Origin: Promethearchaeota archaeon
GTDB lineage: Archaea; Asgardarchaeota; Lokiarchaeia; Sigyniarchaeales; SOKP01
NCBI GenBank assembly: GCA_030606485.1
Contig: JAUWGH010000005.1
Span: 136,129-200,128, forward strand
DNA: 64,000 nt
Direction: 5' to 3'
The notes below the pieces were generated by a model. That model did not search any database, was not told the origin of the DNA, and saw nothing but the letters and a program-made list of their open reading frames with translations. Made by a program: the position numbers and the translations under genes. Below, piece after piece: positions 1 to 64,000 of this stretch; positions within the stretch are counted from its first letter, which is position 1; each line of letters begins with the position of its first letter.

Positions 1-803
1 ACACCTCTTATATCCTTAGCTGTCTTACATGCATTTAGTGTACCTTTTTTAACATCATATGTATCTATGAGTAGAATTGAGTTCTTTCCGTAAATTTTAT
101 AAAAGGCTTTAAAACTCTCTAGCTCTGTAGGGAATCTTTGAACCCATGAATGAGCCATTGTTCCAGATGCTTTAATACCCAACTCCAAATCCGCCACACA
201 GTTGCTTGTACCATTAAAACCTGCAATATAACTTGCTCGAGCAGCGTAAACCCCTGCTAATGGGCTATGAGAACGTCTCGTCCCAAAATCTACTATTATT
301 CGATTTCCAGCTATATTTCGTATTCTAGATGCTTTAGATGCTACTACAGTTTGATAAGTAATCACATTCAGTATGTATGTTTCAGCTAACTGTGCTTGAA
401 ATGTAGGCCCTTCAATTCTCATGATTGGCTCATTTGGGAAAAAAAATTGTCCTTCTGGGATTGACCACACATCGAGATCAAATTTAAAATTAGGTAAATA
501 CTCGTCGAAAAATTTAGGATTTATATTTTTAAAATCTTCTCTACTTCGGAAGTATTCAATCGTTCTTTCATTAAATCGTGCATTTTGTAAATAATGTATG
601 ATTTGTTCAAGCCCAGCAAAAATTAGATAATTTCTGTTTCGAGGAAGTTTTCTTACAAATACTTCAAAAGTTGATATGTCATTTTGATCATCTATAGAAT
701 TCTCTAAATTATATTGGAAATATCCGGCACTCATTGTCAATTCGTAAAAATCAGTCGCTAAAATAATATTACTATCAGTTAAAAAACCACTTTTAGGGAT
801 AAT
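1..803 (-). CDS. pncB: Nicotinate phosphoribosyltransferase, N-terminal two-thirds (runs off the window)
   Basis: Enzyme of NAD salvage that joins nicotinate to PRPP. I translated this strand by hand. It gives an N-terminus with LATDFYELTMSAGYF, the family's opening motif, then KLPRNRNYLIFAGLEQ, and the central phosphate-binding stretch VDFGTRRSHSPLAG, followed by GTMAHSWVQRFP. The frame is open from an upstream TGA at 810-812 down to base 1, so the C-terminus lies outside the window. No ATG, GTG or TTG occurs in frame before the conserved opening motif. The coordinate given uses an ATT codon (801-803) as a placeholder start. A TTG at 824-826, one frame away after an A6 run, would give a natural start if a single base were miscalled. 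Family identity is secure; the start is not. Confidence 0.85.
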   Translation of the reverse strand, partial: MIPKSGFLTDSNIILATDFYELTMSAGYFQYNLENSIDDQNDISTFEVFVRKLPRNRNYLIFAGLEQIIHYLQNARFNERTIEYFRSREDFKNINPKFFDEYLPNFKFDLDVWSIPEGQFFFPNEPIMRIEGPTFQAQLAETYILNVITYQTVVASKASRIRNIAGNRIIVDFGTRRSHSPLAGVYAARASYIAGFNGTSNCVADLELGIKASGTMAHSWVQRFPTELESFKAFYKIYGKNSILLIDTYDVKKGTLNACKTAKDIRG

Positions 804-868
804 ACCTAATCAAATCCTTTTTTCAATTTTCTTAAAATATCTAGAAGCTTTTAAATAAAAAAAGTTAT

Positions 869-1903
869 TTATTTATAGATCTTGCCGGCTCCAGCATATG
901 TGAGTTTTTCCCCTAATGCTAATCTCACTAAGTTGCTAATGATGTATGGTTCCAATCCTTGGGCTTTTGCTCGACTTCTAAGGGGAAGAACGCATAATGG
1001 GCATAAGAAAACCATTGCTTCAGCTCCAGCTTCCTTCGCATCCATAATATTGCTCATCCGCCATTTATTTGATTCTTCTTTACCTAAATTTAACATTACT
1101 GCTATAACTCCTCCACAGCACTGGGCATCAATTCGATCGTATTTTCTATCTACTCTTTCAACCCCTATAAGTTCAAATAGTTCATCAAGTATTTTGTCAT
1201 TTTCTTCAAAGGCATACCTTGAAGCGCAGGGTTGCTGGTAGGCAACTTTCATGTTTAATTTTTTTATCTGGTCATTATGCTCCTTAACATAATCTCGTAG
1301 ATATTCTAATATATGAATCGGTTTAAATGGCAAATCTATCCCGAATTCTTTGACCTTATTGGTTAACATCGCATAGCAGTCATCATGATAACATATTATT
1401 TCCTCAGCACCAATCTTGGCGAGATTATCTACAAAGATTTGGGCATTTTCACTAACCATACTTGGTTTTCCTGCATGCACCCAACCAAAATAACAAAAAT
1501 AATCACCTCCTTTAAGAAGTGTCATTCCATCGAAGAGTTGCCCTTCAATAACTCCGGGAAGTATATCACCTACTGAACAGAGATTCATAATTGGTTTTTC
1601 AGGATCACCTTTAATAATTTTGGATGGCAATTTTGAAGCCATTTTCATCATACCTATCCATTCATTAGTAACTTTAAATGTTCCAGTTTCTTCTTGCCTA
1701 TCATTAATTAAATCAAAAGGATTGGCACCTTCAGGACAAAACATATTACAGGCAGCACATGTAATACACTCCGCAGTTATTGGAGTGGGCTCACCATCTA
1801 TCAATTTTTTAAACTCTTCCTTAGCTTTCTCCTCGGAATATGCCAAATAGGGGCATTCCATCAAACATACTCCACAAACGGTACATCTATCTTTTAAAAA
1901 CAT
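869..1903 (-). CDS. HdrB/HdrD-like iron-sulfur protein (ferredoxin domain plus CCG domain)
   Basis: Probable electron-transfer subunit related to heterodisulfide reductase HdrD/GlpC-type proteins. Two 4Fe-4S motifs are visible at the N-terminus: C7-x2-C10-x2-C13-x3-C17 and C46-x2-C49-x2-C52-x3-C56. The C-terminal half holds one complete cysteine-rich CCG domain (QQPC, then QCCGG, then LCPLC), the type that binds noncubane 4Fe-4S clusters in HdrB. An earlier HDDC motif may be the remains of the first CCG repeat. There is no flavin domain and no membrane segment, so it needs partners. No hdrA or hdrC gene is adjacent. Substrate and physiological partner cannot be told from the sequence. Confidence 0.8.
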   Translation of the reverse strand: MFLKDRCTVCGVCLMECPYLAYSEEKAKEEFKKLIDGEPTPITAECITCAACNMFCPEGANPFDLINDRQEETGTFKVTNEWIGMMKMASKLPSKIIKGDPEKPIMNLCSVGDILPGVIEGQLFDGMTLLKGGDYFCYFGWVHAGKPSMVSENAQIFVDNLAKIGAEEIICYHDDCYAMLTNKVKEFGIDLPFKPIHILEYLRDYVKEHNDQIKKLNMKVAYQQPCASRYAFEENDKILDELFELIGVERVDRKYDRIDAQCCGGVIAVMLNLGKEESNKWRMSNIMDAKEAGAEAMVFLCPLCVLPLRSRAKAQGLEPYIISNLVRLALGEKLTYAGAGKIYK

Positions 1904-1992
1904 TATTATTCCTCCTTAATAATTCATTAATTGATGTTAGATTATTTAAAATTATTAATTAGATTAGGAGAGAATGCTTTATAATTTTTAAT

Positions 1993-2931
1993 TTACTTTT
2001 TTTGAATTTTTGTTACTCTTTTTAATACAAGAGCATCCAAAAAATTGTCTTTAGTAAGGGAACCATTTAAGGATATTTTATCTCCTACCTTTAAATATGC
2101 ATCAATATGCTTTTTTTCGCTGATTCTTGCTTTAATTTCTTCAAACTCTTCTAATTCATTTTCATTAAAATCTGATTTTTTTTTAATTTGAGGCCCTAAC
2201 TTACCATTTTTTAGTGTTGCAATATAATATCTAGTAATATTGCCTTGAAAATCGTCCTCTTTAAATTCTAAATCTGTGACAGTTCCATCATAAACAGTTG
2301 TTCTTGAATTTAAAAATTTTAAAAGTCTTACATCATCAGAAGTTACATCAAAAATCCTTAATTGTTCCATTGATTTATCTTTTGATATAGTAGAAATTTG
2401 AATATTTTTTATTCGCTTTCCGAAATCTTTAGGTAATTTAGTAGTAGTCCAATTTTTCAAATCAAAAAACCCTTTTTTTAAGGAAACCATAAATCCAACC
2501 CAAAAATGGGGACAAAAACCTCCAGCGGAACCTATTCTACATTCACAAATTCTCTCCGGATCGAAAATATTTGTGTCTTTAATACTAAGGTACAATTCAT
2601 TCGTCCACCTAAAGCCCTTAAATTTAATCTCAATTTCATGTTCCCTAGGGTTTATTATCTTAATATTTTGCACGGATTCACGTTCATCACCTCTAATGAT
2701 ATTAAATGCTCTATTTATTTCCCTAGAAATAATATTCATCTCTCTTTCTTTTAGTAATTCCGCTACTTCTTCTTCAGCTAAACTGTCAATTAAAAAATTA
2801 GTTAAATCTTCCTTACCAAACTTTGAAAAGCCTTTTATATTAAAAGCTCTACATATTTCTTTTAATTCATCTTTATTTAAGGATAATAAAAGATATTTTA
2901 AATAAACTTCATCAGATATTTTGCGAGACAT
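1993..2931 (-). CDS. SWIM-type zinc finger protein with SAP-like and OB-like segments
   Basis: Candidate nucleic-acid-binding protein of 312 residues. Residues 20-50 (DELKEICRAFNIKGFSKFGK and the leucine-rich helix after it) resemble a SAP helix-extension-helix. A SWIM-like zinc site follows with C129-x-C131 and C140-x-H142 (CECRIGSAGGFCPHF). The C-terminal third alternates short beta strands and ends with YLKVGDKISLNGSLTKDNFL, which looks like an OB fold. No enzyme motif was seen. The order SAP-SWIM-OB is my reading; only the SWIM cysteines and histidine are clear. It is flanked by an Fe-S protein and a surface protein, so context gives no role. Confidence 0.6.
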   Translation of the reverse strand: MSRKISDEVYLKYLLLSLNKDELKEICRAFNIKGFSKFGKEDLTNFLIDSLAEEEVAELLKEREMNIISREINRAFNIIRGDERESVQNIKIINPREHEIEIKFKGFRWTNELYLSIKDTNIFDPERICECRIGSAGGFCPHFWVGFMVSLKKGFFDLKNWTTTKLPKDFGKRIKNIQISTISKDKSMEQLRIFDVTSDDVRLLKFLNSRTTVYDGTVTDLEFKEDDFQGNITRYYIATLKNGKLGPQIKKKSDFNENELEEFEEIKARISEKKHIDAYLKVGDKISLNGSLTKDNFLDALVLKRVTKIQKK

Positions 2932-2985
2932 TTTTGCTATTATTAGATTTTGTTTATATTGATATAATTATTATTTTTTTCAATT

Positions 2986-3150
2986 TTAATTTCTTTCTAT
3001 AAAATGAATGTTAAGATTTTTTTCCCTTGCAAGTTGAATTGCCCCTACATCGTGAACAATAACTGCATCAATATCTAGAGCCGTTGCTTGATCCAATACT
3101 TGGGAAAGAACCTCTATTTTATTTTCATAAATAATAACACTACAGCAAAA
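2986..3150 (-). pseudogene. Relic resembling a U32-peptidase segment
   Basis: The intergenic stretch contains a frame ending at 2986-2988 that reads VLSQVLDQATALDIDAVIVH followed by DVGAIQLAREKNLNIHF. This resembles the early alpha/beta unit of peptidase family U32, where the usual text is like DAIIVQDLGVLRLARE. There is no start codon, no RBS and no remaining catalytic part. Upstream the same frame becomes a run of Phe/Leu codons from T-rich DNA. I read it as the debris of a lost U32-like gene. The similarity is by eye only. Confidence 0.4.
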
Positions 3151-3187
3151 ATTAAAAAAGAAAAGGAAAAAAAGATTAATTTCTTAT

Positions 3188-4984
3188 TTAAAGTTCAGTA
3201 CCGCAATTACTACAAAATTTCTCTTTATCACTTATTTTAGTTCCACACATAGGGCAAAAAGAAGTAGTAATTTCCACTTTTTGAACTTCATCGGGCGTTG
3301 CCTCTTGGGGAAATATTTCTCGAGGCTTTTCTGGTATTATTTCCCCTTTTTTTGGGGGTCTACGATGCATTATCATAGCAGCTATTATTATTCCAACAGA
3401 AAGTGATGCTATAATAGCTACAATAATAAGAATTGGCCAGGGTGACACATATCCTTTTTTGACTGTAACCGATTTAGATGCCGTGTTATCAGCATTGTCT
3501 CTCGCATATAAGGTGATGATGACATCACCATTCTCTAATTCACTCCATTCTGTTGCATCAATAGTACCATTTGATATAAAAATATTATTTTCACCTCCAT
3601 TAAGAGTATACCACATAGTATTTACTCCGCTGCTATCAGTTATCGTAACAACGTAATCAGGTGCAGTTTGACCAAATAACTCATTAGGAACAGGTGAATT
3701 AATTACAATAGTAGGTGCCTCAATATCTTTTCTAACTATAATCGATTTAGATGCTACATTACTAGCATTGTCATTCGCATAGAATCTAATTATAACAGTG
3801 CCATTTGGCATATTTCCCCATTCTGTTGAACTAAAAGTACCATTATTTTCAAAAAGGAAATCTGTTCCACTATTTAAATCATACCACATAGTATTTACTC
3901 CAACGTTATCAGTTATCATAACACTATAATCAGGTGTAGTTTGCCCAAATAAATCATTAGAAACAGGTGAATTAATTATAATAGTAGGTGCCTTAACATC
4001 ACCAATTGTAAAAATTCTTATGTCAGACAAATAATTTATTCCCACCGAATCGTTTCCAAACACTTGAATTGAATGTGTGCCACAATCTGGCACAGGAATA
4101 GTAGTGTTTCCCATAATTGTAATTTTATCTTGTGTATCTAACGAATAACCAACCCAATTTAATTCTACATTTGATATAAAATTAAGAAATAATCCTTCTT
4201 CAGTGTTGCTTCCAATATTATAGTTCGAATCCCAAGAATATCCGACAGCATCAATATAGAAAGAGTAATCCCTGTGGGAATACCATGTATTCAATCTAAA
4301 AAAACTAAGAGCACTTCTCTTATACCTAAATTTTGCATTATTAGCTTGCAAAACTCCATCAATATACCAATCAAAAGAATTATTACTGCAATTAAATACA
4401 ATCTTATGATGATACCATTGGTCTGAATTTACTAATGTGACAGTATGACTAGTTCCGCTTAAATCATCATATTGCAATTGATTATAAATTGACCATCTTA
4501 AAGTTGGACCATCCCCAATGATCACATGACTTGCAACATACCCACTTGATTGCCGCCACCACCACTCAATTGTCCCAGATGTCTGTGGTAAAAAATTATT
4601 ATATATTTTAGAATATCCAGTTCTTTTTTTGTCCCACAATTCTAAAACTTTTTTATGTCCATCAAGCTCAGAAATAACTTGAGTTCCACATCCATCATGC
4701 GAATAATCAGTCCAACCAACAGGCACATTACCATTTTTATCATTTTCAAATCCATAAGTAGATGGGTAATAGCCGCTCATCGGTTCAGTATAAGTTTTAT
4801 TTTCTGGTGTAGTTATATTGATATTTTGATTGTTCAGTTTTGGTAAAATTTCTTCCTTAAAATCTGGGTCAATATAATTGATTTCAAGATGGACAAATAA
4901 TATAAGACCGCTTAAGTAAAGAAGAAAAATAACCCCTAAAATTACACACTTATTTTTTAAATTCTTCATATAATTTCGCCACAA
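3188..4984 (-). CDS. Membrane-anchored surface protein: LamG-like, two Ig-like repeats, cytoplasmic zinc ribbon
   Basis: A 598-residue protein with an N-terminal hydrophobic segment (about 9-30) and a second near the C-terminus (about 530-552). The segment between should be outside the cell. It holds a concanavalin/LamG-like region (about 95-260: GTIEWWWRQ, YHHKIVFNCSNNSFDWYIDG) and two Ig-like beta domains repeating every 91 residues (APTIIINSPVSNDLFGQ and APTIVINSPVPNELFGQ). After the second membrane segment comes a basic stretch and a zinc ribbon, C577-x2-C580 and C591-x2-C594. The topology suggests a sensor or adhesin carrying an intracellular zinc module. No partner is encoded beside it. 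Ligand unknown. Confidence 0.7.
   Translation of the reverse strand: MWRNYMKNLKNKCVILGVIFLLYLSGLILFVHLEINYIDPDFKEEILPKLNNQNINITTPENKTYTEPMSGYYPSTYGFENDKNGNVPVGWTDYSHDGCGTQVISELDGHKKVLELWDKKRTGYSKIYNNFLPQTSGTIEWWWRQSSGYVASHVIIGDGPTLRWSIYNQLQYDDLSGTSHTVTLVNSDQWYHHKIVFNCSNNSFDWYIDGVLQANNAKFRYKRSALSFFRLNTWYSHRDYSFYIDAVGYSWDSNYNIGSNTEEGLFLNFISNVELNWVGYSLDTQDKITIMGNTTIPVPDCGTHSIQVFGNDSVGINYLSDIRIFTIGDVKAPTIIINSPVSNDLFGQTTPDYSVMITDNVGVNTMWYDLNSGTDFLFENNGTFSSTEWGNMPNGTVIIRFYANDNASNVASKSIIVRKDIEAPTIVINSPVPNELFGQTAPDYVVTITDSSGVNTMWYTLNGGENNIFISNGTIDATEWSELENGDVIITLYARDNADNTASKSVTVKKGYVSPWPILIIVAIIASLSVGIIIAAMIMHRRPPKKGEIIPEKPREIFPQEATPDEVQKVEITTSFCPMCGTKISDKEKFCSNCGTEL
3644..3992 (-). repeat. 273-bp coding tandem repeat (Ig-like domain duplication)
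   Basis: Within the surface-protein gene, the segment ending near 3719 recurs ending near 3992. The spacing is 273 bp, exactly 91 codons. DNA identity is high over the shared edges, for example CAGGTGAATTAATTA and AATAGTAGGTGCCT in both copies. This indicates a recent domain duplication. Confidence 0.75.
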
Positions 4985-5151
4985 AATTATTTAGGTTTTT
5001 TCTATTATATTAAATAAATTGATATTTAACTCTTAGGTATAAGTAATATTTAATTCTTTGTTCAATTGAATTTTTTAGATTTCAAAAAGGGATAAAAAAA
5101 TTTTCTTTTTTATATAATTTGGAAGAGGAAAAAAATGAAATATTTTATAAT

Positions 5152-6915
5152 TTATGGGACTCCAACCCATATTGGTCCAACCCACGCAGCATAACCACTG
5201 ATATCACGAGTTCTAATATAATAGTAATCAAAGCCACCGGTGTTTAATTCTTCTGGGTTAACAGGTTTTAATGAATTTTGGTGTATATACCATTTACCAT
5301 CTTTTTTTTGGATGCAGTTTTCATAGCTGGTACCAGTGATTGTTTTATTGTCTAAAATTGATATTTTAAAGAATATATCATTAATTGATTTATTAGAATA
5401 CCATAATTCTGAATTTTTATAAATCTCAACCTCTGAGATGTTATTGATATTATTTGGGCCGAAAGATACTCCGTCAGCACAAATAAAGATATTGATTTTT
5501 CGATGAGTTTTATTAGATGCAACATTTAAAGTAGAATTATTATCTCCCACTGTAGTTCCATTAATATTAAATTCAATATATGGGCGACTCACACCTGTAG
5601 TTGCAAAGCAAGTTTTTGTTTTTAATGCTTTAAAAACCGATTTTCTTGTTAAATTAAATGCAAAAATACCTGTCAAACCGTTTGGGTGAGGATGACCTAA
5701 TCTATATCCTGCTAATGTGTAAGGATATTGATTATAAGCAGAAGCTTCTGTATGACTAATACTATGCCCAAGTCGGCCATCATGAGTATCTCCCGAAGCC
5801 GTAAACCCAAATCTTCTCCCCATCTTTAGAGCATCTCTCACAGAATATCCTGGTTCGTTAGTGGGAATTTTAGATACTTCTTCAAAATAAGTATCATTTC
5901 CTAAGGTCTCACATGAACCATGAACCGAGTAAATTTCAATTAAAGTATTTATATCCTCGTGATAAAATGCATAATCCGATGCATAATCCTTTCTTATTGT
6001 ATGATGAGTCCATGAGATAAAATCATCATCACTATTTTCTTCAAGGTATTCAAATAACACATCAGGTGTAAGATGCGTAAAAGTAGAAAAGAAAGGCATG
6101 TTATCTCCCTCAAAATATACGTTTAAATGGCCAAAAACAATATCTGCTCCCCTGACTACATAACGGGGTGTCCATTCTAAAGCAACAATTGTCACAAATT
6201 TTTTTGGTTCATTAAAGCTATTAGTTGTTTGAATGTAATTATCGAAAATATTGAAAATATCAATGTCGCCCATTCTTGGGAAGTGTTCACAATGATCTGT
6301 TAAGGCTGCAAAATCTAATAATGAAACATCACGAGCAATTTGATATGATTCAACGGGTAAACCAGATCCATCTGAAAAAAGCGTATGACCGTGAAGATCG
6401 CCCCAATATAATTTCAAATACGAATCTCCTTTTGATTTGACTATTATTGGATTACTCCTATATCGATTATGATTATTTTTCTCCTCTACTACAACGTAAT
6501 GAATTCCGGGAGTAGAAATTTTCATGTTAAACGTTTTTTTTCCATTATCAGCGCCAGGTATTATATAAGCAGGCAAAATGCCACTCCATATAAAATTAGA
6601 ACTGAATATATAGTCAGCTGGTGATGTATGATCAGAACTGATCCCTTCAAGTGTGGTGAAATTATACGATTCTATACTAAAGGAGATCTCACCCGTAAAA
6701 CTCCCTGCTAATCTTTCAAAAATATCCCATGCTTCTACAGTCAAGCTAAATTCTTCATCCTCTTCTACTATTGAAGGACCATGAATCCATAATGTTACCT
6801 TATCATTATTGAACATTACATTGAAGTCAATATATGAATAAGTCCAGAGCCCAAGAGCGAAAATAATAAGAAAAATTTTCCCAATTAACAACATTTTATC
6901 TCTATCCATATTCAT
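5152..6915 (-). CDS. DUF3604/PHP-type metal-dependent hydrolase, membrane anchored
   Basis: A 587-residue protein with one N-terminal membrane segment (about 10-30), a beta-rich region (about 40-160), then a PHP-like catalytic domain. Metal-ligand motifs are clear: WGDLHGHTLFSDG (H175, H177, D182), ALTDHCEHF (D207, H208), SWTHHTIRK and GFTASGDTHDGRLGH. Together these match the DUF3604 branch of PHP hydrolases, which are predicted phosphoesterases or similar. The enzyme should face outward. Substrate is unknown; in this neighbourhood it may act on surface polymers, but that is a guess. The start ATG at 6915 is followed by a second in-frame ATG two codons later. Confidence 0.75.
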   Translation of the reverse strand: MNMDRDKMLLIGKIFLIIFALGLWTYSYIDFNVMFNNDKVTLWIHGPSIVEEDEEFSLTVEAWDIFERLAGSFTGEISFSIESYNFTTLEGISSDHTSPADYIFSSNFIWSGILPAYIIPGADNGKKTFNMKISTPGIHYVVVEEKNNHNRYRSNPIIVKSKGDSYLKLYWGDLHGHTLFSDGSGLPVESYQIARDVSLLDFAALTDHCEHFPRMGDIDIFNIFDNYIQTTNSFNEPKKFVTIVALEWTPRYVVRGADIVFGHLNVYFEGDNMPFFSTFTHLTPDVLFEYLEENSDDDFISWTHHTIRKDYASDYAFYHEDINTLIEIYSVHGSCETLGNDTYFEEVSKIPTNEPGYSVRDALKMGRRFGFTASGDTHDGRLGHSISHTEASAYNQYPYTLAGYRLGHPHPNGLTGIFAFNLTRKSVFKALKTKTCFATTGVSRPYIEFNINGTTVGDNNSTLNVASNKTHRKINIFICADGVSFGPNNINNISEVEIYKNSELWYSNKSINDIFFKISILDNKTITGTSYENCIQKKDGKWYIHQNSLKPVNPEELNTGGFDYYYIRTRDISGYAAWVGPIWVGVP

Positions 6916-6956
6916 TTCTACTATAACCTCATATAATTTTTTTTAAAATTCATTAT

Positions 6957-7217
6957 TTAGAGTTTTAAGGCTGGACCTAAGACTAAAATTTGGATTATTT
7001 GAGAAATTATTAAAATAAATCCAGCTATATTTGACTTTTTATTTTTTTGGAATAAAAGAATTGCTGAACAAATAAGCCCAAAAGGGAAAACGGTTGGATA
7101 AGAAAAGGGTATTCCTATTATAAATATCAAGGCTAAGATAACCTTTCTTCTCTGTGATAAAACAATAGGATGTGATGTAGGTTCTCGATTCTCATTTACT
7201 GAACGATTTTCGATCAT
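6957..7217 (-). CDS. Small membrane protein
   Basis: An 86-residue protein with a polar N-terminus (about 25 residues) and three hydrophobic stretches (VILALIFIIGIPFSY, VFPFGLICSAILLF, IAGFILIISQIIQILVLG). It lies 41 bp upstream of the PHP-type hydrolase on the same strand and may share its transcript. I do not recognise a family. Confidence 0.5.
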   Translation of the reverse strand: MIENRSVNENREPTSHPIVLSQRRKVILALIFIIGIPFSYPTVFPFGLICSAILLFQKNKKSNIAGFILIISQIIQILVLGPALKL

Positions 7218-7335
7218 AATATAAACATATTTTGAAGAATTTATTTAATAATTTATTTCAATATTCTTTTAAATAAATTTAAAACTAATTACTTAATTAA
7301 TAATAAAATGAATTACCTAAAAGGAAAAAAATAAC

Positions 7336-7785
7336 ATGATTCCATTTAATTTATTACCAGGATTAACCTTTTTTGAAATTCTAATCTTTGAAATTATTCA
7401 AACAATCCTTCATTTTATTGTATTCGAAGGTTTTTTGTATTTAGGACTTTTCCTTCATTATAGGGATAAATCTCAAATTAATATAAAAAAGATTTTAATA
7501 ACAGGTTTAATCGTTGAAGTAGTAGAAGGAATTACCGCTTTTTATTCAATATTTTATGTTATTGGAGGAGGCTTTGCTATAATATCTAATCTCTGTATAA
7601 CTTATACAGCTGAATTCCTTATTTTATACTTAAGATATTATGAAAAGAATAAACTTTCTGTAAAATGGGTATTCATATTATTTTTAATCACATTCCCGCC
7701 AGCTTACTTTATAAGCACTTTTTCAACAAATATTATTTTCGGACTATTTGGAATCCCCAATGCTTATTCCATTAGTTTTCTTTAG
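7336..7785 (+). CDS. Integral membrane protein, unknown function
   Basis: A 149-residue protein made of about four hydrophobic helices with short charged loops. The start follows AAAAGGAAAAAAATAAC, where AAGG can serve as a weak ribosome site. It is read in the same direction as the following transporter gene, but that gene has its own promoter-like TATA box. No family recognised. Confidence 0.5.
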   Translation: MIPFNLLPGLTFFEILIFEIIQTILHFIVFEGFLYLGLFLHYRDKSQINIKKILITGLIVEVVEGITAFYSIFYVIGGGFAIISNLCITYTAEFLILYLRYYEKNKLSVKWVFILFLITFPPAYFISTFSTNIIFGLFGIPNAYSISFL

Positions 7786-7834
7786 AAAGAATTATTAAAT
7801 TACTCCCTTTTAATCTTTCAGTTTATTTTAAATC

Positions 7835-7842
7835 TATAAATA
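7835..7842 (+). promoter_or_regulatory. TATA box of the VIT-family gene
   Basis: TATAAATA centred 26 bp before the ATG at 7865. The spacing is right for a transcript that starts at or next to that ATG, so the mRNA would be leaderless. This favours the ATG at 7865 over the TTG at 7856. Confidence 0.5.
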
Positions 7843-7864
7843 CTTAAGAAAATATTTGATTAGT

Positions 7865-8575
7865 ATGAAAGAAAAAATTTCTATACGATTCCAAAAGTTA
7901 TTGTTCTCAGAAAGCGGAGATACCTTTAGGAATTTTATTTTTGGGTTTCAAGACGGTTTGATCTCTACGTATGTTTTACTTGCAGGAATTGCAATTCTTG
8001 TTTTTTCCAATCCTACTCTATTATTGATCACGTTATTAGCTGAAATAGCAGCAGGTGCTATTTCAATGGGTTTTGGTGCATTTACTTCAACAAAAACAAA
8101 AAATGAATATCTAATTAAATCACCTTCGAATGATAAAAATGAAACACTACGTAAAGAAAAATTTACAAAATTTTCCCAAAAAATTGGATTAAATAGTAAA
8201 GAAATTGAAACTATTGAGAACTCTTTTAGAACAAATCCAGATCTTTGGGAGAAAATAATAAAATTTCAACTTGAAGATTCTCAAAAAAGAGATCCAGTAA
8301 ATAATGCAATATATATGGCATGTGCTTTTGTTTTAGGGGGTATTCTGCCAGTAATTCCATATTTTATACCAATAGCAACAATTTCCTTTATTATCGCAAC
8401 TATTTTGTCCTTTTGTGCATTATTCATAGTAGGTATTTTTAGAAGCTTTTTTTCTGAGAAACATTGGCTTAAACCTGCGCTGGAAATGATTCTAATTGGT
8501 ATTTTAGCAACAATTATTATCGAAATATATCTCTATATTATCACCATATACTATGGATTGGTCCTTATATCATAG
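7865..8575 (+). CDS. VIT1/CCC1-family transporter
   Basis: A 236-residue membrane protein of the vacuolar iron transporter family, which exports Fe2+ or Mn2+ from the cytoplasm. Diagnostic text is FQDGLISTYVLLAGIA in the first helix and AEIAAGAISMGFGAFTSTKTKNEYL in the second, with the conserved glycine and small-residue spacing. A central cytoplasmic helical segment rich in Lys and Glu (about 80-145) is where family members bind metal. Three further helices follow. I chose ATG 7865 rather than the in-frame TTG 9 bp upstream because of the TATA spacing. Ion specificity is not visible. Confidence 0.8.
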   Translation: MKEKISIRFQKLLFSESGDTFRNFIFGFQDGLISTYVLLAGIAILVFSNPTLLLITLLAEIAAGAISMGFGAFTSTKTKNEYLIKSPSNDKNETLRKEKFTKFSQKIGLNSKEIETIENSFRTNPDLWEKIIKFQLEDSQKRDPVNNAIYMACAFVLGGILPVIPYFIPIATISFIIATILSFCALFIVGIFRSFFSEKHWLKPALEMILIGILATIIIEIYLYIITIYYGLVLIS

Positions 8576-8598
8576 CAATAAATTATTTTATGATCTTT

Positions 8599-9081
8599 TT
8601 ATTTTTGAAAATACTTGTGAATTTTTCTAGCGAAATCTTCTTGTTTTTTAGTCTCAAGTGAGCATGGTCGTAATTTTCTTAACCACTTTATAGGATCCAT
8701 GCCTTTTGGAATTTGATCATTTTTAGATGCCCACACGATAATCATTTGACCAGTTCTACCACAGCCAGCCACACAGTGCGTAACCATTGCTTCTCCATTT
8801 TCACCGTGTTTATCTGTGATCTCAATATATTTCAATATTTGTGATTCAGTTGGTAATCCAAAATCCGGGATATTGATTTGATAATAATGAAAATTACCCG
8901 GGATATCGTTGCGATTATTAAATTCGCTGCAATTAATAATTACCTTTATACCTTCTCTTTTATAGATTTGAAAAACTTCTCTATCAGGCCACCAAGAAAC
9001 CGCCATTTTCCCCTCAATTATCCAATTAAAAGGGTCGGCCCTGTGTTTATTTTCTTCCACTGACCAATACCATGGTCGCAA
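8599..9081 (-). CDS. Dual-specificity / tyrosine-type protein phosphatase
   Basis: A 160-residue single-domain cysteine phosphatase. The signature H102-C103-VAGCG-R109-T is the CX5R phosphate-binding loop, and D73 in NIPDFG is a good candidate for the general acid. The remaining fold (NWIIEGKMAVSWWPD, then GIKVIINCSEFN) matches archaeal and eukaryotic dual-specificity phosphatases of about this length. It should be cytoplasmic and may dephosphorylate proteins or small phosphoesters. The gene converges with the transporter gene, leaving only 23 bp between their ends. Its own promoter lies in 9082-9200. Confidence 0.85.
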   Translation of the reverse strand: MRPWYWSVEENKHRADPFNWIIEGKMAVSWWPDREVFQIYKREGIKVIINCSEFNNRNDIPGNFHYYQINIPDFGLPTESQILKYIEITDKHGENGEAMVTHCVAGCGRTGQMIIVWASKNDQIPKGMDPIKWLRKLRPCSLETKKQEDFARKIHKYFQK

Positions 9082-9211
9082 TTAAACATCCAATCCTTTT
9101 TAAGATTTTATATTTTAAAAGATAAAAAATTTTAATTAATAAAAATATTAAGTTACATAAGAAATTAAATTTTAATTAAAAAATTAAATTGCGTGGCACG
9201 AGCTTACATTA

Positions 9212-9661
9212 ATGCAGAACAATAAAAATTGGACGTTTAAAATTGATTGGCTTAAGATAGTTCAAATGCTTTCATTAAATTCTATCGAACAAATTCCGGA
9301 ATATAAAAAACAAAAAGCATTTTCGAAATTAGAAAAAGAATTTGGCTCAGAAAACTTGGCTGAAATGGATCCTGAGTATTTAGAAGAATTAATTGGCGTT
9401 GAACTTCGAAAATTAATGCAGAAAGAATTATTTGATATTAAAAAAAAGGAAAAAGAACTTAGAAAGAAAAGTAGAATAATTCCTCTAAAACACGGAGGTA
9501 TAATTAAAATTGACGCCTCTGATTTTAAAGATCTGAAAAATATGGAAGGAGATATTCAGGATATGTTAAAAGGATTTCTTGATAAATACTTCAATCAAGA
9601 AGATGATGAATCAGATCCAGGAGAGGATTCCGGAGAAGATTCTACTGGTTATTATATCTAA
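9212..9661 (+). CDS. Charged hypothetical protein
   Basis: A 149-residue protein rich in Lys and Glu, largely helical, with a likely coiled coil around residues 45-95 (LEELIGVELRKLMQKELFDI and on) and an acidic Glu/Asp/Ser tail. No membrane segment or known motif was found. It lies just before the purple-acid-phosphatase-like gene (23 bp apart) on the same strand and is probably co-transcribed with it. Confidence 0.5.
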   Translation: MQNNKNWTFKIDWLKIVQMLSLNSIEQIPEYKKQKAFSKLEKEFGSENLAEMDPEYLEELIGVELRKLMQKELFDIKKKEKELRKKSRIIPLKHGGIIKIDASDFKDLKNMEGDIQDMLKGFLDKYFNQEDDESDPGEDSGEDSTGYYI

Positions 9662-9684
9662 ATTTTAATGAAATCTTCTTTCAA

Positions 9685-11697
9685 GTGATAAAAATTTTAT
9701 ATCATTTAAAAAAAAACAGAAAAAAAATCTATTTTCTAATATCCCTTTTTATCTTAATATTTACTTCTTCTTACTTTACCAATATTTTAATCGAAAAACC
9801 TAATAATTCTCTTTCTAATGAATACCTCCAAAATAATATTAAATCAAGAATTGCTTCTGATGATCTCATACCTTCAGGAGAAAGAGTAACTGTTATGAAT
9901 GACCCAAGAACTACGACAGTAATAAGTTGGAACACAAAGGAATACCCCTCAGAGCCAATAATATCTTATGGAGAAACAGAAAGTTTAGGTATTTTTAAAG
10001 AAGCATCCATTTACACAATACAAACAGGATATTTATGTTCTGCAGAACTCACTGATTTAAAGCCAAATACCTCATACTACTATCAAGTTGAATCTAATTC
10101 TTCCTATAAAGGTGAGATTATGAATTTTAAAACAGCTCCGGAGAGAAATGATCCGACTGTTAGATTTTTAGTATGGGGTGATAGTCGAACAGACAGAAAT
10201 ACTAGAACTATACTTGCACAAAAAGCTTCCCAATTAAAAAATTTTTCATTCACCATTCATACAGGCGATATCGTAGAAGATGGAACAATACAGGAGCAAT
10301 GGGATAATTATTTTAATGATACAAAAAAAATGAATGCATTCCATCAAAGCTATTTTATTGCCGGTAATCATGAATGGTTTGATCCTACAAGTCAAACGCT
10401 TATGTATGATAATATTCCTATGCCTTCAAATATGAGGGATTCTACATATTATTCATTTAACTATGGACCTATTTCTTTTGTTGGATTAGACACTAACAAG
10501 CAGCTACCCATTCCATATATAAAGATGAATTTACAATGGCTTGAAACCGAATTAAAGAAAATGGAAGCTGATAATTATTCCCTATGGAAAATTGCCTATT
10601 TTCATGAACCAATTTTTAATTCAATGCCAGGGCTAGATCGGCTTGACCGAGAGGATTTAAAAACAACTTGGTATCCTCTATTTGAGCAATATCACCTTGA
10701 TATAATGTTCGTGGGGCATAATCATTATTACGAAAGGACCTATCCAATTAATCATACTGGTGAATTTAATAACTCCCAAGACCCAAATTATATTAATCCA
10801 CAATATCCAATCCAAATTATTTCAGCTGGAGCTGGAGCACCTCTATATGATACAGCTGGGTGTAATGCATCATATTCTGCCTATTTTAATAGTACTTATC
10901 ATTTCAGTATCGTCGATATTGGTGTTAATTTAGGAGATAATACTACGAAATTAACATTAGAAACTTGGGCAATGAAAAATTTTACATCTGTAAATTATAG
11001 TGATTTATTTTTAATTGATAAAATTACAATCACTAAAGATTTACCAGAAAAATATCTAAATATAACATATACACCATCAAAAATAGATGAATTTGTTCTA
11101 AAACCCGATTGGATTTATTATTTGGCTTATATTGGAGTTATTGCTGCGGTAATAATTTTTGCTGATTTGCCTATTTTCTATAGATATGGTAAAAAGTGGA
11201 AAAAGCGAATTACTGAAAAAATTATCAACATTAAGGATGAAAAATTCAAACTATTCATTTCACTCACTCTTTACATTTTATTTTCCATAGGCATATATTA
11301 TATTCTTGTCGGAATTAATTTAACAAATCAAGTTTTTATTAATCTAATTTTAAGTTTTTCCGCAAGTTTTTTGCTCTTATCAATTGTTAATGGAATATTG
11401 TGGCAAAAAAACGGGTTCATTTTAACCTTTGGATTATTCATTAATTCTCTTGTGTTTATTGCAATTCTCTACTTATTTCTTTTTGAACCTATACTATTTG
11501 ATTACAACCCATTATTTATTCTTCTCTTCTGTATTATTGGTGTTGGGATTTTAATTGGATCAGCATATTTATCTAGAAGTACTAAAGTATCAAAAGTATC
11601 TCATAGAGATTTCTTCCTACTTAGTGGAAATCTCTTATTATTGGGAAATCTAATTACAATACTTTCCTTTATTAAAATAGTCACCTTAATTATTTAG
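9685..11697 (+). CDS. Purple-acid-phosphatase-like metallophosphoesterase with C-terminal membrane helices
   Basis: A 670-residue membrane enzyme. After a hydrophobic helix (about 14-33) comes an Fn3-like domain (about 60-150) as in purple acid phosphatases. The calcineurin-like domain has its full ligand set: D166 (WGDSRTD), D195 (HTGDIVEDG), N228-H229 (AGNHEWF), H307 (YFHEPIF), and H345/H347 (VGHNHYYERTY). About five membrane helices follow from residue 475. The catalytic part should be outside, releasing phosphate from esters. The start is GTG. Membrane-helix-tailed forms are less usual than soluble secreted ones. The specific substrate is unknown. Confidence 0.8.
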   Translation: MIKILYHLKKNRKKIYFLISLFILIFTSSYFTNILIEKPNNSLSNEYLQNNIKSRIASDDLIPSGERVTVMNDPRTTTVISWNTKEYPSEPIISYGETESLGIFKEASIYTIQTGYLCSAELTDLKPNTSYYYQVESNSSYKGEIMNFKTAPERNDPTVRFLVWGDSRTDRNTRTILAQKASQLKNFSFTIHTGDIVEDGTIQEQWDNYFNDTKKMNAFHQSYFIAGNHEWFDPTSQTLMYDNIPMPSNMRDSTYYSFNYGPISFVGLDTNKQLPIPYIKMNLQWLETELKKMEADNYSLWKIAYFHEPIFNSMPGLDRLDREDLKTTWYPLFEQYHLDIMFVGHNHYYERTYPINHTGEFNNSQDPNYINPQYPIQIISAGAGAPLYDTAGCNASYSAYFNSTYHFSIVDIGVNLGDNTTKLTLETWAMKNFTSVNYSDLFLIDKITITKDLPEKYLNITYTPSKIDEFVLKPDWIYYLAYIGVIAAVIIFADLPIFYRYGKKWKKRITEKIINIKDEKFKLFISLTLYILFSIGIYYILVGINLTNQVFINLILSFSASFLLLSIVNGILWQKNGFILTFGLFINSLVFIAILYLFLFEPILFDYNPLFILLFCIIGVGILIGSAYLSRSTKVSKVSHRDFFLLSGNLLLLGNLITILSFIKIVTLII

Positions 11698-11791
11698 AAA
11701 TTTTTAAAAAATTAAGCACTTTATTTTCTTTAATTAATAAAAAATCTTTAAAAAACTTTATATATTCCATTCTACCTCCCATCCCTTCTTT

Positions 11792-12121
11792 CTAAGGCCA
11801 TTCAAGGTGCACTATAAATCGTTTAGCTGTTGTATGATAATATTTTTCTTTGATTCCATATTTATTAATGACAATACGAGGCTCAGCGACTAATTTTTTA
11901 CCCCGTAGATCATCCAAATGTCGTTTTATAGTTCCTGGGTTCATTTTTAATTCTTTTTTCAAATCCATAATATTTTTTTCCTCATGTATTAAAATCCGCA
12001 AGATCATTTGCTTTTTCTCATGAAATAACACAGAAACCACATCAGGATCTGAAATTTTTTTTTCAAGGGGTATGTTTTTATCAAAATCTATCTGTGAGGA
12101 CAATTTATTTTTATTCTTCAA
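11792..12121 (-). CDS. ArsR-like winged-helix regulator
   Basis: A 109-residue protein with a winged helix-turn-helix over residues 28-95: VLFHEKKQMILRILIHEEKN, then a recognition helix in MNPGTIKRHLDDLRGKKLV and a wing ending in YYHTTAKRF. It starts with TTG inside the last codons of the upstream membrane-protein gene, so the two are translationally coupled. The pair probably responds to one signal, with the operator candidates at 13068-13138 as likely binding sites. No metal-binding cysteines are present, so a metal sensor is unlikely. Confidence 0.7.
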   Translation of the reverse strand: MKNKNKLSSQIDFDKNIPLEKKISDPDVVSVLFHEKKQMILRILIHEEKNIMDLKKELKMNPGTIKRHLDDLRGKKLVAEPRIVINKYGIKEKYYHTTAKRFIVHLEWP

Positions 12122-12992
12122 CCTTATTATCCCCCATCTTCAACGAGTTGTAAATACGGGTACTAACCAATGCTAACATAGGAATTGCTAACAAAAAGAT
12201 AAATATCGTCTGTGCTAAAAATTGGATTAAAGGAAATATTATTGAATAACTTTGAATAAAGTTTTGATACCACACCCATCTCATTTCAACAGCTAGGATT
12301 CTCATCGATAAATCCAGGATCTGTAAAAGTGTCCATGAAAAATTGAAAATCAAGAAAAATAATAAAAGAGAACTTAAAATTCGTTTTGAATTAACACGTA
12401 ATAATTTAAAATTCTCATGAAGTGCATTTTTGATACTTCCTTGTGAAGTTAAACTTGGAAATGTTTGTAGAATAATTGTTATCCAAAAATACATCAAAAC
12501 TTTATAAATAATTATAATTGTAATATTAAGAAATAGAACATAAAGTGCGTCTTCTATTGGTCCAGAGAAAAATAAACCGTAAATAAATGAACTAAGAAAG
12601 GTTCCAGATACGAGCAGTAATGATAATAAAATATATTGCCACCAATATTGCTTAAAATAGTGGAAAAAACCTCGGAGTTCGGTGAATTGATCTCCACCCG
12701 ACATGATATCGTAAGAAAGACCAAATGAACTCCCAAAAAATATTGATATTAAAAAGCCTCCAATTAAACTTCGAATATTAAGGAGAAGTGTGATATTATA
12801 ATTAAAATCGATACCAAAAAAAAACATAAGTATCAATTCCCATGGAAATAACAAAAATGTATAGACTAAAATACTAATTATTTGAGCTCCTAAAAATACC
12901 TTAAAGTTGGACTTATACAATCTCCAACTTAATCTGATATCAACCAACGCCTCGTGTATGTAACTGTGTTTTTTCGAACCTTTTTTATTCAT
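12111..12992 (-). CDS. Six-helix membrane protein, coupled to the ArsR-like regulator
   Basis: About 293 residues with a basic N-terminus and six hydrophobic segments (for example FLGAQIISILVYTFLLF, IGGFLISIFFGSSFGL, AQTIFIFLLAIPMLALV). I chose ATG 12992; a GTG lies five codons upstream in frame. The last codons overlap the TTG start of the regulator gene. No catalytic motif was seen. By analogy with other membrane protein/HTH pairs it could pass an envelope signal to the regulator or be the regulated target; neither can be shown here. Confidence 0.6.
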   Translation of the reverse strand: MNKKGSKKHSYIHEALVDIRLSWRLYKSNFKVFLGAQIISILVYTFLLFPWELILMFFFGIDFNYNITLLLNIRSLIGGFLISIFFGSSFGLSYDIMSGGDQFTELRGFFHYFKQYWWQYILLSLLLVSGTFLSSFIYGLFFSGPIEDALYVLFLNITIIIIYKVLMYFWITIILQTFPSLTSQGSIKNALHENFKLLRVNSKRILSSLLLFFLIFNFSWTLLQILDLSMRILAVEMRWVWYQNFIQSYSIIFPLIQFLAQTIFIFLLAIPMLALVSTRIYNSLKMGDNKVEE

Positions 12993-13067
12993 TAGATTAA
13001 AAATCACTTTTTTTATTAATTTATAAGTTTAATATTTTTACAAAATTATAATTGATGCAGATCTTTT

Positions 13068-13088
13068 ATTTTGCAGTTTCTGCAAAAT
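13068..13088. promoter_or_regulatory. Palindromic operator candidate
   Basis: ATTTTGCAG-TTT-CTGCAAAAT, a perfect inverted repeat with 9-bp arms and a 3-bp spacer. It is about 76 bp upstream of the membrane-protein/ArsR-like operon. The symmetry fits a dimeric winged-helix regulator. Confidence 0.55.
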
Positions 13089-13115
13089 GAAAATAGTATC
13101 AAAAATATTTAAAGA

Positions 13116-13138
13116 TTTGCATTTGCAAAAAAAGCAAA
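13116..13138. promoter_or_regulatory. Second operator-like site (TTTGC/GCAAA half-sites)
   Basis: TTTGC-ATTT-GCAAA (13116-13129), followed by a further GCAAA at 13134-13138. The same TTTGC/GCAAA half-site forms the arms of the palindrome 30 bp away. Two copies in one intergenic region make regulation by the neighbouring ArsR-like protein plausible. Confidence 0.45.
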
Positions 13139-13169
13139 ATGAGAATTTTTCATCTATTTTTAACTTTAA

Positions 13170-13310
13170 AAGATATTAAAAAATGAAGATTTCTCCCTTT
13201 CCGAAAACACTCAAAAACTATATGATTTACTACAAAGAAAAGGATACGATATAACTCCTCATAAACTTACTAACCTCTATCCTTCCGGATATCAGCCTTC
13301 TAATGATTAA
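13170..13310 (+). pseudogene. Short open frame without its own start
   Basis: A frame ending in TAA at 13308-13310 reads SENTQKLYDLLQRKGYDITP and HKLTNLYPSGYQPSND. Its composition is protein-like, with few of the Lys/Asn/Ile/Phe runs that random AT-rich DNA gives. It has no start in frame, but an ATG at 13183 lies one frame off. It may be a small 43-residue gene with a one-base error, or a gene relic. This stretch otherwise holds only the operator sites to its left. Confidence 0.35.
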
Positions 13311-13340
13311 AATAAAAATAAAATAAAAAATTTTTAAAAA

Positions 13341-14729
13341 TTATTTCTTTTTCTTCTTGCCTCGTTCAAGCTTCTGAATTATTACCTTCTCTGCATGTAT
13401 CTTGCAATTTATAAGAGTTACTTTGAAACCACCAATTCCACCAGCTCCAGGAATCATCATCGTCTGCGTCCCCGCCGGAATCATTGCTCCTTCCTCTTCC
13501 CACTCTTCCTCTTCTTCCCAACGTTCGACAATCGGGTGGTTTTTCTCTCTGAGCCAGTCCCTTAATTTACTTAATTCATCAACTTCTTTCTCCGTTGCAA
13601 TTAAATCACGCCACTCCTCAGGTAACAGGTCGTACATACGATCTTTTATGTTGGTTACCATCCAAACACATCTTGAGAACCCCCCGTCGACCTGTTGAAA
13701 TTTAGGTGAGGCAAGATATTGCACTGAAATTCCGTTAAAACCGGGCAATTGTTTTCCCCCACCAGTTTGGTTTGCCATCGCGCTGAAGGGAAGTCCATTA
13801 ATTGCAGGACCATCAAACCCTCGATCAACAATTCCAAATCCATCTACTTCGGGAATGTAGAAATATACCGCCTCAAAGCAACCGCAACTTGTATGCGGAT
13901 TAGTCATCGAAGAATAGATCCAAATCTTATCGACTTCACCCAAAGACCTTTTTTTTAATGTTTCATTTACTCCCGTATATTCTCCGGCAAAATCATCTAA
14001 ACATTCGCCGGGTGGAATTTCAAAAATAGGTCCCTTTGGATCCACTTTCGCCGCAGCTCTTGCATCAAACCAACTGATTGAACCACACGAACTGGTTCTA
14101 TCTGGCGTTATGCAACAACAATGGCTCGGGGCAAAACTCTGGCAGAGCACACAGCCGTAAAACATATCAACATCCTCATCGTGTAAGCCACGTGCTCGCT
14201 CGTCCCTTTGATCATAAATTATCATTGCTTCTTCATATGGTTTAGCTATTGCATCCATCGTTGTGTAAAATGTCACTTGTGCTTGTTTTACAATTGGAAG
14301 TTCCGCTTTATATAAACGAATGATGATGGTCCCTAAAAACTTCAAGGAATTGAATCCATCCTGGTAAGCTTTTTTAGATAATCGCAACCAGTTTGTATAT
14401 CTTTGATTGAGATGCATAATCCCATTAACGAAATTACAGAATTCATGTATTCTTCTTTCGAGAACGGCTTCAATATCGACCTCTAATTCTGGACCGGCGG
14501 TTTCAACAAGAATTCCAATAGGATATGCTTTTCCTTCTTCCATATCTGAAAGGTCGGGTCCAACTATTTTTACATCTCCATCTTTTATCTCTTTTGGCTC
14601 TTTAACTCTAACGAGTTCAAATTTCTTTTCAATTTTTGGACCGCCCAGTTCAACATACATTTGCTTAGCTCTAATTCTTTCTCCTTCATATACGGGTCCA
14701 ACATCAACGGGTAAATCACTAAAACTCAT
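13341..14729 (-). CDS. cdhC: CO dehydrogenase/acetyl-CoA synthase, beta subunit (acetyl-CoA synthase)
   Basis: Catalytic subunit that assembles acetyl-CoA from a methyl group, CO and CoA in the Wood-Ljungdahl pathway. The A-cluster ligands are present: C193-x2-C196, the C204-C206 run, and C215 for the 4Fe-4S cluster, plus the C282-G-C284 motif that holds the distal nickel. The FDGPAINGLPFSAMANQTGGG stretch is also typical; its length (462) fits the archaeal beta subunit, which lacks the bacterial N-terminal domain. The C-terminal basic tail is ordinary. It lies 54 bp downstream of cdhB on the same strand. The alpha, gamma and delta subunits must be encoded elsewhere. Confidence 0.95.
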   Translation of the reverse strand: MSFSDLPVDVGPVYEGERIRAKQMYVELGGPKIEKKFELVRVKEPKEIKDGDVKIVGPDLSDMEEGKAYPIGILVETAGPELEVDIEAVLERRIHEFCNFVNGIMHLNQRYTNWLRLSKKAYQDGFNSLKFLGTIIIRLYKAELPIVKQAQVTFYTTMDAIAKPYEEAMIIYDQRDERARGLHDEDVDMFYGCVLCQSFAPSHCCCITPDRTSSCGSISWFDARAAAKVDPKGPIFEIPPGECLDDFAGEYTGVNETLKKRSLGEVDKIWIYSSMTNPHTSCGCFEAVYFYIPEVDGFGIVDRGFDGPAINGLPFSAMANQTGGGKQLPGFNGISVQYLASPKFQQVDGGFSRCVWMVTNIKDRMYDLLPEEWRDLIATEKEVDELSKLRDWLREKNHPIVERWEEEEEWEEEGAMIPAGTQTMMIPGAGGIGGFKVTLINCKIHAEKVIIQKLERGKKKKK

Positions 14730-14783
14730 CTTTCTTTACCTTTTTATTATTTTTTTTAATATAATGATTTTTAATTAATTAAT

Positions 14784-15314
14784 TTACAATTTTACGGTTA
14801 ATTTTTCTAAAAAATCTTTCCATTCTTCGTCGCTTAAATTAGCTAGGGAAAATCTCGCATTTGGATGGGAAAATTTATCTAAGTCAATTGTTCTTAAATA
14901 AGTAGTGAAATTTTTCAGATTACTTAAGGTTTGACTCACATAAAAAACGATATGTCCTCCAAAAATAGCCATGTCATATTGACCGTTACCATCAATTCCT
15001 TTCCAGTTTGGGTCTGAGAGTCTTTGCGTAATATTGATTAGAGACATCATTGTAACTTTGTCTTTCCCGAGTTTTTCAGATACGTATTTATATGAATGTC
15101 CAGTAGCAACGACCGGTACATCTAATTTTTTAACAATTTCGATGAAGTAATCCGCGAGTTTTTTACCATCGAGTTCCCAAGTTAATGATTCTGCACCAAT
15201 TACGAAAAGCTTACGTTTTCCTTGAACTTTTAAGATATTTGCCATAGTCTCCGGTTCGAAGACTGTAACCCCCATATCGGGGTTTATATTTGGTTTTTGG
15301 TAGGGTTTAACCAT
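14784..15314 (-). CDS. cdhB: CO dehydrogenase/acetyl-CoA synthase, epsilon subunit
   Basis: A 176-residue accessory subunit of the CODH component, of archaeal type, with a Rossmann-like fold (KRKLFVIGAESLTWELDGKK, VPVVATGHSYKYVSEKLG, YDMAIFGGHIVFYVSQTLSN). In the archaeal alpha2-epsilon2 complex it binds the CODH subunit; its exact chemical role is debated, possibly FAD/electron transfer. It directly precedes cdhC in an operon. The usual cdhA upstream is absent: the next gene upstream is a ribbon-helix-helix protein with its own termination region between. Epsilon is an archaeal hallmark of CODH/ACS. Confidence 0.9.
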   Translation of the reverse strand: MVKPYQKPNINPDMGVTVFEPETMANILKVQGKRKLFVIGAESLTWELDGKKLADYFIEIVKKLDVPVVATGHSYKYVSEKLGKDKVTMMSLINITQRLSDPNWKGIDGNGQYDMAIFGGHIVFYVSQTLSNLKNFTTYLRTIDLDKFSHPNARFSLANLSDEEWKDFLEKLTVKL

Positions 15315-15575
15315 TTTTATATTATCTCAGTAAATCATTAAAAATATATCAAATCGATTGTTTAAAATCAATTGTCAATTATTTAAAAAAATTGTTTTTA
15401 ATGCACATTATTGATATTGAAATTTTAATTTTCAGAAATAAAATAAATCACATGATTAATTTTTTTTTCTTACAATATTGGAATTATTAGATAAAGTTAG
15501 TAAATCTAATCTCGATTAGCTTAATTGAATTTAAGTCATCAAATTTAATCAATTGAATTTAATTCAAATTTAATT
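15315..15575. other. AT-rich intergenic region upstream of cdhB
   Basis: Contains AATTGAATTTAA twice (about 15522 and 15551) and several ATCAATTG/CAATT variants, partly inverted. It should carry the cdhB-cdhC promoter. No gene or stable structured RNA was seen. Confidence 0.4.
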
Positions 15576-16202
15576 TTAAGTTGGTGTAATCCTTAAAACT
15601 AATGATTCATTTCTTGAAAAAATTTCAACCTCACACTCTTTCTGAGTTCGTAATAACTCATTGAAATAATTGCCCCAAAAATCGCTAAATCTTTTTTTAT
15701 GGAAATCGTGATAAAATGACATTTGATATGTTCCTTTACTCCCAATTTCAATATCAATTTTATAAAAGTAATTTGCTACTAACCATATGTTTTTAATTGA
15801 TAATAAAAGCTCATTGAGAGTTAAATCATCAATGTTTTTCCCTTTATACCATTCTATGAGTTCAATCGCAATATTTTTTTTAAATGCCTTTTCATAATCT
15901 CCAGATATATAAGATAGAAAAGTTGTTTTTCCAACTAATACCATATTAAGTTCCTCTTTTAATCTATTCCAAGTTTCCTGAGACTCATTTTTTTCGGGAT
16001 TATAATGCTTATCAAGTAATTCTAATGCTTGTTCTATAACTTTTGATTTATTTCCAAAAATCTTTTGGTTATTTTTATCCTCTAATGCTGCATATTTTTC
16101 TAATAATTCATAACTTTCATTAGAAATTGTTGTATGAATTGATTTTCTTACACTTTTACCATTATTTTGTTCCGCATTTTGTTTTTCTGCATTCTTGCTC
16201 AA
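15576..16202 (-). CDS. Ribbon-helix-helix DNA-binding protein with a C-terminal ligand-like domain
   Basis: A 208-residue protein. Residues 15-70 match a CopG/Arc-type ribbon-helix-helix: a beta strand (SVRKSIHTTISNESYELLEK) and helices ending in NKSKVIEQALELLDKHY. The remaining 130 residues (about 78-208) form an alpha/beta region that I do not recognise; it could sense a ligand or mediate oligomerisation. The intergenic DNA just upstream has a 10-bp-arm palindrome at its promoter and three TAATGTCCA-like boxes further on, so autoregulation is likely. RHH proteins bind DNA as dimers. Confidence 0.65.
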   Translation of the reverse strand: MSKNAEKQNAEQNNGKSVRKSIHTTISNESYELLEKYAALEDKNNQKIFGNKSKVIEQALELLDKHYNPEKNESQETWNRLKEELNMVLVGKTTFLSYISGDYEKAFKKNIAIELIEWYKGKNIDDLTLNELLLSIKNIWLVANYFYKIDIEIGSKGTYQMSFYHDFHKKRFSDFWGNYFNELLRTQKECEVEIFSRNESLVLRITPT

Positions 16203-16226
16203 TTATCCCACCTAATTTTCTTAGAA

Positions 16227-16258
16227 TATGTTCATTATTATATTAAAAAATGAACATA
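16227..16258. promoter_or_regulatory. Palindrome at the RHH gene promoter
   Basis: TATGTTCATT, 12-bp spacer, AATGAACATA: two perfect 10-bp arms. It starts 25 bp upstream of the RHH start codon and its AT-rich spacer overlaps where the TATA box would lie. It is well placed for autorepression. Confidence 0.5.
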
Positions 16259-16328
16259 GATTTTAAAAATATCATCATAAAGATATATACTTTTTTATAT
16301 AAAAAATCAATTTTCATATATTTAAATC

Positions 16329-16403
16329 TAATGTCCAAACATTTATAAATAATGTCCACTACTAAATATATGAATGACCAAGAAATATATGGATATGGAC
16401 ATT
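16329..16403. promoter_or_regulatory. Repeated TAATGTCCA boxes
   Basis: TAATGTCCA at 16329-16337 and again at 16350-16358, exactly 21 bp apart (two helical turns), plus the inverted TGGACATT at 16396-16403. They lie between the divergent RHH gene and the zinc-ribbon membrane-protein gene. The spacing suggests cooperative binding of dimers on one face of the helix. Confidence 0.55.
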
Positions 16404-16497
16404 TATTAATTAATTAATTAAATTTGAAAATAAATAAAATGCAAACTCTTCCAAACTCGCAGATATTAATCTAAAATTAGAAAAAGGAGTAAAAAAT

Positions 16498-17091
16498 ATG
16501 AGGGAATTGTTTATCTCTAATAAAAAGAAGGGAGTTATTCTTATCATACTAATTATTTTAATCATTACTGAAGTTTTATTTTTTATAAGTTCACTTAGTT
16601 ATAATGAAAGCATTAACAATCCAATTATTGTTATATCTCCTGTATTAATTATTTATGTGATCCTTTTTCTTGTCATTTTTTCACTGGCTTCCAATTCTCA
16701 AGAATCTAAAAAGAAAATCCAATTTCATAGATCACAATTTGATTATTCAAAAAGTACTAATCATTCAAACCCTTACGAGAAAAATTTAAATGAAAGTCAG
16801 ATTCAAATAGTGGATAAAAACTTAGACAAATCTTCTTATTATTGTCCCAATTGTGGTCAGATATTAAATTCTGTTAATATTAATTATTGCGTAAATTGTG
16901 GTTATCAATTAAATCACAATGATCTAAGTAAGCCAGAAGATAAATTTATTTCTACTAAACAAAGAGAAATACTTTCTCAAGAATCCAAAAAAAATATGGT
17001 TTCAAAAAATATTTCGAAATTTTGCCCATTTTGTGGGTGTAAATTAAAAAACAATAACATATGCCTTTTTTGTGGGAGTTTGTGGCATTAA
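16498..17091 (+). CDS. Membrane protein with two C-terminal zinc ribbons
   Basis: A 197-residue protein: two hydrophobic helices (about 14-34 and 42-62), a polar linker, then two cytoplasmic zinc ribbons. The first has CPNCGQ and CVNCGY, the second CPFCGC and CLFCGS. The start ATG follows AAAAAGGAGTAAAAAAT, with a good Shine-Dalgarno GGAG. It is divergent from the RHH regulator, and the TAATGTCCA boxes sit in front of it. Several proteins in this window join membrane anchors to such ribbons. Function unknown. Confidence 0.6.
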   Translation: MRELFISNKKKGVILIILIILIITEVLFFISSLSYNESINNPIIVISPVLIIYVILFLVIFSLASNSQESKKKIQFHRSQFDYSKSTNHSNPYEKNLNESQIQIVDKNLDKSSYYCPNCGQILNSVNINYCVNCGYQLNHNDLSKPEDKFISTKQREILSQESKKNMVSKNISKFCPFCGCKLKNNNICLFCGSLWH

Positions 17092-17133
17092 TAAAAATTT
17101 TAGAAATTATTATGATATTTAAAAAAAAATTAT

Positions 17134-17245
17134 TGGGTAAATCAGGGCGAACAGTAAAAAATATTAAAGAATTACAGGGTTGTAATTCAAATTATAAGAA
17201 AACCATTAATTATCGCCTGATGTAGGTAAAACACCTACTGACCCA
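17134..17245 (+). ncRNA. Candidate structured RNA (leader of the SPFH gene)
   Basis: Four nested or adjacent stems can be drawn: TGGGT (17134-17138) with ACCCA (17241-17245); TCAGG-g-CGA (17142-17150) with TCGCCTGA (17213-17220), one bulged G; inside it ATTACA-GGGT-TGTAAT (17171-17186); and GTAGGT-AAAAC-ACCTAC (17222-17238). Together they form a junction of about 112 nt that is more GC-rich than its surroundings. It ends 39 nt before the ATG of the SPFH gene, just before its Shine-Dalgarno. I could not match it to a known riboswitch or sRNA family. No open frame explains it. Confidence 0.45.
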
Positions 17246-17284
17246 TCTAAATATAAAAATTAAAAAAAAAAGGAGGGAAAAAAT

Positions 17285-18184
17285 ATGGGTCGAATTTTTC
17301 GGCATTTTAAATTAAAAGGACTTTTTGCTATTTTTATATTGGTTTTAGGAATTTCAATTGTTACAATTTTAGTATGTTCCTTTGAGCAAATAGATTTTAA
17401 TGAATATGGATTAAAGCAAAATATTTGGACGAGAGAAATTAGTGAGGAAATTTATGAAGAAGGATTATATGATGTTGATCCATTCCATACTTTTTTACGT
17501 TTTCCGAGTACTTGGCAAACCATTGAATTTACTCCCGATTCTTCTTCTGATGATATACCATTAACTACTCAAACTAAAGATGGCCTTGAAGTAACTGTTG
17601 ATGTGAGTTTTCAATTCCGACTAAGAAAACAAGATTTGCTTGTTTTATATTCTTCATATGGTATGGATTATAGAGATTTTTTTATAAGGGTTTCTCGTTC
17701 TGCACTAAGGGAGGTTTGTGGTGAATTTTCGGCAATAGAATTTTATGCCACTCGTTCAAAAGTAAATTTAGCAATGAAGTCCGCTCTTAATGATTCTCTA
17801 GCATCTTTAATGGATGTAGGAGAATTTCAACTGAGAGATATTGATTTACCAGATTCATTTGAAGCAGCAACTGAAGAACTGGAAGTTGCAAGAATACAAA
17901 TTCAAATTGAACAATACGCACAAGAAGCTGCAATTATTGAAGCACAAACCTTAATTTTTCAGGCTCAAGCAGATGCGAATATAACTATTATTGATGCTCA
18001 AGCTGCAGCAGATGCATTAGATATAACTCTTACGGCAGAAGGAATATTATTATCTGAACTTGCAACTGCAGTTGGATTAAACAGCACAGAATTGCTTACT
18101 TATCTTTGGATTCAAGCAATATTGGAACATGATTCTTCATATCTTATAATTGGAGAAAATACACCAATTTTATGGGAACTTTAA
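17285..18184 (+). CDS. SPFH/Band 7 (prohibitin-like) membrane protein
   Basis: A 299-residue protein with an N-terminal membrane helix (about 13-35), then an SPFH domain (about 40-190: NEYGLKQNIWTREISEEIYE, GLEVTVDVSFQFRLRKQDL, SRSALREVCGEFSAIEFY), then an Ala/Glu/Gln-rich coiled coil (about 195-250) and a short C-terminal hydrophobic part. SPFH proteins form large membrane-bound rings that organise lipids or proteases. The start has a strong Shine-Dalgarno, AGGAGGG at 17271-17277. A folded leader precedes it and a T10 run follows it. No NfeD or FtsH partner gene is adjacent. Confidence 0.8.
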   Translation: MGRIFRHFKLKGLFAIFILVLGISIVTILVCSFEQIDFNEYGLKQNIWTREISEEIYEEGLYDVDPFHTFLRFPSTWQTIEFTPDSSSDDIPLTTQTKDGLEVTVDVSFQFRLRKQDLLVLYSSYGMDYRDFFIRVSRSALREVCGEFSAIEFYATRSKVNLAMKSALNDSLASLMDVGEFQLRDIDLPDSFEAATEELEVARIQIQIEQYAQEAAIIEAQTLIFQAQADANITIIDAQAAADALDITLTAEGILLSELATAVGLNSTELLTYLWIQAILEHDSSYLIIGENTPILWEL

Positions 18185-18198
18185 AATTTAAATTAATC

Positions 18199-18208
18199 TT
18201 TTTTTTTT
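18199..18208 (+). terminator. T10 tract after the SPFH gene
   Basis: Ten thymines begin 15 bp after the SPFH stop codon. Archaeal termination uses such T runs without a required hairpin. Confidence 0.55.
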
Positions 18209-18372
18209 CATTTTCTTAGTTCATATAGCTTTTAATTAAGAGAACTGATCTTTATATACCTACTTTAATCTTTTATATAATAGGGTTAAATGAGAAAAAG
18301 AGTAATAAATCCAATTTCAATAAGGATTGGGAGGTCTAAAGAGAGAAAATAGACAAAATATATTCTGAGGAT

Positions 18373-18450
18373 ATGCCTCATTATGAAATTTGTTGCTGTG
18401 TGGTTATTATATTAGTAATAATCGTTTTAATATTGGTTTTCTTTGGATAA
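18373..18450 (+). CDS. 25-residue single-helix membrane peptide
   Basis: ATG-initiated small gene in the 393-bp gap after the SPFH gene. It encodes MPHYEICCC followed by VVIILVIIVLILVFFG. That is a short polar, cysteine-rich head and one hydrophobic helix. A Shine-Dalgarno TGAGGA lies directly before the start, and TATA-like sequence TTTATATAA is at 18272-18280, about 100 bp upstream. An alternative tiny frame begins at 18290 (20 basic residues). The RBS and the clean helix support it, but length makes it uncertain. Confidence 0.45.
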   Translation: MPHYEICCCVVIILVIIVLILVFFG

Positions 18451-18577
18451 TATCAAAAATTAGCCAAATCCAAGCACAGCAAATAATACAAATTTTTAAA
18501 TACTTTCTTTTAGTAATTAAATCGATTATAAAAATAAAAAGAAGTGATTAGCCATTTGTGAATTTAAAGTATTAAAA

Positions 18578-18868
18578 ATGGAAGGGAATGATTTAAAACA
18601 AGTTGCGGAGGAGATTTTGGTTTTCAAATATGATGAAGATACCGGAACTTCTGCATTTTATGGAATTCTTGGGGAGAAAGTTGAATTAAATAATGCATTA
18701 GTTTTGGAGGTTAATATGATACCAAAAAGGCATGATATCGTTGTAATTCAATCTCCTTTGGTTTCTGATTTTGTATCACTCGTAAAAAAAATAAATAAAA
18801 ATTCTGTTACACAAAAAGAAATCGAAGATTTCCAAAATAAATTAGAAAATATTAAGAAGAATCTGTGA
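18578..18868 (+). CDS. Small hypothetical protein
   Basis: A 96-residue soluble protein: an N-terminal beta-rich part (about 10-70) and a C-terminal helix rich in Lys and Glu (about 70-96). No metal-binding or catalytic motif was seen. It precedes the YprB-like exonuclease gene by 115 bp on the same strand. Family not recognised. Confidence 0.5.
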   Translation: MEGNDLKQVAEEILVFKYDEDTGTSAFYGILGEKVELNNALVLEVNMIPKRHDIVVIQSPLVSDFVSLVKKINKNSVTQKEIEDFQNKLENIKKNL

Positions 18869-18983
18869 AAAGTGCATTATTTTATTTTTGTTCTAATTAA
18901 ATAAAATTCCATTTTCCCAATTTAAAAAATCAAAAATCAATAATGATATCCCATTTAAATATTGTATTAATTTTTATTTATTT

Positions 18984-19937
18984 GTGGAGTTCTACGGAGT
19001 TAATATCACAAATTTAATTGAAAAATATAAAGGAAAATCAATAACAGAGATCTTCCCAAATAACAAAATTAAAAATAATTCAATGGGTTCTTTTTTAAAT
19101 ATTTACTGGAAACAGAACTTACCATTTAATTCAAAAACCTCTTCTACTAGAAAACGATTGCTTAGAAATTTAAAAACAGTTCATCAAATTGGGGAAAAGA
19201 CAGAATTTTATCTAAAAAAACGTGGTGTTAATAGTCTATTTGATTTAATTGGACACTGTGGATATCAAAAAAACGCAATGAAACTTATTAATATGATTAA
19301 GGAAAAAAATTTTCAACTCCTCGAAAAAAACTATTATATCAAAGATATTGACTTATTATTTTGCTTTAAATTGGAAGATTTACTATTTCTAGATATAGAA
19401 AGCACTGGATTATACGGCTCGAGTGTTTTTCTCATAGGTTTAGGGTATTTTAAAAATGGAGTATTTAAAATCAAACAATATTTTGCAAGAACATTAGATG
19501 ATGAAATAGCAATATTTGAGAGATTAAAGCATTTTTTTAAAAAATTTAAATGTTTTGTGTCATATAACGGTAAATCGTTTGATATTCCTGTCTTAGCTGA
19601 CAGATTTTTATATTTTTTTGACGAAAATCCAATGATATCTGAAGATGATGACCCTTATGAACAAAATAACACATTATATCACCATGTCGATTTATACCAT
19701 AATAGTAGGCGATTGTGGAAAGGGAAATATATTAATTATAAATTATCAACAATCGAGCAAGAAGTTTTAGAATTAAAAAGGGATGATGATGTTCCGGGGG
19801 CTTATATGGGGCATTTCTATGAAATGTATTCTCAAAATCCGGAAAAATATAGTGGATTAATTCAAGCTTGTATTGAGCATAATTATAATGATGTGAAAAA
19901 TTTGCCTTTAATATTAGATCAAATGCTTAAATCTTAA
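18984..19937 (+). CDS. YprB-like RNase H-fold exonuclease
   Basis: A 317-residue predicted DEDD-type nuclease. The RNase H-like motifs are: LFLDIESTGL (about residue 136, Asp and Glu ligands), CFVSYNGKSFDIPVLADRF (about 190-208, Asp), and a C-terminal HNYNDVKNL (about 302, Asp). Residues 50-110 (KTVHQIGEKTEFYLKKRGVN) look like a helix-hairpin-helix, which would bind DNA. Bacterial YprB proteins share the nuclease core. The start is GTG 18984. The gene has its own T-tract terminator. Substrate, DNA or RNA, is unknown. Confidence 0.75.
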   Translation: MEFYGVNITNLIEKYKGKSITEIFPNNKIKNNSMGSFLNIYWKQNLPFNSKTSSTRKRLLRNLKTVHQIGEKTEFYLKKRGVNSLFDLIGHCGYQKNAMKLINMIKEKNFQLLEKNYYIKDIDLLFCFKLEDLLFLDIESTGLYGSSVFLIGLGYFKNGVFKIKQYFARTLDDEIAIFERLKHFFKKFKCFVSYNGKSFDIPVLADRFLYFFDENPMISEDDDPYEQNNTLYHHVDLYHNSRRLWKGKYINYKLSTIEQEVLELKRDDDVPGAYMGHFYEMYSQNPEKYSGLIQACIEHNYNDVKNLPLILDQMLKS

Positions 19938-19949
19938 TAGTATTTAGAC

Positions 19950-19958
19950 TTTTTTTTT
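19950..19958 (+). terminator. T9 tract after the exonuclease gene
   Basis: Nine thymines begin 13 bp after the stop codon. The opposite strand has its own T run near 20033-20041, downstream of the convergent gene, so the pair forms a two-way stop region. Confidence 0.5.
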
Positions 19959-20084
19959 ATTATCAAATTAGATTTCAATAATTATTAGTTAGAATATCTT
20001 CCCCTAATATAAAATGTAATGCTTAAATTTTTTTTAAAAAAAAGGAATTTGGAATTATGAGTATATCTTAAAATTTTTGTTTTT

Positions 20085-20390
20085 TTATGTTCTACCCATT
20101 ACTTTAACCACATCTTTAATTCCCAATAAAGTTTCTATTCTCATTGAAAACCCTTCAATTTCCCAGAATGGCTGAAATGTTTTTGTTATATGCATCAAGG
20201 TTTCATCTCCCTTATCCTTCTCCGTCATTATAAGATTATATCCCTTAAATCCACGCTCACTGTCGGGAACAGTAAAAATCTGCCATTTCTTTATAAAAGA
20301 AGGCTGTGGATCTTTACTTGCTTTGAGAAATAGTTCCATTATCTTTTTCGCCTTATTAGTTGGATACCATTGAGTTACCATAATAATCAT
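20085..20390 (-). CDS. Small alpha/beta protein, unknown
   Basis: A 101-residue soluble protein beginning MIIMVTQWYPTNKAKKIMEL. The beta-alpha-beta pattern with an EKDKG loop resembles ferredoxin-like dimeric folds used by many small unknown proteins. The start is ATG 20390, 9 bp after GAGGT; the ATG three codons on is an alternative. It is divergent from the PfkB kinase gene. Function unknown. Confidence 0.5.
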   Translation of the reverse strand: MIIMVTQWYPTNKAKKIMELFLKASKDPQPSFIKKWQIFTVPDSERGFKGYNLIMTEKDKGDETLMHITKTFQPFWEIEGFSMRIETLLGIKDVVKVMGRT

Positions 20391-20559
20391 TCATATTTTA
20401 CCTCTTTTTTAATTAATTTTAATAAAATTGAATTTCACGAACGAATTATTATTGGATTGAAAATATATTTAAACTTTTACTTTTCTATACAAAATTAAAA
20501 ATTTAATTATCAAAAAATAACATAAAATAAATTTTAAGAAACATTAGTCAGAATATATT

Positions 20560-21753
20560 ATGGAGATTCCACACAACAAGTATGATGTGACCCAAAAGGC
20601 ATTAGTTGGAGTAAAATCAAAAATCGATGCCATGGAAGAATCTGCTTCAAATAAATACATTTTTCTTGGGTTTGATGGTTATATAGATTCTCTCTATTCT
20701 TTAGTTTCAAATCGAGAAGATGTTAGTAATTGGACTTTAATGAATTCAATGAAACAGATGGCTGAGAGAATTATTGATTCAGCCGGAAGTTCAACTAATA
20801 TTGAGCGGGTTTTGAAGCGAAAAGTTGCCGGAGGTTTTGCGCCAAATACAGGAAAGGCATTATGGCATTTAAGACTTCGAGTTTTCTTGGTAGCTGCGAT
20901 GGGTCTGCCAAAGGCTAAGGAGATCTTTAAAATTTATCCAGAATTCGTGGAAGATATATCTATAAACGAACCTGGACGTACTGTAGGTTTAGAATTTAAT
21001 GATGGTAAGGTTATGATCACAGATTTCCACAACATTTATGATATCTCTTGGGATAGAATTATAAAAAAAATAAAAATCCCCAAGTTAATCGATAGATTTA
21101 ATATTTGTGATGGATATGGTTTTGGGCATTGGTCATTATTGCTTGAAATGAATAATATATGGAGGAAAATTAAGACTAAAATATTTCCATCCATCTCAAA
21201 TCTAAAAGAAAAAATATTTTTTATTGATTTAGCTGATCTCAGGAAAAGGAGGGATAAAGATATAAAAAAAATGCTTGATTTATTAATCGAACTCGAAGAT
21301 CAAGTCCAAATATGTCTTAGTTTAAATGATAGAGAAGCAATTGATATTTCAAGGGTAATTGACGGAGTTGATGAGATTGATCCTAATCGGCCAAATTTTG
21401 AAGGTTATATTGAAGCAGGTAAAAATATCAATGAAATATTGAATTTTTCTTATTTGATCATTCATGAACCGCATTTTGCTACAATCACGAGGAAAAAAGA
21501 TCATTACTGGGTATATCAAGCTTATACAAGCACACCAAGATTTAGTACTGGTGCGGGAGATCATTTTAATGGAGCAACCCTAGCTGGGTTGGTTCTAGAT
21601 TTAGATCCAGCTGAAGCTATATTATTCGGGAATATTAACTCTGCAATATTCGTGAGAACAGGAGAATCCCCAAGATTTAAACATATGAAGGCATTTGTGA
21701 AAAATTATATGGATTATTTAAAAAATGAGAATCTAGAATTTAAAATGAAATAA
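20560..21753 (+). CDS. PfkB-family sugar kinase
   Basis: A 397-residue kinase of the ribokinase fold. N-terminal FLGFDGYIDSLYSLV and KRKVAGGFAPNTGKALWHLR match the substrate lobe; the C-terminal signature FSTGAGDHFNGATLAGLVL (about residue 328) holds the GAGD anion hole and catalytic Asp. It is longer than typical PfkB enzymes (about 300-340), mainly from a middle insertion. It precedes glpD by 50 bp on the same strand, so its substrate may be a three-carbon or sugar compound in the same pathway. The phosphoryl donor and substrate are not visible. Confidence 0.75.
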   Translation: MEIPHNKYDVTQKALVGVKSKIDAMEESASNKYIFLGFDGYIDSLYSLVSNREDVSNWTLMNSMKQMAERIIDSAGSSTNIERVLKRKVAGGFAPNTGKALWHLRLRVFLVAAMGLPKAKEIFKIYPEFVEDISINEPGRTVGLEFNDGKVMITDFHNIYDISWDRIIKKIKIPKLIDRFNICDGYGFGHWSLLLEMNNIWRKIKTKIFPSISNLKEKIFFIDLADLRKRRDKDIKKMLDLLIELEDQVQICLSLNDREAIDISRVIDGVDEIDPNRPNFEGYIEAGKNINEILNFSYLIIHEPHFATITRKKDHYWVYQAYTSTPRFSTGAGDHFNGATLAGLVLDLDPAEAILFGNINSAIFVRTGESPRFKHMKAFVKNYMDYLKNENLEFKMK

Positions 21754-21803
21754 AATAAAATTAATGAAAATTTCAATTAATTAGTGATATAATTTTGGAA
21801 ATA

Positions 21804-23480
21804 ATGGAATCCTTGCGAAAAAAATTGTATGAAGAGAAATGGAATTTTAAAAATAGAGACATTATTATTAACAAATTACAAAAAGACCCTTATGATATTA
21901 TTATTATAGGAGGAGGCATCACGGGGGCTGGAGTTGCAAGAGAAGCTGCCCTAAGGGGCTTAAAAGTTGCTTTAATCGATAAACAAGATTTTGCTACAGG
22001 AACATCATCTAGAAGTACAAAAATGGCCCATGGTGGTCTTAGATATTTAGAAAGTTATGAATTTAGATTGGTCCGTGAAGCTACTACAGAAAGAAATTGG
22101 TTATTGGCTCATCTCCCTCATCTAATTAGACCACTTCGGATATTAATGACTATATGGCAGGATAGGAAAGATAGTCTGTCTAAAGCTAATTTAGCTCTAA
22201 GAGTATACGATCTTTTAAGTGATTCATACTCCAAATTTAAAACTTATAAGAAACATGAAGTTCTAAAACCGGAAGAAATCATAGAGCTCGAACCTTTTAT
22301 GAAAAAGGAAGGTCTTTTGGGAGGCGGCACATATTATGATACAAATGTAGACGATGCAAGATTAGTATTAGAATCGCTAAAAGAAGCAGTTGTAAGAGGG
22401 ACTGACGCAATTAATTATGTTGAATTTAAATCTTTTATTAAGGAAGACGGAAAAATTATTGGAATTAAATGCTTAGATCTTGAAAAAAATATAGAATTCG
22501 AAATAAAAGGAAAGCAAGTTGTAAATGCAACGGGAATATGGACTGATCAAATCCTTGAAAAATATCCTGATGATATTCCAGAACCGGTCATTAGCCCAAC
22601 TAAAGGAGTTCATTTAGTATTTCCTCTTGAAAAAATAAAAAATAATAATGCATTGATTATGCGCTCAGTTGATGATAATCGCGGGATGTTTTTAATACCT
22701 CGAGGAAATTTTACTTTAATAGGAACAACAGATACAGATTATAAAGATGATCTAGATAACCCGTACTGCACTAAAGAAGATGCAGATTATATAATTAGAG
22801 CTGTTAAATATCTTTTTCCTGATGCAGACTTAAAATATGACAATATGATTTCAACATTTGCAGGAATTCGACCTTTAGTAATGCAAAAAGGAAAATCTGA
22901 AAGCGAACTCTCAAGAGATCATTTGATCTTCTGGTCCGATGATGGATTGCTTACAATCACTGGCGGTAAATTAACTACATATAGAAAAATGGCAGAAGAT
23001 TTATTTAAAAAACTCATAAAGCAAAAGACGTTTAAAGGTATCAAGAGAAAGAAAAACTTCTCCAGACAAAAATTTATCATCGGCTTAGAAAAGTCTGAAT
23101 GGCAAGAATTTATTGAAACTAATAATCCAAAATTAGACAAAGATATTTTAGACTACCTCTATCAACAATACGGACATGGTGCCATAAAAATTGTAGAAAT
23201 GTGTCAAAAAGACACTGTTCTAAAAGAGCGACTCTTACCTGAGCATCCCTTTATTACTGGAGAAATTGTGTATTCGCTTAAAAATGAGCAAGTTCCTCAT
23301 TTAATTGATGTCTTTTGCAGACGAACTGAAATGGCAATCCTAATACATCATACAAAACAGAAAATCGTTACCGAAAAAGTCGCCGAAATTATGGCTAAAG
23401 AATATGGATGGAATGAAGAGAAAAAAAGTGAGGAAATTAAAATCCATCTGGACCACATCAAAAAAACTATCTTTTTTTAA
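21804..23480 (+). CDS. glpD: FAD-dependent glycerol-3-phosphate dehydrogenase
   Basis: Oxidises sn-glycerol-3-phosphate to dihydroxyacetone phosphate. The FAD-binding site IIIIGGGITGAGVAREAALRG lies near residues 33-53; the signature GTSSRSTKMAHGGLRYLESY follows, then HLPHLIRPLRILMTIW. The C-terminal domain is of GlpD/GlpA type. It should be peripheral on the membrane and needs an electron acceptor; no GlpB or GlpC gene is adjacent. I chose ATG 21804; a TTG lies three codons upstream. In an archaeon this enzyme matters because it handles the bacterial-type glycerol phosphate stereoisomer. Confidence 0.9.
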   Translation: MESLRKKLYEEKWNFKNRDIIINKLQKDPYDIIIIGGGITGAGVAREAALRGLKVALIDKQDFATGTSSRSTKMAHGGLRYLESYEFRLVREATTERNWLLAHLPHLIRPLRILMTIWQDRKDSLSKANLALRVYDLLSDSYSKFKTYKKHEVLKPEEIIELEPFMKKEGLLGGGTYYDTNVDDARLVLESLKEAVVRGTDAINYVEFKSFIKEDGKIIGIKCLDLEKNIEFEIKGKQVVNATGIWTDQILEKYPDDIPEPVISPTKGVHLVFPLEKIKNNNALIMRSVDDNRGMFLIPRGNFTLIGTTDTDYKDDLDNPYCTKEDADYIIRAVKYLFPDADLKYDNMISTFAGIRPLVMQKGKSESELSRDHLIFWSDDGLLTITGGKLTTYRKMAEDLFKKLIKQKTFKGIKRKKNFSRQKFIIGLEKSEWQEFIETNNPKLDKDILDYLYQQYGHGAIKIVEMCQKDTVLKERLLPEHPFITGEIVYSLKNEQVPHLIDVFCRRTEMAILIHHTKQKIVTEKVAEIMAKEYGWNEEKKSEEIKIHLDHIKKTIFF

Positions 23481-23576
23481 TTTTTCATTGTGACAAAAAT
23501 CGGACGCAATAAATATTTAAAATCAAGAATTCATCTAATACTTAAAATTATAATATTTTAGAAAATGTGATGTTTA

Positions 23577-24260
23577 ATGATTTTTCAAATTTGGGATATA
23601 TTTCAAGTTTTCTTTGATTGGGTTGCAGAATCGGCCGCAATCATGTTAGTTTTATCGGGATTAATGGCAATTACTTGGATATTTTATGAAGGTAAGCGAC
23701 GACGCAGCTTTACTAAAAGAAAGGTTGATGAATATGAGTTCGATGTTACTAAATTTTTAAGAATATTATCTTATCTAGGAATTGTACTTGGAGTTTTTTG
23801 TATTTTTGCTGGAGCTGTGGGTTTGCTCCGAAATCTTCCACCAAGCTTTAAGTATGAGGAGGTTTATGGCCCCAATGCAGGAGCTAATATTTTTACCTCA
23901 ATATCTTTAATAATCCTCGGAATTGTTATGTTCTTGAAGCCAATAAATGATTTACCTTGGGCTGGAATAATTGGTTTAATTGTAGGAAGTGTAGTAACCT
24001 TTATTATAGCAATAGCTGTTCCAGATATACTTGTGGAGTTTATAGCAGCTTATATAGACCCGCGGTGGGTGCTAGGGATCATATTTCTTATCATGGTAGC
24101 AATAGTGGCGCTAACAGTAAAATTTTACATTTCTGGGCTGATGGCAATATCAAAAGTGCTTTCCTGGCCTCCAATAGCCCTAATAATTGTGCTCTACTGC
24201 TTCATACAGGGATTCTGTTTGTGGGGATTTGGATTTTCTGTAGTTCCGAACCTATTTTAG
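23577..24260 (+). CDS. Six-helix membrane protein
   Basis: A 227-residue protein with six hydrophobic helices and a basic loop KRRRSFTKRKVDEYEF after the second. The start ATG follows GTGATGTTTA with no clear Shine-Dalgarno. It is 97 bp after glpD on the same strand, with TTTAAAATC sequence between that could serve as its own promoter. No family recognised; an energy-coupling role with glpD cannot be shown. Confidence 0.5.
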   Translation: MIFQIWDIFQVFFDWVAESAAIMLVLSGLMAITWIFYEGKRRRSFTKRKVDEYEFDVTKFLRILSYLGIVLGVFCIFAGAVGLLRNLPPSFKYEEVYGPNAGANIFTSISLIILGIVMFLKPINDLPWAGIIGLIVGSVVTFIIAIAVPDILVEFIAAYIDPRWVLGIIFLIMVAIVALTVKFYISGLMAISKVLSWPPIALIIVLYCFIQGFCLWGFGFSVVPNLF

Positions 24261-24301
24261 TTATATACCTAAATTAATAATATTTTTTCTTTTTAATTTT
24301 T

Positions 24302-25408
24302 TTAAAAGAAAGAGAATCTTCTGGATTTGGAATTGGTATTATATTGTCCAACTAATCCTGGTAATTTTTCCCCACAATTACCACATTTATTGCCATCTTT
24401 TAAATTAATTTTTGTAAAACTATAACCTGAACGTCCCAATACTAAATTATCACAATTGGGGCAGTAGGTATTATCTCCCTTGGGATGTCTCATATTCCCG
24501 ACATAGACAAAATACAGCCCTTCTTCTTTCGCAATATTATACGCTTTATCTAAAATCTCATAAGAAGTTCTTTTTTCGGACATTTTAAATGTGGGATAAT
24601 ATGCAGAGAAATGTAATGGTGTTTCGGGACCCAAATTATCCTTTACCCATTTTGCCAAATTTCTAATCTCATCTAAATCATCATTCTGATTAGGGATTAT
24701 TAAGTTAGTTGTTTCAATATGCATGCCCGCTTTTTTCCATCTTATACAAGTATCTAATACTGGTTGTAAGGAGGGAACTCCACACAATTCTTTATAAAAC
24801 TTGTCAGTAAAGGCTTTAATATCCACATTTGCAGCATCCATATATTTCACTAGTTCGGCAGATGCTTCTGGTGTTGAATATCCATTCGTCACAAGGATAT
24901 TAAGTATATCGTGTTCATGCGCAAGTTTCGCTACATCTATTATAAATTCATGCCAAATTAAGGGTTCATTATAAGTGTATGCGATTGTCTCCGCTCCACT
25001 ATCAATTACTTTTTTTATCAATTTTTCTGGAGTTGTTTCATATAATCCCATACCTTTTCCTTCAAGTTCCTGAATATCGAAATATCCACTTTTTCCATTT
25101 TCAGTGGGAGTGCATTGTGAAATATTCCAATTTTGACAGTGTTTACATGTAAAATTGCACCCAATTGAGGCAATAGAATAAGCAATTGCACCAGGCCAGA
25201 AATTATATAGTGGCTTTTTTTCAATTGGGTCTAAACTTCCCGGCGAAATCATTGACCCATAGATTAATGTATACATTTCACCATCAATATTCATTCTGGT
25301 CCTACAAAACCCTCTTTTTCCTGGAGCTCTAACACATCTCCATGCACAGACATTACATTTAACTTTTTTATCATCTAATGGATCCCACAAAACAGCCTTT
25401 TTCTTCAT
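24302..25408 (-). CDS. amrS: AmmeMemoRadiSam-type radical SAM enzyme
   Basis: A 368-residue radical SAM protein related to pyruvate-formate-lyase activating enzymes. Cluster ligands are C84-x3-C88-x2-C91 (IGCNFTCKHCQNW). An N-terminal four-cysteine motif (C18, C21, C25, C35) and C-terminal zinc-ribbon-like CPNC and CGNCGE pairs are typical of the AmrS group. It usually works with AMMECR1 and Memo homologues, whose genes are not adjacent here. Reaction unknown in this family. The start ATG at 25408 is followed by KKKAVLWDP, as in relatives. Confidence 0.85.
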   Translation of the reverse strand: MKKKAVLWDPLDDKKVKCNVCAWRCVRAPGKRGFCRTRMNIDGEMYTLIYGSMISPGSLDPIEKKPLYNFWPGAIAYSIASIGCNFTCKHCQNWNISQCTPTENGKSGYFDIQELEGKGMGLYETTPEKLIKKVIDSGAETIAYTYNEPLIWHEFIIDVAKLAHEHDILNILVTNGYSTPEASAELVKYMDAANVDIKAFTDKFYKELCGVPSLQPVLDTCIRWKKAGMHIETTNLIIPNQNDDLDEIRNLAKWVKDNLGPETPLHFSAYYPTFKMSEKRTSYEILDKAYNIAKEEGLYFVYVGNMRHPKGDNTYCPNCDNLVLGRSGYSFTKINLKDGNKCGNCGEKLPGLVGQYNTNSKSRRFSFF

Positions 25409-25527
25409 ATCATCCCAAATCTTTTCTTTTTATTATTACATTTAATCAAATATATTATTGATAATTTTTTTTATATTTTTAATTGTCTTTTTTTTAAATT
25501 TTATAGGAAAAATAGATAAAAGCACTT

Positions 25528-26448
25528 ATGTCTAAAAATTTATCTGAAATATCTAAGAGAGAATTGGAAAATCAAATTAAAAGCTTAAAATTAGAATTAG
25601 TAGATTTAAAAAAGGAAGAGAGTAAATCAGATTATATTCATAAACTATACGATTTAGCACTACTTCAATCTGAGAATCACCAATTCGATGAGTCTATAAA
25701 AAATTTAGAAGAATGTTTAAAATATTATGAAACTAATCCCAATAATTTAGGAAAATCATCTATTTTCGGTTCTTTAGGAGTGGTTTGTTATTTAAATGAG
25801 GATTATATTAAGTCTCAAAAAAATTATCATAGCGCTCTTGAGTTGTATGAAAAGTTAAATCTTAAGCATGAACAAATAGTATGTATGAAATCAATTGGGC
25901 TTAATTTAATGAAATTAAATAAACTAGACGAAGCTGTAAATATTCTTTTAGAATGCGCAGAACTTAGTAGTAAAGAAAAAAAGATTGAGGATTTTTTGGA
26001 TTGCATTTCGAATTTAGTGCAAATTTACGAGCCTCAAAAGAAATGGGATGTAATGATTGAGCTTTATCAAAAAGGATTTAAGGCATTTGAAAAGTTAAAC
26101 GACATAAAGGGCATAATTAATTCGCATTTTAATTTAGGAATTTTATATAAGAAATTAAATCAATATTTCGAAGCATTAAATCATTTCAAAAAGGGAACAA
26201 ACTTAGCAAATGAAAGTAATTATGCAGAGTCTATTATAAAGGGTACTTCTTTAATAGGTGAAATTTACGTTAAACAAAACCAAATTAAAAAAGCTACTAA
26301 AGAATTTATTAAAAGTCTAAGTGTTGCAAAAAGGATTAAAGCAAATAACGCTGAAGCTCAATTAAATATATTATTAAACAGCATGGGGCTTAATAGCAAT
26401 CAAATAAATATTATGTTAAATGAATATGAAAAAGAATTGAATTCCTGA
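25528..26448 (+). CDS. TPR-repeat protein
   Basis: A 306-residue soluble protein with an N-terminal coiled coil (about 5-35) followed by about six tetratricopeptide repeats (for example LYDLALLQSENHQFDESIKN, HFNLGILYKKLNQYFEALNH). TPR arrays bind partner proteins. It ends 7 bp before the next TPR gene and is probably co-transcribed with it. Partners cannot be inferred. Confidence 0.75.
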   Translation: MSKNLSEISKRELENQIKSLKLELVDLKKEESKSDYIHKLYDLALLQSENHQFDESIKNLEECLKYYETNPNNLGKSSIFGSLGVVCYLNEDYIKSQKNYHSALELYEKLNLKHEQIVCMKSIGLNLMKLNKLDEAVNILLECAELSSKEKKIEDFLDCISNLVQIYEPQKKWDVMIELYQKGFKAFEKLNDIKGIINSHFNLGILYKKLNQYFEALNHFKKGTNLANESNYAESIIKGTSLIGEIYVKQNQIKKATKEFIKSLSVAKRIKANNAEAQLNILLNSMGLNSNQINIMLNEYEKELNS

Positions 26449-26455
26449 AAAAATA

Positions 26456-27907
26456 ATGAATGAGATAAATATTTGCCCACATTGCGGTTTGGATATAGAA
26501 GAAGGTGCAAAATTCTGTTATAATTGTGGAAAACCGCTAATCTCGGGTTTAGATCATGATTCAGATACAAGCAATTTTAGTTTTGAGTTAGATAAAATTG
26601 AGATGGATTATTTATATGAACCATTAGATTTTTCCACATTATTGTCAATTTCCGAAGAAAAAGAGAAGTCTTTTACAAATTTAGAGATCGAGCAAAAGAT
26701 TGCTGATATTGATATAGAAATAAATAAAAAACAACAATTTGGTGAAGATGTTAACGAATTATTAATTGAAAAGGCAACCTTCTATTATTTAAATAGAGAT
26801 CTAAGTAATGCATCAAAATTATTTGAAACAGTGTTAGAAATATTCAGAAATGAAGGAAATCAAGAAAAAATGGGTCAAATTTACAATGATTTAGGTTTAA
26901 TTTATGAGGATCTTGGCTATTTAGATGATTCTTTAAACAATTATGAAAATTCTATTGAGATATTTAAAAAAATTGGAGATAATTTTACTTATGTAAAAGT
27001 GCTCAATAATATGGGAAATGTCCATATAACATTGCAAAATATCGAATTGGCTTATGAATATTATAGTAAAGCTCTTAATATATGTAAAGAAAATAAATTT
27101 CATAATGAGTATAGGCAAACTACAAGTAATTTAATTGAAATATATTTTAAATTAAATAATTTCCCTCAATCATATAAGGCTTTAACTGAAAATATGCAAT
27201 TTTTTAGAGATCATAATGATATTATTGGAGAAATTATTGCAAATTCAAAATTTGGAAAACTCTATTTTCTTTTAGGAAAGAATTATTACAAGCTAGCTAC
27301 GAGTTATATTGAGATCTCCCAAAATCTTATCGGCACAATTGAAAATGAGATTGGGGAATTTAAAAAAGCTAAATTAAGTTGGGAAAATTATAGATTCTTA
27401 GGATTGATTAATCTCGTATGGAATCAAAATGATATAGCAAAAAAAAATTTAGAATTATCCTTAAATTCAATTAATGTATTCAAATTGGGACCGAAAGTAG
27501 AAGAAGCTGTTATTTTAGAAGATATGGCTAAATTGTATTTCCTTAATGGTGATGACAATAATTCTTTGTTATATTATCAAAAAGCTGAAAAAACTTATGG
27601 TAATATTGGAAATGAAATTAAACAAGCAGAAATTAAAACTAAAGTTGCTGATATACTTTTCCAAATTTTCGATGCTAATGATTCGGCTATTACTCATCTT
27701 GAACAATCATTAGATTTATACAGAGCGAATAATTATTTAAAAGAATCAGCTGAGGTATATGAAAAATTAGCTGTTATTTATGAAAAACTTGGCTCAAATG
27801 ATAACGTAATTTTTCACTTAGAAAATGCGTTAAAGATATATACTAATTTGAAGGATGAGGATAGACAAAATCTATTAGAAAAAAAATTAAAAGAATTACT
27901 TTTTTAA
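26456..27907 (+). CDS. Zinc-ribbon plus TPR protein
   Basis: A 483-residue protein with an N-terminal zinc ribbon, CPHCGLDIEEGAKFCYNCGK (about residues 6-25), a linker and at least eight TPR repeats (for example MGQIYNDLGLIYEDLGYLDD, VLNNMGNVHITLQNIELAYE). It follows the first TPR gene with 7 bp between. The two probably work together as a scaffold. There is no membrane segment or catalytic domain. The same zinc-ribbon style appears in several membrane proteins of this window. Confidence 0.75.
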   Translation: MNEINICPHCGLDIEEGAKFCYNCGKPLISGLDHDSDTSNFSFELDKIEMDYLYEPLDFSTLLSISEEKEKSFTNLEIEQKIADIDIEINKKQQFGEDVNELLIEKATFYYLNRDLSNASKLFETVLEIFRNEGNQEKMGQIYNDLGLIYEDLGYLDDSLNNYENSIEIFKKIGDNFTYVKVLNNMGNVHITLQNIELAYEYYSKALNICKENKFHNEYRQTTSNLIEIYFKLNNFPQSYKALTENMQFFRDHNDIIGEIIANSKFGKLYFLLGKNYYKLATSYIEISQNLIGTIENEIGEFKKAKLSWENYRFLGLINLVWNQNDIAKKNLELSLNSINVFKLGPKVEEAVILEDMAKLYFLNGDDNNSLLYYQKAEKTYGNIGNEIKQAEIKTKVADILFQIFDANDSAITHLEQSLDLYRANNYLKESAEVYEKLAVIYEKLGSNDNVIFHLENALKIYTNLKDEDRQNLLEKKLKELLF

Positions 27908-27919
27908 AAAAATAAATAA

Positions 27920-29281
27920 CTACTCATTTGGGTTTTTCTTATGGTCTATTTTATATTTTTCAATTGCTTCTTTTGATTTATCTTCAACTCTCGTACCAAT
28001 CCGCCCCATTTGAATAATGATCCATTCTGGGCTTCCTTTTCCATCTCCAAATTCGATCCACAAATACATGGTAAAACCCAACAGTGCTACGTATCCAATA
28101 ATTATAAAAACGGCCCAAATTATATTCAAACTTGCGGGAAATAAGAAGAAACAGAGGTAATGTATTAAAAACAGACTCAGGGATGTTTTACCATAATATA
28201 TTAACATTATGAAAAAATCATTACTTGATCTTTTAATATCTAACAAGTAAAAGAAAATCGCTAGAATTAATAAAGCCATACCCATTAGGTAAATAGTATT
28301 ACTGGGTTGACCATGAATTAAAAATCGAAACATTCCAGGAAAATAAGTTATAGGTTGTTGGTTCGCAATTGTCCAGAGTGTTATATCAATATATTCAACT
28401 CTTGCTGATTCTACATTCATCAATTCATATCCGAAAAAAATACCAATTAACACGAAAAAAAATCCCCATTTTATAATTCTTTTTAAGAAGTTTTTATATG
28501 CCTTAAAAGTAGATTTTTGCATAGCCTCAGCTAACCATTCACCCCAAATTGACGAGATAAAACATATAGAAATCCATGGAAATGGTGGTGCTTGGGGCGT
28601 TGGAGAATAAAGTATAAAATATATAAAGCTTGTGAATGAATTTATATCTGCATTATTTGTTATTAATGGGGGAACTGTAGTAGTAGAATCAACACCCATT
28701 TGAACCCACCAAATTGTAGGATCTATACCTTGTTCCACTAAGATTAATTCAGTTAAAATTATATTTAATTGTGGGGAGAACATAAGTATTATAAAACCGA
28801 TAAATATTCTTCCCGGTTGTGATATTTTTAAAGCATAATATGAAAAAATTTGAGAAGCTCCGATGAAAACAAGTATATTCCATCCCCACATGTTAAAAGG
28901 AAATGTTAAACCCGGTAAATAAACCATATTGGATGCAAGAGTATAGAAACTACCAACCAACATTATCAAAAGTCCTCGACTAATAATTCTATTTCTAATT
29001 ACGCTTTGTGGTAATTTGTCTTTCTTTTTTGTTAATGAAAATACTACTGAGAGAGCACTTAGAAAAATAAACAGGGATGGTCCAAAGACATCAAGCCACA
29101 TATATAAAATTCCATGTAAAAATATCCAATCTGAATCAAACCAATGACCTGATGTATGACATAAAATAATTAAAATAATTGCAAGACCTTTAACCAAATC
29201 GATTGATTGAATTCTTTTAATGCTACTATAATCTCGAATCTCTTCTTTAGGGATTGTTTCTTTTAAATAATCTGGAATTAT
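27920..29281 (-). CDS. DUF1624/HGSNAT-like membrane acyltransferase
   Basis: A polytopic membrane protein (about 450 residues, 10 or more helices) with the family opening RIQSIDLVKGLAIILIILCH and HTSGHWFD, where the conserved histidine lies in the first helix. Relatives transfer acetyl groups from acetyl-CoA across membranes to sugars. The first in-frame TTG (29197) falls inside that conserved motif, so the real start must be upstream. The frame stays open to 29290 but has only ATA or ATT candidates (29281, 29278). A GTG/TTG pair with a GGAAG ribosome site at 29292-29297 lies one frame off. Acceptor substrate unknown. Confidence 0.65.
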   Translation of the reverse strand: MIPDYLKETIPKEEIRDYSSIKRIQSIDLVKGLAIILIILCHTSGHWFDSDWIFLHGILYMWLDVFGPSLFIFLSALSVVFSLTKKKDKLPQSVIRNRIISRGLLIMLVGSFYTLASNMVYLPGLTFPFNMWGWNILVFIGASQIFSYYALKISQPGRIFIGFIILMFSPQLNIILTELILVEQGIDPTIWWVQMGVDSTTTVPPLITNNADINSFTSFIYFILYSPTPQAPPFPWISICFISSIWGEWLAEAMQKSTFKAYKNFLKRIIKWGFFFVLIGIFFGYELMNVESARVEYIDITLWTIANQQPITYFPGMFRFLIHGQPSNTIYLMGMALLILAIFFYLLDIKRSSNDFFIMLIYYGKTSLSLFLIHYLCFFLFPASLNIIWAVFIIIGYVALLGFTMYLWIEFGDGKGSPEWIIIQMGRIGTRVEDKSKEAIEKYKIDHKKNPNE

Positions 29282-29386
29282 TGAGATATTTCAACACTTC
29301 CTTTCAAAAAATATTTTTAATTGATAAATATATAACAAATTTATTTATAATACTTTATAAAAACTAGATTTTTTTAGAGATTTATA

Positions 29387-30067
29387 TCAGTTATCTTTTT
29401 TTTTATTGTCTACTTCAAAATCTTCGGTTCCATAAGTTATTCTATCGAATTCCTCGAATCCAAGACCTTTGATAAGTTTATATGATGCCATATTATCAAC
29501 ATAGACTTCACATCTTAATTCTTTTATTTTTTTTTTTTTAAAATATTCCCAACCATGCATTCCCAGTATTGTTCCAAGATATCTTCTTTGAAAGCGTGGT
29601 AATATTCCTAGACCAGCAATAGCACCAATTTTATTATCTTCTCCTTCTAAGTCTGTAATTATAAACCCCCCATCTTGACCATATACTCTCGCAATAAATA
29701 TTTTTGTTGATGGAATTTCAAATACGCCCTTTATCCCTTCTAAAGTAATAGGAGAGAAAGGAGTATTGCTTGTTAGCCATGCTCTATTATGAATATATCT
29801 TACGGATTCTAAATCCTCTATTGTTGCTTCTCTAATTTTTGCTCGTAATATATTACGAGAAATTTTCTCTTTTAATGATTGTTCAAATTCTTTAGTTATT
29901 TTTTCTACAGGTAATTTCATTTGTATATATGTCAACCCTTCTTCAATTAAACGAGTTTCGGTTGTTTCTTTTCCTTCTATAATATCTCGTCTGAAAAAGA
30001 AATTCCTAAGTAAAGTTTTTTTATAATTGAAATATCCCTTCTTATCTTTTTTCTCCTTTTTTGTCAT
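29387..30067 (-). CDS. GNAT-family N-acetyltransferase
   Basis: A 226-residue protein. After a basic N-terminal arm of about 85 residues, a GNAT domain follows: ATIEDLESVRYIHNRAW, then the acetyl-CoA loop GLGILPRFQRRYLGTILG (R/Q-x-x-G-x-G/A region) and CEVYVDNMASYKLIKGLGF, a typical motif B end. Soluble. Substrate, protein or small amine, unknown. Its promoter is shared with no neighbour; the next genes on both sides are on the same strand. Confidence 0.8.
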   Translation of the reverse strand: MTKKEKKDKKGYFNYKKTLLRNFFFRRDIIEGKETTETRLIEEGLTYIQMKLPVEKITKEFEQSLKEKISRNILRAKIREATIEDLESVRYIHNRAWLTSNTPFSPITLEGIKGVFEIPSTKIFIARVYGQDGGFIITDLEGEDNKIGAIAGLGILPRFQRRYLGTILGMHGWEYFKKKKIKELRCEVYVDNMASYKLIKGLGFEEFDRITYGTEDFEVDNKKKDN

Positions 30068-30187
30068 GATAATCTGAATATTCTTATATTTTTAAGAAAA
30101 ATTATTTTTAATTAATAAAAAAAGGCAAAATATATTAAATCTTATATTTCTAGTTGAGTAAGATTTAATAAAATTAATAAGAATCTT

Positions 30188-31837
30188 TCAAGAGATAAAA
30201 TTTAACTTTTCTTCCATCTCTTTAGCTAAAACATCACTAATTATAGCGGAACTTTGTAAAGATGAAATTCCATTTTGAATCTGCTTTTTAATATTTAGAT
30301 CTTCTAATAAATTATTCTTCTCTCCAGAGAACTCAAAATTACTTCGAACCTTCATGTCTTCTTCAATTTTCATCATTAAATTTTGAAAATATATGGAATA
30401 AGAGGGATCTAATTCTTCTTTTAATGATTCTGTATTTAATGCATTTCGATTTATGAAGCCTGGCAAAAGTAATTTAATTTTTTCTTCAAATTCACCTTCT
30501 ATTAGGCTCATATATAATGGAAAAAAGACCCAAATTACAGGCATGGATAAATTTCCTGCTTCATTATCTTTTATATTCCAATTTTCAAGAACTTTTGCTT
30601 CTCTTAAGCAATCTTCACTCTTTTTCGATATTAAATCTTTAATTTCTTGAGATTTATTTTTTATATTATTTTTTAAATTTTTTAATTCACCAGATTCAAA
30701 CTCTTTTTCCATCTGATACTTTAATATCATTTCATCTTTCTTAGAAAGTTGTTCGCCTAAGTTTTGTTTTAAATCTTCTAATCTTTGTGTAGCTTTCTGA
30801 TTAATTTCCTCACTTCTTTTAACATAACCATTAACTTGAGTCGTTATATTTCTTACTAGAGCGAATAAAGACTGTATTTTTTCATTCATACCACCTATAT
30901 GGTTTCTGCATTTAGAAATTACCTCCTCTAATCTAAACGCCTTTAGAGCATCATAATTAGTAAAAAATTTATTTTTACCACCTAATTCCAATATTTTTCG
31001 ATCTACAGTCATAAATTGTTGGGATATTGCTTCAATGAGTTTCTTTTTTTGTATTTGAATCCATAAGTCAATTTTATCTTTCTCTTCTTTAATTCTCTCG
31101 TTGATAATTGAAGAATCAATAACTTTACTCATTTTTCCAATTTCCGAATCGTATCGTCCCTTAATATCTTTTTTCTTCACTTTTAAATCTAATAGCCATT
31201 TATCTGTTTCTTTATCGATTAACTTGATTAAATTCTGCCATCGCATTGCATTTCCTTTTAATAACTTAATAGTATTTCTATAATATTCTGCTAAATCTAA
31301 TGCTAATTCGGTTATCAATGAACTATCTAAAACAGTATAATCCCTTATAGGTACATACTTTAATTTTGGTAGGACCTTTTTCAAACCTTCTAATAATCCA
31401 GGATTTAATAGAAATTTGATAGTAACTGTTTTAAATTCAGCCTCTTCTTCCTCTTCTTTAATTAAAGATAATTGTTTTGCATCCTCATCTTTATAGGTGA
31501 TTACAGCAATAATTTTCTCAAGAAGCTCAACTTGCGTTCTATTATCAATATTTCTTAAAATATGACCAACAACTCCTTGCCTTGGAGGGTTAGTAATTTT
31601 ATCATTAAATGATGCAATTGATAATCCTTCTAAAACAATATGGGTTGAAATTAATCCTTGTATAAAGACCATTGGAATTAAAAGACGTGCAAATGATTTT
31701 ATTTTTTCATTTTCTTTTAGGTCATGTGTCAATAAATAAAAAGATAAAGATAATTCTTCGTTTAAAGAAATTGGCTTAGATGCATATTCTTTTAAATAAA
31801 ACATTGGAAGTATATTTTGCTGACCGTGAAACGACAT
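30188..31837 (-). CDS. Long coiled-coil protein, unknown
   Basis: A 549-residue soluble protein. The N-terminal third is mixed alpha/beta with hydrophobic helices (FARLLIPMVFIQGLISTHIV), an acidic EEEEEAEF loop (about 140), then long Lys/Glu-rich helices with coiled-coil character (about 210-270 and 330-430). The region near 440-480 (MPVIWVFFPLYMSLIEGEFE) is conserved-looking and hydrophobic. No nucleotide-binding or catalytic motif was seen. I do not recognise the family. It has its own upstream gap of 103 bp. Confidence 0.5.
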   Translation of the reverse strand: MSFHGQQNILPMFYLKEYASKPISLNEELSLSFYLLTHDLKENEKIKSFARLLIPMVFIQGLISTHIVLEGLSIASFNDKITNPPRQGVVGHILRNIDNRTQVELLEKIIAVITYKDEDAKQLSLIKEEEEEAEFKTVTIKFLLNPGLLEGLKKVLPKLKYVPIRDYTVLDSSLITELALDLAEYYRNTIKLLKGNAMRWQNLIKLIDKETDKWLLDLKVKKKDIKGRYDSEIGKMSKVIDSSIINERIKEEKDKIDLWIQIQKKKLIEAISQQFMTVDRKILELGGKNKFFTNYDALKAFRLEEVISKCRNHIGGMNEKIQSLFALVRNITTQVNGYVKRSEEINQKATQRLEDLKQNLGEQLSKKDEMILKYQMEKEFESGELKNLKNNIKNKSQEIKDLISKKSEDCLREAKVLENWNIKDNEAGNLSMPVIWVFFPLYMSLIEGEFEEKIKLLLPGFINRNALNTESLKEELDPSYSIYFQNLMMKIEEDMKVRSNFEFSGEKNNLLEDLNIKKQIQNGISSLQSSAIISDVLAKEMEEKLNFIS

Positions 31838-31940
31838 AATTTATTTTTTAAATCTTTTTTTTAAAAAAACGGACTTACTTTAAGAGCTATTATAAAGGAT
31901 TATTATAAATAATTTTTTGAATTCTATCTTAAATTTCAAT

Positions 31941-32747
31941 TTACCGAAGCTGCTCATAATTATTAGCTATAACAATCAATAATAGCGCTAATAAGATTAT
32001 AAATGGAGGAATTAATGCTTGAGTCATAGAAGAGAGTGTTGTAAATTGAAGTGCTCCTTGAAGAATCCTTCCTGTGTAATATATAAGAAAACCTATAGAA
32101 TTAAGTAAATAAGAACGTCGCAAAACCCCAAATGTCCTGATAGCAAGATATAGAAATAAAAATGGAATTACAAAAGTAAAAATCGGTGATAATATTAAAG
32201 TAAAAATGAATCTTCCCATCGGATATTGCCATGATCCAATTGTAAAAAAAACGGAATCAACAGTTAGTCCATATTCAGTAATAGTATCTTGGGTTAAAAA
32301 ATATCCTTCAGGTAAGATTAAAGCTATAATACCTATAATTATTGGCCCAATAACTAATAGAGTTTTTAAAATTAATGATTTTTTATCCTTTTCAGTAAAT
32401 AATAAAATTCCTAAAATTCCCATTAAACAACTTATACCGAGCCAAGAAAAAAACGTTGCTAATTTCCATAGCAAACCTGGTAGATATGCTAGCGAACGAT
32501 TTATTGTCCCGTCTATAAAATCTTTGAATTGTAGTAAAAAAAAATCATTAAAAATGAAAAATACTCTTGCAAAAGCAAAACATAAAAATAACAATGAAAA
32601 GAATAGCCAATATTCCTTCTTTGTTAATCTAAATCGCATAAGTAAAAAAAATGCAAATAATAAAAAATAATATCCGATAATGACAAAATAAAGGCCCGAC
32701 TCCAGAGATTGTTCGAAGTTTAAGATATTATTATCTTGAAAAATCAT
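31941..32747 (-). CDS. Seven-helix membrane protein
   Basis: A 268-residue protein with about seven evenly spaced helices and short loops, the N-terminus likely outside. A few polar residues lie inside helices (FARVFFIFNDFFLL). It could be a receptor-like or transport protein, but no motif decides. It is divergent from glyS. Confidence 0.5.
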   Translation of the reverse strand: MIFQDNNILNFEQSLESGLYFVIIGYYFLLFAFFLLMRFRLTKKEYWLFFSLLFLCFAFARVFFIFNDFFLLQFKDFIDGTINRSLAYLPGLLWKLATFFSWLGISCLMGILGILLFTEKDKKSLILKTLLVIGPIIIGIIALILPEGYFLTQDTITEYGLTVDSVFFTIGSWQYPMGRFIFTLILSPIFTFVIPFLFLYLAIRTFGVLRRSYLLNSIGFLIYYTGRILQGALQFTTLSSMTQALIPPFIILLALLLIVIANNYEQLR

Positions 32748-32874
32748 ACTCTATTCAATTTTTTGTTTTTTAATTTTAATATTGTTATAAAAAAACTAAT
32801 TATTTAATTATTTATCTTTATTGTTATTTTATTATTATTTTGTTATTAATCTTAATGGTTGATTTAGAGAAATT

Positions 32875-34371
32875 ATGAAAATTGAGGATAATATAGACAC
32901 ATTTAATTCTCTAGTAAAGAGGAGAGGTTTCATATGGGGCCCATCACCGGAAATATATGGTGGTTTTGCTGGTTTTTATACATATGGACCCGCTGGTTCG
33001 GCGTTAAAAAATAAAATTCTCTCTTTATTTAGGAAAGAACTCTCATATTTTGGATTTTTAGAAGTTGAATGTCCAACAATCATGCCTGAGATTGTCTGGG
33101 AAGCTTCTGGGCATCTGGAGAGATTTATTGATTATATAACTCGATGCACAGAATGTAAATTATTATATAGAGCAGATAAAATTCTAAAAGAATTATTACC
33201 AGATGTGATGATTGATGGGTTATCTAAGGAAGAATTAAATAAACTTATCAAAACTAAAAATCTTAAGTGCCCCAATTGTGAAAGTTTGCTTGGAGAAATT
33301 GAAGAATATAACTTAATGTTAAAGACTAACGTGGGAGATAATAATGTTGCATATTTACGCCCAGAAACTGCAACCAGTACATACTTATTATTTAATCGAT
33401 TAGATAATTATGCACGAAAACAATATCCAATCAAAGTCTTTCAATATGGTAAAGCTCATAGGAATGAAATATCCCCAAGGCAAGGAGTTATCCGGATGAG
33501 AGCATTTGATCAATTGGAATTACAACTATTCATAGGAAAGGAACAAGAAATGACGCTTGAGGAGTATTTTGATGTAAAAAGTGAAAAACTTCCCTTCTTA
33601 GATTGGAAAACTCAAATAAAAAATATTAACAAGCCAAATATTATTTCTCTTGAAGAAGCCATAAATTCTGGAGTTATACAAAAACCAGCTTTTGCATATT
33701 GTCTCTATATTTCATATTTCTTGACTAAAAGGTTTGGATATAAAGATGAGCTTATACGTTTAAGGCAACATTCACCTGCAGAAAGAGCTCATTATGCAGA
33801 TGATGCATGGGATTTGGAGATAGAAACAAGACAGTATGGTTGGATTGAAATCTGTGGAATTCATGATCGAACAGATTACGATTTAAGACGGCATCAAGAA
33901 TTTTCAAAACAAAATTTCGAAATCTCTATGGATACAAGATCGAATAAAAAAGAGATACCTCAAATACTCGAGATCGCTTTTGGAATAGATCGTATATTGT
34001 ATACTCTTTTAGAAAGTTGCTTTGATGTTAAGGAGGAAAGAATAAATTTAAAGCTAAAACCATTTCTTGCACCTTATTCCGTTGCAGTTTTTCCTTTAAT
34101 TAAAAATAAAAAAGAAATTAGGGATTTGGCAAAAGAAGTTCAAAAAAAATTATTGAATAATAGGATTGCTTCTTTCTATGATGAAGCTGGCTCAATTGGA
34201 AAGCGATATAGACGTCAAGACGAATTAGGAACTCCGTTTTGCATTACAATAGATTATGAATCTTTAGAAGATCAATCAGTTACAATAAGATATAGAGATT
34301 CTATGGAACAAGAAAGAATAAAAATTGATAAGATTACGGATATAATCTCGAAAAAATTAATCTCAATTTAA
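32875..34371 (+). CDS. glyS: Glycyl-tRNA synthetase (alpha2 type)
   Basis: Class II aminoacyl-tRNA synthetase that charges tRNA-Gly. Motif 1 and the opening KRRGFIWGPSPEIYGGFAGF are typical; motif 2 region HRNEISPRQGVIRMRAFDQL and motif 3 region EIAFGIDRILYTLLE are intact. Zinc-type cysteine pairs CTEC and CPNC occur in the insertion near residues 97-142. The C-terminal anticodon-binding domain is present (APYSVAVFPLIKN). At 498 residues it is shorter than the roughly 570 of many archaeal enzymes, so insertions appear reduced. Confidence 0.95.
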   Translation: MKIEDNIDTFNSLVKRRGFIWGPSPEIYGGFAGFYTYGPAGSALKNKILSLFRKELSYFGFLEVECPTIMPEIVWEASGHLERFIDYITRCTECKLLYRADKILKELLPDVMIDGLSKEELNKLIKTKNLKCPNCESLLGEIEEYNLMLKTNVGDNNVAYLRPETATSTYLLFNRLDNYARKQYPIKVFQYGKAHRNEISPRQGVIRMRAFDQLELQLFIGKEQEMTLEEYFDVKSEKLPFLDWKTQIKNINKPNIISLEEAINSGVIQKPAFAYCLYISYFLTKRFGYKDELIRLRQHSPAERAHYADDAWDLEIETRQYGWIEICGIHDRTDYDLRRHQEFSKQNFEISMDTRSNKKEIPQILEIAFGIDRILYTLLESCFDVKEERINLKLKPFLAPYSVAVFPLIKNKKEIRDLAKEVQKKLLNNRIASFYDEAGSIGKRYRRQDELGTPFCITIDYESLEDQSVTIRYRDSMEQERIKIDKITDIISKKLISI

Positions 34372-34565
34372 TCTCAATCTTAAAGTTTCTCCCATTCTTA
34401 ATTATTCCAAATTTTCTAAACAAAAATATGGGAAGCCAAAATTAATTCAAAAAAAAATTTAAATGAAGCAACTTTTTAAAAATAAAAAGTTATAGTAAGA
34501 AAAGACCTCTAGGAATTAGGTTAAATCGGAATTTTTCAAAATTAAACATATTTTAAAACGAATAG

Positions 34566-37319
34566 ATGTATTTTATGATAAAAAAATTATCAAGATGCAA
34601 TAAATGTCAACATAAAGTACTAATTATTCTTTTTATCAGTTTTTTCGTGTTTAATTTGTTTTATTACAATAATTTTTCATTTAATCAAAAAGATAATTCA
34701 AGTTCTAATTTTCAAAATAAAGATAATCTCAATAATATATTTGATCCCTATTTTAATGAAAATTCACTTAATCCCAAACTCTCAACAATTCCATTATTAG
34801 AAAATCCTTTTTTGAATCACTTAGATAATACTACTCAATTTTTTCTCGAGAATTTATACCAAAATGAATCTGTTTCATCAATTATGAATGGAACTTTTTT
34901 TCACAGTAGTAATAAAACAGGTGATACATTAGTAGATAACAGGATTTACTCATTAGATAACATTTTATATTCTTGGGGTTTCGGTTATGAAAATGATTCT
35001 TCTGATAATATCGATAGAATTAAAGAATTAAAAAAAAAGCCTTTGTGGTTATCTGAAAATGTCTCCGAATACAACTATGGATTTATTCAATCTACTGATA
35101 GTAATGGTGGAGGAATTAATACAACTCGATATTTAATTGATAACGTTGCTGTATTATTGCCTTTAATAGAAAATTATTATCAGGAATCTCCGGGAGAGAA
35201 GAGAGATGATGCAAAAGAGGTTCTGGAAACCCAATTTGAATTACTAAACACATCACAATTTTGGGATGATACTGATACTAATGGAGGTTTTGTTCATTAT
35301 AATAATAGTGATGTAAAATATGCTCATGAGAATTTTTTAGCTGTATTAGCAAATATCTTGTGGCATAGATATGCTGATGAAAATCTTTCATATGGGGAAG
35401 AATGTTTAGATTTTGCAAGCTATACAATCTCAAATTTGAGCAGCTCCGAAATGTGGGATAATACTTTTAAAGGATTTTATTATGAAGCTGACCGAAACTG
35501 GAACCGTATTGGAGATAATTACAAATATTTAAAAACAAATGCATTGGGAATAATTGCTCTTACAGAATATTATATAGAAACTGATAATGATACTGCAATT
35601 CATATGGCAGAAACAATATATCAAAATATTAAAGCAAATCTGTATAATGTTACTTATGGTGGATACGCTAAATCTGGTCAGAATACCTGGACTCCTTACA
35701 ATTATAGTTTAATGTTAGAAGATAATGCTTGGTACCTGATGGCGCTTACAAGGCTTTTTAAAGCAACAAGTAAAGAAGAATATTATGAAGATGCAATTGA
35801 CCTATTTCAATTTTTTGAGACTTATATGTATGATAATGAAAATGGTGGATATATTTACTCCATCGGTCCCCCCAACAATATTACGGATAAGAATATTTTC
35901 GCAAATAACTTATTGATAAGAGCTTATCATGAAATGTCTGAAATTTTTCATAATACAGAACTAAAAGGAGATTTAAACGATACTCTCTTAATTAAAGGCG
36001 AAGAAACTTTAAACTTAACCTGTAATTATAGAATATATAAAGAATATGTATTTGAGAATTCACAAACCTCATTTACATTAATCAATAATACAGAGAATGC
36101 TAATATTACGTTCATAATAAGGTATCCAGATGATACCATATTAGAAATAATTAAACCTAATAATACAGATAGTTCTGGAAGCCAATCAATTATCTTTAAA
36201 GTTAATGATGATTTATCTGATGGCACATATTCTATATCTGTTTATGCAAATAAATCATACAGAGCAACGGCCTTTAATACTTTTTATTTTAATGTAATAT
36301 CCGGGTTATCATTTAAATCAGATGAAATTGAAGGTCTTGACCATGGTATTTATCGAGGAGATACACTTGAAATAAATCTTACAGTATCAAGTACAAGAAA
36401 TAATAATGATTTCCTGAATCTTTATAGTGACAGTGATTCTTTTTCTGTTGATGACAAAAATATCATAATAAATGGACAAACCGATACTAAATTTCCTATA
36501 AACATTACAGCGAATTCTAATGCCAATTTAGGAAACCAAACAATCAATTTCTACATAAAAAACGGAACAAAAACATATTTAACATTCGATTTTACAATTT
36601 TTATCAACCAATCAATTGAAGTTTTATTAATATCCCATAAGTATGAAGTATTTGAAAATGACACATTACCGATCTCAATGTCTTTTATAAATTACTTATC
36701 TGATATAGAACAAAGCGTTAAAGTTGAATTCTTTGGTTTATATATTGAAAATATTGATGAAAATGTTGATATTGCTGCCAATACGATAAGCTCTAAGACC
36801 TTTTATGTCCAAGTTAATAATACTATTCATACTAATTCAATAATAATTAATATTAATGTCTCACGAGCTGGAGAATCTATTTATTTCAGTGAAAAGGAGA
36901 TCTCTGTTATACAACCAATAGAAATAAAAAGTATATCTTTTCCATCTAGTGTATATCAAGGTCAACGAGCATTTTTGATTATAAAAATTATTAATAATAG
37001 AGAAGTACCATTGAACTTTACTCTTTATATTAATAATATCCCATTTCCTACAAATTTAGATCAAATAGGATATGGTGAAAATGAAATAATTGTTGATTTT
37101 ACTCCATCCATAAATCCCTTCGATTTTGAAACTAAGGAGTATGTAATAAGTATAAAAGATGATTCTGGAAAAGTTCTAATTATAGAAACTTTCCAAACTG
37201 AAATAAGGCTCTCTGTTTTAAATTTTATGTTATTCTATTTGATTCCTATCTTGTTGCCTGTTTTAATCATTATATATTATAAAAATAAAGAGATAAAAAG
37301 CAGAGAATTAGAAAAATAA
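34566..37319 (+). CDS. Exported (alpha/alpha)6-barrel-like protein, membrane anchored
   Basis: A 917-residue protein with an N-terminal hydrophobic segment (about 18-36), many Asn-x-Ser/Thr sites, and a region of repeated helices (about 150-470) resembling N-acylglucosamine 2-epimerase or six-hairpin glycosidase folds (FWDDTDTNGGFVHYNN, MWDNTFKGFYYEADRNW, GGYIYSIGPPNN). Beta-rich Ig-like modules follow (about 480-880). A C-terminal helix (about 887-905) anchors it with a short basic tail. It probably acts on or binds surface sugars. Catalytic residues cannot be assigned. Confidence 0.6.
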   Translation: MYFMIKKLSRCNKCQHKVLIILFISFFVFNLFYYNNFSFNQKDNSSSNFQNKDNLNNIFDPYFNENSLNPKLSTIPLLENPFLNHLDNTTQFFLENLYQNESVSSIMNGTFFHSSNKTGDTLVDNRIYSLDNILYSWGFGYENDSSDNIDRIKELKKKPLWLSENVSEYNYGFIQSTDSNGGGINTTRYLIDNVAVLLPLIENYYQESPGEKRDDAKEVLETQFELLNTSQFWDDTDTNGGFVHYNNSDVKYAHENFLAVLANILWHRYADENLSYGEECLDFASYTISNLSSSEMWDNTFKGFYYEADRNWNRIGDNYKYLKTNALGIIALTEYYIETDNDTAIHMAETIYQNIKANLYNVTYGGYAKSGQNTWTPYNYSLMLEDNAWYLMALTRLFKATSKEEYYEDAIDLFQFFETYMYDNENGGYIYSIGPPNNITDKNIFANNLLIRAYHEMSEIFHNTELKGDLNDTLLIKGEETLNLTCNYRIYKEYVFENSQTSFTLINNTENANITFIIRYPDDTILEIIKPNNTDSSGSQSIIFKVNDDLSDGTYSISVYANKSYRATAFNTFYFNVISGLSFKSDEIEGLDHGIYRGDTLEINLTVSSTRNNNDFLNLYSDSDSFSVDDKNIIINGQTDTKFPINITANSNANLGNQTINFYIKNGTKTYLTFDFTIFINQSIEVLLISHKYEVFENDTLPISMSFINYLSDIEQSVKVEFFGLYIENIDENVDIAANTISSKTFYVQVNNTIHTNSIIININVSRAGESIYFSEKEISVIQPIEIKSISFPSSVYQGQRAFLIIKIINNREVPLNFTLYINNIPFPTNLDQIGYGENEIIVDFTPSINPFDFETKEYVISIKDDSGKVLIIETFQTEIRLSVLNFMLFYLIPILLPVLIIIYYKNKEIKSRELEK

Positions 37320-37329
37320 GGTCACTAAT

Positions 37330-39078
37330 ATGAATTTGAATAAAAAATCTATTTTATTTATTTCACTACTTTTTAGTTCGTTATTAATTTCCAATTTTAC
37401 AAATATTATTAGTAAAGAAATCCTAAAAGAAGAGAACCCAAATTATTTTTTATTAAAAAATCTTAGAACATCCCAAGTACATCCAATCGCATATGAAGAT
37501 ATTTTACGTAATACAACAGAGATTAAAAGATTTTACGACACAATCAATATAACCTTAAAAAATCTTGATGATTTTTATAACGCAACCAAACTTGATGTTT
37601 ATATTAACGTTTCCTTTACGAATGGTACATTAGTAAATTATTCAATGATTATTGTCGAAGATTTAAATATTTCATATTGGCTTTTTACTCCTGCTATTGA
37701 TAGTATTTTGGAGATTCAATATGTAAATTTTTCTATATTTAATAAAACAGACCAAACTTTAATGAACACTCAAACTACACAAACAAATTTCACTATTTTA
37801 AATAATTTAGCTGAATGTGCTGCATATTTAAGCACCACAAAAATATATCGAAATCAATTTTTAAATGTAGATATATCACCTTGGGATGTTGAAGATCGAA
37901 CTATTGATTTAAATTGGAAAACTACAATTGTAGATCAATCCTATAATCAAATAAAATCGATCGGTTTGAATATATCTACCTTCCAACAAAAAATCGATAG
38001 TGCTTTTAGCGTTGTCAATGCTATTTATCGAATAAAAGTGAATATCACGGATAGTGATAATCATTCAGTTCATTATTTTCCATTTGAGGTAATTAATTCT
38101 CCACCACAAATTGTAATAAGTCCAATAAATACAATAATAATCACACCAGATGATAGAGGTGTTAAACGAAGTTCAGAATTAGTTAGAATTACTCTAAATG
38201 TTACAGATATTGAAGATAGTTCACCCTCTAATGTTGATGTAAAGTTAATAATTGAAGATACTAATGGAGTTGAAGAACAACTCGTTTTTACAAACAATGG
38301 AGATGGCTCATACGAATTAGAATTTAATATTACAGCATCAAAACCAATGGGATGGTATGACTTAACTATAATTGCTGAAGATCAGGATGGAGGAACTGAT
38401 GAGCATTCAGATTATTTAATAGTAGAAAATAATCCCCCTGAAATTTTGGGGTATTACATTAATAATATGAGTACAGAAAATAATATTTCGATTGGATATG
38501 GACTTGATTTGGTTTTCACATTTAATATTAGTGATGTTGAAGAATTTGAAGGCTTGGGATTTGTCAAAGTTTGTTTATTGAACTCAGAAAACAAATGGTT
38601 TAATGTTTCTAATAGATATTCTGAGAACGGAAGCATAACAATTAGAACAGTCGATTTAATCGGAGGAAAATGGTTAGTATATATCTTTGTTATTGATGCT
38701 GATGGTGCAGAAATTGGACTTGATATAGGATTCGATGATGCACCGCAAGAAATTGAGATAATTCCCGATATTTCTCCGATAATTACGTGGATATATATCA
38801 TCTCCGCAATCATCTTTGGATTTGGGTTTGGATATATAATTTTTTTTATATTAAATAGTCGAAAAAGAGAGGAAATATCTAAAACCATAGAAAAAGAAAA
38901 AGTTAAGAAAATTAAACCGAGTGATAAGACAAAAAAAATTGTGAAGAAAAAAGATAAAAAAATTAAAAAAATACCAGAAGAAGCAGAAAAGGATGAAGAA
39001 CCCGCACTCAAAGAAAAATCGGAAGATGAAGAAATAAAACCAAAATCTCAATTAAAAATTAAAAGAAAAATAAGATAA
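37330..39078 (+). CDS. Surface protein with Ig-like domains and a lysine-rich cytoplasmic tail
   Basis: A 582-residue protein: signal-like helix (about 7-25), beta-rich Ig/cadherin-like domains (about 90-470, with INSPPQIVISP and ENNPPEILGYYI between domains), a membrane helix (about 483-505), and a tail of about 75 residues rich in Lys and Glu. It begins 11 bp after the preceding surface-protein gene, so the two form an operon and may interact. The tail could contact nucleic acid or acidic proteins inside the cell, which is speculative. Confidence 0.6.
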   Translation: MNLNKKSILFISLLFSSLLISNFTNIISKEILKEENPNYFLLKNLRTSQVHPIAYEDILRNTTEIKRFYDTINITLKNLDDFYNATKLDVYINVSFTNGTLVNYSMIIVEDLNISYWLFTPAIDSILEIQYVNFSIFNKTDQTLMNTQTTQTNFTILNNLAECAAYLSTTKIYRNQFLNVDISPWDVEDRTIDLNWKTTIVDQSYNQIKSIGLNISTFQQKIDSAFSVVNAIYRIKVNITDSDNHSVHYFPFEVINSPPQIVISPINTIIITPDDRGVKRSSELVRITLNVTDIEDSSPSNVDVKLIIEDTNGVEEQLVFTNNGDGSYELEFNITASKPMGWYDLTIIAEDQDGGTDEHSDYLIVENNPPEILGYYINNMSTENNISIGYGLDLVFTFNISDVEEFEGLGFVKVCLLNSENKWFNVSNRYSENGSITIRTVDLIGGKWLVYIFVIDADGAEIGLDIGFDDAPQEIEIIPDISPIITWIYIISAIIFGFGFGYIIFFILNSRKREEISKTIEKEKVKKIKPSDKTKKIVKKKDKKIKKIPEEAEKDEEPALKEKSEDEEIKPKSQLKIKRKIR

Positions 39079-39118
39079 AAAAATGTAAAAAAAAAACCAT
39101 TAATATTTTTGTTCTTTA

Positions 39119-40033
39119 TCAACTTAAAACTTCTAATAATTTATAATAAAATTTACCTAATTTTCCACCATAATTGCCAGCTGAGATTCTTTTAATTCCT
39201 GATACTTGACAAGCTGCCTTTATCCCAACTTTCATTGCTTGCTTAATAGCTTCTTCTGTAATTCCATCAATAATTACTTCATATACACAATTTTCTCCTT
39301 CCTTTAATTCTGAATCATCAATTTTATCCTTTAAGGTGGGACATAACGGATGATTTGTAGACGCACCTAAGAAACTATATTTAGAACCAACCTTAGATCC
39401 AGAACGAGCTATTCCTCCAGGAAAAGGACATATTACTAAATCAACATTCTTAATTACTTCAATCGCTCTTTCTGCAGCTTCTAATGTAGAATTTTGATCA
39501 ATCCCATGAATTAAAAAATTACCACCAGCGATTCCTTTTCCACCTTTAAACATCTCTTGAACAATAAAAAATCCGTCCATTACAGGAATTTTATATGCAA
39601 CAAAATTATAGGTTGTTTCATCTTTCTCTTCAAACTTATCACCAAAAAATTTCAATTTAAATCCTGTCTTTACTTCTACCATTTTCGCATTTGGATCATA
39701 TTCTTTTGGAAATGCATCAAAACAGGCTGTTGTTGGGCAAGTTAAAACACATTGTCCAATCCGATCTAATAATAAAGAATCAATATTTGCTTTTCCTTTA
39801 ACAAAAAAGAGAAGTATTACACCTGGTCGGCCATCTGGAGTATCGTTCTCAGATACATATTTTTCAATTCCAGCTTCAGCCGGACAATGTATCGTTGATG
39901 TTGCAAAACCAGTCGTTACCTGAGCACATATGTCCAGCCATTTCTTATTTTTAGCAGTTACCAAAATGCGACAAAACCAACCGGGAAATGCTTCACAGTA
40001 TGTATCATCAATCAAAACGCCATTAATTTCCAT
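39119..40033 (-). CDS. ftr: Formylmethanofuran:tetrahydromethanopterin formyltransferase
   Basis: Transfers the formyl group from formylmethanofuran to H4MPT, an early step of the archaeal methyl branch of the Wood-Ljungdahl pathway. The N-terminus MEINGVLIDDTYCEAFPGWF and central PTTACFDAFP and GKGIAGGNFLIHG are characteristic; the length (304) is normal. It should be cytosolic and form tetramers. With cdhB and cdhC 25 kb away it implies C1-carrier-based carbon fixation or its reversal in this organism. No other methyl-branch gene is adjacent. Confidence 0.95.
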   Translation of the reverse strand: MEINGVLIDDTYCEAFPGWFCRILVTAKNKKWLDICAQVTTGFATSTIHCPAEAGIEKYVSENDTPDGRPGVILLFFVKGKANIDSLLLDRIGQCVLTCPTTACFDAFPKEYDPNAKMVEVKTGFKLKFFGDKFEEKDETTYNFVAYKIPVMDGFFIVQEMFKGGKGIAGGNFLIHGIDQNSTLEAAERAIEVIKNVDLVICPFPGGIARSGSKVGSKYSFLGASTNHPLCPTLKDKIDDSELKEGENCVYEVIIDGITEEAIKQAMKVGIKAACQVSGIKRISAGNYGGKLGKFYYKLLEVLS

Positions 40034-40314
40034 ATTTTACACCAATTTATTTTTTATTTGTTATTCTTTTTTTGAAGTTAAAATTATTGTAGTTTTTTTA
40101 GTTGTAATAATAATTAGGAACTTAATTATATTTAATTTTTATTGGCTAGTTTCTATAACTAAAAATATTTGCTACTCAAATTATTAAAAAAAGAAAATAA
40201 ATTTTATGATTAATTTTATGTGAGCATAGAAGTAGATTGTCCAAAATCTTAATCATAACTTTAAAAAAAGGAAAAAAAAGATTATTTTTTCTATTCAAGC
40301 AATTGATAATCAGC
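40034..40314. other. Intergenic region between the histone and ftr genes
   Basis: AT-rich DNA of 281 bp. It holds the ftr promoter, to be read leftward, and the 3' flank of the histone gene. No convincing gene or folded RNA was seen. Confidence 0.3.
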
Positions 40315-40518
40315 CTAAAGCATTTCAATCGCGATTTTCATATCGTTCTTAGTTATCTTTTTTCGTCCACTATGTTTGCTGATGTCGATAGCGCATGCAG
40401 TTAATGCTTTAGCTCTTTCTTCTAGATAGTCCATTAATCTATCAACTGCATTCCTGCTAACAATTTCTGCGCCAGCTTTTTTCATCAAAGAACGTAGTGG
40501 AGACCAGGCAAATGCCAT
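40315..40518 (-). CDS. Archaeal histone
   Basis: A 67-residue single histone fold: RSLMKKAGAEIVSRNAVDRL for helix 1 and loop, a long middle helix (DRLMDYLEERAKALTACAID) and ISKHSGRKKITKNDMKIAIEM at the end with the conserved R-K-K-I-T loop. There are no tails. It dimerises to wrap DNA. The start ATG is preceded by a strong GGAGGT ribosome site, which indicates high expression. The start MAFAWSPLR is unusual: most archaeal histones open with a short proline-containing helix such as ELPIAPVGR. Confidence 0.9.
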   Translation of the reverse strand: MAFAWSPLRSLMKKAGAEIVSRNAVDRLMDYLEERAKALTACAIDISKHSGRKKITKNDMKIAIEML

Positions 40519-40997
40519 ATCTTATTACCTCCGCTTATAATTTTTGTATTAAGTTTGTTTTTTTTAATCAATTTATGATGAAATTAAATCATCTATAAAA
40601 TATTATTGATTATCTACTATATAAAGATTATGGAAAAAAAGGAGTGTTTATTGGAGAAATTGGTTGAGTAAAATTATACAAATATGATCTATAATTTTTG
40701 TCGGAAATTATTAATATTGGTTCTAGAGTAGATCATGGATTCTGTAAATTATTTGTATCCTAAAATTAAGATTCATTATTTATAACAAGAAAGAGAATTG
40801 GATAGATGATATTTACCGAATATTGGCTCAATAAATTGATTGAATCCGACCTATAAAAATTCTTCAAATTTCATTCTATGATGATTTTTCTAACAATATA
40901 TTGAATTTATTCTTAGTTAATTATTATTTTATTAGCAATACATCCTTATCCAATCAATTTTAACCGATATTATTTTAATTTGAAGTACATTTGTCGG
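40519..40997. other. Long intergenic region upstream of the histone gene
   Basis: 479 bp holding the histone promoter and ribosome site. Only very short frames occur (13-16 codons), none with a good RBS and a protein-like composition. I see no tRNA or stable structured RNA. Confidence 0.3.
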
Positions 40998-41606
40998 TTA
41001 AATTTCATTATTACTTTTTATCTTATTTAAACAATTATAACAATAAAGAGGTACAGATTCATATTCAGTTCCACAATGGGGACATTTAGTTTTATTAGAT
41101 CTAGCAAGTGCCTCAAGTCTAATCTCGTGATTTTCGCTTTTTTGAAATATTTTATAAATTTTTTCAATAAAAAATGCCGAGATAAAAGAAAAAAGACTAA
41201 TATATATCAACAGAAAAATAATATGAATGAAAATTTGGGGAAAAAATGAAGTAAAATAATTTGGAGAATGGCGAAATCCGAATATTAATAAAAAAAAACT
41301 AATGAAGAAAATTAATATAGTAGTATTGGTAAGAGTCTTTTTAGGATTTGCCAAAATTAAAGATGCGAATAGGGCTCCTAATGTCCAAGCTAAATAGATA
41401 TTAATTAATGCTTGATTAAATTGAATGGGAATTTCAGCCAAAAAATATGATGCAAGTATTTCTATAATTAGTTTTTGCTCATCTAAAATGATTGAATCAA
41501 GTGGTAAGCTGATTCTTCCATTTAAAGAGAAAATTAGAATTGATATTATAATTATCATTAAAAAAATAATGATAAATCTACTTTTTAAAAACTTAAATTT
41601 ATTCAT
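40998..41606 (-). CDS. Four-helix membrane protein with C-terminal zinc ribbon
   Basis: A 202-residue protein with four hydrophobic helices and a C-terminal zinc ribbon, CPHCGTEYESVPLYCYNC (about 176-193), facing the cytoplasm. It is the fourth protein in the window joining small zinc ribbons to a membrane or scaffold part. Function unknown. It is divergent from the small gene at 41711. Confidence 0.55.
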   Translation of the reverse strand: MNKFKFLKSRFIIIFLMIIIISILIFSLNGRISLPLDSIILDEQKLIIEILASYFLAEIPIQFNQALINIYLAWTLGALFASLILANPKKTLTNTTILIFFISFFLLIFGFRHSPNYFTSFFPQIFIHIIFLLIYISLFSFISAFFIEKIYKIFQKSENHEIRLEALARSNKTKCPHCGTEYESVPLYCYNCLNKIKSNNEI

Positions 41607-41710
41607 CGTTCTAATATCTAGAAATGTTTTTATATATTAAAAATGGTTATTTGTTTGAATTTATTCACGGAATAAAAGATAAGATCTAAAATTAAAAAAA
41701 ATTTTAAGAG

Positions 41711-42058
41711 TTGTTAAAAAATTTGATTCTGGTTCAATGGTCATGTGAGGTGCCTCCAGAAAAGTTGGAAGACTTCATTAAGTTTGCAAGGGAAAAATTG
41801 AAACCGCTTTATGAATCCCACTACTGTAAGCGGTATGAATTATTTATGCCCATGGAAATGAAAAAGTACTTTTCCTACCAATTTACTCAGAAAAAAAACA
41901 AATATACAGAGCAAATGGTCTTCAAAGATCTTGAAAACTTTGAAGAGTTTCTTGAAGCGAATGAAAAGGATATTCGGATAAGGGAGATTATAGAAAAGTA
42001 CATAAAAAAGTTCAATGTTTCTTCTTGCGGCTTTACAATATTAAATCAAAAAGTATAG
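41711..42058 (+). CDS. Small alpha/beta-barrel-like protein
   Basis: A 115-residue soluble protein. The order beta-alpha-beta-beta-alpha-beta (LILVQWSCEVPPEKLEDFIK, YELFMPMEMKKYFSYQFTQ, EQMVFKDLENFEEFLEANE) resembles dimeric ferredoxin-like barrels (ABM or NIPSNAP type). The start is TTG 41711. No catalytic residues can be assigned. Confidence 0.5.
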   Translation: MLKNLILVQWSCEVPPEKLEDFIKFAREKLKPLYESHYCKRYELFMPMEMKKYFSYQFTQKKNKYTEQMVFKDLENFEEFLEANEKDIRIREIIEKYIKKFNVSSCGFTILNQKV

Positions 42059-42442
42059 TGGCGATCACTTGAATTTTATGTAGAGAATTGTGTTTCATTG
42101 CTGGGAATAACGATTTTTGGTTCCAATTCGCTCAGTTTGCCAGTATTTCTCAATTTATTTTCTTTATTTTAGATTTATTATGTCATTTTGCGTTGTAGAT
42201 AACTTTTCTTTGATATTTTGGCTAATATTTAGATAAAATTTTAAATATTAAAAAAAGGCTTATTTTGTTTGACTTAATTTGCTGTTTAATCGAGTTAAAA
42301 CTAAAATTTTAGTAAAATTTTTAAGATTTGCTTCATGAGAAAATCTTACAAACCAAAATTAGGAGATTTATTCTAACTTGTTTTGTAGGTTTATTTCTTA
42401 TTTCAATCAATATATAAAAAAATAAAATGAGGTCCTTACTCT
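42059..42442 (+). other. Leader region of rpoA1
   Basis: 384 bp without a gene. It holds an 8-bp hairpin, TAAGATTT (42322-42329) with AAATCTTA (42341-42348), about 95 bp before the rpoA1 start, and a GAGG ribosome site at 42429-42432. rpoB, which normally precedes rpoA1, is absent. The hairpin could be a leader regulatory structure; evidence is weak. Confidence 0.4.
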
Positions 42443-45400
42443 TTGAGTAGTTATTTAAAAACCAAGATAGTCGAAAAAATTAGGTTCGGAATCCTCTCTC
42501 CAGATGAAATACGTAAATTATCTAGTGCTAGAATAATTACTGCCGATACATATGATGAAGATGGTCTCCCTATCCCATCTGGCCTTATGGATCAACGTTT
42601 GGGCACGATTGAACCTGGCCAACGTTGTCGAACGTGCGGAAATCTTGTAAGTCAATGTATGGGACATTTTGGTCACATCGAAATGGCAAGACCCATTATT
42701 CATTGCGGATATGCAAAGAAGGTTTTAAAGATCCTCCGTAGCATATGCCCAGAATGTTCAATGCTCATGCTCACACATGAAGAAAAGGAAAAATCCATTA
42801 AAGAACAAGAGAAACATCGTGAGATGTATTTTGAAAGTGATGTAGAATTAACTAAGTTAATTTTTAAATCAGCGAGAAAAACAAAAAAATGTCCATATTG
42901 TGGAGCAAGAAAGAAAAAAATTGTTATTGAGAAACCAACTACTTTTTATGAAGAGGAGGAGGGTAAAGGTTCAAGAAGATTGACTCCAATGGATATTAGA
43001 GAAAGGTTAATACAAATTTCTGATAATGACCTTAGAATTATGGGAATCTCTCCAGCTTCTGCTAGACCAGAATGGACAATATTGGAGGTTTTACCCATCC
43101 CACCAGTTTGTGTTAGACCTTCAATTACTTTAGATAGTGGAATTAGATCGGAGGATGATTTAACTCATAAATTAGTTGATGTAATCCGTATAAACCAAAG
43201 ATTGAGAGAAAATCTTGACGCTGGCGCACCACATCTTATTGTGGAAGACCTGTGGGAACTTTTACAATACCATATTACAACATATTTTGATAATGAAGTT
43301 TCTGGAATTCCTCCTGCACGGCATAGATCTGGTAGAGCCTTAAGAACAATTACACAGAGATTAAAGGGTAAGGAGGGACGATTTAGAAGTAATTTGAGTG
43401 GAAAACGAGTAGATTTTTCCGCCAGAAGTGTAATTTCACCTAATCCTCATATTAGTATTAATGATGTTGGAGTACCAGTCAGTATTGCAAAAATACTCAC
43501 AATTCCATCAAACGTAAATCCTTGGAATATTGAAGAGATGAAACAACTGGTTATAAATGGACCTATTGATCATCCGGGAGCAAATTATATAATAAGAACT
43601 GATAATCGTAGAATAGATCTCCGATATGTTAAGAATAGAGATGTAATTGCAGAAACTCTAGTGCCTGGTTATATTGTTGAAAGGCACCTTAATAATGGAG
43701 ATTTAGTTTTATTTAATCGCCAACCTTCACTCCATAGAATGTCAATTATGGCTCATGAAGTAAAAATTATGGACGGAAGAACATTTAGATTAAATTTGAC
43801 AATTTGTCCTCCATATAATGCAGATTTTGACGGGGATGAGATGAATTTACATGTCCCACAGAGTGAAGAGGCAAGGACTGAAGCAGAATTACTTTTAAAA
43901 GTTCAAGAACATATGTTATCTCCTCGTTTTGGTGGACCAATAATAGGTGGAATTCAGGATTTTATATCTACTGTTTATCAATTTACAAGTAAGGACTCTG
44001 TTTATAATATTAAGGATACTTTAAAATTATTATATTTAGGTAGAATATTTGACACAAATCCAGATTTTTCAATAAATGATTTAACACCAGTAATAACTGA
44101 TCCAGAACCAAAATATTCTGGAAAGTCAATTTTTAGTGCATTATTTCCAAAAGACTTAAATTTACGGCAAAGATCAAAGTTTTGCAAGAAATGTGACGTA
44201 TGTAAAGAGTATGATTGTGAATTTGATGCATATGTTCATATTGAAAACGGGAATTTGTTAACTGGAACTATTGATGAAGCAACTTTTGGAGCAATGAAAC
44301 CAAATAGTATTTTACACCGAATAATAAAAGATAATGGAAATGAAAGAGGGAGAGTGTTTTTGGATAATTCGATACAAATGCTCCTTCATGTAATCAGAAT
44401 GAATGGGATTACTATTGGTCTAGATGAAGTTTTTGTAAAAGGTGATGCAATGGAAGAAATCATAAATGCTCTAGATAAAGCAAATATAGAATGTGAAGAA
44501 CTCATAAAAGCATACCATAATAAAGATGACACTATTTTATCTCGAGCCCCAGGAAGAACTTTAAAAGAAACTTTGGAATTAAGAATTAGAGGGATATTAA
44601 ACGATGCAAGAAAGAAAGCTGAAACGATTGCCTCCATTGATATTGGAGATCAAGCCCATTCGGTTATAATGACAAAGTCTGGAGCGCGAGGTAATCCTCT
44701 AAATCTTGGTCAAATGGCTGCAGTGGTTGGGCAACAAGCAATTCGGGGAGAAAGAATACATCGAGGTTATATGAAGAGAACATTACCTCACTATAAGATT
44801 AATGATCTCTCTGCTAAAGCAAGAGGATTTGTTTCCTCATCATATCGAAAAGGTTTAAATCCTGAAGAGTTTTTCTTCCATTCAATGGGTGGTAGAGAGG
44901 GACTTGTTGATACTGCTGTTAGAACCAGTCAGAGTGGATATATGCAAAGAAGGTTAGTTAATGCATTACAAGATGTAATTGTTGAAAATGATAATACTGT
45001 AAGAGATGCTAATAAGAGTATTGTTCAATTTCAATTTGGCGATGATGGAATTGACCCCTCTAAGAGCGACCATGGTTTAGCAATAAACCTTGATCTTTTA
45101 ATATTAAAAGCCAAAGCGTTAAAATCTATCAAGAAAATACCAATTATTAAAACTTCGGTGAAAAAAGCACCAGTGAAAAAAGCACCAGTGAAAAAAGCAC
45201 CAGTGAAAAAAGCACCAGTGAAAAAAGCACCAGTGAAAAAAGCATCAGTGAAAAAAGTTCCAGTAAAAAAAGCATCAGTGAAAAAAGTTCCAGTAAAAAA
45301 AACAAAAAAAAAAATTCTAAAGCAACCAACGAAAAAAGATAAAAAAAGTCCTGATGAAGAATCTATAATCCAAGAATTTGAAAATGAAACGGGGAAAAAG

Positions 45401-45472
45401 GCAATCTGGCGTGGAAAACAAACAAAACAATTTAATGAATGGAAAAAAGAAAAATATGGAGTTAAAAAATAA
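42443..45472 (+). CDS. rpoA1: DNA-directed RNA polymerase subunit A' with an extended lysine-rich tail
   Basis: Large catalytic subunit, N-terminal part (beta'-like). Seen: the clamp zinc site (CRTCGNLVSQCMGHFGHIE, then CPEC), a second CPYCG site, the lid/rudder region GKRVDFSARSVISPNPHI, and the catalytic NADFDGDEMNLH near residue 462. At 1009 residues it is over 100 longer than most archaeal A'. The normal body ends near FGDDGIDPSKS (about 870). After it come ten VKKAP-like repeats and a compact end module, ETGKKAIWRGKQTKQFNEWK. The start is TTG 42443 after GAGG. It heads an operon with rpoA2, rpl30e and nusA; rpoB and rpoH are not here. Confidence 0.95.
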   Translation: MSSYLKTKIVEKIRFGILSPDEIRKLSSARIITADTYDEDGLPIPSGLMDQRLGTIEPGQRCRTCGNLVSQCMGHFGHIEMARPIIHCGYAKKVLKILRSICPECSMLMLTHEEKEKSIKEQEKHREMYFESDVELTKLIFKSARKTKKCPYCGARKKKIVIEKPTTFYEEEEGKGSRRLTPMDIRERLIQISDNDLRIMGISPASARPEWTILEVLPIPPVCVRPSITLDSGIRSEDDLTHKLVDVIRINQRLRENLDAGAPHLIVEDLWELLQYHITTYFDNEVSGIPPARHRSGRALRTITQRLKGKEGRFRSNLSGKRVDFSARSVISPNPHISINDVGVPVSIAKILTIPSNVNPWNIEEMKQLVINGPIDHPGANYIIRTDNRRIDLRYVKNRDVIAETLVPGYIVERHLNNGDLVLFNRQPSLHRMSIMAHEVKIMDGRTFRLNLTICPPYNADFDGDEMNLHVPQSEEARTEAELLLKVQEHMLSPRFGGPIIGGIQDFISTVYQFTSKDSVYNIKDTLKLLYLGRIFDTNPDFSINDLTPVITDPEPKYSGKSIFSALFPKDLNLRQRSKFCKKCDVCKEYDCEFDAYVHIENGNLLTGTIDEATFGAMKPNSILHRIIKDNGNERGRVFLDNSIQMLLHVIRMNGITIGLDEVFVKGDAMEEIINALDKANIECEELIKAYHNKDDTILSRAPGRTLKETLELRIRGILNDARKKAETIASIDIGDQAHSVIMTKSGARGNPLNLGQMAAVVGQQAIRGERIHRGYMKRTLPHYKINDLSAKARGFVSSSYRKGLNPEEFFFHSMGGREGLVDTAVRTSQSGYMQRRLVNALQDVIVENDNTVRDANKSIVQFQFGDDGIDPSKSDHGLAINLDLLILKAKALKSIKKIPIIKTSVKKAPVKKAPVKKAPVKKAPVKKAPVKKASVKKVPVKKASVKKVPVKKTKKKILKQPTKKDKKSPDEESIIQEFENETGKKAIWRGKQTKQFNEWKKEKYGVKK
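45158..45292 (+). repeat. 15-bp tandem repeat in the rpoA1 tail
   Basis: Nine consecutive 15-bp units, GTGAAAAAAGCACCA and variants, then a partial tenth. Units 1-5 are identical; units 6-9 alternate GCATCA and GTTCCA endings. They encode VKKAP, VKKAS and VKKVP. The identical copies suggest recent expansion by slippage, in frame. Confidence 0.9.
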
Positions 45473-45499
45473 AATTTTACAATCTAGAGGTAAAAATTA

Positions 45500-46735
45500 A
45501 TGTCAAAAGCGTCGGAAAGATATATCGTTAATTCTTTAGAAAGTCTTGAAAAAGATGGAATTCCTCATGATTTATTAGAACGTGCTAAAGAAAAATTAAT
45601 GAAGGAACAACTAACTGAATCTCAAATAGATTACTTAGCAGATAGACTTTACATTATATATATGAATTCACTAGTAGAGCCTGCTGAACCAGTTGGAACA
45701 GTTGCGGCTCAGAGTATAGGAGAACCAGGAACACAGATGACTTTGCGGACGTTTCATTACGCAGGCGTTGCAGAATTCTCGGTTACTCAAGGTCTTCCAC
45801 GTTTAATCGAATTAGTTGATGCTCGCCGATTTCCTTCAACTCCAATTATGAAAATATTTTTAGAAGAAGAATATGCTCATGATGAAGAAAAAGCTAAAGA
45901 AGTTCATAATCGTATTGAACAAATCAGAATTGAAAATATTACATATGATGTAGATTTAGATTTCATAGAATGGCGTATCCACATCAACTTAATCCCAGAA
46001 ATGTTAAAAAAAAAAGGTATAAGTATTGATGAAATTCCCAAGATTTTAAAACGTTACAAAAAAAAAGGTTCAATTAAAAAAGAACAAAATTCGATTATAA
46101 TAGATCCTGGAATAGAAGATTTACAAAAACTTCAAAAACTAAGAGAAAAAATCCTAAAGAAAGTAATTAAGGGAGTAAGAGGTATAAAGAGAGGATTAAT
46201 AACAAAGGATTCAAAGGTTAATGAATGGATAATACAGACAGAAGGAACTAATTTACAAGGCGTTATTGAGATTGAAGGTGTAGATTCAACAAGAACCTAC
46301 TCAAATCATATTCATGAGGTTCAAAAAATTTTCGGAATCGAAGCAGCTCGAAACCTCTTAATTAATGAAGCATTGCAAGTTCTTGAAGATCAAGGTTTAG
46401 ATGTTGATTTAAGGCATCTACTGATTTTGTCAGACTTAATGTGTCAAAATGGAACAGTTTTATCTATTGGACGGCATGGAATTTCAGGATCAAAGTCTAG
46501 CGTTTTTGCAAGAGCTGCTTTTGAAGTAACAGTTAATCAATTGTTGGACGCTGGGATATATGGTGAGGAAGAACTTTTACTAGGAATTCCTGAGAATGTA
46601 ATCATCGGACAGATTGTACCAATGGGAACAGGAGGAGTTGAACTTATGATGTCTTTAGATGATAATTTAAAGATCTTAAAGGAAAAAGAAAAGAAAGAGA
46701 AAAAATTATTATCAGAAGATTTAAATGATGAATGA
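45500..46735 (+). CDS. rpoA2: DNA-directed RNA polymerase subunit A''
   Basis: C-terminal part of the largest subunit, 411 residues. It contains the trigger-loop region [25 protein letters not shown] (split here: [20 protein letters not shown]) and the C-terminal [19 protein letters not shown]. The length is normal for archaea. It starts 27 bp after rpoA1 and is translated separately, so the subunit split is retained. A basic middle section ([15 protein letters not shown]) is common in archaea. Confidence 0.95.
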
Positions 46736-46850
46736 TAAAGATTTTATTTATCAATACATAACTTATTAAATATAAAGGTTATAAAGAATTAATTATTTAA
46801 TAATTGAAAACAAACCTATTATTCCAAAAAATTCTGCGGGAAAAACAAGG

Positions 46851-47213
46851 ATGTCTACCAAAAGTTTTGTCTCTAAATATAAAACGGAACGAAAAAGAAA
46901 AGAAAAAGAATTCGACGTTAGAAAAAACATTAATATTGCAGTTAAAAGTGGAAATGTAATTATTGGTTCAAAAAGAATCATACAAGAGATAAGACTTCAT
47001 AGATTTAAAATGATTATACTGGCTGATAATTGTCCTGCGAATATTGAGAATAAGATTAGATATCAAAATTCTCTTTTAGATGACCCTATTTTTTTATATA
47101 AATTCAATTCTTCAAGTTGGGAGTTAGGTTTAGCTTGTGGAAAACCTTTTATGGTTTCAACATTGGGAGTTTATGACGAAGGAGATTCGGATCTATTACA
47201 ATTAATAAAATGA
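46851..47213 (+). CDS. rpl30e: Ribosomal protein L30e
   Basis: A 120-residue L7Ae-like fold protein of the large subunit. Recognised from NINIAVKSGNVIIGSKRIIQ, KMIILADNCPANIENKIRYQ and the end LGLACGKPFMVSTLGVYDEG. Its place after rpoA2 and before nusA is the standard archaeal order. The N-terminus has about 20 extra basic residues, including KTERKRKEKEFDVRK, beyond typical length. Confidence 0.9.
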   Translation: MSTKSFVSKYKTERKRKEKEFDVRKNINIAVKSGNVIIGSKRIIQEIRLHRFKMIILADNCPANIENKIRYQNSLLDDPIFLYKFNSSSWELGLACGKPFMVSTLGVYDEGDSDLLQLIK

Positions 47214-47235
47214 AATCATTTAATGAGGAATTCTA

Positions 47236-47697
47236 ATGCATAGAAAAGCTGTTAAAATTGATGAGGAATCTATAAAGTTAATTTCTCTATTTAATAATTT
47301 AACTGGTGCTGTTGTTAAAGATTGCATTGTGGTCCCTGGAAAAATGGGAGTACGAGATAAGGTCATATTTCTTGTATTAAAAGAAGATGTAGGAAAAGCA
47401 ATTGGTAGAAATGGAGAGAATGTTAAAGTTTTAAAGGAAAAACTACAGAAAACTATAGATATAATTGGATTTTCCGAAGATATTAAAGAATTTATTCAAA
47501 ATATTCTTAATACAAGTAAAGTCCGTAATGTTGAAATTAGAGAAAATATCAGCGGAAAAAAAACTATAATAATTACAGTTAACCCTGAAGATAAGGGGAA
47601 AGCCATCGGAAAGAATGGAATAATGATAAAGAAAACTAAACTCCTCGTACTACGACATTTTAATGTTGATAATTGTATTATCAACACGAAAAATTAA
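47236..47697 (+). CDS. nusA: NusA-like transcription/RNA-binding protein
   Basis: A 153-residue archaeal NusA with two KH domains and no S1 or N-terminal RNAP-binding domain, as usual for archaea. The KH GxxG loops are GRNG (AIGRNGENVKV) and GKNG (AIGKNGIMIKK). It likely binds RNA and may act in transcription or rRNA processing. It follows rpl30e by 22 bp. In most archaea rps12 would be next on the same strand; here rps12 is reversed. Confidence 0.9.
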   Translation: MHRKAVKIDEESIKLISLFNNLTGAVVKDCIVVPGKMGVRDKVIFLVLKEDVGKAIGRNGENVKVLKEKLQKTIDIIGFSEDIKEFIQNILNTSKVRNVEIRENISGKKTIIITVNPEDKGKAIGKNGIMIKKTKLLVLRHFNVDNCIINTKN

Positions 47698-47838
47698 ATT
47701 TATTTGTAGTTTTTTCACTTCTAAATTTTTAATAAATAGTGAAAGTAAAAAAATGAATCTAAATTAAGAAAAATGGAAGACCTCTTAATTCCAAGATGAA
47801 TTGCCAAAGAAAAGGAAAGAAATCGCTAAATTTATGTG

Positions 47839-48270
47839 CTAGCGCATAGATTTTTCTCGCTTTCCAGATACTAAAGCTTCTAAACTTACTCCGTTAACCT
47901 TTGTTACTTTCCACCTAACACCAGGTAAATCACCTACTGCCCTTCCCTTTGCACCACCTATGCCCTCTACCAATACAGTGTCATGCTCCTGGATGAAGTT
48001 AAGCGCACCATCACCCGGAAGAAAACAAGTTATAGTTTTGCCGTTTTTTCTTAATTGGACTCTAAGACATTTACGTATTGCACTGTTAGGTTGTTTACTC
48101 TCTCTGCCCACCTTCTCAAGCACTATTGCTTCAGCGGCTGGAGCTCCTTGTAATGGATCTGCTTTTTGTTTTAATTTAAGTTTTTTTCTTTTATATTTTG
48201 TCTTACTCCATCTAAATTTTTTCCTATTTCGTTTTAGTGCTTTGGCACTATATAGACCCTTAGGCGGCAT
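47839..48270 (-). CDS. rps12: Ribosomal protein S12, on the strand opposite to its usual neighbours
   Basis: Small-subunit decoding-centre protein (uS12), 143 residues. The loop [20 protein letters not shown], with its universally conserved PNSA, and [20 protein letters not shown] are diagnostic; the N-terminus is basic. It lies between nusA and rps7 as in the standard archaeal order, but is read in reverse. So it must use its own promoter in 48271-48458, divergent from rps7. Sequence is normal and there is no sign of decay. Confidence 0.97.
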
Positions 48271-48458
48271 TTAAAACTCAATTTATTGTGAAATTTTTTT
48301 TGTTATATTTTAATATTTAATCACTTTAATTAAATTTTACTGTTATTTTCGCTTCATTACTTTCTAATTTTTCTTTAGGAGAAAGATAAATTTAAGAGAA
48401 ATGGAATTTTATATTCAACAATAGATATTTTTGATTGTTATGGTGTTAAATTGAATAT

Positions 48459-49076
48459 ATGAGCAAAACAAAGAAAAAACCTACAATAAAATTTTTTAAT
48501 AAATGGGATTTCGATATTGAAATTCATGATTATAGCTTAGAGAGATACATTAATTTAAAGCCAATTATAATACCAGATTCTCAAGGTCGCCATACGCACA
48601 AAAGATTTTGGAAATCTAATATATCTATTGCAGAACGTTTAATTAATAAACTTCAATCTCCGGGTTATATAAGTGGAAAAGTAAAGGGCCATAAAAGCTC
48701 TTATAATTCAGGTAAAAAAAGTAAACTAATTAAATTGGTTGAGACTGCATTTTCATTAATTGAGTTAAAAACTGGTATGAATCCCTTGCAAGTGTTAATT
48801 AATGCAATTGAAAATGTTGCCCCTAGAGAGGAAACTACAAAAATAGCAATGGGTGGTATTTCATATGCAAGTGCTGTTGATATTGCTCCGCAACGTCGAG
48901 TAGACCTTGCATTAAAATTACTTGTTCATGCTATGGTTAATATTACTCATGATAATATAATTACAATTGAAGAAGCCATCGCCCAGGAATTAATAGCGGC
49001 TTCAAAAAAAAGTCAAAATTCTAAAGCAATTAAAAGAAAGGACGAAATTGAAAGAATTGCCATTTCTGCTCGATAG
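48459..49076 (+). CDS. rps7: Ribosomal protein S7
   Basis: Small-subunit head protein uS7, 205 residues, of archaeal length. Recognised from KTGMNPLQVLINAIENVAPR, GGISYASAVDIAPQRRVDLA and SRKDEIERIA-like end (KRKDEIERIAISAR). It starts with ATG at 48459 and has its own leader. The usual next gene, elongation factor 1A, is absent; an HTH/ATP-cone protein gene follows. Confidence 0.97.
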   Translation: MSKTKKKPTIKFFNKWDFDIEIHDYSLERYINLKPIIIPDSQGRHTHKRFWKSNISIAERLINKLQSPGYISGKVKGHKSSYNSGKKSKLIKLVETAFSLIELKTGMNPLQVLINAIENVAPREETTKIAMGGISYASAVDIAPQRRVDLALKLLVHAMVNITHDNIITIEEAIAQELIAASKKSQNSKAIKRKDEIERIAISAR

Positions 49077-49251
49077 TTAGAACTTTACTCTTACTATATT
49101 TTTCTTAATTATTTACCATATTCTAAAATGATTTTTGTCGGAAGGGATAATGAAAATCCTTACTTTTTCCCAATTATATGGTATTAGCAAATTTTATATT
49201 TGTATTTGGTTAAATCTAGTTTAAAAAAGAAGAAAAAATTAACACAATAAT

Positions 49252-51381
49252 TTGAATACAAAAGACAGTTCAAGTAATTTAGAAAAGCATTTGCAAATTA
49301 TTGGAAAAAATATAAGATTACGAATTCTCAAGATTTTATATGAAATAAACAGCCCAATTCCATTTATGGCTTTAAAGAGAAGAATTTTAGAAGAAAAAGG
49401 GGATAGCAGTAAAATTTCATATCATTTAAACATTCTAAAAGAAAACAATTTCATATTATCAGGAGACGAAGGTTATTTCTTAACAAAATTGGGTGGGAGA
49501 ATATTGGAGAAATTATTAGACATAGGAGATATAATTAATGAAGAAAAAAGAAATCTTCAAATCCGAACATCAAATTATACTTTTGAACTATTTGATTTAA
49601 AGAAAATCGTCGAATACTTAATTCGAGAATCAGAGATGCCAGAAAAATTAGCAAGGAAAATTGCAAATGAAGTAAAGTTAAAGTTATCTAATTCAAAAGT
49701 AAATTACTTAACTACTCCTCTAATAAGAGAATATTTAAATGGCATTTTAATTGAAAAGGGTTTTGAGGAATATAGACACAAACTTACACGATTAGGCTTA
49801 CCACCTTTCGAGGTAGAATCCTTAATAAGAAGCCAGCAATTTTCTGATCCTAAAGAATTTTTAAAAAAATTGGGTAGTGAAGTATCAGAGCAATATCTAT
49901 TATTAAATTTATTACCACGAGAATTCGCAGATCTCTATCTTTCAGGTCAGATATCGTTATTACATCTAGATTCTTGGGCTTTACGCCCTTTGTCTATTTC
50001 TATTTCTAATTTAGAGAATACAAATAATTTGGATAAAAGTTTTCTAAAAATCGATGAAACTCTTGAAAAAACCCAAATAAAATCTTATTTCTCAAATTTT
50101 ATCTCAATTCTAACTGATATTAAGAAATTTTTTAATGAAGATATTTTGTTAAATAGGTTTAATGAAATATTACTTTCAATACTTTCAAGATTTAATCAAA
50201 AAGATACTAAAGGTTTATTATTATTCCTTTTAGAACATTTCTTTAAATTAAATTTAAATTTAAATTTAGGAAAATCTCAAATCAGTTTAGATTTTTCACA
50301 CGGTTTTTTACGAAAGAGAGAATTTGACCCGAGTCTTATCACAGAATTAGAGATTGATTTGATTGAATCAATAAAAATTGATCCATTTCGAAATTTTGTT
50401 CATTTAAATCCATTGATGTTATATGATTGTAGTGATATTAATTCTCAAAACTTCAAGGAAAGTGTTCTTACTCGATTTTTCGATATAATTGATAAATCAA
50501 ATTTGCTTTTCTATAGAAATCGAGGTTCAAATCCTATAAACAATATATTAACTTCAATAACTCAAGATTTTGATTCTATCCATAATTCATTTAACAAAAT
50601 ATTATTGGATAAAATCTTTATAAATTTACCAAAAATTGCATTAGAATCAAAACAAAATGATCAACACTTTCTAGAATTATTAGATTTAAATATCACAGCG
50701 GTATTTGAAATTTTTAAAATAAAACAAGATTTAATAAAAAAATATTTAAATTCATTTCATCATTGGAAGTCTCTTTCTAGAATTCTCTTTAATAATGAAA
50801 ATTGTATATTACCAGATCATGTTTTTAAAGCAATCAGTTTTTTTGGTTTAAATGAATCTATTCTATATCATTGTAATATCGAGCTAGATCGAATTGACCA
50901 AAGTCAAGAGTTTGCAAAACAAATTTTAACTACAATTAAAAACAGAATAAATGAAATAAATAATGAACAAAATGAATACTTCATTTTCTCCCAGCCTCAT
51001 ATAGGTAATTATCTTATGAATAGATGGAATTTTGAATTTGATAATATTTCTCATAAGTATGATAGTTTCAGTACAGAATTCATACGGTTTGAATCAAAAT
51101 TGAATTTTGAAAAAAAAGTATCATTATTTAAAACATTTCAAAAAATAGTAAATGGGGGCACACTTTTTAACATATTGTTACCTGATTCAAAAAATATAGA
51201 AGATTTCCATGAAAAAGTAAAATATTTAATTACATATGGGATTCATTATTTTTGTTTTTCATCAAAACAATTAAATTATTACAATGAATCTATTGACAGA
51301 AAAGGTATTCTTATAAGACCAGACACTCAATATATAGATTCTGATTTCTTAAATAAAGAAATTGTAAAGAGATATTTATAA
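49252..51381 (+). CDS. wHTH + ATP-cone + class III ribonucleotide reductase-like protein, probably a regulator
   Basis: A 709-residue three-part protein. Residues 1-90 form an ArsR-like winged helix (KNIRLRILKILYEI, SSKISYHLNILKENNFI). Residues 103-190 form an ATP-cone (FELFDLKKIVEYLIRESEMP, TTPLIREYLNGILIEKGFEE), the nucleotide-sensing domain of NrdR and ribonucleotide reductases. Residues 195-700 resemble the body of anaerobic NrdD: LLPREFADLYLSGQISLLHL, KAISFFGLNESILYH, FQKIVNGGTLFNILLPDS. The C-terminal zinc site and glycyl-radical loop of NrdD are missing: the protein stops at RPDTQYIDSDFLNKEIVKRY. So it is probably not a reductase, but an NrdR-like repressor of nucleotide genes. The start is TTG 49252. 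Confidence 0.7.
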   Translation: MNTKDSSSNLEKHLQIIGKNIRLRILKILYEINSPIPFMALKRRILEEKGDSSKISYHLNILKENNFILSGDEGYFLTKLGGRILEKLLDIGDIINEEKRNLQIRTSNYTFELFDLKKIVEYLIRESEMPEKLARKIANEVKLKLSNSKVNYLTTPLIREYLNGILIEKGFEEYRHKLTRLGLPPFEVESLIRSQQFSDPKEFLKKLGSEVSEQYLLLNLLPREFADLYLSGQISLLHLDSWALRPLSISISNLENTNNLDKSFLKIDETLEKTQIKSYFSNFISILTDIKKFFNEDILLNRFNEILLSILSRFNQKDTKGLLLFLLEHFFKLNLNLNLGKSQISLDFSHGFLRKREFDPSLITELEIDLIESIKIDPFRNFVHLNPLMLYDCSDINSQNFKESVLTRFFDIIDKSNLLFYRNRGSNPINNILTSITQDFDSIHNSFNKILLDKIFINLPKIALESKQNDQHFLELLDLNITAVFEIFKIKQDLIKKYLNSFHHWKSLSRILFNNENCILPDHVFKAISFFGLNESILYHCNIELDRIDQSQEFAKQILTTIKNRINEINNEQNEYFIFSQPHIGNYLMNRWNFEFDNISHKYDSFSTEFIRFESKLNFEKKVSLFKTFQKIVNGGTLFNILLPDSKNIEDFHEKVKYLITYGIHYFCFSSKQLNYYNESIDRKGILIRPDTQYIDSDFLNKEIVKRYL

Positions 51382-51418
51382 AATCTTTCAGCACTTAATA
51401 TATCTTGATTTTTAAAAT

Positions 51419-52351
51419 CTATACAAAATTATTTCCTTTTAATACTAATGCAAGCAGTGCCATTCTTAGATAAAGTCCATATTTCATCTGTTTAAAATAA
51501 ATTGCTTTAGGAGATTTGTCAATATCGGGAGATATTTCACCTACTCTTGGTAAAGGATGCATTAGACGAAAATTCTCTTTTGTATTATCTAAATCCTTCT
51601 TAGTTAGAACATATACATCTTTAACTTTTTCATATTCTTCTGGTTCTAAAAAACGTTCTTCTTGAATTCGTGTCATATACAAAATGTCTAATATTGGTAA
51701 CATCTCCTTAAATTTTTCAGTTTCTTTAAATTTCATCTTTTTGTCATATAGCCAGTCAGTAATTCTAAATCGCATTTTCAATGAAGCAGGAGATATTAAA
51801 TATAAATTTATATTATAATTACTAAAAAGATAGGCTAGCGAATGAACTGTCCGGCCATATTTTAAATCACCACAGAGTCCAATATTTAGTCCATCAATGG
51901 TCCCACATTCTTCTTTGATTGTAAATAAATCTAATAACGCCTGTGTAGGGTGTTCTGCGCTTCCTGATCCACCATTAATAATCGGAATTGACGAAAATTT
52001 GGCTGCCATACGTGCTACACCTTCCAAAGGATGACGTATTACAATAATATCTGAATAATTTTCAACTGTCCTAATTGTATCTGCAATAGATTCTCCCTTT
52101 TTAACTGATGAGACATCTCGAGTTTGAAATCCAATAACTTTTCCTCCTAATCTAAGCATTGCAGATTCAAAACTTAATCTTGTTCTGGTTGAAGGTTCAA
52201 AAAATAAAGCAGCCATTATTTTATTATCTAATAATTTAGAATATTTATTATTTACCATCTTTTTACCGATTTCCAGAATAAAATCAATTTCTTCCCTAGT
52301 AAAATCTCTTGCACTTAATATATGCTGGTTTTTAAAATCCCTCATTATCAT
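51419..52351 (-). CDS. pyrB: Aspartate carbamoyltransferase, catalytic chain
   Basis: Second step of pyrimidine synthesis, joining carbamoyl phosphate and aspartate. Carbamoyl-phosphate loop FFEPSTRTRLSFESAMLRLG and the 80s-type loop SSVKKGESIADTIRTVENYS are intact, as are HPTQALLDLFTIKEE and the LMHPLPRVGEIS end. Length 310 is normal. The regulatory chain gene pyrI, usually adjacent in archaea, is not here. It converges with the NrdD-like regulator gene, 38 bp apart. Confidence 0.95.
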   Translation of the reverse strand: MIMRDFKNQHILSARDFTREEIDFILEIGKKMVNNKYSKLLDNKIMAALFFEPSTRTRLSFESAMLRLGGKVIGFQTRDVSSVKKGESIADTIRTVENYSDIIVIRHPLEGVARMAAKFSSIPIINGGSGSAEHPTQALLDLFTIKEECGTIDGLNIGLCGDLKYGRTVHSLAYLFSNYNINLYLISPASLKMRFRITDWLYDKKMKFKETEKFKEMLPILDILYMTRIQEERFLEPEEYEKVKDVYVLTKKDLDNTKENFRLMHPLPRVGEISPDIDKSPKAIYFKQMKYGLYLRMALLALVLKGNNFV

Positions 52352-52488
52352 TTAGGAAGTTTTTTTATTATATAAAAATTTTCTTGAAATATAATAATTC
52401 TTAAAATAAGTTTTGAAACTTACTTTTTGTGATAAAATTTAAAATTTATCAATTTTTATTTTCTATATATTAACGAGAAAAAACATTT

Positions 52489-52770
52489 ATGAAGTATCCC
52501 AAGATCCAAAGAAGATATTGTAAACATTGTAATAAGCATACAGAACACAAGGTAACTATTTATAAAAAAGGAAAAGAGCGATCAAAAGCGGAAGGCAAAA
52601 GAAGATACGAGCGAAAGAAAAAAGGCTATGGTTCGCAGCCCAAGCCAGTTCAGCATAATTTTGCCAAAATTAACAAGAGATCTACGCCTGTATTTCAATG
52701 TACGGAGTGTTCAAAAAAGTCAATTGGTAAATCTTATCGAGTAAAACGATTTGAATTAATTGAAGTATAA
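52489..52770 (+). CDS. rpl44e: Ribosomal protein L44e
   Basis: A 93-residue zinc-binding large-subunit protein. Zinc ligands are in [12 protein letters not shown] and [10 protein letters not shown]; the basic middle [20 protein letters not shown] is characteristic. It is followed directly by rps27e, the standard archaeal pairing. In many archaea aIF2-alpha and nop10 come next; here they are 5 kb away on the other strand. Confidence 0.95.
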
Positions 52771-52792
52771 AAAAAAAAGGAATAAAAAAAAA

Positions 52793-52993
52793 ATGTCAAG
52801 AGAAATTCGAAAATTAATACCAAGTCCTAAATCAAGATTCCTGGGCGTCAAATGTTTGAATTGCGGTAATGAACAAGTCATTTTTGGTTGTGCTTCCACT
52901 AAAGTTGTTTGTCATGTATGTGGAAAGCCTTTAACACAATCTACTGGAGGTAAAGCTAATATTTTAACAAAAATTTTAGAAGTTTTAACCTAA
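52793..52993 (+). CDS. rps27e: Ribosomal protein S27e
   Basis: A 66-residue zinc-ribbon protein of the small subunit: [20 protein letters not shown] and [17 protein letters not shown] chose the ATG at 52793 ([16 protein letters not shown]) because the family usually begins there; an in-frame TTG at 52760 would add 11 lysine-rich residues and overlap the rpl44e stop. Confidence 0.93.
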
Positions 52994-53000
52994 AAAAGAA

Positions 53001-53336
53001 TTAATATTCACGCCAAGTAAATTTACATTTTGTGCAACGAAAAAAAGTTGTTGATCCTTCATCTGCCGAACGTGTTTGGGATTGCCAATATTCTGCTTCT
53101 TTATTTCCACATTTTCTACATTCTGACTTAGTTATTGGATAAATTATAGCATTTATTTCTGGTAAGACAATTGTTTTATCTGAATATTTTTTGATTTTAC
53201 TTTTAGATATCATTTCCTTTTCTAGTATATCTTCTTCAAACGGTTCTGAATATCCGCAAGCACAAGAATAAATAAATTTCTTATCAATTATTTTCTTTCG
53301 TAATAAATTATTACATTTTGGACAAAATTTAACCAT
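53001..53336 (-). CDS. tfs: Transcription factor S (TFIIS-like cleavage factor)
   Basis: A 111-residue protein with two zinc ribbons joined by a linker. N-terminal FCPKCNNLL with CACG; C-terminal CRKCG and CTKC around QTRSADEGSTTFFRC. The acidic D-E pair in the C-terminal hairpin stimulates RNA cleavage by RNA polymerase, so this is an active TFS rather than an Rpb9-like or inhibitory paralogue. It converges with rps27e, 7 bp apart. Confidence 0.93.
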   Translation of the reverse strand: MVKFCPKCNNLLRKKIIDKKFIYSCACGYSEPFEEDILEKEMISKSKIKKYSDKTIVLPEINAIIYPITKSECRKCGNKEAEYWQSQTRSADEGSTTFFRCTKCKFTWREY

Positions 53337-53411
53337 TTTCTTATATTCACAGTAAATTTCTCTTAAGTTCAGAAATAAAACAAGCCATAATAGGATTTCG
53401 AATACTTAATT

Positions 53412-53747
53412 TTATAAAAAATCTTTTTTTAAGTGATAAATCTTTTCATAATATTCATAATTCAACATATTCATATTTTGAATAAATTTCGCCTTCAGAT
53501 TCTTTTCACCTTCAACATTTATTTCCAATTCACCAATTACATTAATTAATAAATCTTTTTTAATAGAAAAATCACTTTTTTCGAAAGTAACCTTGATTTC
53601 TCCTGAATTATCTTTTAAAATAAACTCTGAATTGGATATTGTTTCCTTAATATATCCAATAATTTGAATTCTAACATCATCGCTTTTTAAATCACCAATA
53701 ATCCTTTGTATTGCTGGTGATTTGGGTTTAAAGAATTGCTCAGACAA
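53412..53747 (-). CDS. OB-fold nucleic-acid-binding protein
   Basis: A 111-residue protein with a single OB-fold (about 22-88: VRIQIIGYIKETISNSEFIL, GEIKVTFEKSDFSIKKDLLI, NVIGELEINVEGEKNLKAKF). It resembles small RPA-like (RPA14/RpoE-like) domains. It lies between tfs and divergent pcn, so a role in DNA replication or repair is plausible. No zinc site. Partner unknown. Confidence 0.65.
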   Translation of the reverse strand: MSEQFFKPKSPAIQRIIGDLKSDDVRIQIIGYIKETISNSEFILKDNSGEIKVTFEKSDFSIKKDLLINVIGELEINVEGEKNLKAKFIQNMNMLNYEYYEKIYHLKKDFL

Positions 53748-53845
53748 AATAATAGTGGCTTAATAATATAATTTTTAATATATATTTAGATTATTTATCA
53801 AAATATAATTATTTTTATTAAAAGGTTGGTAGTTGATACCGTTTT

Positions 53846-54643
53846 ATGTTTAAAATAAAATTAGAAAATAGTAAAATTTTAAGAGGAATTATAGAAGCTT
53901 TAGCATCAATTATAGACGAAACTGAATTTATAATTACTACTAAGGAATTATCAATTAGAGCTATGGATCCATCTAGAATATGTCTTCTCCAATTGTCAAT
54001 GACTAAACAAGATTTCGATGAGTATGAATGCGATAAAGATACCAAAATTGGTCTAAATCTTGAAGATCTCGATAAAATATTAAAAAGAAGCTCTGCAGGT
54101 GATTCTGTTGAGTTAATTTTCGAACCTGATACTCAAAAATTAAAAATTAAAATGAAACAACGTGATAGCACAAAAGTTAGGACCTTTAGTCTTGCATTGT
54201 TAGATATAGAGATGGAAGATATCCCGATGGAAAATCTTTTAAAATTAGAATATAGTGCAGATTGGTCAATGAATCCTGCATTTTTTGTAGAAGCAATAAA
54301 AGATGCTGAAATTTATTCAGAAATTCTAACTATAAAAGCAGAGGAAGATAGAGGCTTATTATTTAGTTCTGTTGGACAAATTGGAGAAATGGAATATGAA
54401 TTAGCTCTCGATGATCTATTGGAAAAAAATATTAAGGCAATAAGTAAAGGTTCTTATTCACTTCAATTTTTAAAGAGCATTCTTAAAATTGAAAATATTA
54501 CTGAAAAATTAACGATTTCGTTGAAGGACGATCATCCATTAAAATTAATCTTTAATATTTTCGAAGGAGGTACAATTAGTTATTTTCTGGCACCGAGGGT
54601 AGAAGAAGTTGAATTTGAAGAAGAAGATTTAGAAGAATACTAA
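53846..54643 (+). CDS. pcn: PCNA sliding clamp
   Basis: A 265-residue processivity clamp that forms a trimer around DNA. Recognised from LEALASIIDETEF-like start (IIEALASIIDETEFIITTKE), IRAMDPSRICLLQLSM, and the end YFLAPRVEEVEFEEEDLEEY. It is a little longer than the usual 245-250, with an acidic tail. The interdomain connector (LALLDIEMEDIPMENLLKLE) is present. It leads a replication group: priL, priS and GINS follow on the same strand. Confidence 0.95.
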   Translation: MFKIKLENSKILRGIIEALASIIDETEFIITTKELSIRAMDPSRICLLQLSMTKQDFDEYECDKDTKIGLNLEDLDKILKRSSAGDSVELIFEPDTQKLKIKMKQRDSTKVRTFSLALLDIEMEDIPMENLLKLEYSADWSMNPAFFVEAIKDAEIYSEILTIKAEEDRGLLFSSVGQIGEMEYELALDDLLEKNIKAISKGSYSLQFLKSILKIENITEKLTISLKDDHPLKLIFNIFEGGTISYFLAPRVEEVEFEEEDLEEY

Positions 54644-54760
54644 AATTTAATCGTTGATTCATATCGTTTTTTTATTTATTACTAATTTCTCATTCTTACA
54701 AATTTTATTAATTTTTTTAGATAATTATTTATAATAAGAAAAAATCTGCGCACTATAATT

Positions 54761-56011
54761 ATGAGTTCTGATGAAAATATCTTAACATCGAAACCAGAAT
54801 TATTATATAGATTCCCATGGTTATCTTTTACTAAAATAAAATTCAAAGAGATTGGAAAAAAAAACCCCAATGAATTTGTTGAGTGGCTATACAAAAAGTA
54901 TTGGGATAAAAATAAAGTTGATATTGATAAGAAAATCGAATCAATTTTTGAAGATGCTATAAATAATTTAGAGATTATTCGAGATTTTAGCCCAAAAGAC
55001 GGAGAGTTGAACATTTACATTTATTGGATGTTAAAAATTATTTTATTCCTTCTAAATAATCAAAATATCACAAATAGAATTGCTAATCTATATTCAAAAA
55101 ATGCAAAAACACAGTTAGAACTACTTAGAGATGAAAAAATGGAATATCTTTACTGGATTTGTAGTGATTTGGGTCTCGATGTTCAATATTATGAATATCC
55201 AATTAAAATTACAGCTGTTGAAAAAACAAATCTAAGCGTGCATTTTATTGATTTCATAAAAATGGGAATCAATCTCAGGGATGATTATAGAAAACTTGTA
55301 AATAATTCACTTTCTCACGAATATGTATTCATTTCAAAGAATCGATTGATTAGACTTCTTCAAGAATATGTTAGAAATGAAATTTTAAAGTTTGAAAAGA
55401 CTAATAAATCTCAGGAAGTTCCAAAAGAAAGAACTGATTTAGAAGAAATCTTAACCAAAATAACCCCTTTTAAAATCACATTTGAAAAAATAAAAAATCT
55501 AATTAAAAGTAAAAAAATAGATTTAAGCAGTGATTATACCGAAACTATAAAATATAAAGAGGGAAAAGATTTATCTATTTTTTTTCCTCCATGTATAAAA
55601 TTTCTTTTATCAAAAGTGCAACAAAGTCAAAATTTAATTCACAATGAACGTCTATTTCTAGTGTTTTTTCTAAATTCTTTAAAATACCCTATAGACCAGA
55701 TAATAAATATTTTTAAAACATTACCGGATTTTGATGATAAAATTGCAAGATATCAAATTGAATTTGCTATTAAAAAGGGGTATTCACCCCATAGTTGTGC
55801 AAAATTAGAAACATTGGGGATTTGTCAAAAGGATAATAAAATCTTTGGGGATGAAATTTGTCGGGAAGGATTTTATTCAAGAAATCAAGAAAGAAACATA
55901 AAAATTACACATCCACTTTTCTTTATAAATGTTAAAGAATCAAGATATTATAAAGAATTGAAAAAACGAGACATTAATGGACAAAAAATAACAAGAATCG
56001 AAAAAAATTAA
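54761..56011 (+). CDS. priL: DNA primase large subunit
   Basis: A 416-residue partner of PriS that regulates primer synthesis. The C-terminal iron-sulfur domain is present: cysteines in PPCIKFLL, HSCAKLETLGIC and GDEICREGFYSRN are the four 4Fe-4S ligands. The N-terminal helical domain is ordinary. It ends 12 bp before priS. The length is normal for archaea. Confidence 0.9.
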   Translation: MSSDENILTSKPELLYRFPWLSFTKIKFKEIGKKNPNEFVEWLYKKYWDKNKVDIDKKIESIFEDAINNLEIIRDFSPKDGELNIYIYWMLKIILFLLNNQNITNRIANLYSKNAKTQLELLRDEKMEYLYWICSDLGLDVQYYEYPIKITAVEKTNLSVHFIDFIKMGINLRDDYRKLVNNSLSHEYVFISKNRLIRLLQEYVRNEILKFEKTNKSQEVPKERTDLEEILTKITPFKITFEKIKNLIKSKKIDLSSDYTETIKYKEGKDLSIFFPPCIKFLLSKVQQSQNLIHNERLFLVFFLNSLKYPIDQIINIFKTLPDFDDKIARYQIEFAIKKGYSPHSCAKLETLGICQKDNKIFGDEICREGFYSRNQERNIKITHPLFFINVKESRYYKELKKRDINGQKITRIEKN

Positions 56012-56023
56012 GGAATCTAAATA

Positions 56024-57283
56024 ATGGAAAGTATAAGGTTTGTAAAAAGATTATTTCAAGCATATTATAAAGATCAACAGAAATCTCTTCCATCAGTTAG
56101 TAATTTGCTGAAAAGAGAGTTTGCGTTTATACCATGGGAAAACAATATTATGATTAGACATTTAGGCTTTAAATCCTTAGATTTTTTAACAGATTACTTA
56201 ATTAATAATGTTCCAAAACATATGTATTCAAGCGCATCACTTTATGAGCTACCTGGTGCATCTAAAATGGATAATAAAAATTATCTTGGTTGTGATTTAA
56301 TCTTTGATATTGATGCTGATCATTTAGATACTACATGTAAAGAAAAACATGATTTTTGGGAATGTAAATCTTGCAAACAAAGTGGAACTGGCTTATCACC
56401 CAAATTCTGCCCCAACTCTGATTGTAAATCAACAAAATTTAAAAAAATAACTTGGATTTGTGAAGAATGCCTAGAGAAGGCAAAAAAAGAGATATTTAAG
56501 TTGATTAATGAATTTTTAGAACCAGATTTCGGAATTAATAAAGATAGTTGTTTTGTTTTTTTTTCTGGACATAGAGGTTATCACCTTCATATAGAAAATG
56601 AGAAATTAAGGAAATTATCAAGTCATGAACGAAGAGAAATAGTTGATTATATTACTGGGAACAATATTTCATTAAGTGTTTTTGGACTAAGGAAATCGGA
56701 TAGGGGGATAAGTTACTTTAATCAATATAAATTGGGTTGGCCAAGAAAAATAATGTTAAAATTGAAAAATATTCTTTCTATTGAAAATGAAGTTGAATTA
56801 AGGAATAGATTAAATCTTTATCCCCTCTCTAAAAAACAAAAAAATACTTTAATTAAGGAAAGGAAAGATATTATTGATAATATCGTAAAAAAACAAAGAG
56901 ATAATTGGATTTTACTCGGTTTTGGAATAATCACATGGGAAAATTTATTATTGAGTTTAGCCAAAAATATTGGTGCAGATATTGATATTCCTGTAACCAT
57001 TGATATTCATAGATTAATAAGATATCCTGGTTCTTTACATGGCAGTAGCGGCTTTAAAGTGGTTGGAATTGAGTATAAGAATTTAGAAAGTTTTGATCCA
57101 TTTTCAGATCCAGTAATTTTTTCAAAAAAAAATTTCCTTAAACTGGAAATTATCGTTCCAGAAGTACCTAAAACCCGTGTAAGAGAAATCACTTGGGGTC
57201 CGTTTAAAATGGGAGAAGTCTTAGATCTTCCACACGATATTGGAATCTTTCTTTTATGTAAAAATGTGGCTACTCTTAAATAA
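56024..57283 (+). CDS. priS: DNA primase small (catalytic) subunit
   Basis: A 419-residue archaeo-eukaryotic primase. Metal ligands D95 and D97 lie in DLIFDIDADHLD; a zinc-binding module with several Cys (CKSCKQ, CPNSDC, CEEC) follows; FFSGHRGYHLHIEN and IDIHRLIRYPGSLHGSSG contain the remaining catalytic His/Asp and the conserved SGS-type motif. It synthesises primers with PriL. Confidence 0.95.
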   Translation: MESIRFVKRLFQAYYKDQQKSLPSVSNLLKREFAFIPWENNIMIRHLGFKSLDFLTDYLINNVPKHMYSSASLYELPGASKMDNKNYLGCDLIFDIDADHLDTTCKEKHDFWECKSCKQSGTGLSPKFCPNSDCKSTKFKKITWICEECLEKAKKEIFKLINEFLEPDFGINKDSCFVFFSGHRGYHLHIENEKLRKLSSHERREIVDYITGNNISLSVFGLRKSDRGISYFNQYKLGWPRKIMLKLKNILSIENEVELRNRLNLYPLSKKQKNTLIKERKDIIDNIVKKQRDNWILLGFGIITWENLLLSLAKNIGADIDIPVTIDIHRLIRYPGSLHGSSGFKVVGIEYKNLESFDPFSDPVIFSKKNFLKLEIIVPEVPKTRVREITWGPFKMGEVLDLPHDIGIFLLCKNVATLK

Positions 57284-57375
57284 AATTTAATTATTTAATA
57301 GTGATTTTAAATTTATTTAAATAATAACACATTTAAAATAATTGAATCGGTACTAAAAGATATAATCAAGAAATA

Positions 57376-58044
57376 ATGAATTCACAAAAAATATATAATA
57401 AATTGTATCAACAATGGACTAATGAAATAAATAATAAAGAGATAACTTCTCTTACTAATGAATCTTTTAAGGAATATTTAAAATTATATGCACTCGATTC
57501 GGCTTCAGATGGAAAACTAAATAATTCAGATATGCAAGTTATAAAAGAATCTTTAATTGATTCTTTAATAAAAAATATTAAATTTCTATTAGATGATTTA
57601 TTAAAAGTTAGAAAACGCAAAATAATTGATAAATCACTTAATTTATTAGAAATTGATAGAAATAAATTATTAGAACATGAACAAATGTTCTATGATAATC
57701 TCATTGCTTCTTTTAAAGGATTTAAAAATTTGGAATCTCTAACATTATCTGATATCGAACGTTCTTTAAAGAAGAAAGAATTAACTCCAATTGAAAAGAA
57801 GGTTTCAGAAATTCCAAATATACCTTCACAAAAAGATGAAATGGCTGTGAGTCCAACAAGATCTGCATCTTTAAATGGAATTGAATATTTAAATGTAAGA
57901 TTCATGATGGATTGTCCTGCATTAGTAGGAATTGATCTTGTAAATTACGGTCCTTTTTTAAAGGAAGATGTCTGTATGGTACCTTTTGAAAATGCGAAAA
58001 TTCTTATTGAAGAAAAGATAGTAGAAAAAATTAGGCCAAAATAA
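57376..58044 (+). CDS. GINS complex subunit (Gins51 type)
   Basis: A 222-residue component of the replicative CMG-like helicase. The helical A domain comes first (about 1-130), then the small beta B domain at the C-terminus: LNVRFMMDCPALVGIDLVNY and GPFLKEDVCMVPFENAKILI. A-then-B order identifies Gins51/Sld5-Psf1 type. It closes the pcn-priL-priS-GINS array, a known archaeal association. Gins23 is not here. Confidence 0.9.
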   Translation: MNSQKIYNKLYQQWTNEINNKEITSLTNESFKEYLKLYALDSASDGKLNNSDMQVIKESLIDSLIKNIKFLLDDLLKVRKRKIIDKSLNLLEIDRNKLLEHEQMFYDNLIASFKGFKNLESLTLSDIERSLKKKELTPIEKKVSEIPNIPSQKDEMAVSPTRSASLNGIEYLNVRFMMDCPALVGIDLVNYGPFLKEDVCMVPFENAKILIEEKIVEKIRPK

Positions 58045-58061
58045 ATTATTGTTGAAGAATT

Positions 58062-58268
58062 TTAATCATTATTATTAGAGGTTCTATCAAAACGCTTGTT
58101 AAATTCCTCTTTGAAATATTCTTTTCTATATCTTCCAAATTTATCAATTAATGAAAACTTAGGAGGTTTGGGATTCTTTAAATTCCCTCCACAAATTTTG
58201 CATTTCATTTCTTTGTTTGGTAATGAATATTCTCCACAATTAGCACATTTAAAAAGTAATTTCGTCAT
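58062..58268 (-). CDS. nop10: Nop10 (H/ACA RNP protein)
   Basis: A 68-residue RNA-guided pseudouridylation protein. Zinc ligands C8, C11, C23 and C26 (archaeal type) are followed by the linker NPKPPKFSLIDKFGRYRKEY, which is diagnostic. It lies 30 bp after aIF2-alpha on the same strand, the normal archaeal pairing. Confidence 0.93.
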   Translation of the reverse strand: MTKLLFKCANCGEYSLPNKEMKCKICGGNLKNPKPPKFSLIDKFGRYRKEYFKEEFNKRFDRTSNNND

Positions 58269-58298
58269 AATTCTTTAAAAACCAAATAAATTCATTAT

Positions 58299-59117
58299 TT
58301 ATTTATCTCGAATGAATTCAAAAGTCCCGCCAACATTAATCATCTCATCTTCAATTGTTTTTAGAACACTAGCTAGTACTGATTCTGCTTCTTGATAATT
58401 TTTTTCAATCACTTCTAAACGATAATTAGAGGCAGCAACATAACGAATATCAACTCTCTGTGTTTCTTTTGGGCTTTTAATCACTTTTATTCCGGTATTT
58501 ATTGCGTTTTTTATAATGTTAATTCCATTTGGAGCAGTGGAAGTCAATGACAATTTACCGCTAATTGAAACTGTACTTACAATAACATTCTCTTCGATAA
58601 TTTTTACGAATTTTTTAGCAATTTCTGAGTCAATATCTAAATTTTGAATTGCTTGAATACCACTTTCTTTAATATCTTCAAGTGTTTTTTGATATGATTC
58701 ATAAGAATCTAATATCGGAAATCCAATCGTTTCATACAGCTCATTTATTGATTTACCAGTTTCATCTGCTAAAAATGTTAATAAATTTTCAAATTTAAAA
58801 GCATATTTCCATTCTTTCATTCTTAATTGCTTTTGTTGAGCCGTAACTCGCCGTAATGATAAATCCACATGACCTTTAAAATTATCTACTTTCAAAACTT
58901 TCAGTACTAAAATTTCGTTCATACGAACATAATTTCTTACATTTCTTATCCACCTAGATGATATCTCGGATATGTGAATCATCCCTCTTGCTAGATTTTC
59001 GTCTTCCCGACCTTCAAAATCTGATAGATCTACATAAATATAGCCCCTTTGAATATCCACAACCTTAGCAATAACAAAACTTCCTTCTTTTGGAAATTTT
59101 ATTTTTGATTTGACCAT
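58299..59117 (-). CDS. eif2a: Translation initiation factor aIF2, alpha subunit
   Basis: A 272-residue subunit of the initiator-tRNA-binding factor. The N-terminal S1 OB domain (about 10-88: GSFVIAKVVDIQRGYIYVDL, GMIHISEISSRWIRNVRNYV) is followed by a helical domain and the C-terminal alpha/beta domain. The loop serine phosphorylated in eukaryotes aligns near SRWIRNVRNYVR. It is upstream of nop10. rps27e and rpl44e, usually just before it, are 5 kb away. Confidence 0.95.
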   Translation of the reverse strand: MVKSKIKFPKEGSFVIAKVVDIQRGYIYVDLSDFEGREDENLARGMIHISEISSRWIRNVRNYVRMNEILVLKVLKVDNFKGHVDLSLRRVTAQQKQLRMKEWKYAFKFENLLTFLADETGKSINELYETIGFPILDSYESYQKTLEDIKESGIQAIQNLDIDSEIAKKFVKIIEENVIVSTVSISGKLSLTSTAPNGINIIKNAINTGIKVIKSPKETQRVDIRYVAASNYRLEVIEKNYQEAESVLASVLKTIEDEMINVGGTFEFIRDK

Positions 59118-59216
59118 AATTTAATGTAAGAAACAAATTTTTAAAATTCTTCTAAAAATAAAATTGTTTTTTACATTTTTTATTTAAATAATCCTATTCT
59201 ATTATGAATTTCAATT

Positions 59217-59462
59217 ATGATTATCGAATATTGTTTTTTATTTTTAGGTGTGTTAATAATATCCTTTTTGTTGTCCTTATTGACAATGCACTTAGAAAAT
59301 AAAAGTTCATTTTGGAAACATTTCCTTCGATCATGCTTCTTTATTGTGATTATTGTTCATGAGGTAAGTCACTACATTATTAGTTTCTTAACTCATACTA
59401 AGGTAAATTTTCACCACGCACTCAAAAGTAGAATTGAGAAGAGAATTGAGGTAAGAAAATAA
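59217..59462 (+). CDS. Short membrane protein with an HExxH motif
   Basis: An 81-residue protein of two hydrophobic helices and a basic tail. The second helix carries HEVSHYI, an HExxH zinc-protease-like motif inside a membrane segment (as in S2P/M50 enzymes). No second active-site motif is present, so the catalytic unit is incomplete unless it pairs with a partner. It overlaps the next gene by one base (TAATG), indicating translational coupling. Confidence 0.5.
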   Translation: MIIEYCFLFLGVLIISFLLSLLTMHLENKSSFWKHFLRSCFFIVIIVHEVSHYIISFLTHTKVNFHHALKSRIEKRIEVRK

Positions 59463-59809
59463 TGTTTAAATTAATAATATATGGGGTAATAATATTGATG
59501 GGTTTTATCTTTTTTCAGAAAGATCCCATAACTACGTCAATAATTGTTGGAATTATTTTAATAATTTATCTATATCCTAAATATCGAAAATATAAGAACT
59601 CCGACGGGGGAATTTTTAGTAAAGGAGAGGTTGGGGTATCGACAAACAATGATTTAGTAAAGTTTGTTCTTTTAATGTCTCTACTGAATCAGAATCAATC
59701 ACAACCTGTAAAACTTATTTTAAAACAAGATGTGATGAATTCTTTAAAAGAAAGAGATGAAGATTTGAAAGAAGAAAAAAGTCAAATTTTAAAATTATTT
59801 GATAAATAA
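59462..59809 (+). CDS. Membrane protein with a charged cytoplasmic tail
   Basis: A 115-residue protein with two hydrophobic helices (about 3-19 and 24-42) and a Lys/Glu-rich C-terminal helix (about 65-115). It starts with ATG overlapping the stop of the HExxH protein gene, and its own end overlaps the TTG start of the ATPase gene. Operon position is firm; function unknown. Confidence 0.5.
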   Translation: MFKLIIYGVIILMGFIFFQKDPITTSIIVGIILIIYLYPKYRKYKNSDGGIFSKGEVGVSTNNDLVKFVLLMSLLNQNQSQPVKLILKQDVMNSLKERDEDLKEEKSQILKLFDK

Positions 59810-60566
59810 GGTAAAAAAACTGATAAAAAATAATAATACAAAATTCTCCGATTTTATTCCAAATAAAAATGAGTTTTGTAATGGATTTATTGCCTTAATT
59901 TATAATCTCCTAAGTAATAATTCCAGAATAATTCAAGTATCTGGGAAATCGGGTTCAGGTAAATCAACATTTGTTCAATATCTAGTCGGACATCTGATTT
60001 CAAATAAGAAAAATTTATTGTCTGCTTTATGGATAAATACCGGTTCGCCATTTTCAGATAAAAGATTAGAACATAACTTTAATGAAGCTCCAGAACAGTT
60101 AGAATATATTAAGAATAATATTTTTTTAACTAATATTTCTTCATATTTTAAACAGCAAAATTTAATAAATGAGTTAAGCTCATTAAAAGATTTTATTCCC
60201 ATAAATACAAAATTATTAATATTTGATTCAATTTCTTACAATTTTCGCCTTAAACTGATGAAGTTTAATGAGATTGATATTAAAATCAAGCTAATAAATT
60301 CATTCTTTATTGAGCAAATATATCCGTTACAAATGTTTGCTTCACTTAATAGAGTAAATTTGATTTTCATTCATGAAGTTTCATATAAACCAAAATTGAA
60401 TAAAAATGTAAAATTTTTACATAAAATGTTTGATAGGATTGACTCAATAATGATTAAGTTGGAAATAAATGAGAAACGAGAAAAATTTCTAAACTTAAAA
60501 TATCACAATATTGAGTTCGATTCAAAATATAAGTTGTCAAATAATGGATTTAAATTTATAATTTAA
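59799..60566 (+). CDS. RecA-fold ATPase (RadB/RecA-paralogue like)
   Basis: A 255-residue P-loop ATPase. Walker A is GKSGSGKST (residues 49-57) and Walker B is KLLIFDSIS (about 138-146). The general order fits RecA-like paralogues (RadB, KaiC-like), with a final beta-rich part and no helix-hairpin-helix. The TTG start overlaps the previous gene. The tight operon with two membrane proteins and a possible nucleic-acid-binding protein is unlike a usual radB locus. Target unknown. Confidence 0.7.
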   Translation: MINKVKKLIKNNNTKFSDFIPNKNEFCNGFIALIYNLLSNNSRIIQVSGKSGSGKSTFVQYLVGHLISNKKNLLSALWINTGSPFSDKRLEHNFNEAPEQLEYIKNNIFLTNISSYFKQQNLINELSSLKDFIPINTKLLIFDSISYNFRLKLMKFNEIDIKIKLINSFFIEQIYPLQMFASLNRVNLIFIHEVSYKPKLNKNVKFLHKMFDRIDSIMIKLEINEKREKFLNLKYHNIEFDSKYKLSNNGFKFII

Positions 60567-60587
60567 AATCAAAATGGATGTTAAGAT

Positions 60588-61025
60588 ATGACAGATAAGC
60601 ATAGTCAAAGTTTTTTTGGTCAGAAAGTGGGAATTATTGTAAAAAGTAATAAAAAAAATGACCCATTTATATATTTTCATTGTATAAGAAAAAAGGAGAA
60701 TGGAGTTTGGGAAAAACCTTCACTTAATGAAGGAAAAATAGTGAAATTAAATATGGGTGAAATTATTGAGATGTTATTTGTTCTCTCTCAAAAAAAAAGA
60801 GAGTGGAGCACGATTCATACATTTAATAATGTAACTACAAGAATTTCGATAAAAGAACATGAAACAGATCAAGCTTTTTGGATAAATATTGGAAATTATA
60901 ATAGATTATTGAAATTTCCACAGTCAGAGTTATTAAAACGTTTGTTCGAACATATACTACAGGAAAAAATTGAATTTGCTACAACCACCTTGCCTAATTC
61001 CTCAATGATAAATGATTATCATTAA
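60588..61025 (+). CDS. Possible nucleic-acid-binding protein (PC4-like by eye)
   Basis: A 145-residue soluble protein. An N-terminal beta-rich part (FFGQKVGIIVKSNKKNDPFI, YFHCIRKKENGVWEKPSLNE) leads to KIVKLNMGEIIEMLFVLSQK, a strand-then-helix pattern that loosely recalls PC4/Sub1 or other ssDNA-binding folds. A second beta/alpha unit follows. It is 21 bp after the RecA-fold ATPase gene. The fold assignment is weak. Confidence 0.4.
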   Translation: MTDKHSQSFFGQKVGIIVKSNKKNDPFIYFHCIRKKENGVWEKPSLNEGKIVKLNMGEIIEMLFVLSQKKREWSTIHTFNNVTTRISIKEHETDQAFWINIGNYNRLLKFPQSELLKRLFEHILQEKIEFATTTLPNSSMINDYH

Positions 61026-61038
61026 CATTTATCCGCAC

Positions 61039-61047
61039 TTTTTTTTT
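61039..61047 (+). terminator. T9 tract ending the ATPase operon
   Basis: Nine thymines lie 14 bp after the stop of the preceding gene and just before a TATA box for the next. This separates the operon at 59217-61025 from the zinc-ribbon gene. Confidence 0.5.
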
Positions 61048-61048
61048 A

Positions 61049-61056
61049 TTTAAATA
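61049..61056 (+). promoter_or_regulatory. TATA box of the zinc-ribbon gene
   Basis: TTTAAATA centred about 28 bp before the ATG at 61081, a spacing that predicts a leaderless transcript. Confidence 0.45.
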
Positions 61057-61080
61057 TTTTGAATTTAGCCTTTCATTGTT

Positions 61081-61407
61081 ATGAGAAAAATCATATTTAT
61101 TGGCGAATGCCCTAAATGCGGAGCAGATGAATTAAATCTCTATCAAACAAAAGCTTATAAGAGGTTTGTCAAGTGTGAATCTGAAACATGTAAATTTTCG
61201 TATGCTGTGCCTAAGGCAGGAAAGATTGAAAATACTACTTTATTATGTCCAAATACAAAAGTTCCAATCTTGCTTGTATTAAAAAAAGATAAAACTAGTT
61301 ATTTTTGGACTGATAGACCATGTTTTACTTGCATTGATTATACCCAATGTTCTGAAGTTAATTGTCTAATTAATGAGTTTAAAGAATTAAAGGTGAATGG
61401 GTATTAA
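61081..61407 (+). CDS. Topoisomerase-type zinc-ribbon protein
   Basis: A 108-residue stand-alone protein with at least two cysteine pairs in the style of topoisomerase I C-terminal zinc fingers: GECPKCGADELNLYQTKAYK with VKCESETCKFSYAVPKAGKI, and CFTCIDYTQCSEVNC. No topoisomerase catalytic domain. It likely binds DNA or RNA. It overlaps the start of the next gene by 11 bp. Confidence 0.6.
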   Translation: MRKIIFIGECPKCGADELNLYQTKAYKRFVKCESETCKFSYAVPKAGKIENTTLLCPNTKVPILLVLKKDKTSYFWTDRPCFTCIDYTQCSEVNCLINEFKELKVNGY

Positions 61408-62500
61408 GAGAATAATTAAATCCTTATTTCTGATTTTTTCTCTAATATCTTTAATTCTTATAAATTCAATCAATCTTAATATTTATAAAGTGATTGCTAA
61501 CGAATCAGATGAGTGGCCAAAGACTTACATTGATAAAGTATATAAATTTAATTTTCCAAAAACAACAAGAATATTCGAGTTAGCATTTAGAGAACACTAT
61601 TATTATATAATCGATTGTGAATTAGTAACGCCGAATGAGTGCAATATATCTCTAAATATGATAGATCCCGACGGTATTGAGTTTGAAATCTATAATGCTT
61701 CAATATCTTTTTATTTTGAAAATACGAAAAAATTTACTGTGCCTTTTGGAACAGCAAAAAATGGAACTTATGAATTGAAAATAACAGTTGAAACTGAATA
61801 TAATCTTAACTTACATATTGCAATAAATGAGGGGGATATGTGCATATATGATAAATTAGTAGATGATGTCTTTAATGATAATATCGCATATAAGGTTCAT
61901 TGTTTTAGTTCAGGAATTTATAATGAATTACAATTTTTGGCTAATTTAGAAAATGATACATGGTATCGAATAATTGCTGCAAGAGTTTCTCCGATTGCCT
62001 ATACATTACCAGCAACTCAAATGGTAAATTTAACTATTATTGATCCTGAGGCAGATCCTTATCTTATATTTGATAATACAACCTATCTCCCAGAAAAGCT
62101 TGAGTTTGCTGATGTTCTATTCGGAATTGCATTTCGTGGTTCTTATTTATTTAAATTTGGTATAGCTTCAGCATATCCCAAATATAATTTTGCATATCTA
62201 ATATATGAATTTGGAAAAATTGGACAAGGAATTAATGAAACTCAAGCCTACGAAATAAATAATCCAGTGAATGACTCTATTAATAATTATACTAGCAATT
62301 TTAACACAACATTTTATTACGAAATCCCTCAAGAAGGTTATTTTTTAATGATAGTCGTAAGTATTGTGGTTGTAATTGTAATAATTTTATCAATGCAAGC
62401 AAGGAAAATAAGAATTAAAGGATTGGAGCAAGGAAATAGGGAAAAACCAATAAATAAAAAAAAATATAAACCTAATCAAACATTAGAGAAACTAGAATAG
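61397..62500 (+). CDS. Exported membrane-anchored protein
   Basis: A 367-residue protein with a signal-like helix (about 8-28), a beta-rich extracellular part with two similar halves (ELAFREHYYYIIDCELVTPN and ELQFLANLENDTWYRIIAAR), and a C-terminal membrane helix (about 315-335) with a basic tail. It overlaps the zinc-ribbon gene by 11 bp. No catalytic motif. It ends just before the converging radA. Confidence 0.55.
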   Translation: MGIKRIIKSLFLIFSLISLILINSINLNIYKVIANESDEWPKTYIDKVYKFNFPKTTRIFELAFREHYYYIIDCELVTPNECNISLNMIDPDGIEFEIYNASISFYFENTKKFTVPFGTAKNGTYELKITVETEYNLNLHIAINEGDMCIYDKLVDDVFNDNIAYKVHCFSSGIYNELQFLANLENDTWYRIIAARVSPIAYTLPATQMVNLTIIDPEADPYLIFDNTTYLPEKLEFADVLFGIAFRGSYLFKFGIASAYPKYNFAYLIYEFGKIGQGINETQAYEINNPVNDSINNYTSNFNTTFYYEIPQEGYFLMIVVSIVVVIVIILSMQARKIRIKGLEQGNREKPINKKKYKPNQTLEKLE

Positions 62501-62580
62501 TACAGAAGTTTATTCTAACAATTCTTTTTTGATTTATTCATTAAATAAATAAAATTTATAAAAAAAAAGATTTATTTTTT

Positions 62581-63759
62581 CTAAGCAGGAATTTGTTCAA
62601 TCCATTCTTTTACTTTCTTACTTGAGATTCCAGGCAAATCTTTAGCAAGATCATTAGGATTTAAGTCTTTCAATTGCTCAGTAGTAGTAATTCCTATTTG
62701 TTCCAATTTCTTCATTATATTTTTTCCTATTCCTCTAATTTTTTCTAAGGTAAATTCATCATTAGCCATAACAAACTTGGCTTCAATATTTTCTTCCATA
62801 CTTGAAAAATCTATTTTTTCTGTATCTGCGATTCCTGCTGGAGTTATAAAAAATTGGCAATCCTCAGGAGGTAAATCAGGTGCGTCAACAATAATTGCCT
62901 TTCTTTCAAGAGAATTATTCGCGGCGAACCCTTTGGTCTTTAACATCACCCGAATTTGGCAGCCATGAGCAACGATATTCCCTCCAATTGCATCAATACC
63001 ACTGAACATTCCCTTTATTTGTTGGGCAACCTGATTTGTTACAAGGATCGCAATATTATAACTCTCTGCAATTCTGGAAAGAGCATGAATCATTTGGTTT
63101 AAAGTAGCTTGTCGTTGTGGAAGCATTCCAATTCCAATATATTCTGCTCGAAGAAGCGCCATTAAACTATCTAAAATAATTAATCTAACATTTTTTTCTT
63201 TTACGAGTTTCTCCGCTTCTAAAATCATTTGAGCTTGATGATCGGAACTATAAATTCTCGCATGAAAAATGTGTGAGAGTACATCTTCGGGTTTAAGACC
63301 AAATCTTCTGGTAATTCGTTTGATCTTTTCTTTAGAAAATGTATTTTCGGTATCAATATAAATTACAGCACCACTTAATCCACCTTTTCCTTTTGGTAAT
63401 TGTGTAGTAACACACAAAGTGTGCGCTAAATTGGTCTTTCCGGATTTAAATGGACCAAAAACTTCTGTTATAAAACCTGTTTCTATACCACCTCCTAAAA
63501 TTGCATTAAAATTTAATGACCCTGTACTGATAAACTCGTGGTTCTCTTGAAATTCCGATATAGATTTGAACTCGGTCATACCCAAAGCACTCCGAGCATT
63601 CCATATGAGTTTTTTAGAAGTTGCTTCTCCAATACCATCCATTGCAGTAATACTCTTAAAACCCGACATAGCCAGAGCTTCTGCTGTAGTAATACCGTTC
63701 TCTATAAAAATCTTAATATGTCTCGCTTGAATGCCTTTCACTAATTTTAATTCTGTCAT
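62581..63759 (-). CDS. radA: RadA recombinase with helix-hairpin-helix domains at both ends
   Basis: Archaeal Rad51/RecA recombinase, about 392 residues. The N-terminal HhH domain (KSITAMDGIGEATSKKLIWN) and the ATPase core are typical: Walker A GPFKSGKTN (about 102-110), Walker B LIILDSLMALLRAEY, and the L1/L2 region. After the core comes an added C-terminal HhH-type domain (LEKIRGIGKNIMKKLEQIGI and NDLAKDLPGISSKKVKEWIE), absent from most RadA, which are about 320-350 long. Walker A has Pro-Phe-Lys where GEFGSGKT is usual. I chose ATG 63759 over the TTG three codons upstream. Confidence 0.9.
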   Translation of the reverse strand: MTELKLVKGIQARHIKIFIENGITTAEALAMSGFKSITAMDGIGEATSKKLIWNARSALGMTEFKSISEFQENHEFISTGSLNFNAILGGGIETGFITEVFGPFKSGKTNLAHTLCVTTQLPKGKGGLSGAVIYIDTENTFSKEKIKRITRRFGLKPEDVLSHIFHARIYSSDHQAQMILEAEKLVKEKNVRLIILDSLMALLRAEYIGIGMLPQRQATLNQMIHALSRIAESYNIAILVTNQVAQQIKGMFSGIDAIGGNIVAHGCQIRVMLKTKGFAANNSLERKAIIVDAPDLPPEDCQFFITPAGIADTEKIDFSSMEENIEAKFVMANDEFTLEKIRGIGKNIMKKLEQIGITTTEQLKDLNPNDLAKDLPGISSKKVKEWIEQIPA

Positions 63760-64000
63760 TATTATCAAAATTTCTTAAATTTTGAAATAATTATACGATG
63801 AAGATATTTAAAAGAAAAAATTAGAATAATTGAAAATAGTTAATTTTTTCCTCTACAATTAATTTAAAGCAAGTTAATATAAAAAGAAAAAAACTAAATG
63901 AAAAAGAAATAATCTCGGAAGTAAAAATTCCTAAAAGTCCAATATTACTTACCTTGCAAGAGTGAATCTCTTTTTTATTTAAATATTTTTAATTTAAAAA

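Follow-up and report, generated by a model that had tools for sequence, protein, structure and literature searches.

A probable archaeal regulator of ribonucleotide reductase genes built on a catalytically dead class III reductase

What is the role of a protein that carries a winged helix, an ATP-cone and most of an anaerobic ribonucleotide reductase on a single chain? Such a protein is encoded in the window, that is, the whole stretch of 64,000 nucleotides of a Lokiarchaeia genome analysed here. A sequence-only reading of the locus had described it as an enzyme turned into a transcriptional sensor, possibly regulating ribonucleotide reductase (RNR) genes or nucleotide genes such as the neighbouring pyrB. 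We examined in turn its domains and catalytic residues, its distribution and gene neighbourhoods, and the DNA upstream of the genes that it may control.

Domain architecture and catalytic residues

The open reading frame is uninterrupted, with 0 internal stops, and its TTG start is kept in three congeneric genomes (protein identity of 90-95%). The features of the locus are collected in Table 1. The three segments described by the sequence-only reading were borne out by Pfam, AlphaFold2 and Foldseek, and the Pfam matches to DUF7347, ATP-cone and NRDD all exceeded the gathering cut-offs. Within the body, Pfam significance is limited to residues 456-672 (NRDD, 3.9e-20, matching profile positions 283-507 of 562), residues 195-455 being assigned to NrdD through the family alignment and the fold. 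At the sequence level, the PDB matches of the protein were to T. maritima NrdD (1e-4), and a PDB search with the first 100 residues returned nothing useful.

Table 1. Features of the locus, in positions of the window
Feature	Position	Strand	Basis or remark
Regulator gene (winged-helix / ATP-cone / dead-NrdD protein)	49252..51381	+	709 aa ORF, TTG start
Winged helix-turn-helix, residues 14-86	49291..49509	+	Pfam DUF7347, 3.8e-10
ATP-cone, residues 103-174	49558..49773	+	Pfam ATP-cone, 3.3e-6
Catalytically dead NrdD-like body, residues 195-709	49834..51378	+	Pfam NRDD, alignment, Foldseek
Candidate operator box TTCCGACAAAAAT	49131..49143	-	~110-120 bases before the regulator start codon; conserved in the genus
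Second copy of the box	40695..40706	-	~177 bases upstream of the histone gene below
Small archaeal-histone gene	~40318..40518	-
pyrB, convergent neighbour (context only)	51419..52351	-	OTCace domains in the cluster representative; adjacency conserved

The AlphaFold2 model, built from a family alignment of 66 sequences, had a pLDDT of 81.5 and a pTM of 0.74. Its winged helix comprises a recognition helix (residues ~55-64) and a beta wing (68-77), so that both elements expected of a winged-helix transcription factor are present according to Pfam and AlphaFold2, with a predicted DNA contact; H58, L62, Y75 and G81 are invariant or nearly so throughout the family. In the ATP-cone, residues RTS 105-107, E112, F114 and I119 are conserved. 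The RTS signature, as opposed to the usual KR-G form, makes the ligand uncertain. When the model was compared with the PDB using Foldseek, ranks 1 to 36 were all class III RNRs, some of them bearing an ATP-cone, with a best E-value of 1.1e-17 and a TM-score by target length of up to 0.70, for T4 NrdD. The relationship of the body to NrdD, which had been put forward from the letters alone, was thus recovered by structure. The NCBIfam NrdD equivalog models all scored far below their cut-off (63.7 bits, where 326 are required).

Aligned with the NrdD of its own genome, the body is full-length from about residue 195 and stops before the zinc site and the glycyl loop, in agreement with the missing C-terminus that the earlier reading had claimed. 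The strand Cys and the thiyl Cys-Cys pair, which that reading did not mention, are gone as well. We then took a census of these positions in a joint alignment of 93 family members and 11 true NrdDs of these archaea, using the numbering of the window genome's own NrdD. A cysteine at the strand position (Cys185) and the tyrosine after the glycine (Tyr696) occur in 0 of 93 members and in 11 of 11 true NrdDs. Each cysteine of the thiyl pair (Cys392 and Cys393) is kept in only 2 of the 93 members, and Gly695 in 18, all three being invariant in the 11 true NrdDs. The zinc cysteines are retained in 51 of the 93 and absent from the window protein. The winged helix, the ATP-cone and a TRLG motif are conserved among the same 93 proteins. 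Exchange of either cysteine of the SCCR motif for alanine (C329A or C330A) leaves T. maritima NrdD inactive (PMC4493059). Judged from the aligned residues, catalytic loss is general to the family, and loss of the zinc/glycyl C-terminus is partial, becoming complete in the archaeal family to which the window belongs.

A second, independent dead NrdD was observed in relatives from this archaeal family (L075:1608-3413, L076:3745-5541 and L077:3445-5256). These proteins of ~600 aa are 42-46% identical to true NrdD and have no winged helix; the thiyl Cys-Cys pair and the glycyl/zinc end are missing, and they form in the tree the sister group of Lokiarchaeal NrdD.

Distribution and gene neighbourhoods

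The regulator family is widespread and spans two phyla, the Asgard archaea and the Thermoproteota. Matches were obtained in 88 of the 97 genomes around the window's own (Lokiarchaeota), some of them being the ATP-cones of true RNRs, and a profile search at 1e-20 retrieved 253 of 398 genomes on the Thermoproteota side, a count that includes true NrdDs. Most members are ~640-790 aa long. In an unrooted tree of 53 rows, the family forms one clade apart from NrdD, on a single branch with an SH-aLRT support of 99. The window genome encodes an intact NrdD and a NrdJ besides the regulator, and these three are the only ATP-cone proteins found in it. The zinc ribbon of the bacterial regulator NrdR (Zn_ribbon_NrdR, PF22811) was detected in 0 of 58 relatives, including the window genome, the nine control genomes being positive.

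Gene neighbourhoods were compared at 53 loci. In one Thermoproteota group with genomes of 1.2-1.9 Mb (L132-L143), the gene immediately downstream of the regulator, read from the same strand, encodes in 12 of 12 cases a class I/II RNR (PF02867 plus ATP-cone). In these 12 genomes the regulator is the only NRDD match above the cut-off, with one further weak C-terminal match (7e-4). At three other loci (L116, L128 and L131) it is directly upstream of nrdD, and at another three (L118, L145 and L149) a single small ORF separates the two genes; this ORF is glutaredoxin-like in L118 and belongs to the same cluster in L149. At the Asgard locus L085, the regulator and nrdD are convergent.

A widespread neighbour is pyrB, which is immediately adjacent and convergent to the regulator at 21 of the 53 loci (Loki and Bathyarchaeia-like, the latter within L112-L151). 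Being convergent, the two genes have no promoter region in common, and no copy of the candidate operator described below was found at pyrB. We therefore reject pyrB as a target, against the earlier suggestion; its adjacency is old synteny and not evidence of co-regulation.

A candidate operator at nrdD, nrdJ and the regulator gene

Comparison of upstream regions in the archaeal family of the window brought out an element, NCCGAYAAAAW, common to nrdD, nrdJ and the regulator gene. All 12 genomes compared in this archaeal family have it upstream of nrdD. For nrdJ, it is present upstream in 6 of 6 genomes from other genera, against 0 of 4 in the genus of the window. At the regulator gene, every locus checked in the archaeal family has the box except L056. 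In most of the other genera it overlaps the start-codon region of the regulator. There, the first residue varies between Ser, Ala, Thr and Pro, and the codons read xCC GAC AAA in 26 of 26 in-frame cases; each such combination would be expected at ~1.5% from the genes' own codon usage, a value that yields no joint probability because the genomes are related. Two genomes whose annotated start is further downstream still keep the box, before the start. At this position it is the nucleotides, and not the peptide, that are conserved. Since the position of the box relative to start codons varies, it is compatible with repression as well as with activation.

Over 387 kb of loci from this archaeal family, comprising 304 gene starts, boxes were found only at the regulator gene, nrdD, the AAA/Cdc6 loci and the divergent neighbours of the latter, bearing in mind that the AAA/Cdc6 loci had been chosen because of a box and that some loci are near-identical. 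The box has 19 sites in this set, versus 2 for the reversed pattern. In the more distant genome G062, nrdD and the regulator gene each have a copy; G064 and G068 have none at nrdD or nrdJ, although one is present at their regulator genes. No NCCGAYAAAAW was seen at the Thermoproteota loci, whose operator may instead be another motif, TGATC. Dense TGATC/GATCA repeats occur in the region upstream of the regulator and in the stretch from the regulator to nrdJ (L133-L143); in several Thermoproteota genomes TGATC reaches up to 24 per kb upstream of the regulator, versus ~3 per kb locally.

In the window genome the box is also found upstream of orc1/cdc6, two histone genes (one of them in Table 1), purS and an AAA ATPase (L229, L235, L236, L238 and the window). 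At the orthologues in relatives its occurrence is patchy, with 7 of 28 for orc1/cdc6 and 7 of 30 for the AAA ATPase, so that we do not claim a wider, S-phase-like replication regulon beyond mentioning it as a possibility.

Two side observations were made on these upstream regions. At L280 and L251, which represent two families within the order (G016 and G068), a gene for a small ribbon-helix-helix-like protein is preceded by a box at a distance of 89-99 bases. In addition, genera of the archaeal family other than the window's own have a further conserved element at the regulator gene, approximately ATATCACC..ATATTAT, which precedes a TATA-like stretch.

Proposed function, alternatives and relation to known regulators

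The conserved clade of dead reductases, its adjacency to nrdD and nrdJ, its retention without NrdD, the absence of NrdR and the common box lead us to read the protein as an RNR regulator. That it is an enzyme turned regulator acting on RNR genes is well supported; this part of the sequence-only reading stands on the adjacency, the box and the dead clade, and the proposed action on pyrB is not supported. The domains themselves suggest that the protein binds DNA and senses nucleotides. We thus consider it probable that the gene encodes a nucleotide-sensing, autoregulated archaeal RNR regulator that functionally replaces NrdR, its DNA binding, effector and sign being inferred.

ATP-cones sense ATP/dATP in RNRs and in NrdR (PMC9110341, PMC12176259). 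In the present family, a duplicated class III reductase bears an N-terminal winged helix and has lost its catalytic cysteines family-wide. According to the mechanism that we propose, the winged helix would bind the NCCGAYAAAAW box and the ATP-cone would read dATP against ATP, as it does in RNRs and NrdR. The old reductase fold would provide a dimer and perhaps also sense dNTPs, at what was once the specificity site, and the nucleotide state would switch both the oligomer and DNA binding. By analogy with bacterial NrdR, the RNR genes and the regulator's own gene would most likely be repressed when dNTPs are plentiful.

Other readings of the same protein were weighed. Its missing catalytic C-terminus might denote a decaying nrdD pseudogene, or the protein might still be an active reductase, but neither has any appreciable probability. 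The open frame and the architecture are kept over two phyla, which rules out a one-off pseudogene; the catalytic residues are absent from all members, which points neither to recent decay nor to an active RNR and rules out the latter; and the window genome has an intact NrdD and a NrdJ of its own. With its NrdD fold, its ATP-cone and its place beside nrdD at some loci, the protein could also be an inactive subunit that modulates true NrdD by forming heterodimers with it, in which case the winged helix would make contacts with protein and not with DNA. This is very unlikely: in the 12 genomes where it is retained beside a class I/II RNR gene as the only NRDD match above the cut-off, it is not simply a partner subunit of NrdD, few parts of the family are as well conserved as its winged helix, and a common DNA box suggests transcription.

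The box itself leaves room for two further interpretations. It is known by its association with genes, its binding by the regulator is putative, and Thermoproteota members do not have it; the protein might therefore be no more than a member of the regulon that senses nucleotides for some other purpose, another factor binding the box. We regard this as improbable, given that the protein has a DNA-binding domain of its own and that it adjoins RNR genes also in another phylum, one without the box; the link to RNR is thus independent of it. Conversely, the additional boxes of the window genome and the conserved neighbour pyrB could be taken as signs that the target is a wider DNA-synthesis programme, or pyrimidine genes, and not RNR specifically. 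This is also unlikely, as the boxes at orc1/cdc6 and the AAA ATPase are patchy, unlike those at nrdD and the regulator gene, and pyrB is convergent.

Read as an RNR regulator, the protein can be compared with known systems. Like NrdR, it fuses a DNA-binding domain to an ATP-cone and is tied to the genes of different RNR classes, and its own gene has the box too; autoregulation is frequent in NrdR (PMC9110341). NrdR differs in being a protein of ~150 aa made of a zinc ribbon and an ATP-cone, whereas the present regulator consists of a winged helix and a whole dead reductase, and NCCGAYAAAAW was identified without recourse to NrdR boxes. As for NrdR, the RNR genes (nrdD and nrdJ) have a conserved candidate operator, which the regulator gene shares, although not in every genus. 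The protein would work like NrdR without being a member of that family, having a reductase body and no zinc ribbon. NrdD shares with it the homologous body, the ATP-cone and the fold, and the family clade joins NrdD in the tree; the regulator differs by the added winged helix and by lacking the SCCR-type Cys-Cys, the strand Cys, the RVTGY glycyl loop and, in the window protein, the Zn(Cys)4 site. With the ArsR-like archaeal winged-helix proteins (DUF7347) it has the N-terminal domain in common, to which it adds the ATP-cone and the dead reductase. In BirA, PutA and Gal80, an enzyme or a dead enzyme acts as a regulator. They resemble the present protein in that an enzyme fold senses metabolites for transcription, and differ from it in folds and pathways.

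We class the protein as a probable RNR regulator that has an ATP-cone in a new architecture. Full-text literature searches, whose coverage excluded most subscription papers, returned no such RNR-derived regulator, and the literature searched held no description of how dNTP supply is controlled in archaea without NrdR. The present family offers a candidate regulator in two archaeal phyla, Asgard archaea included, together with a testable operator. More speculatively, and with a low chance of being right in full, archaea would have evolved, independently of NrdR, an RNR regulator in which a whole class III reductase senses dNTPs at both the ATP-cone and the specificity site, and whose box in Lokiarchaeia, reaching origin-recognition, histone and purine genes, would define a simple S-phase-like regulon. 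If the regulator reading is true, an enzyme of DNA-precursor synthesis was co-opted in its entirety to sense its own pathway, and the preserved intermediates, with the zinc site kept and the glycyl loop eroded, make the path from enzyme to regulator readable.
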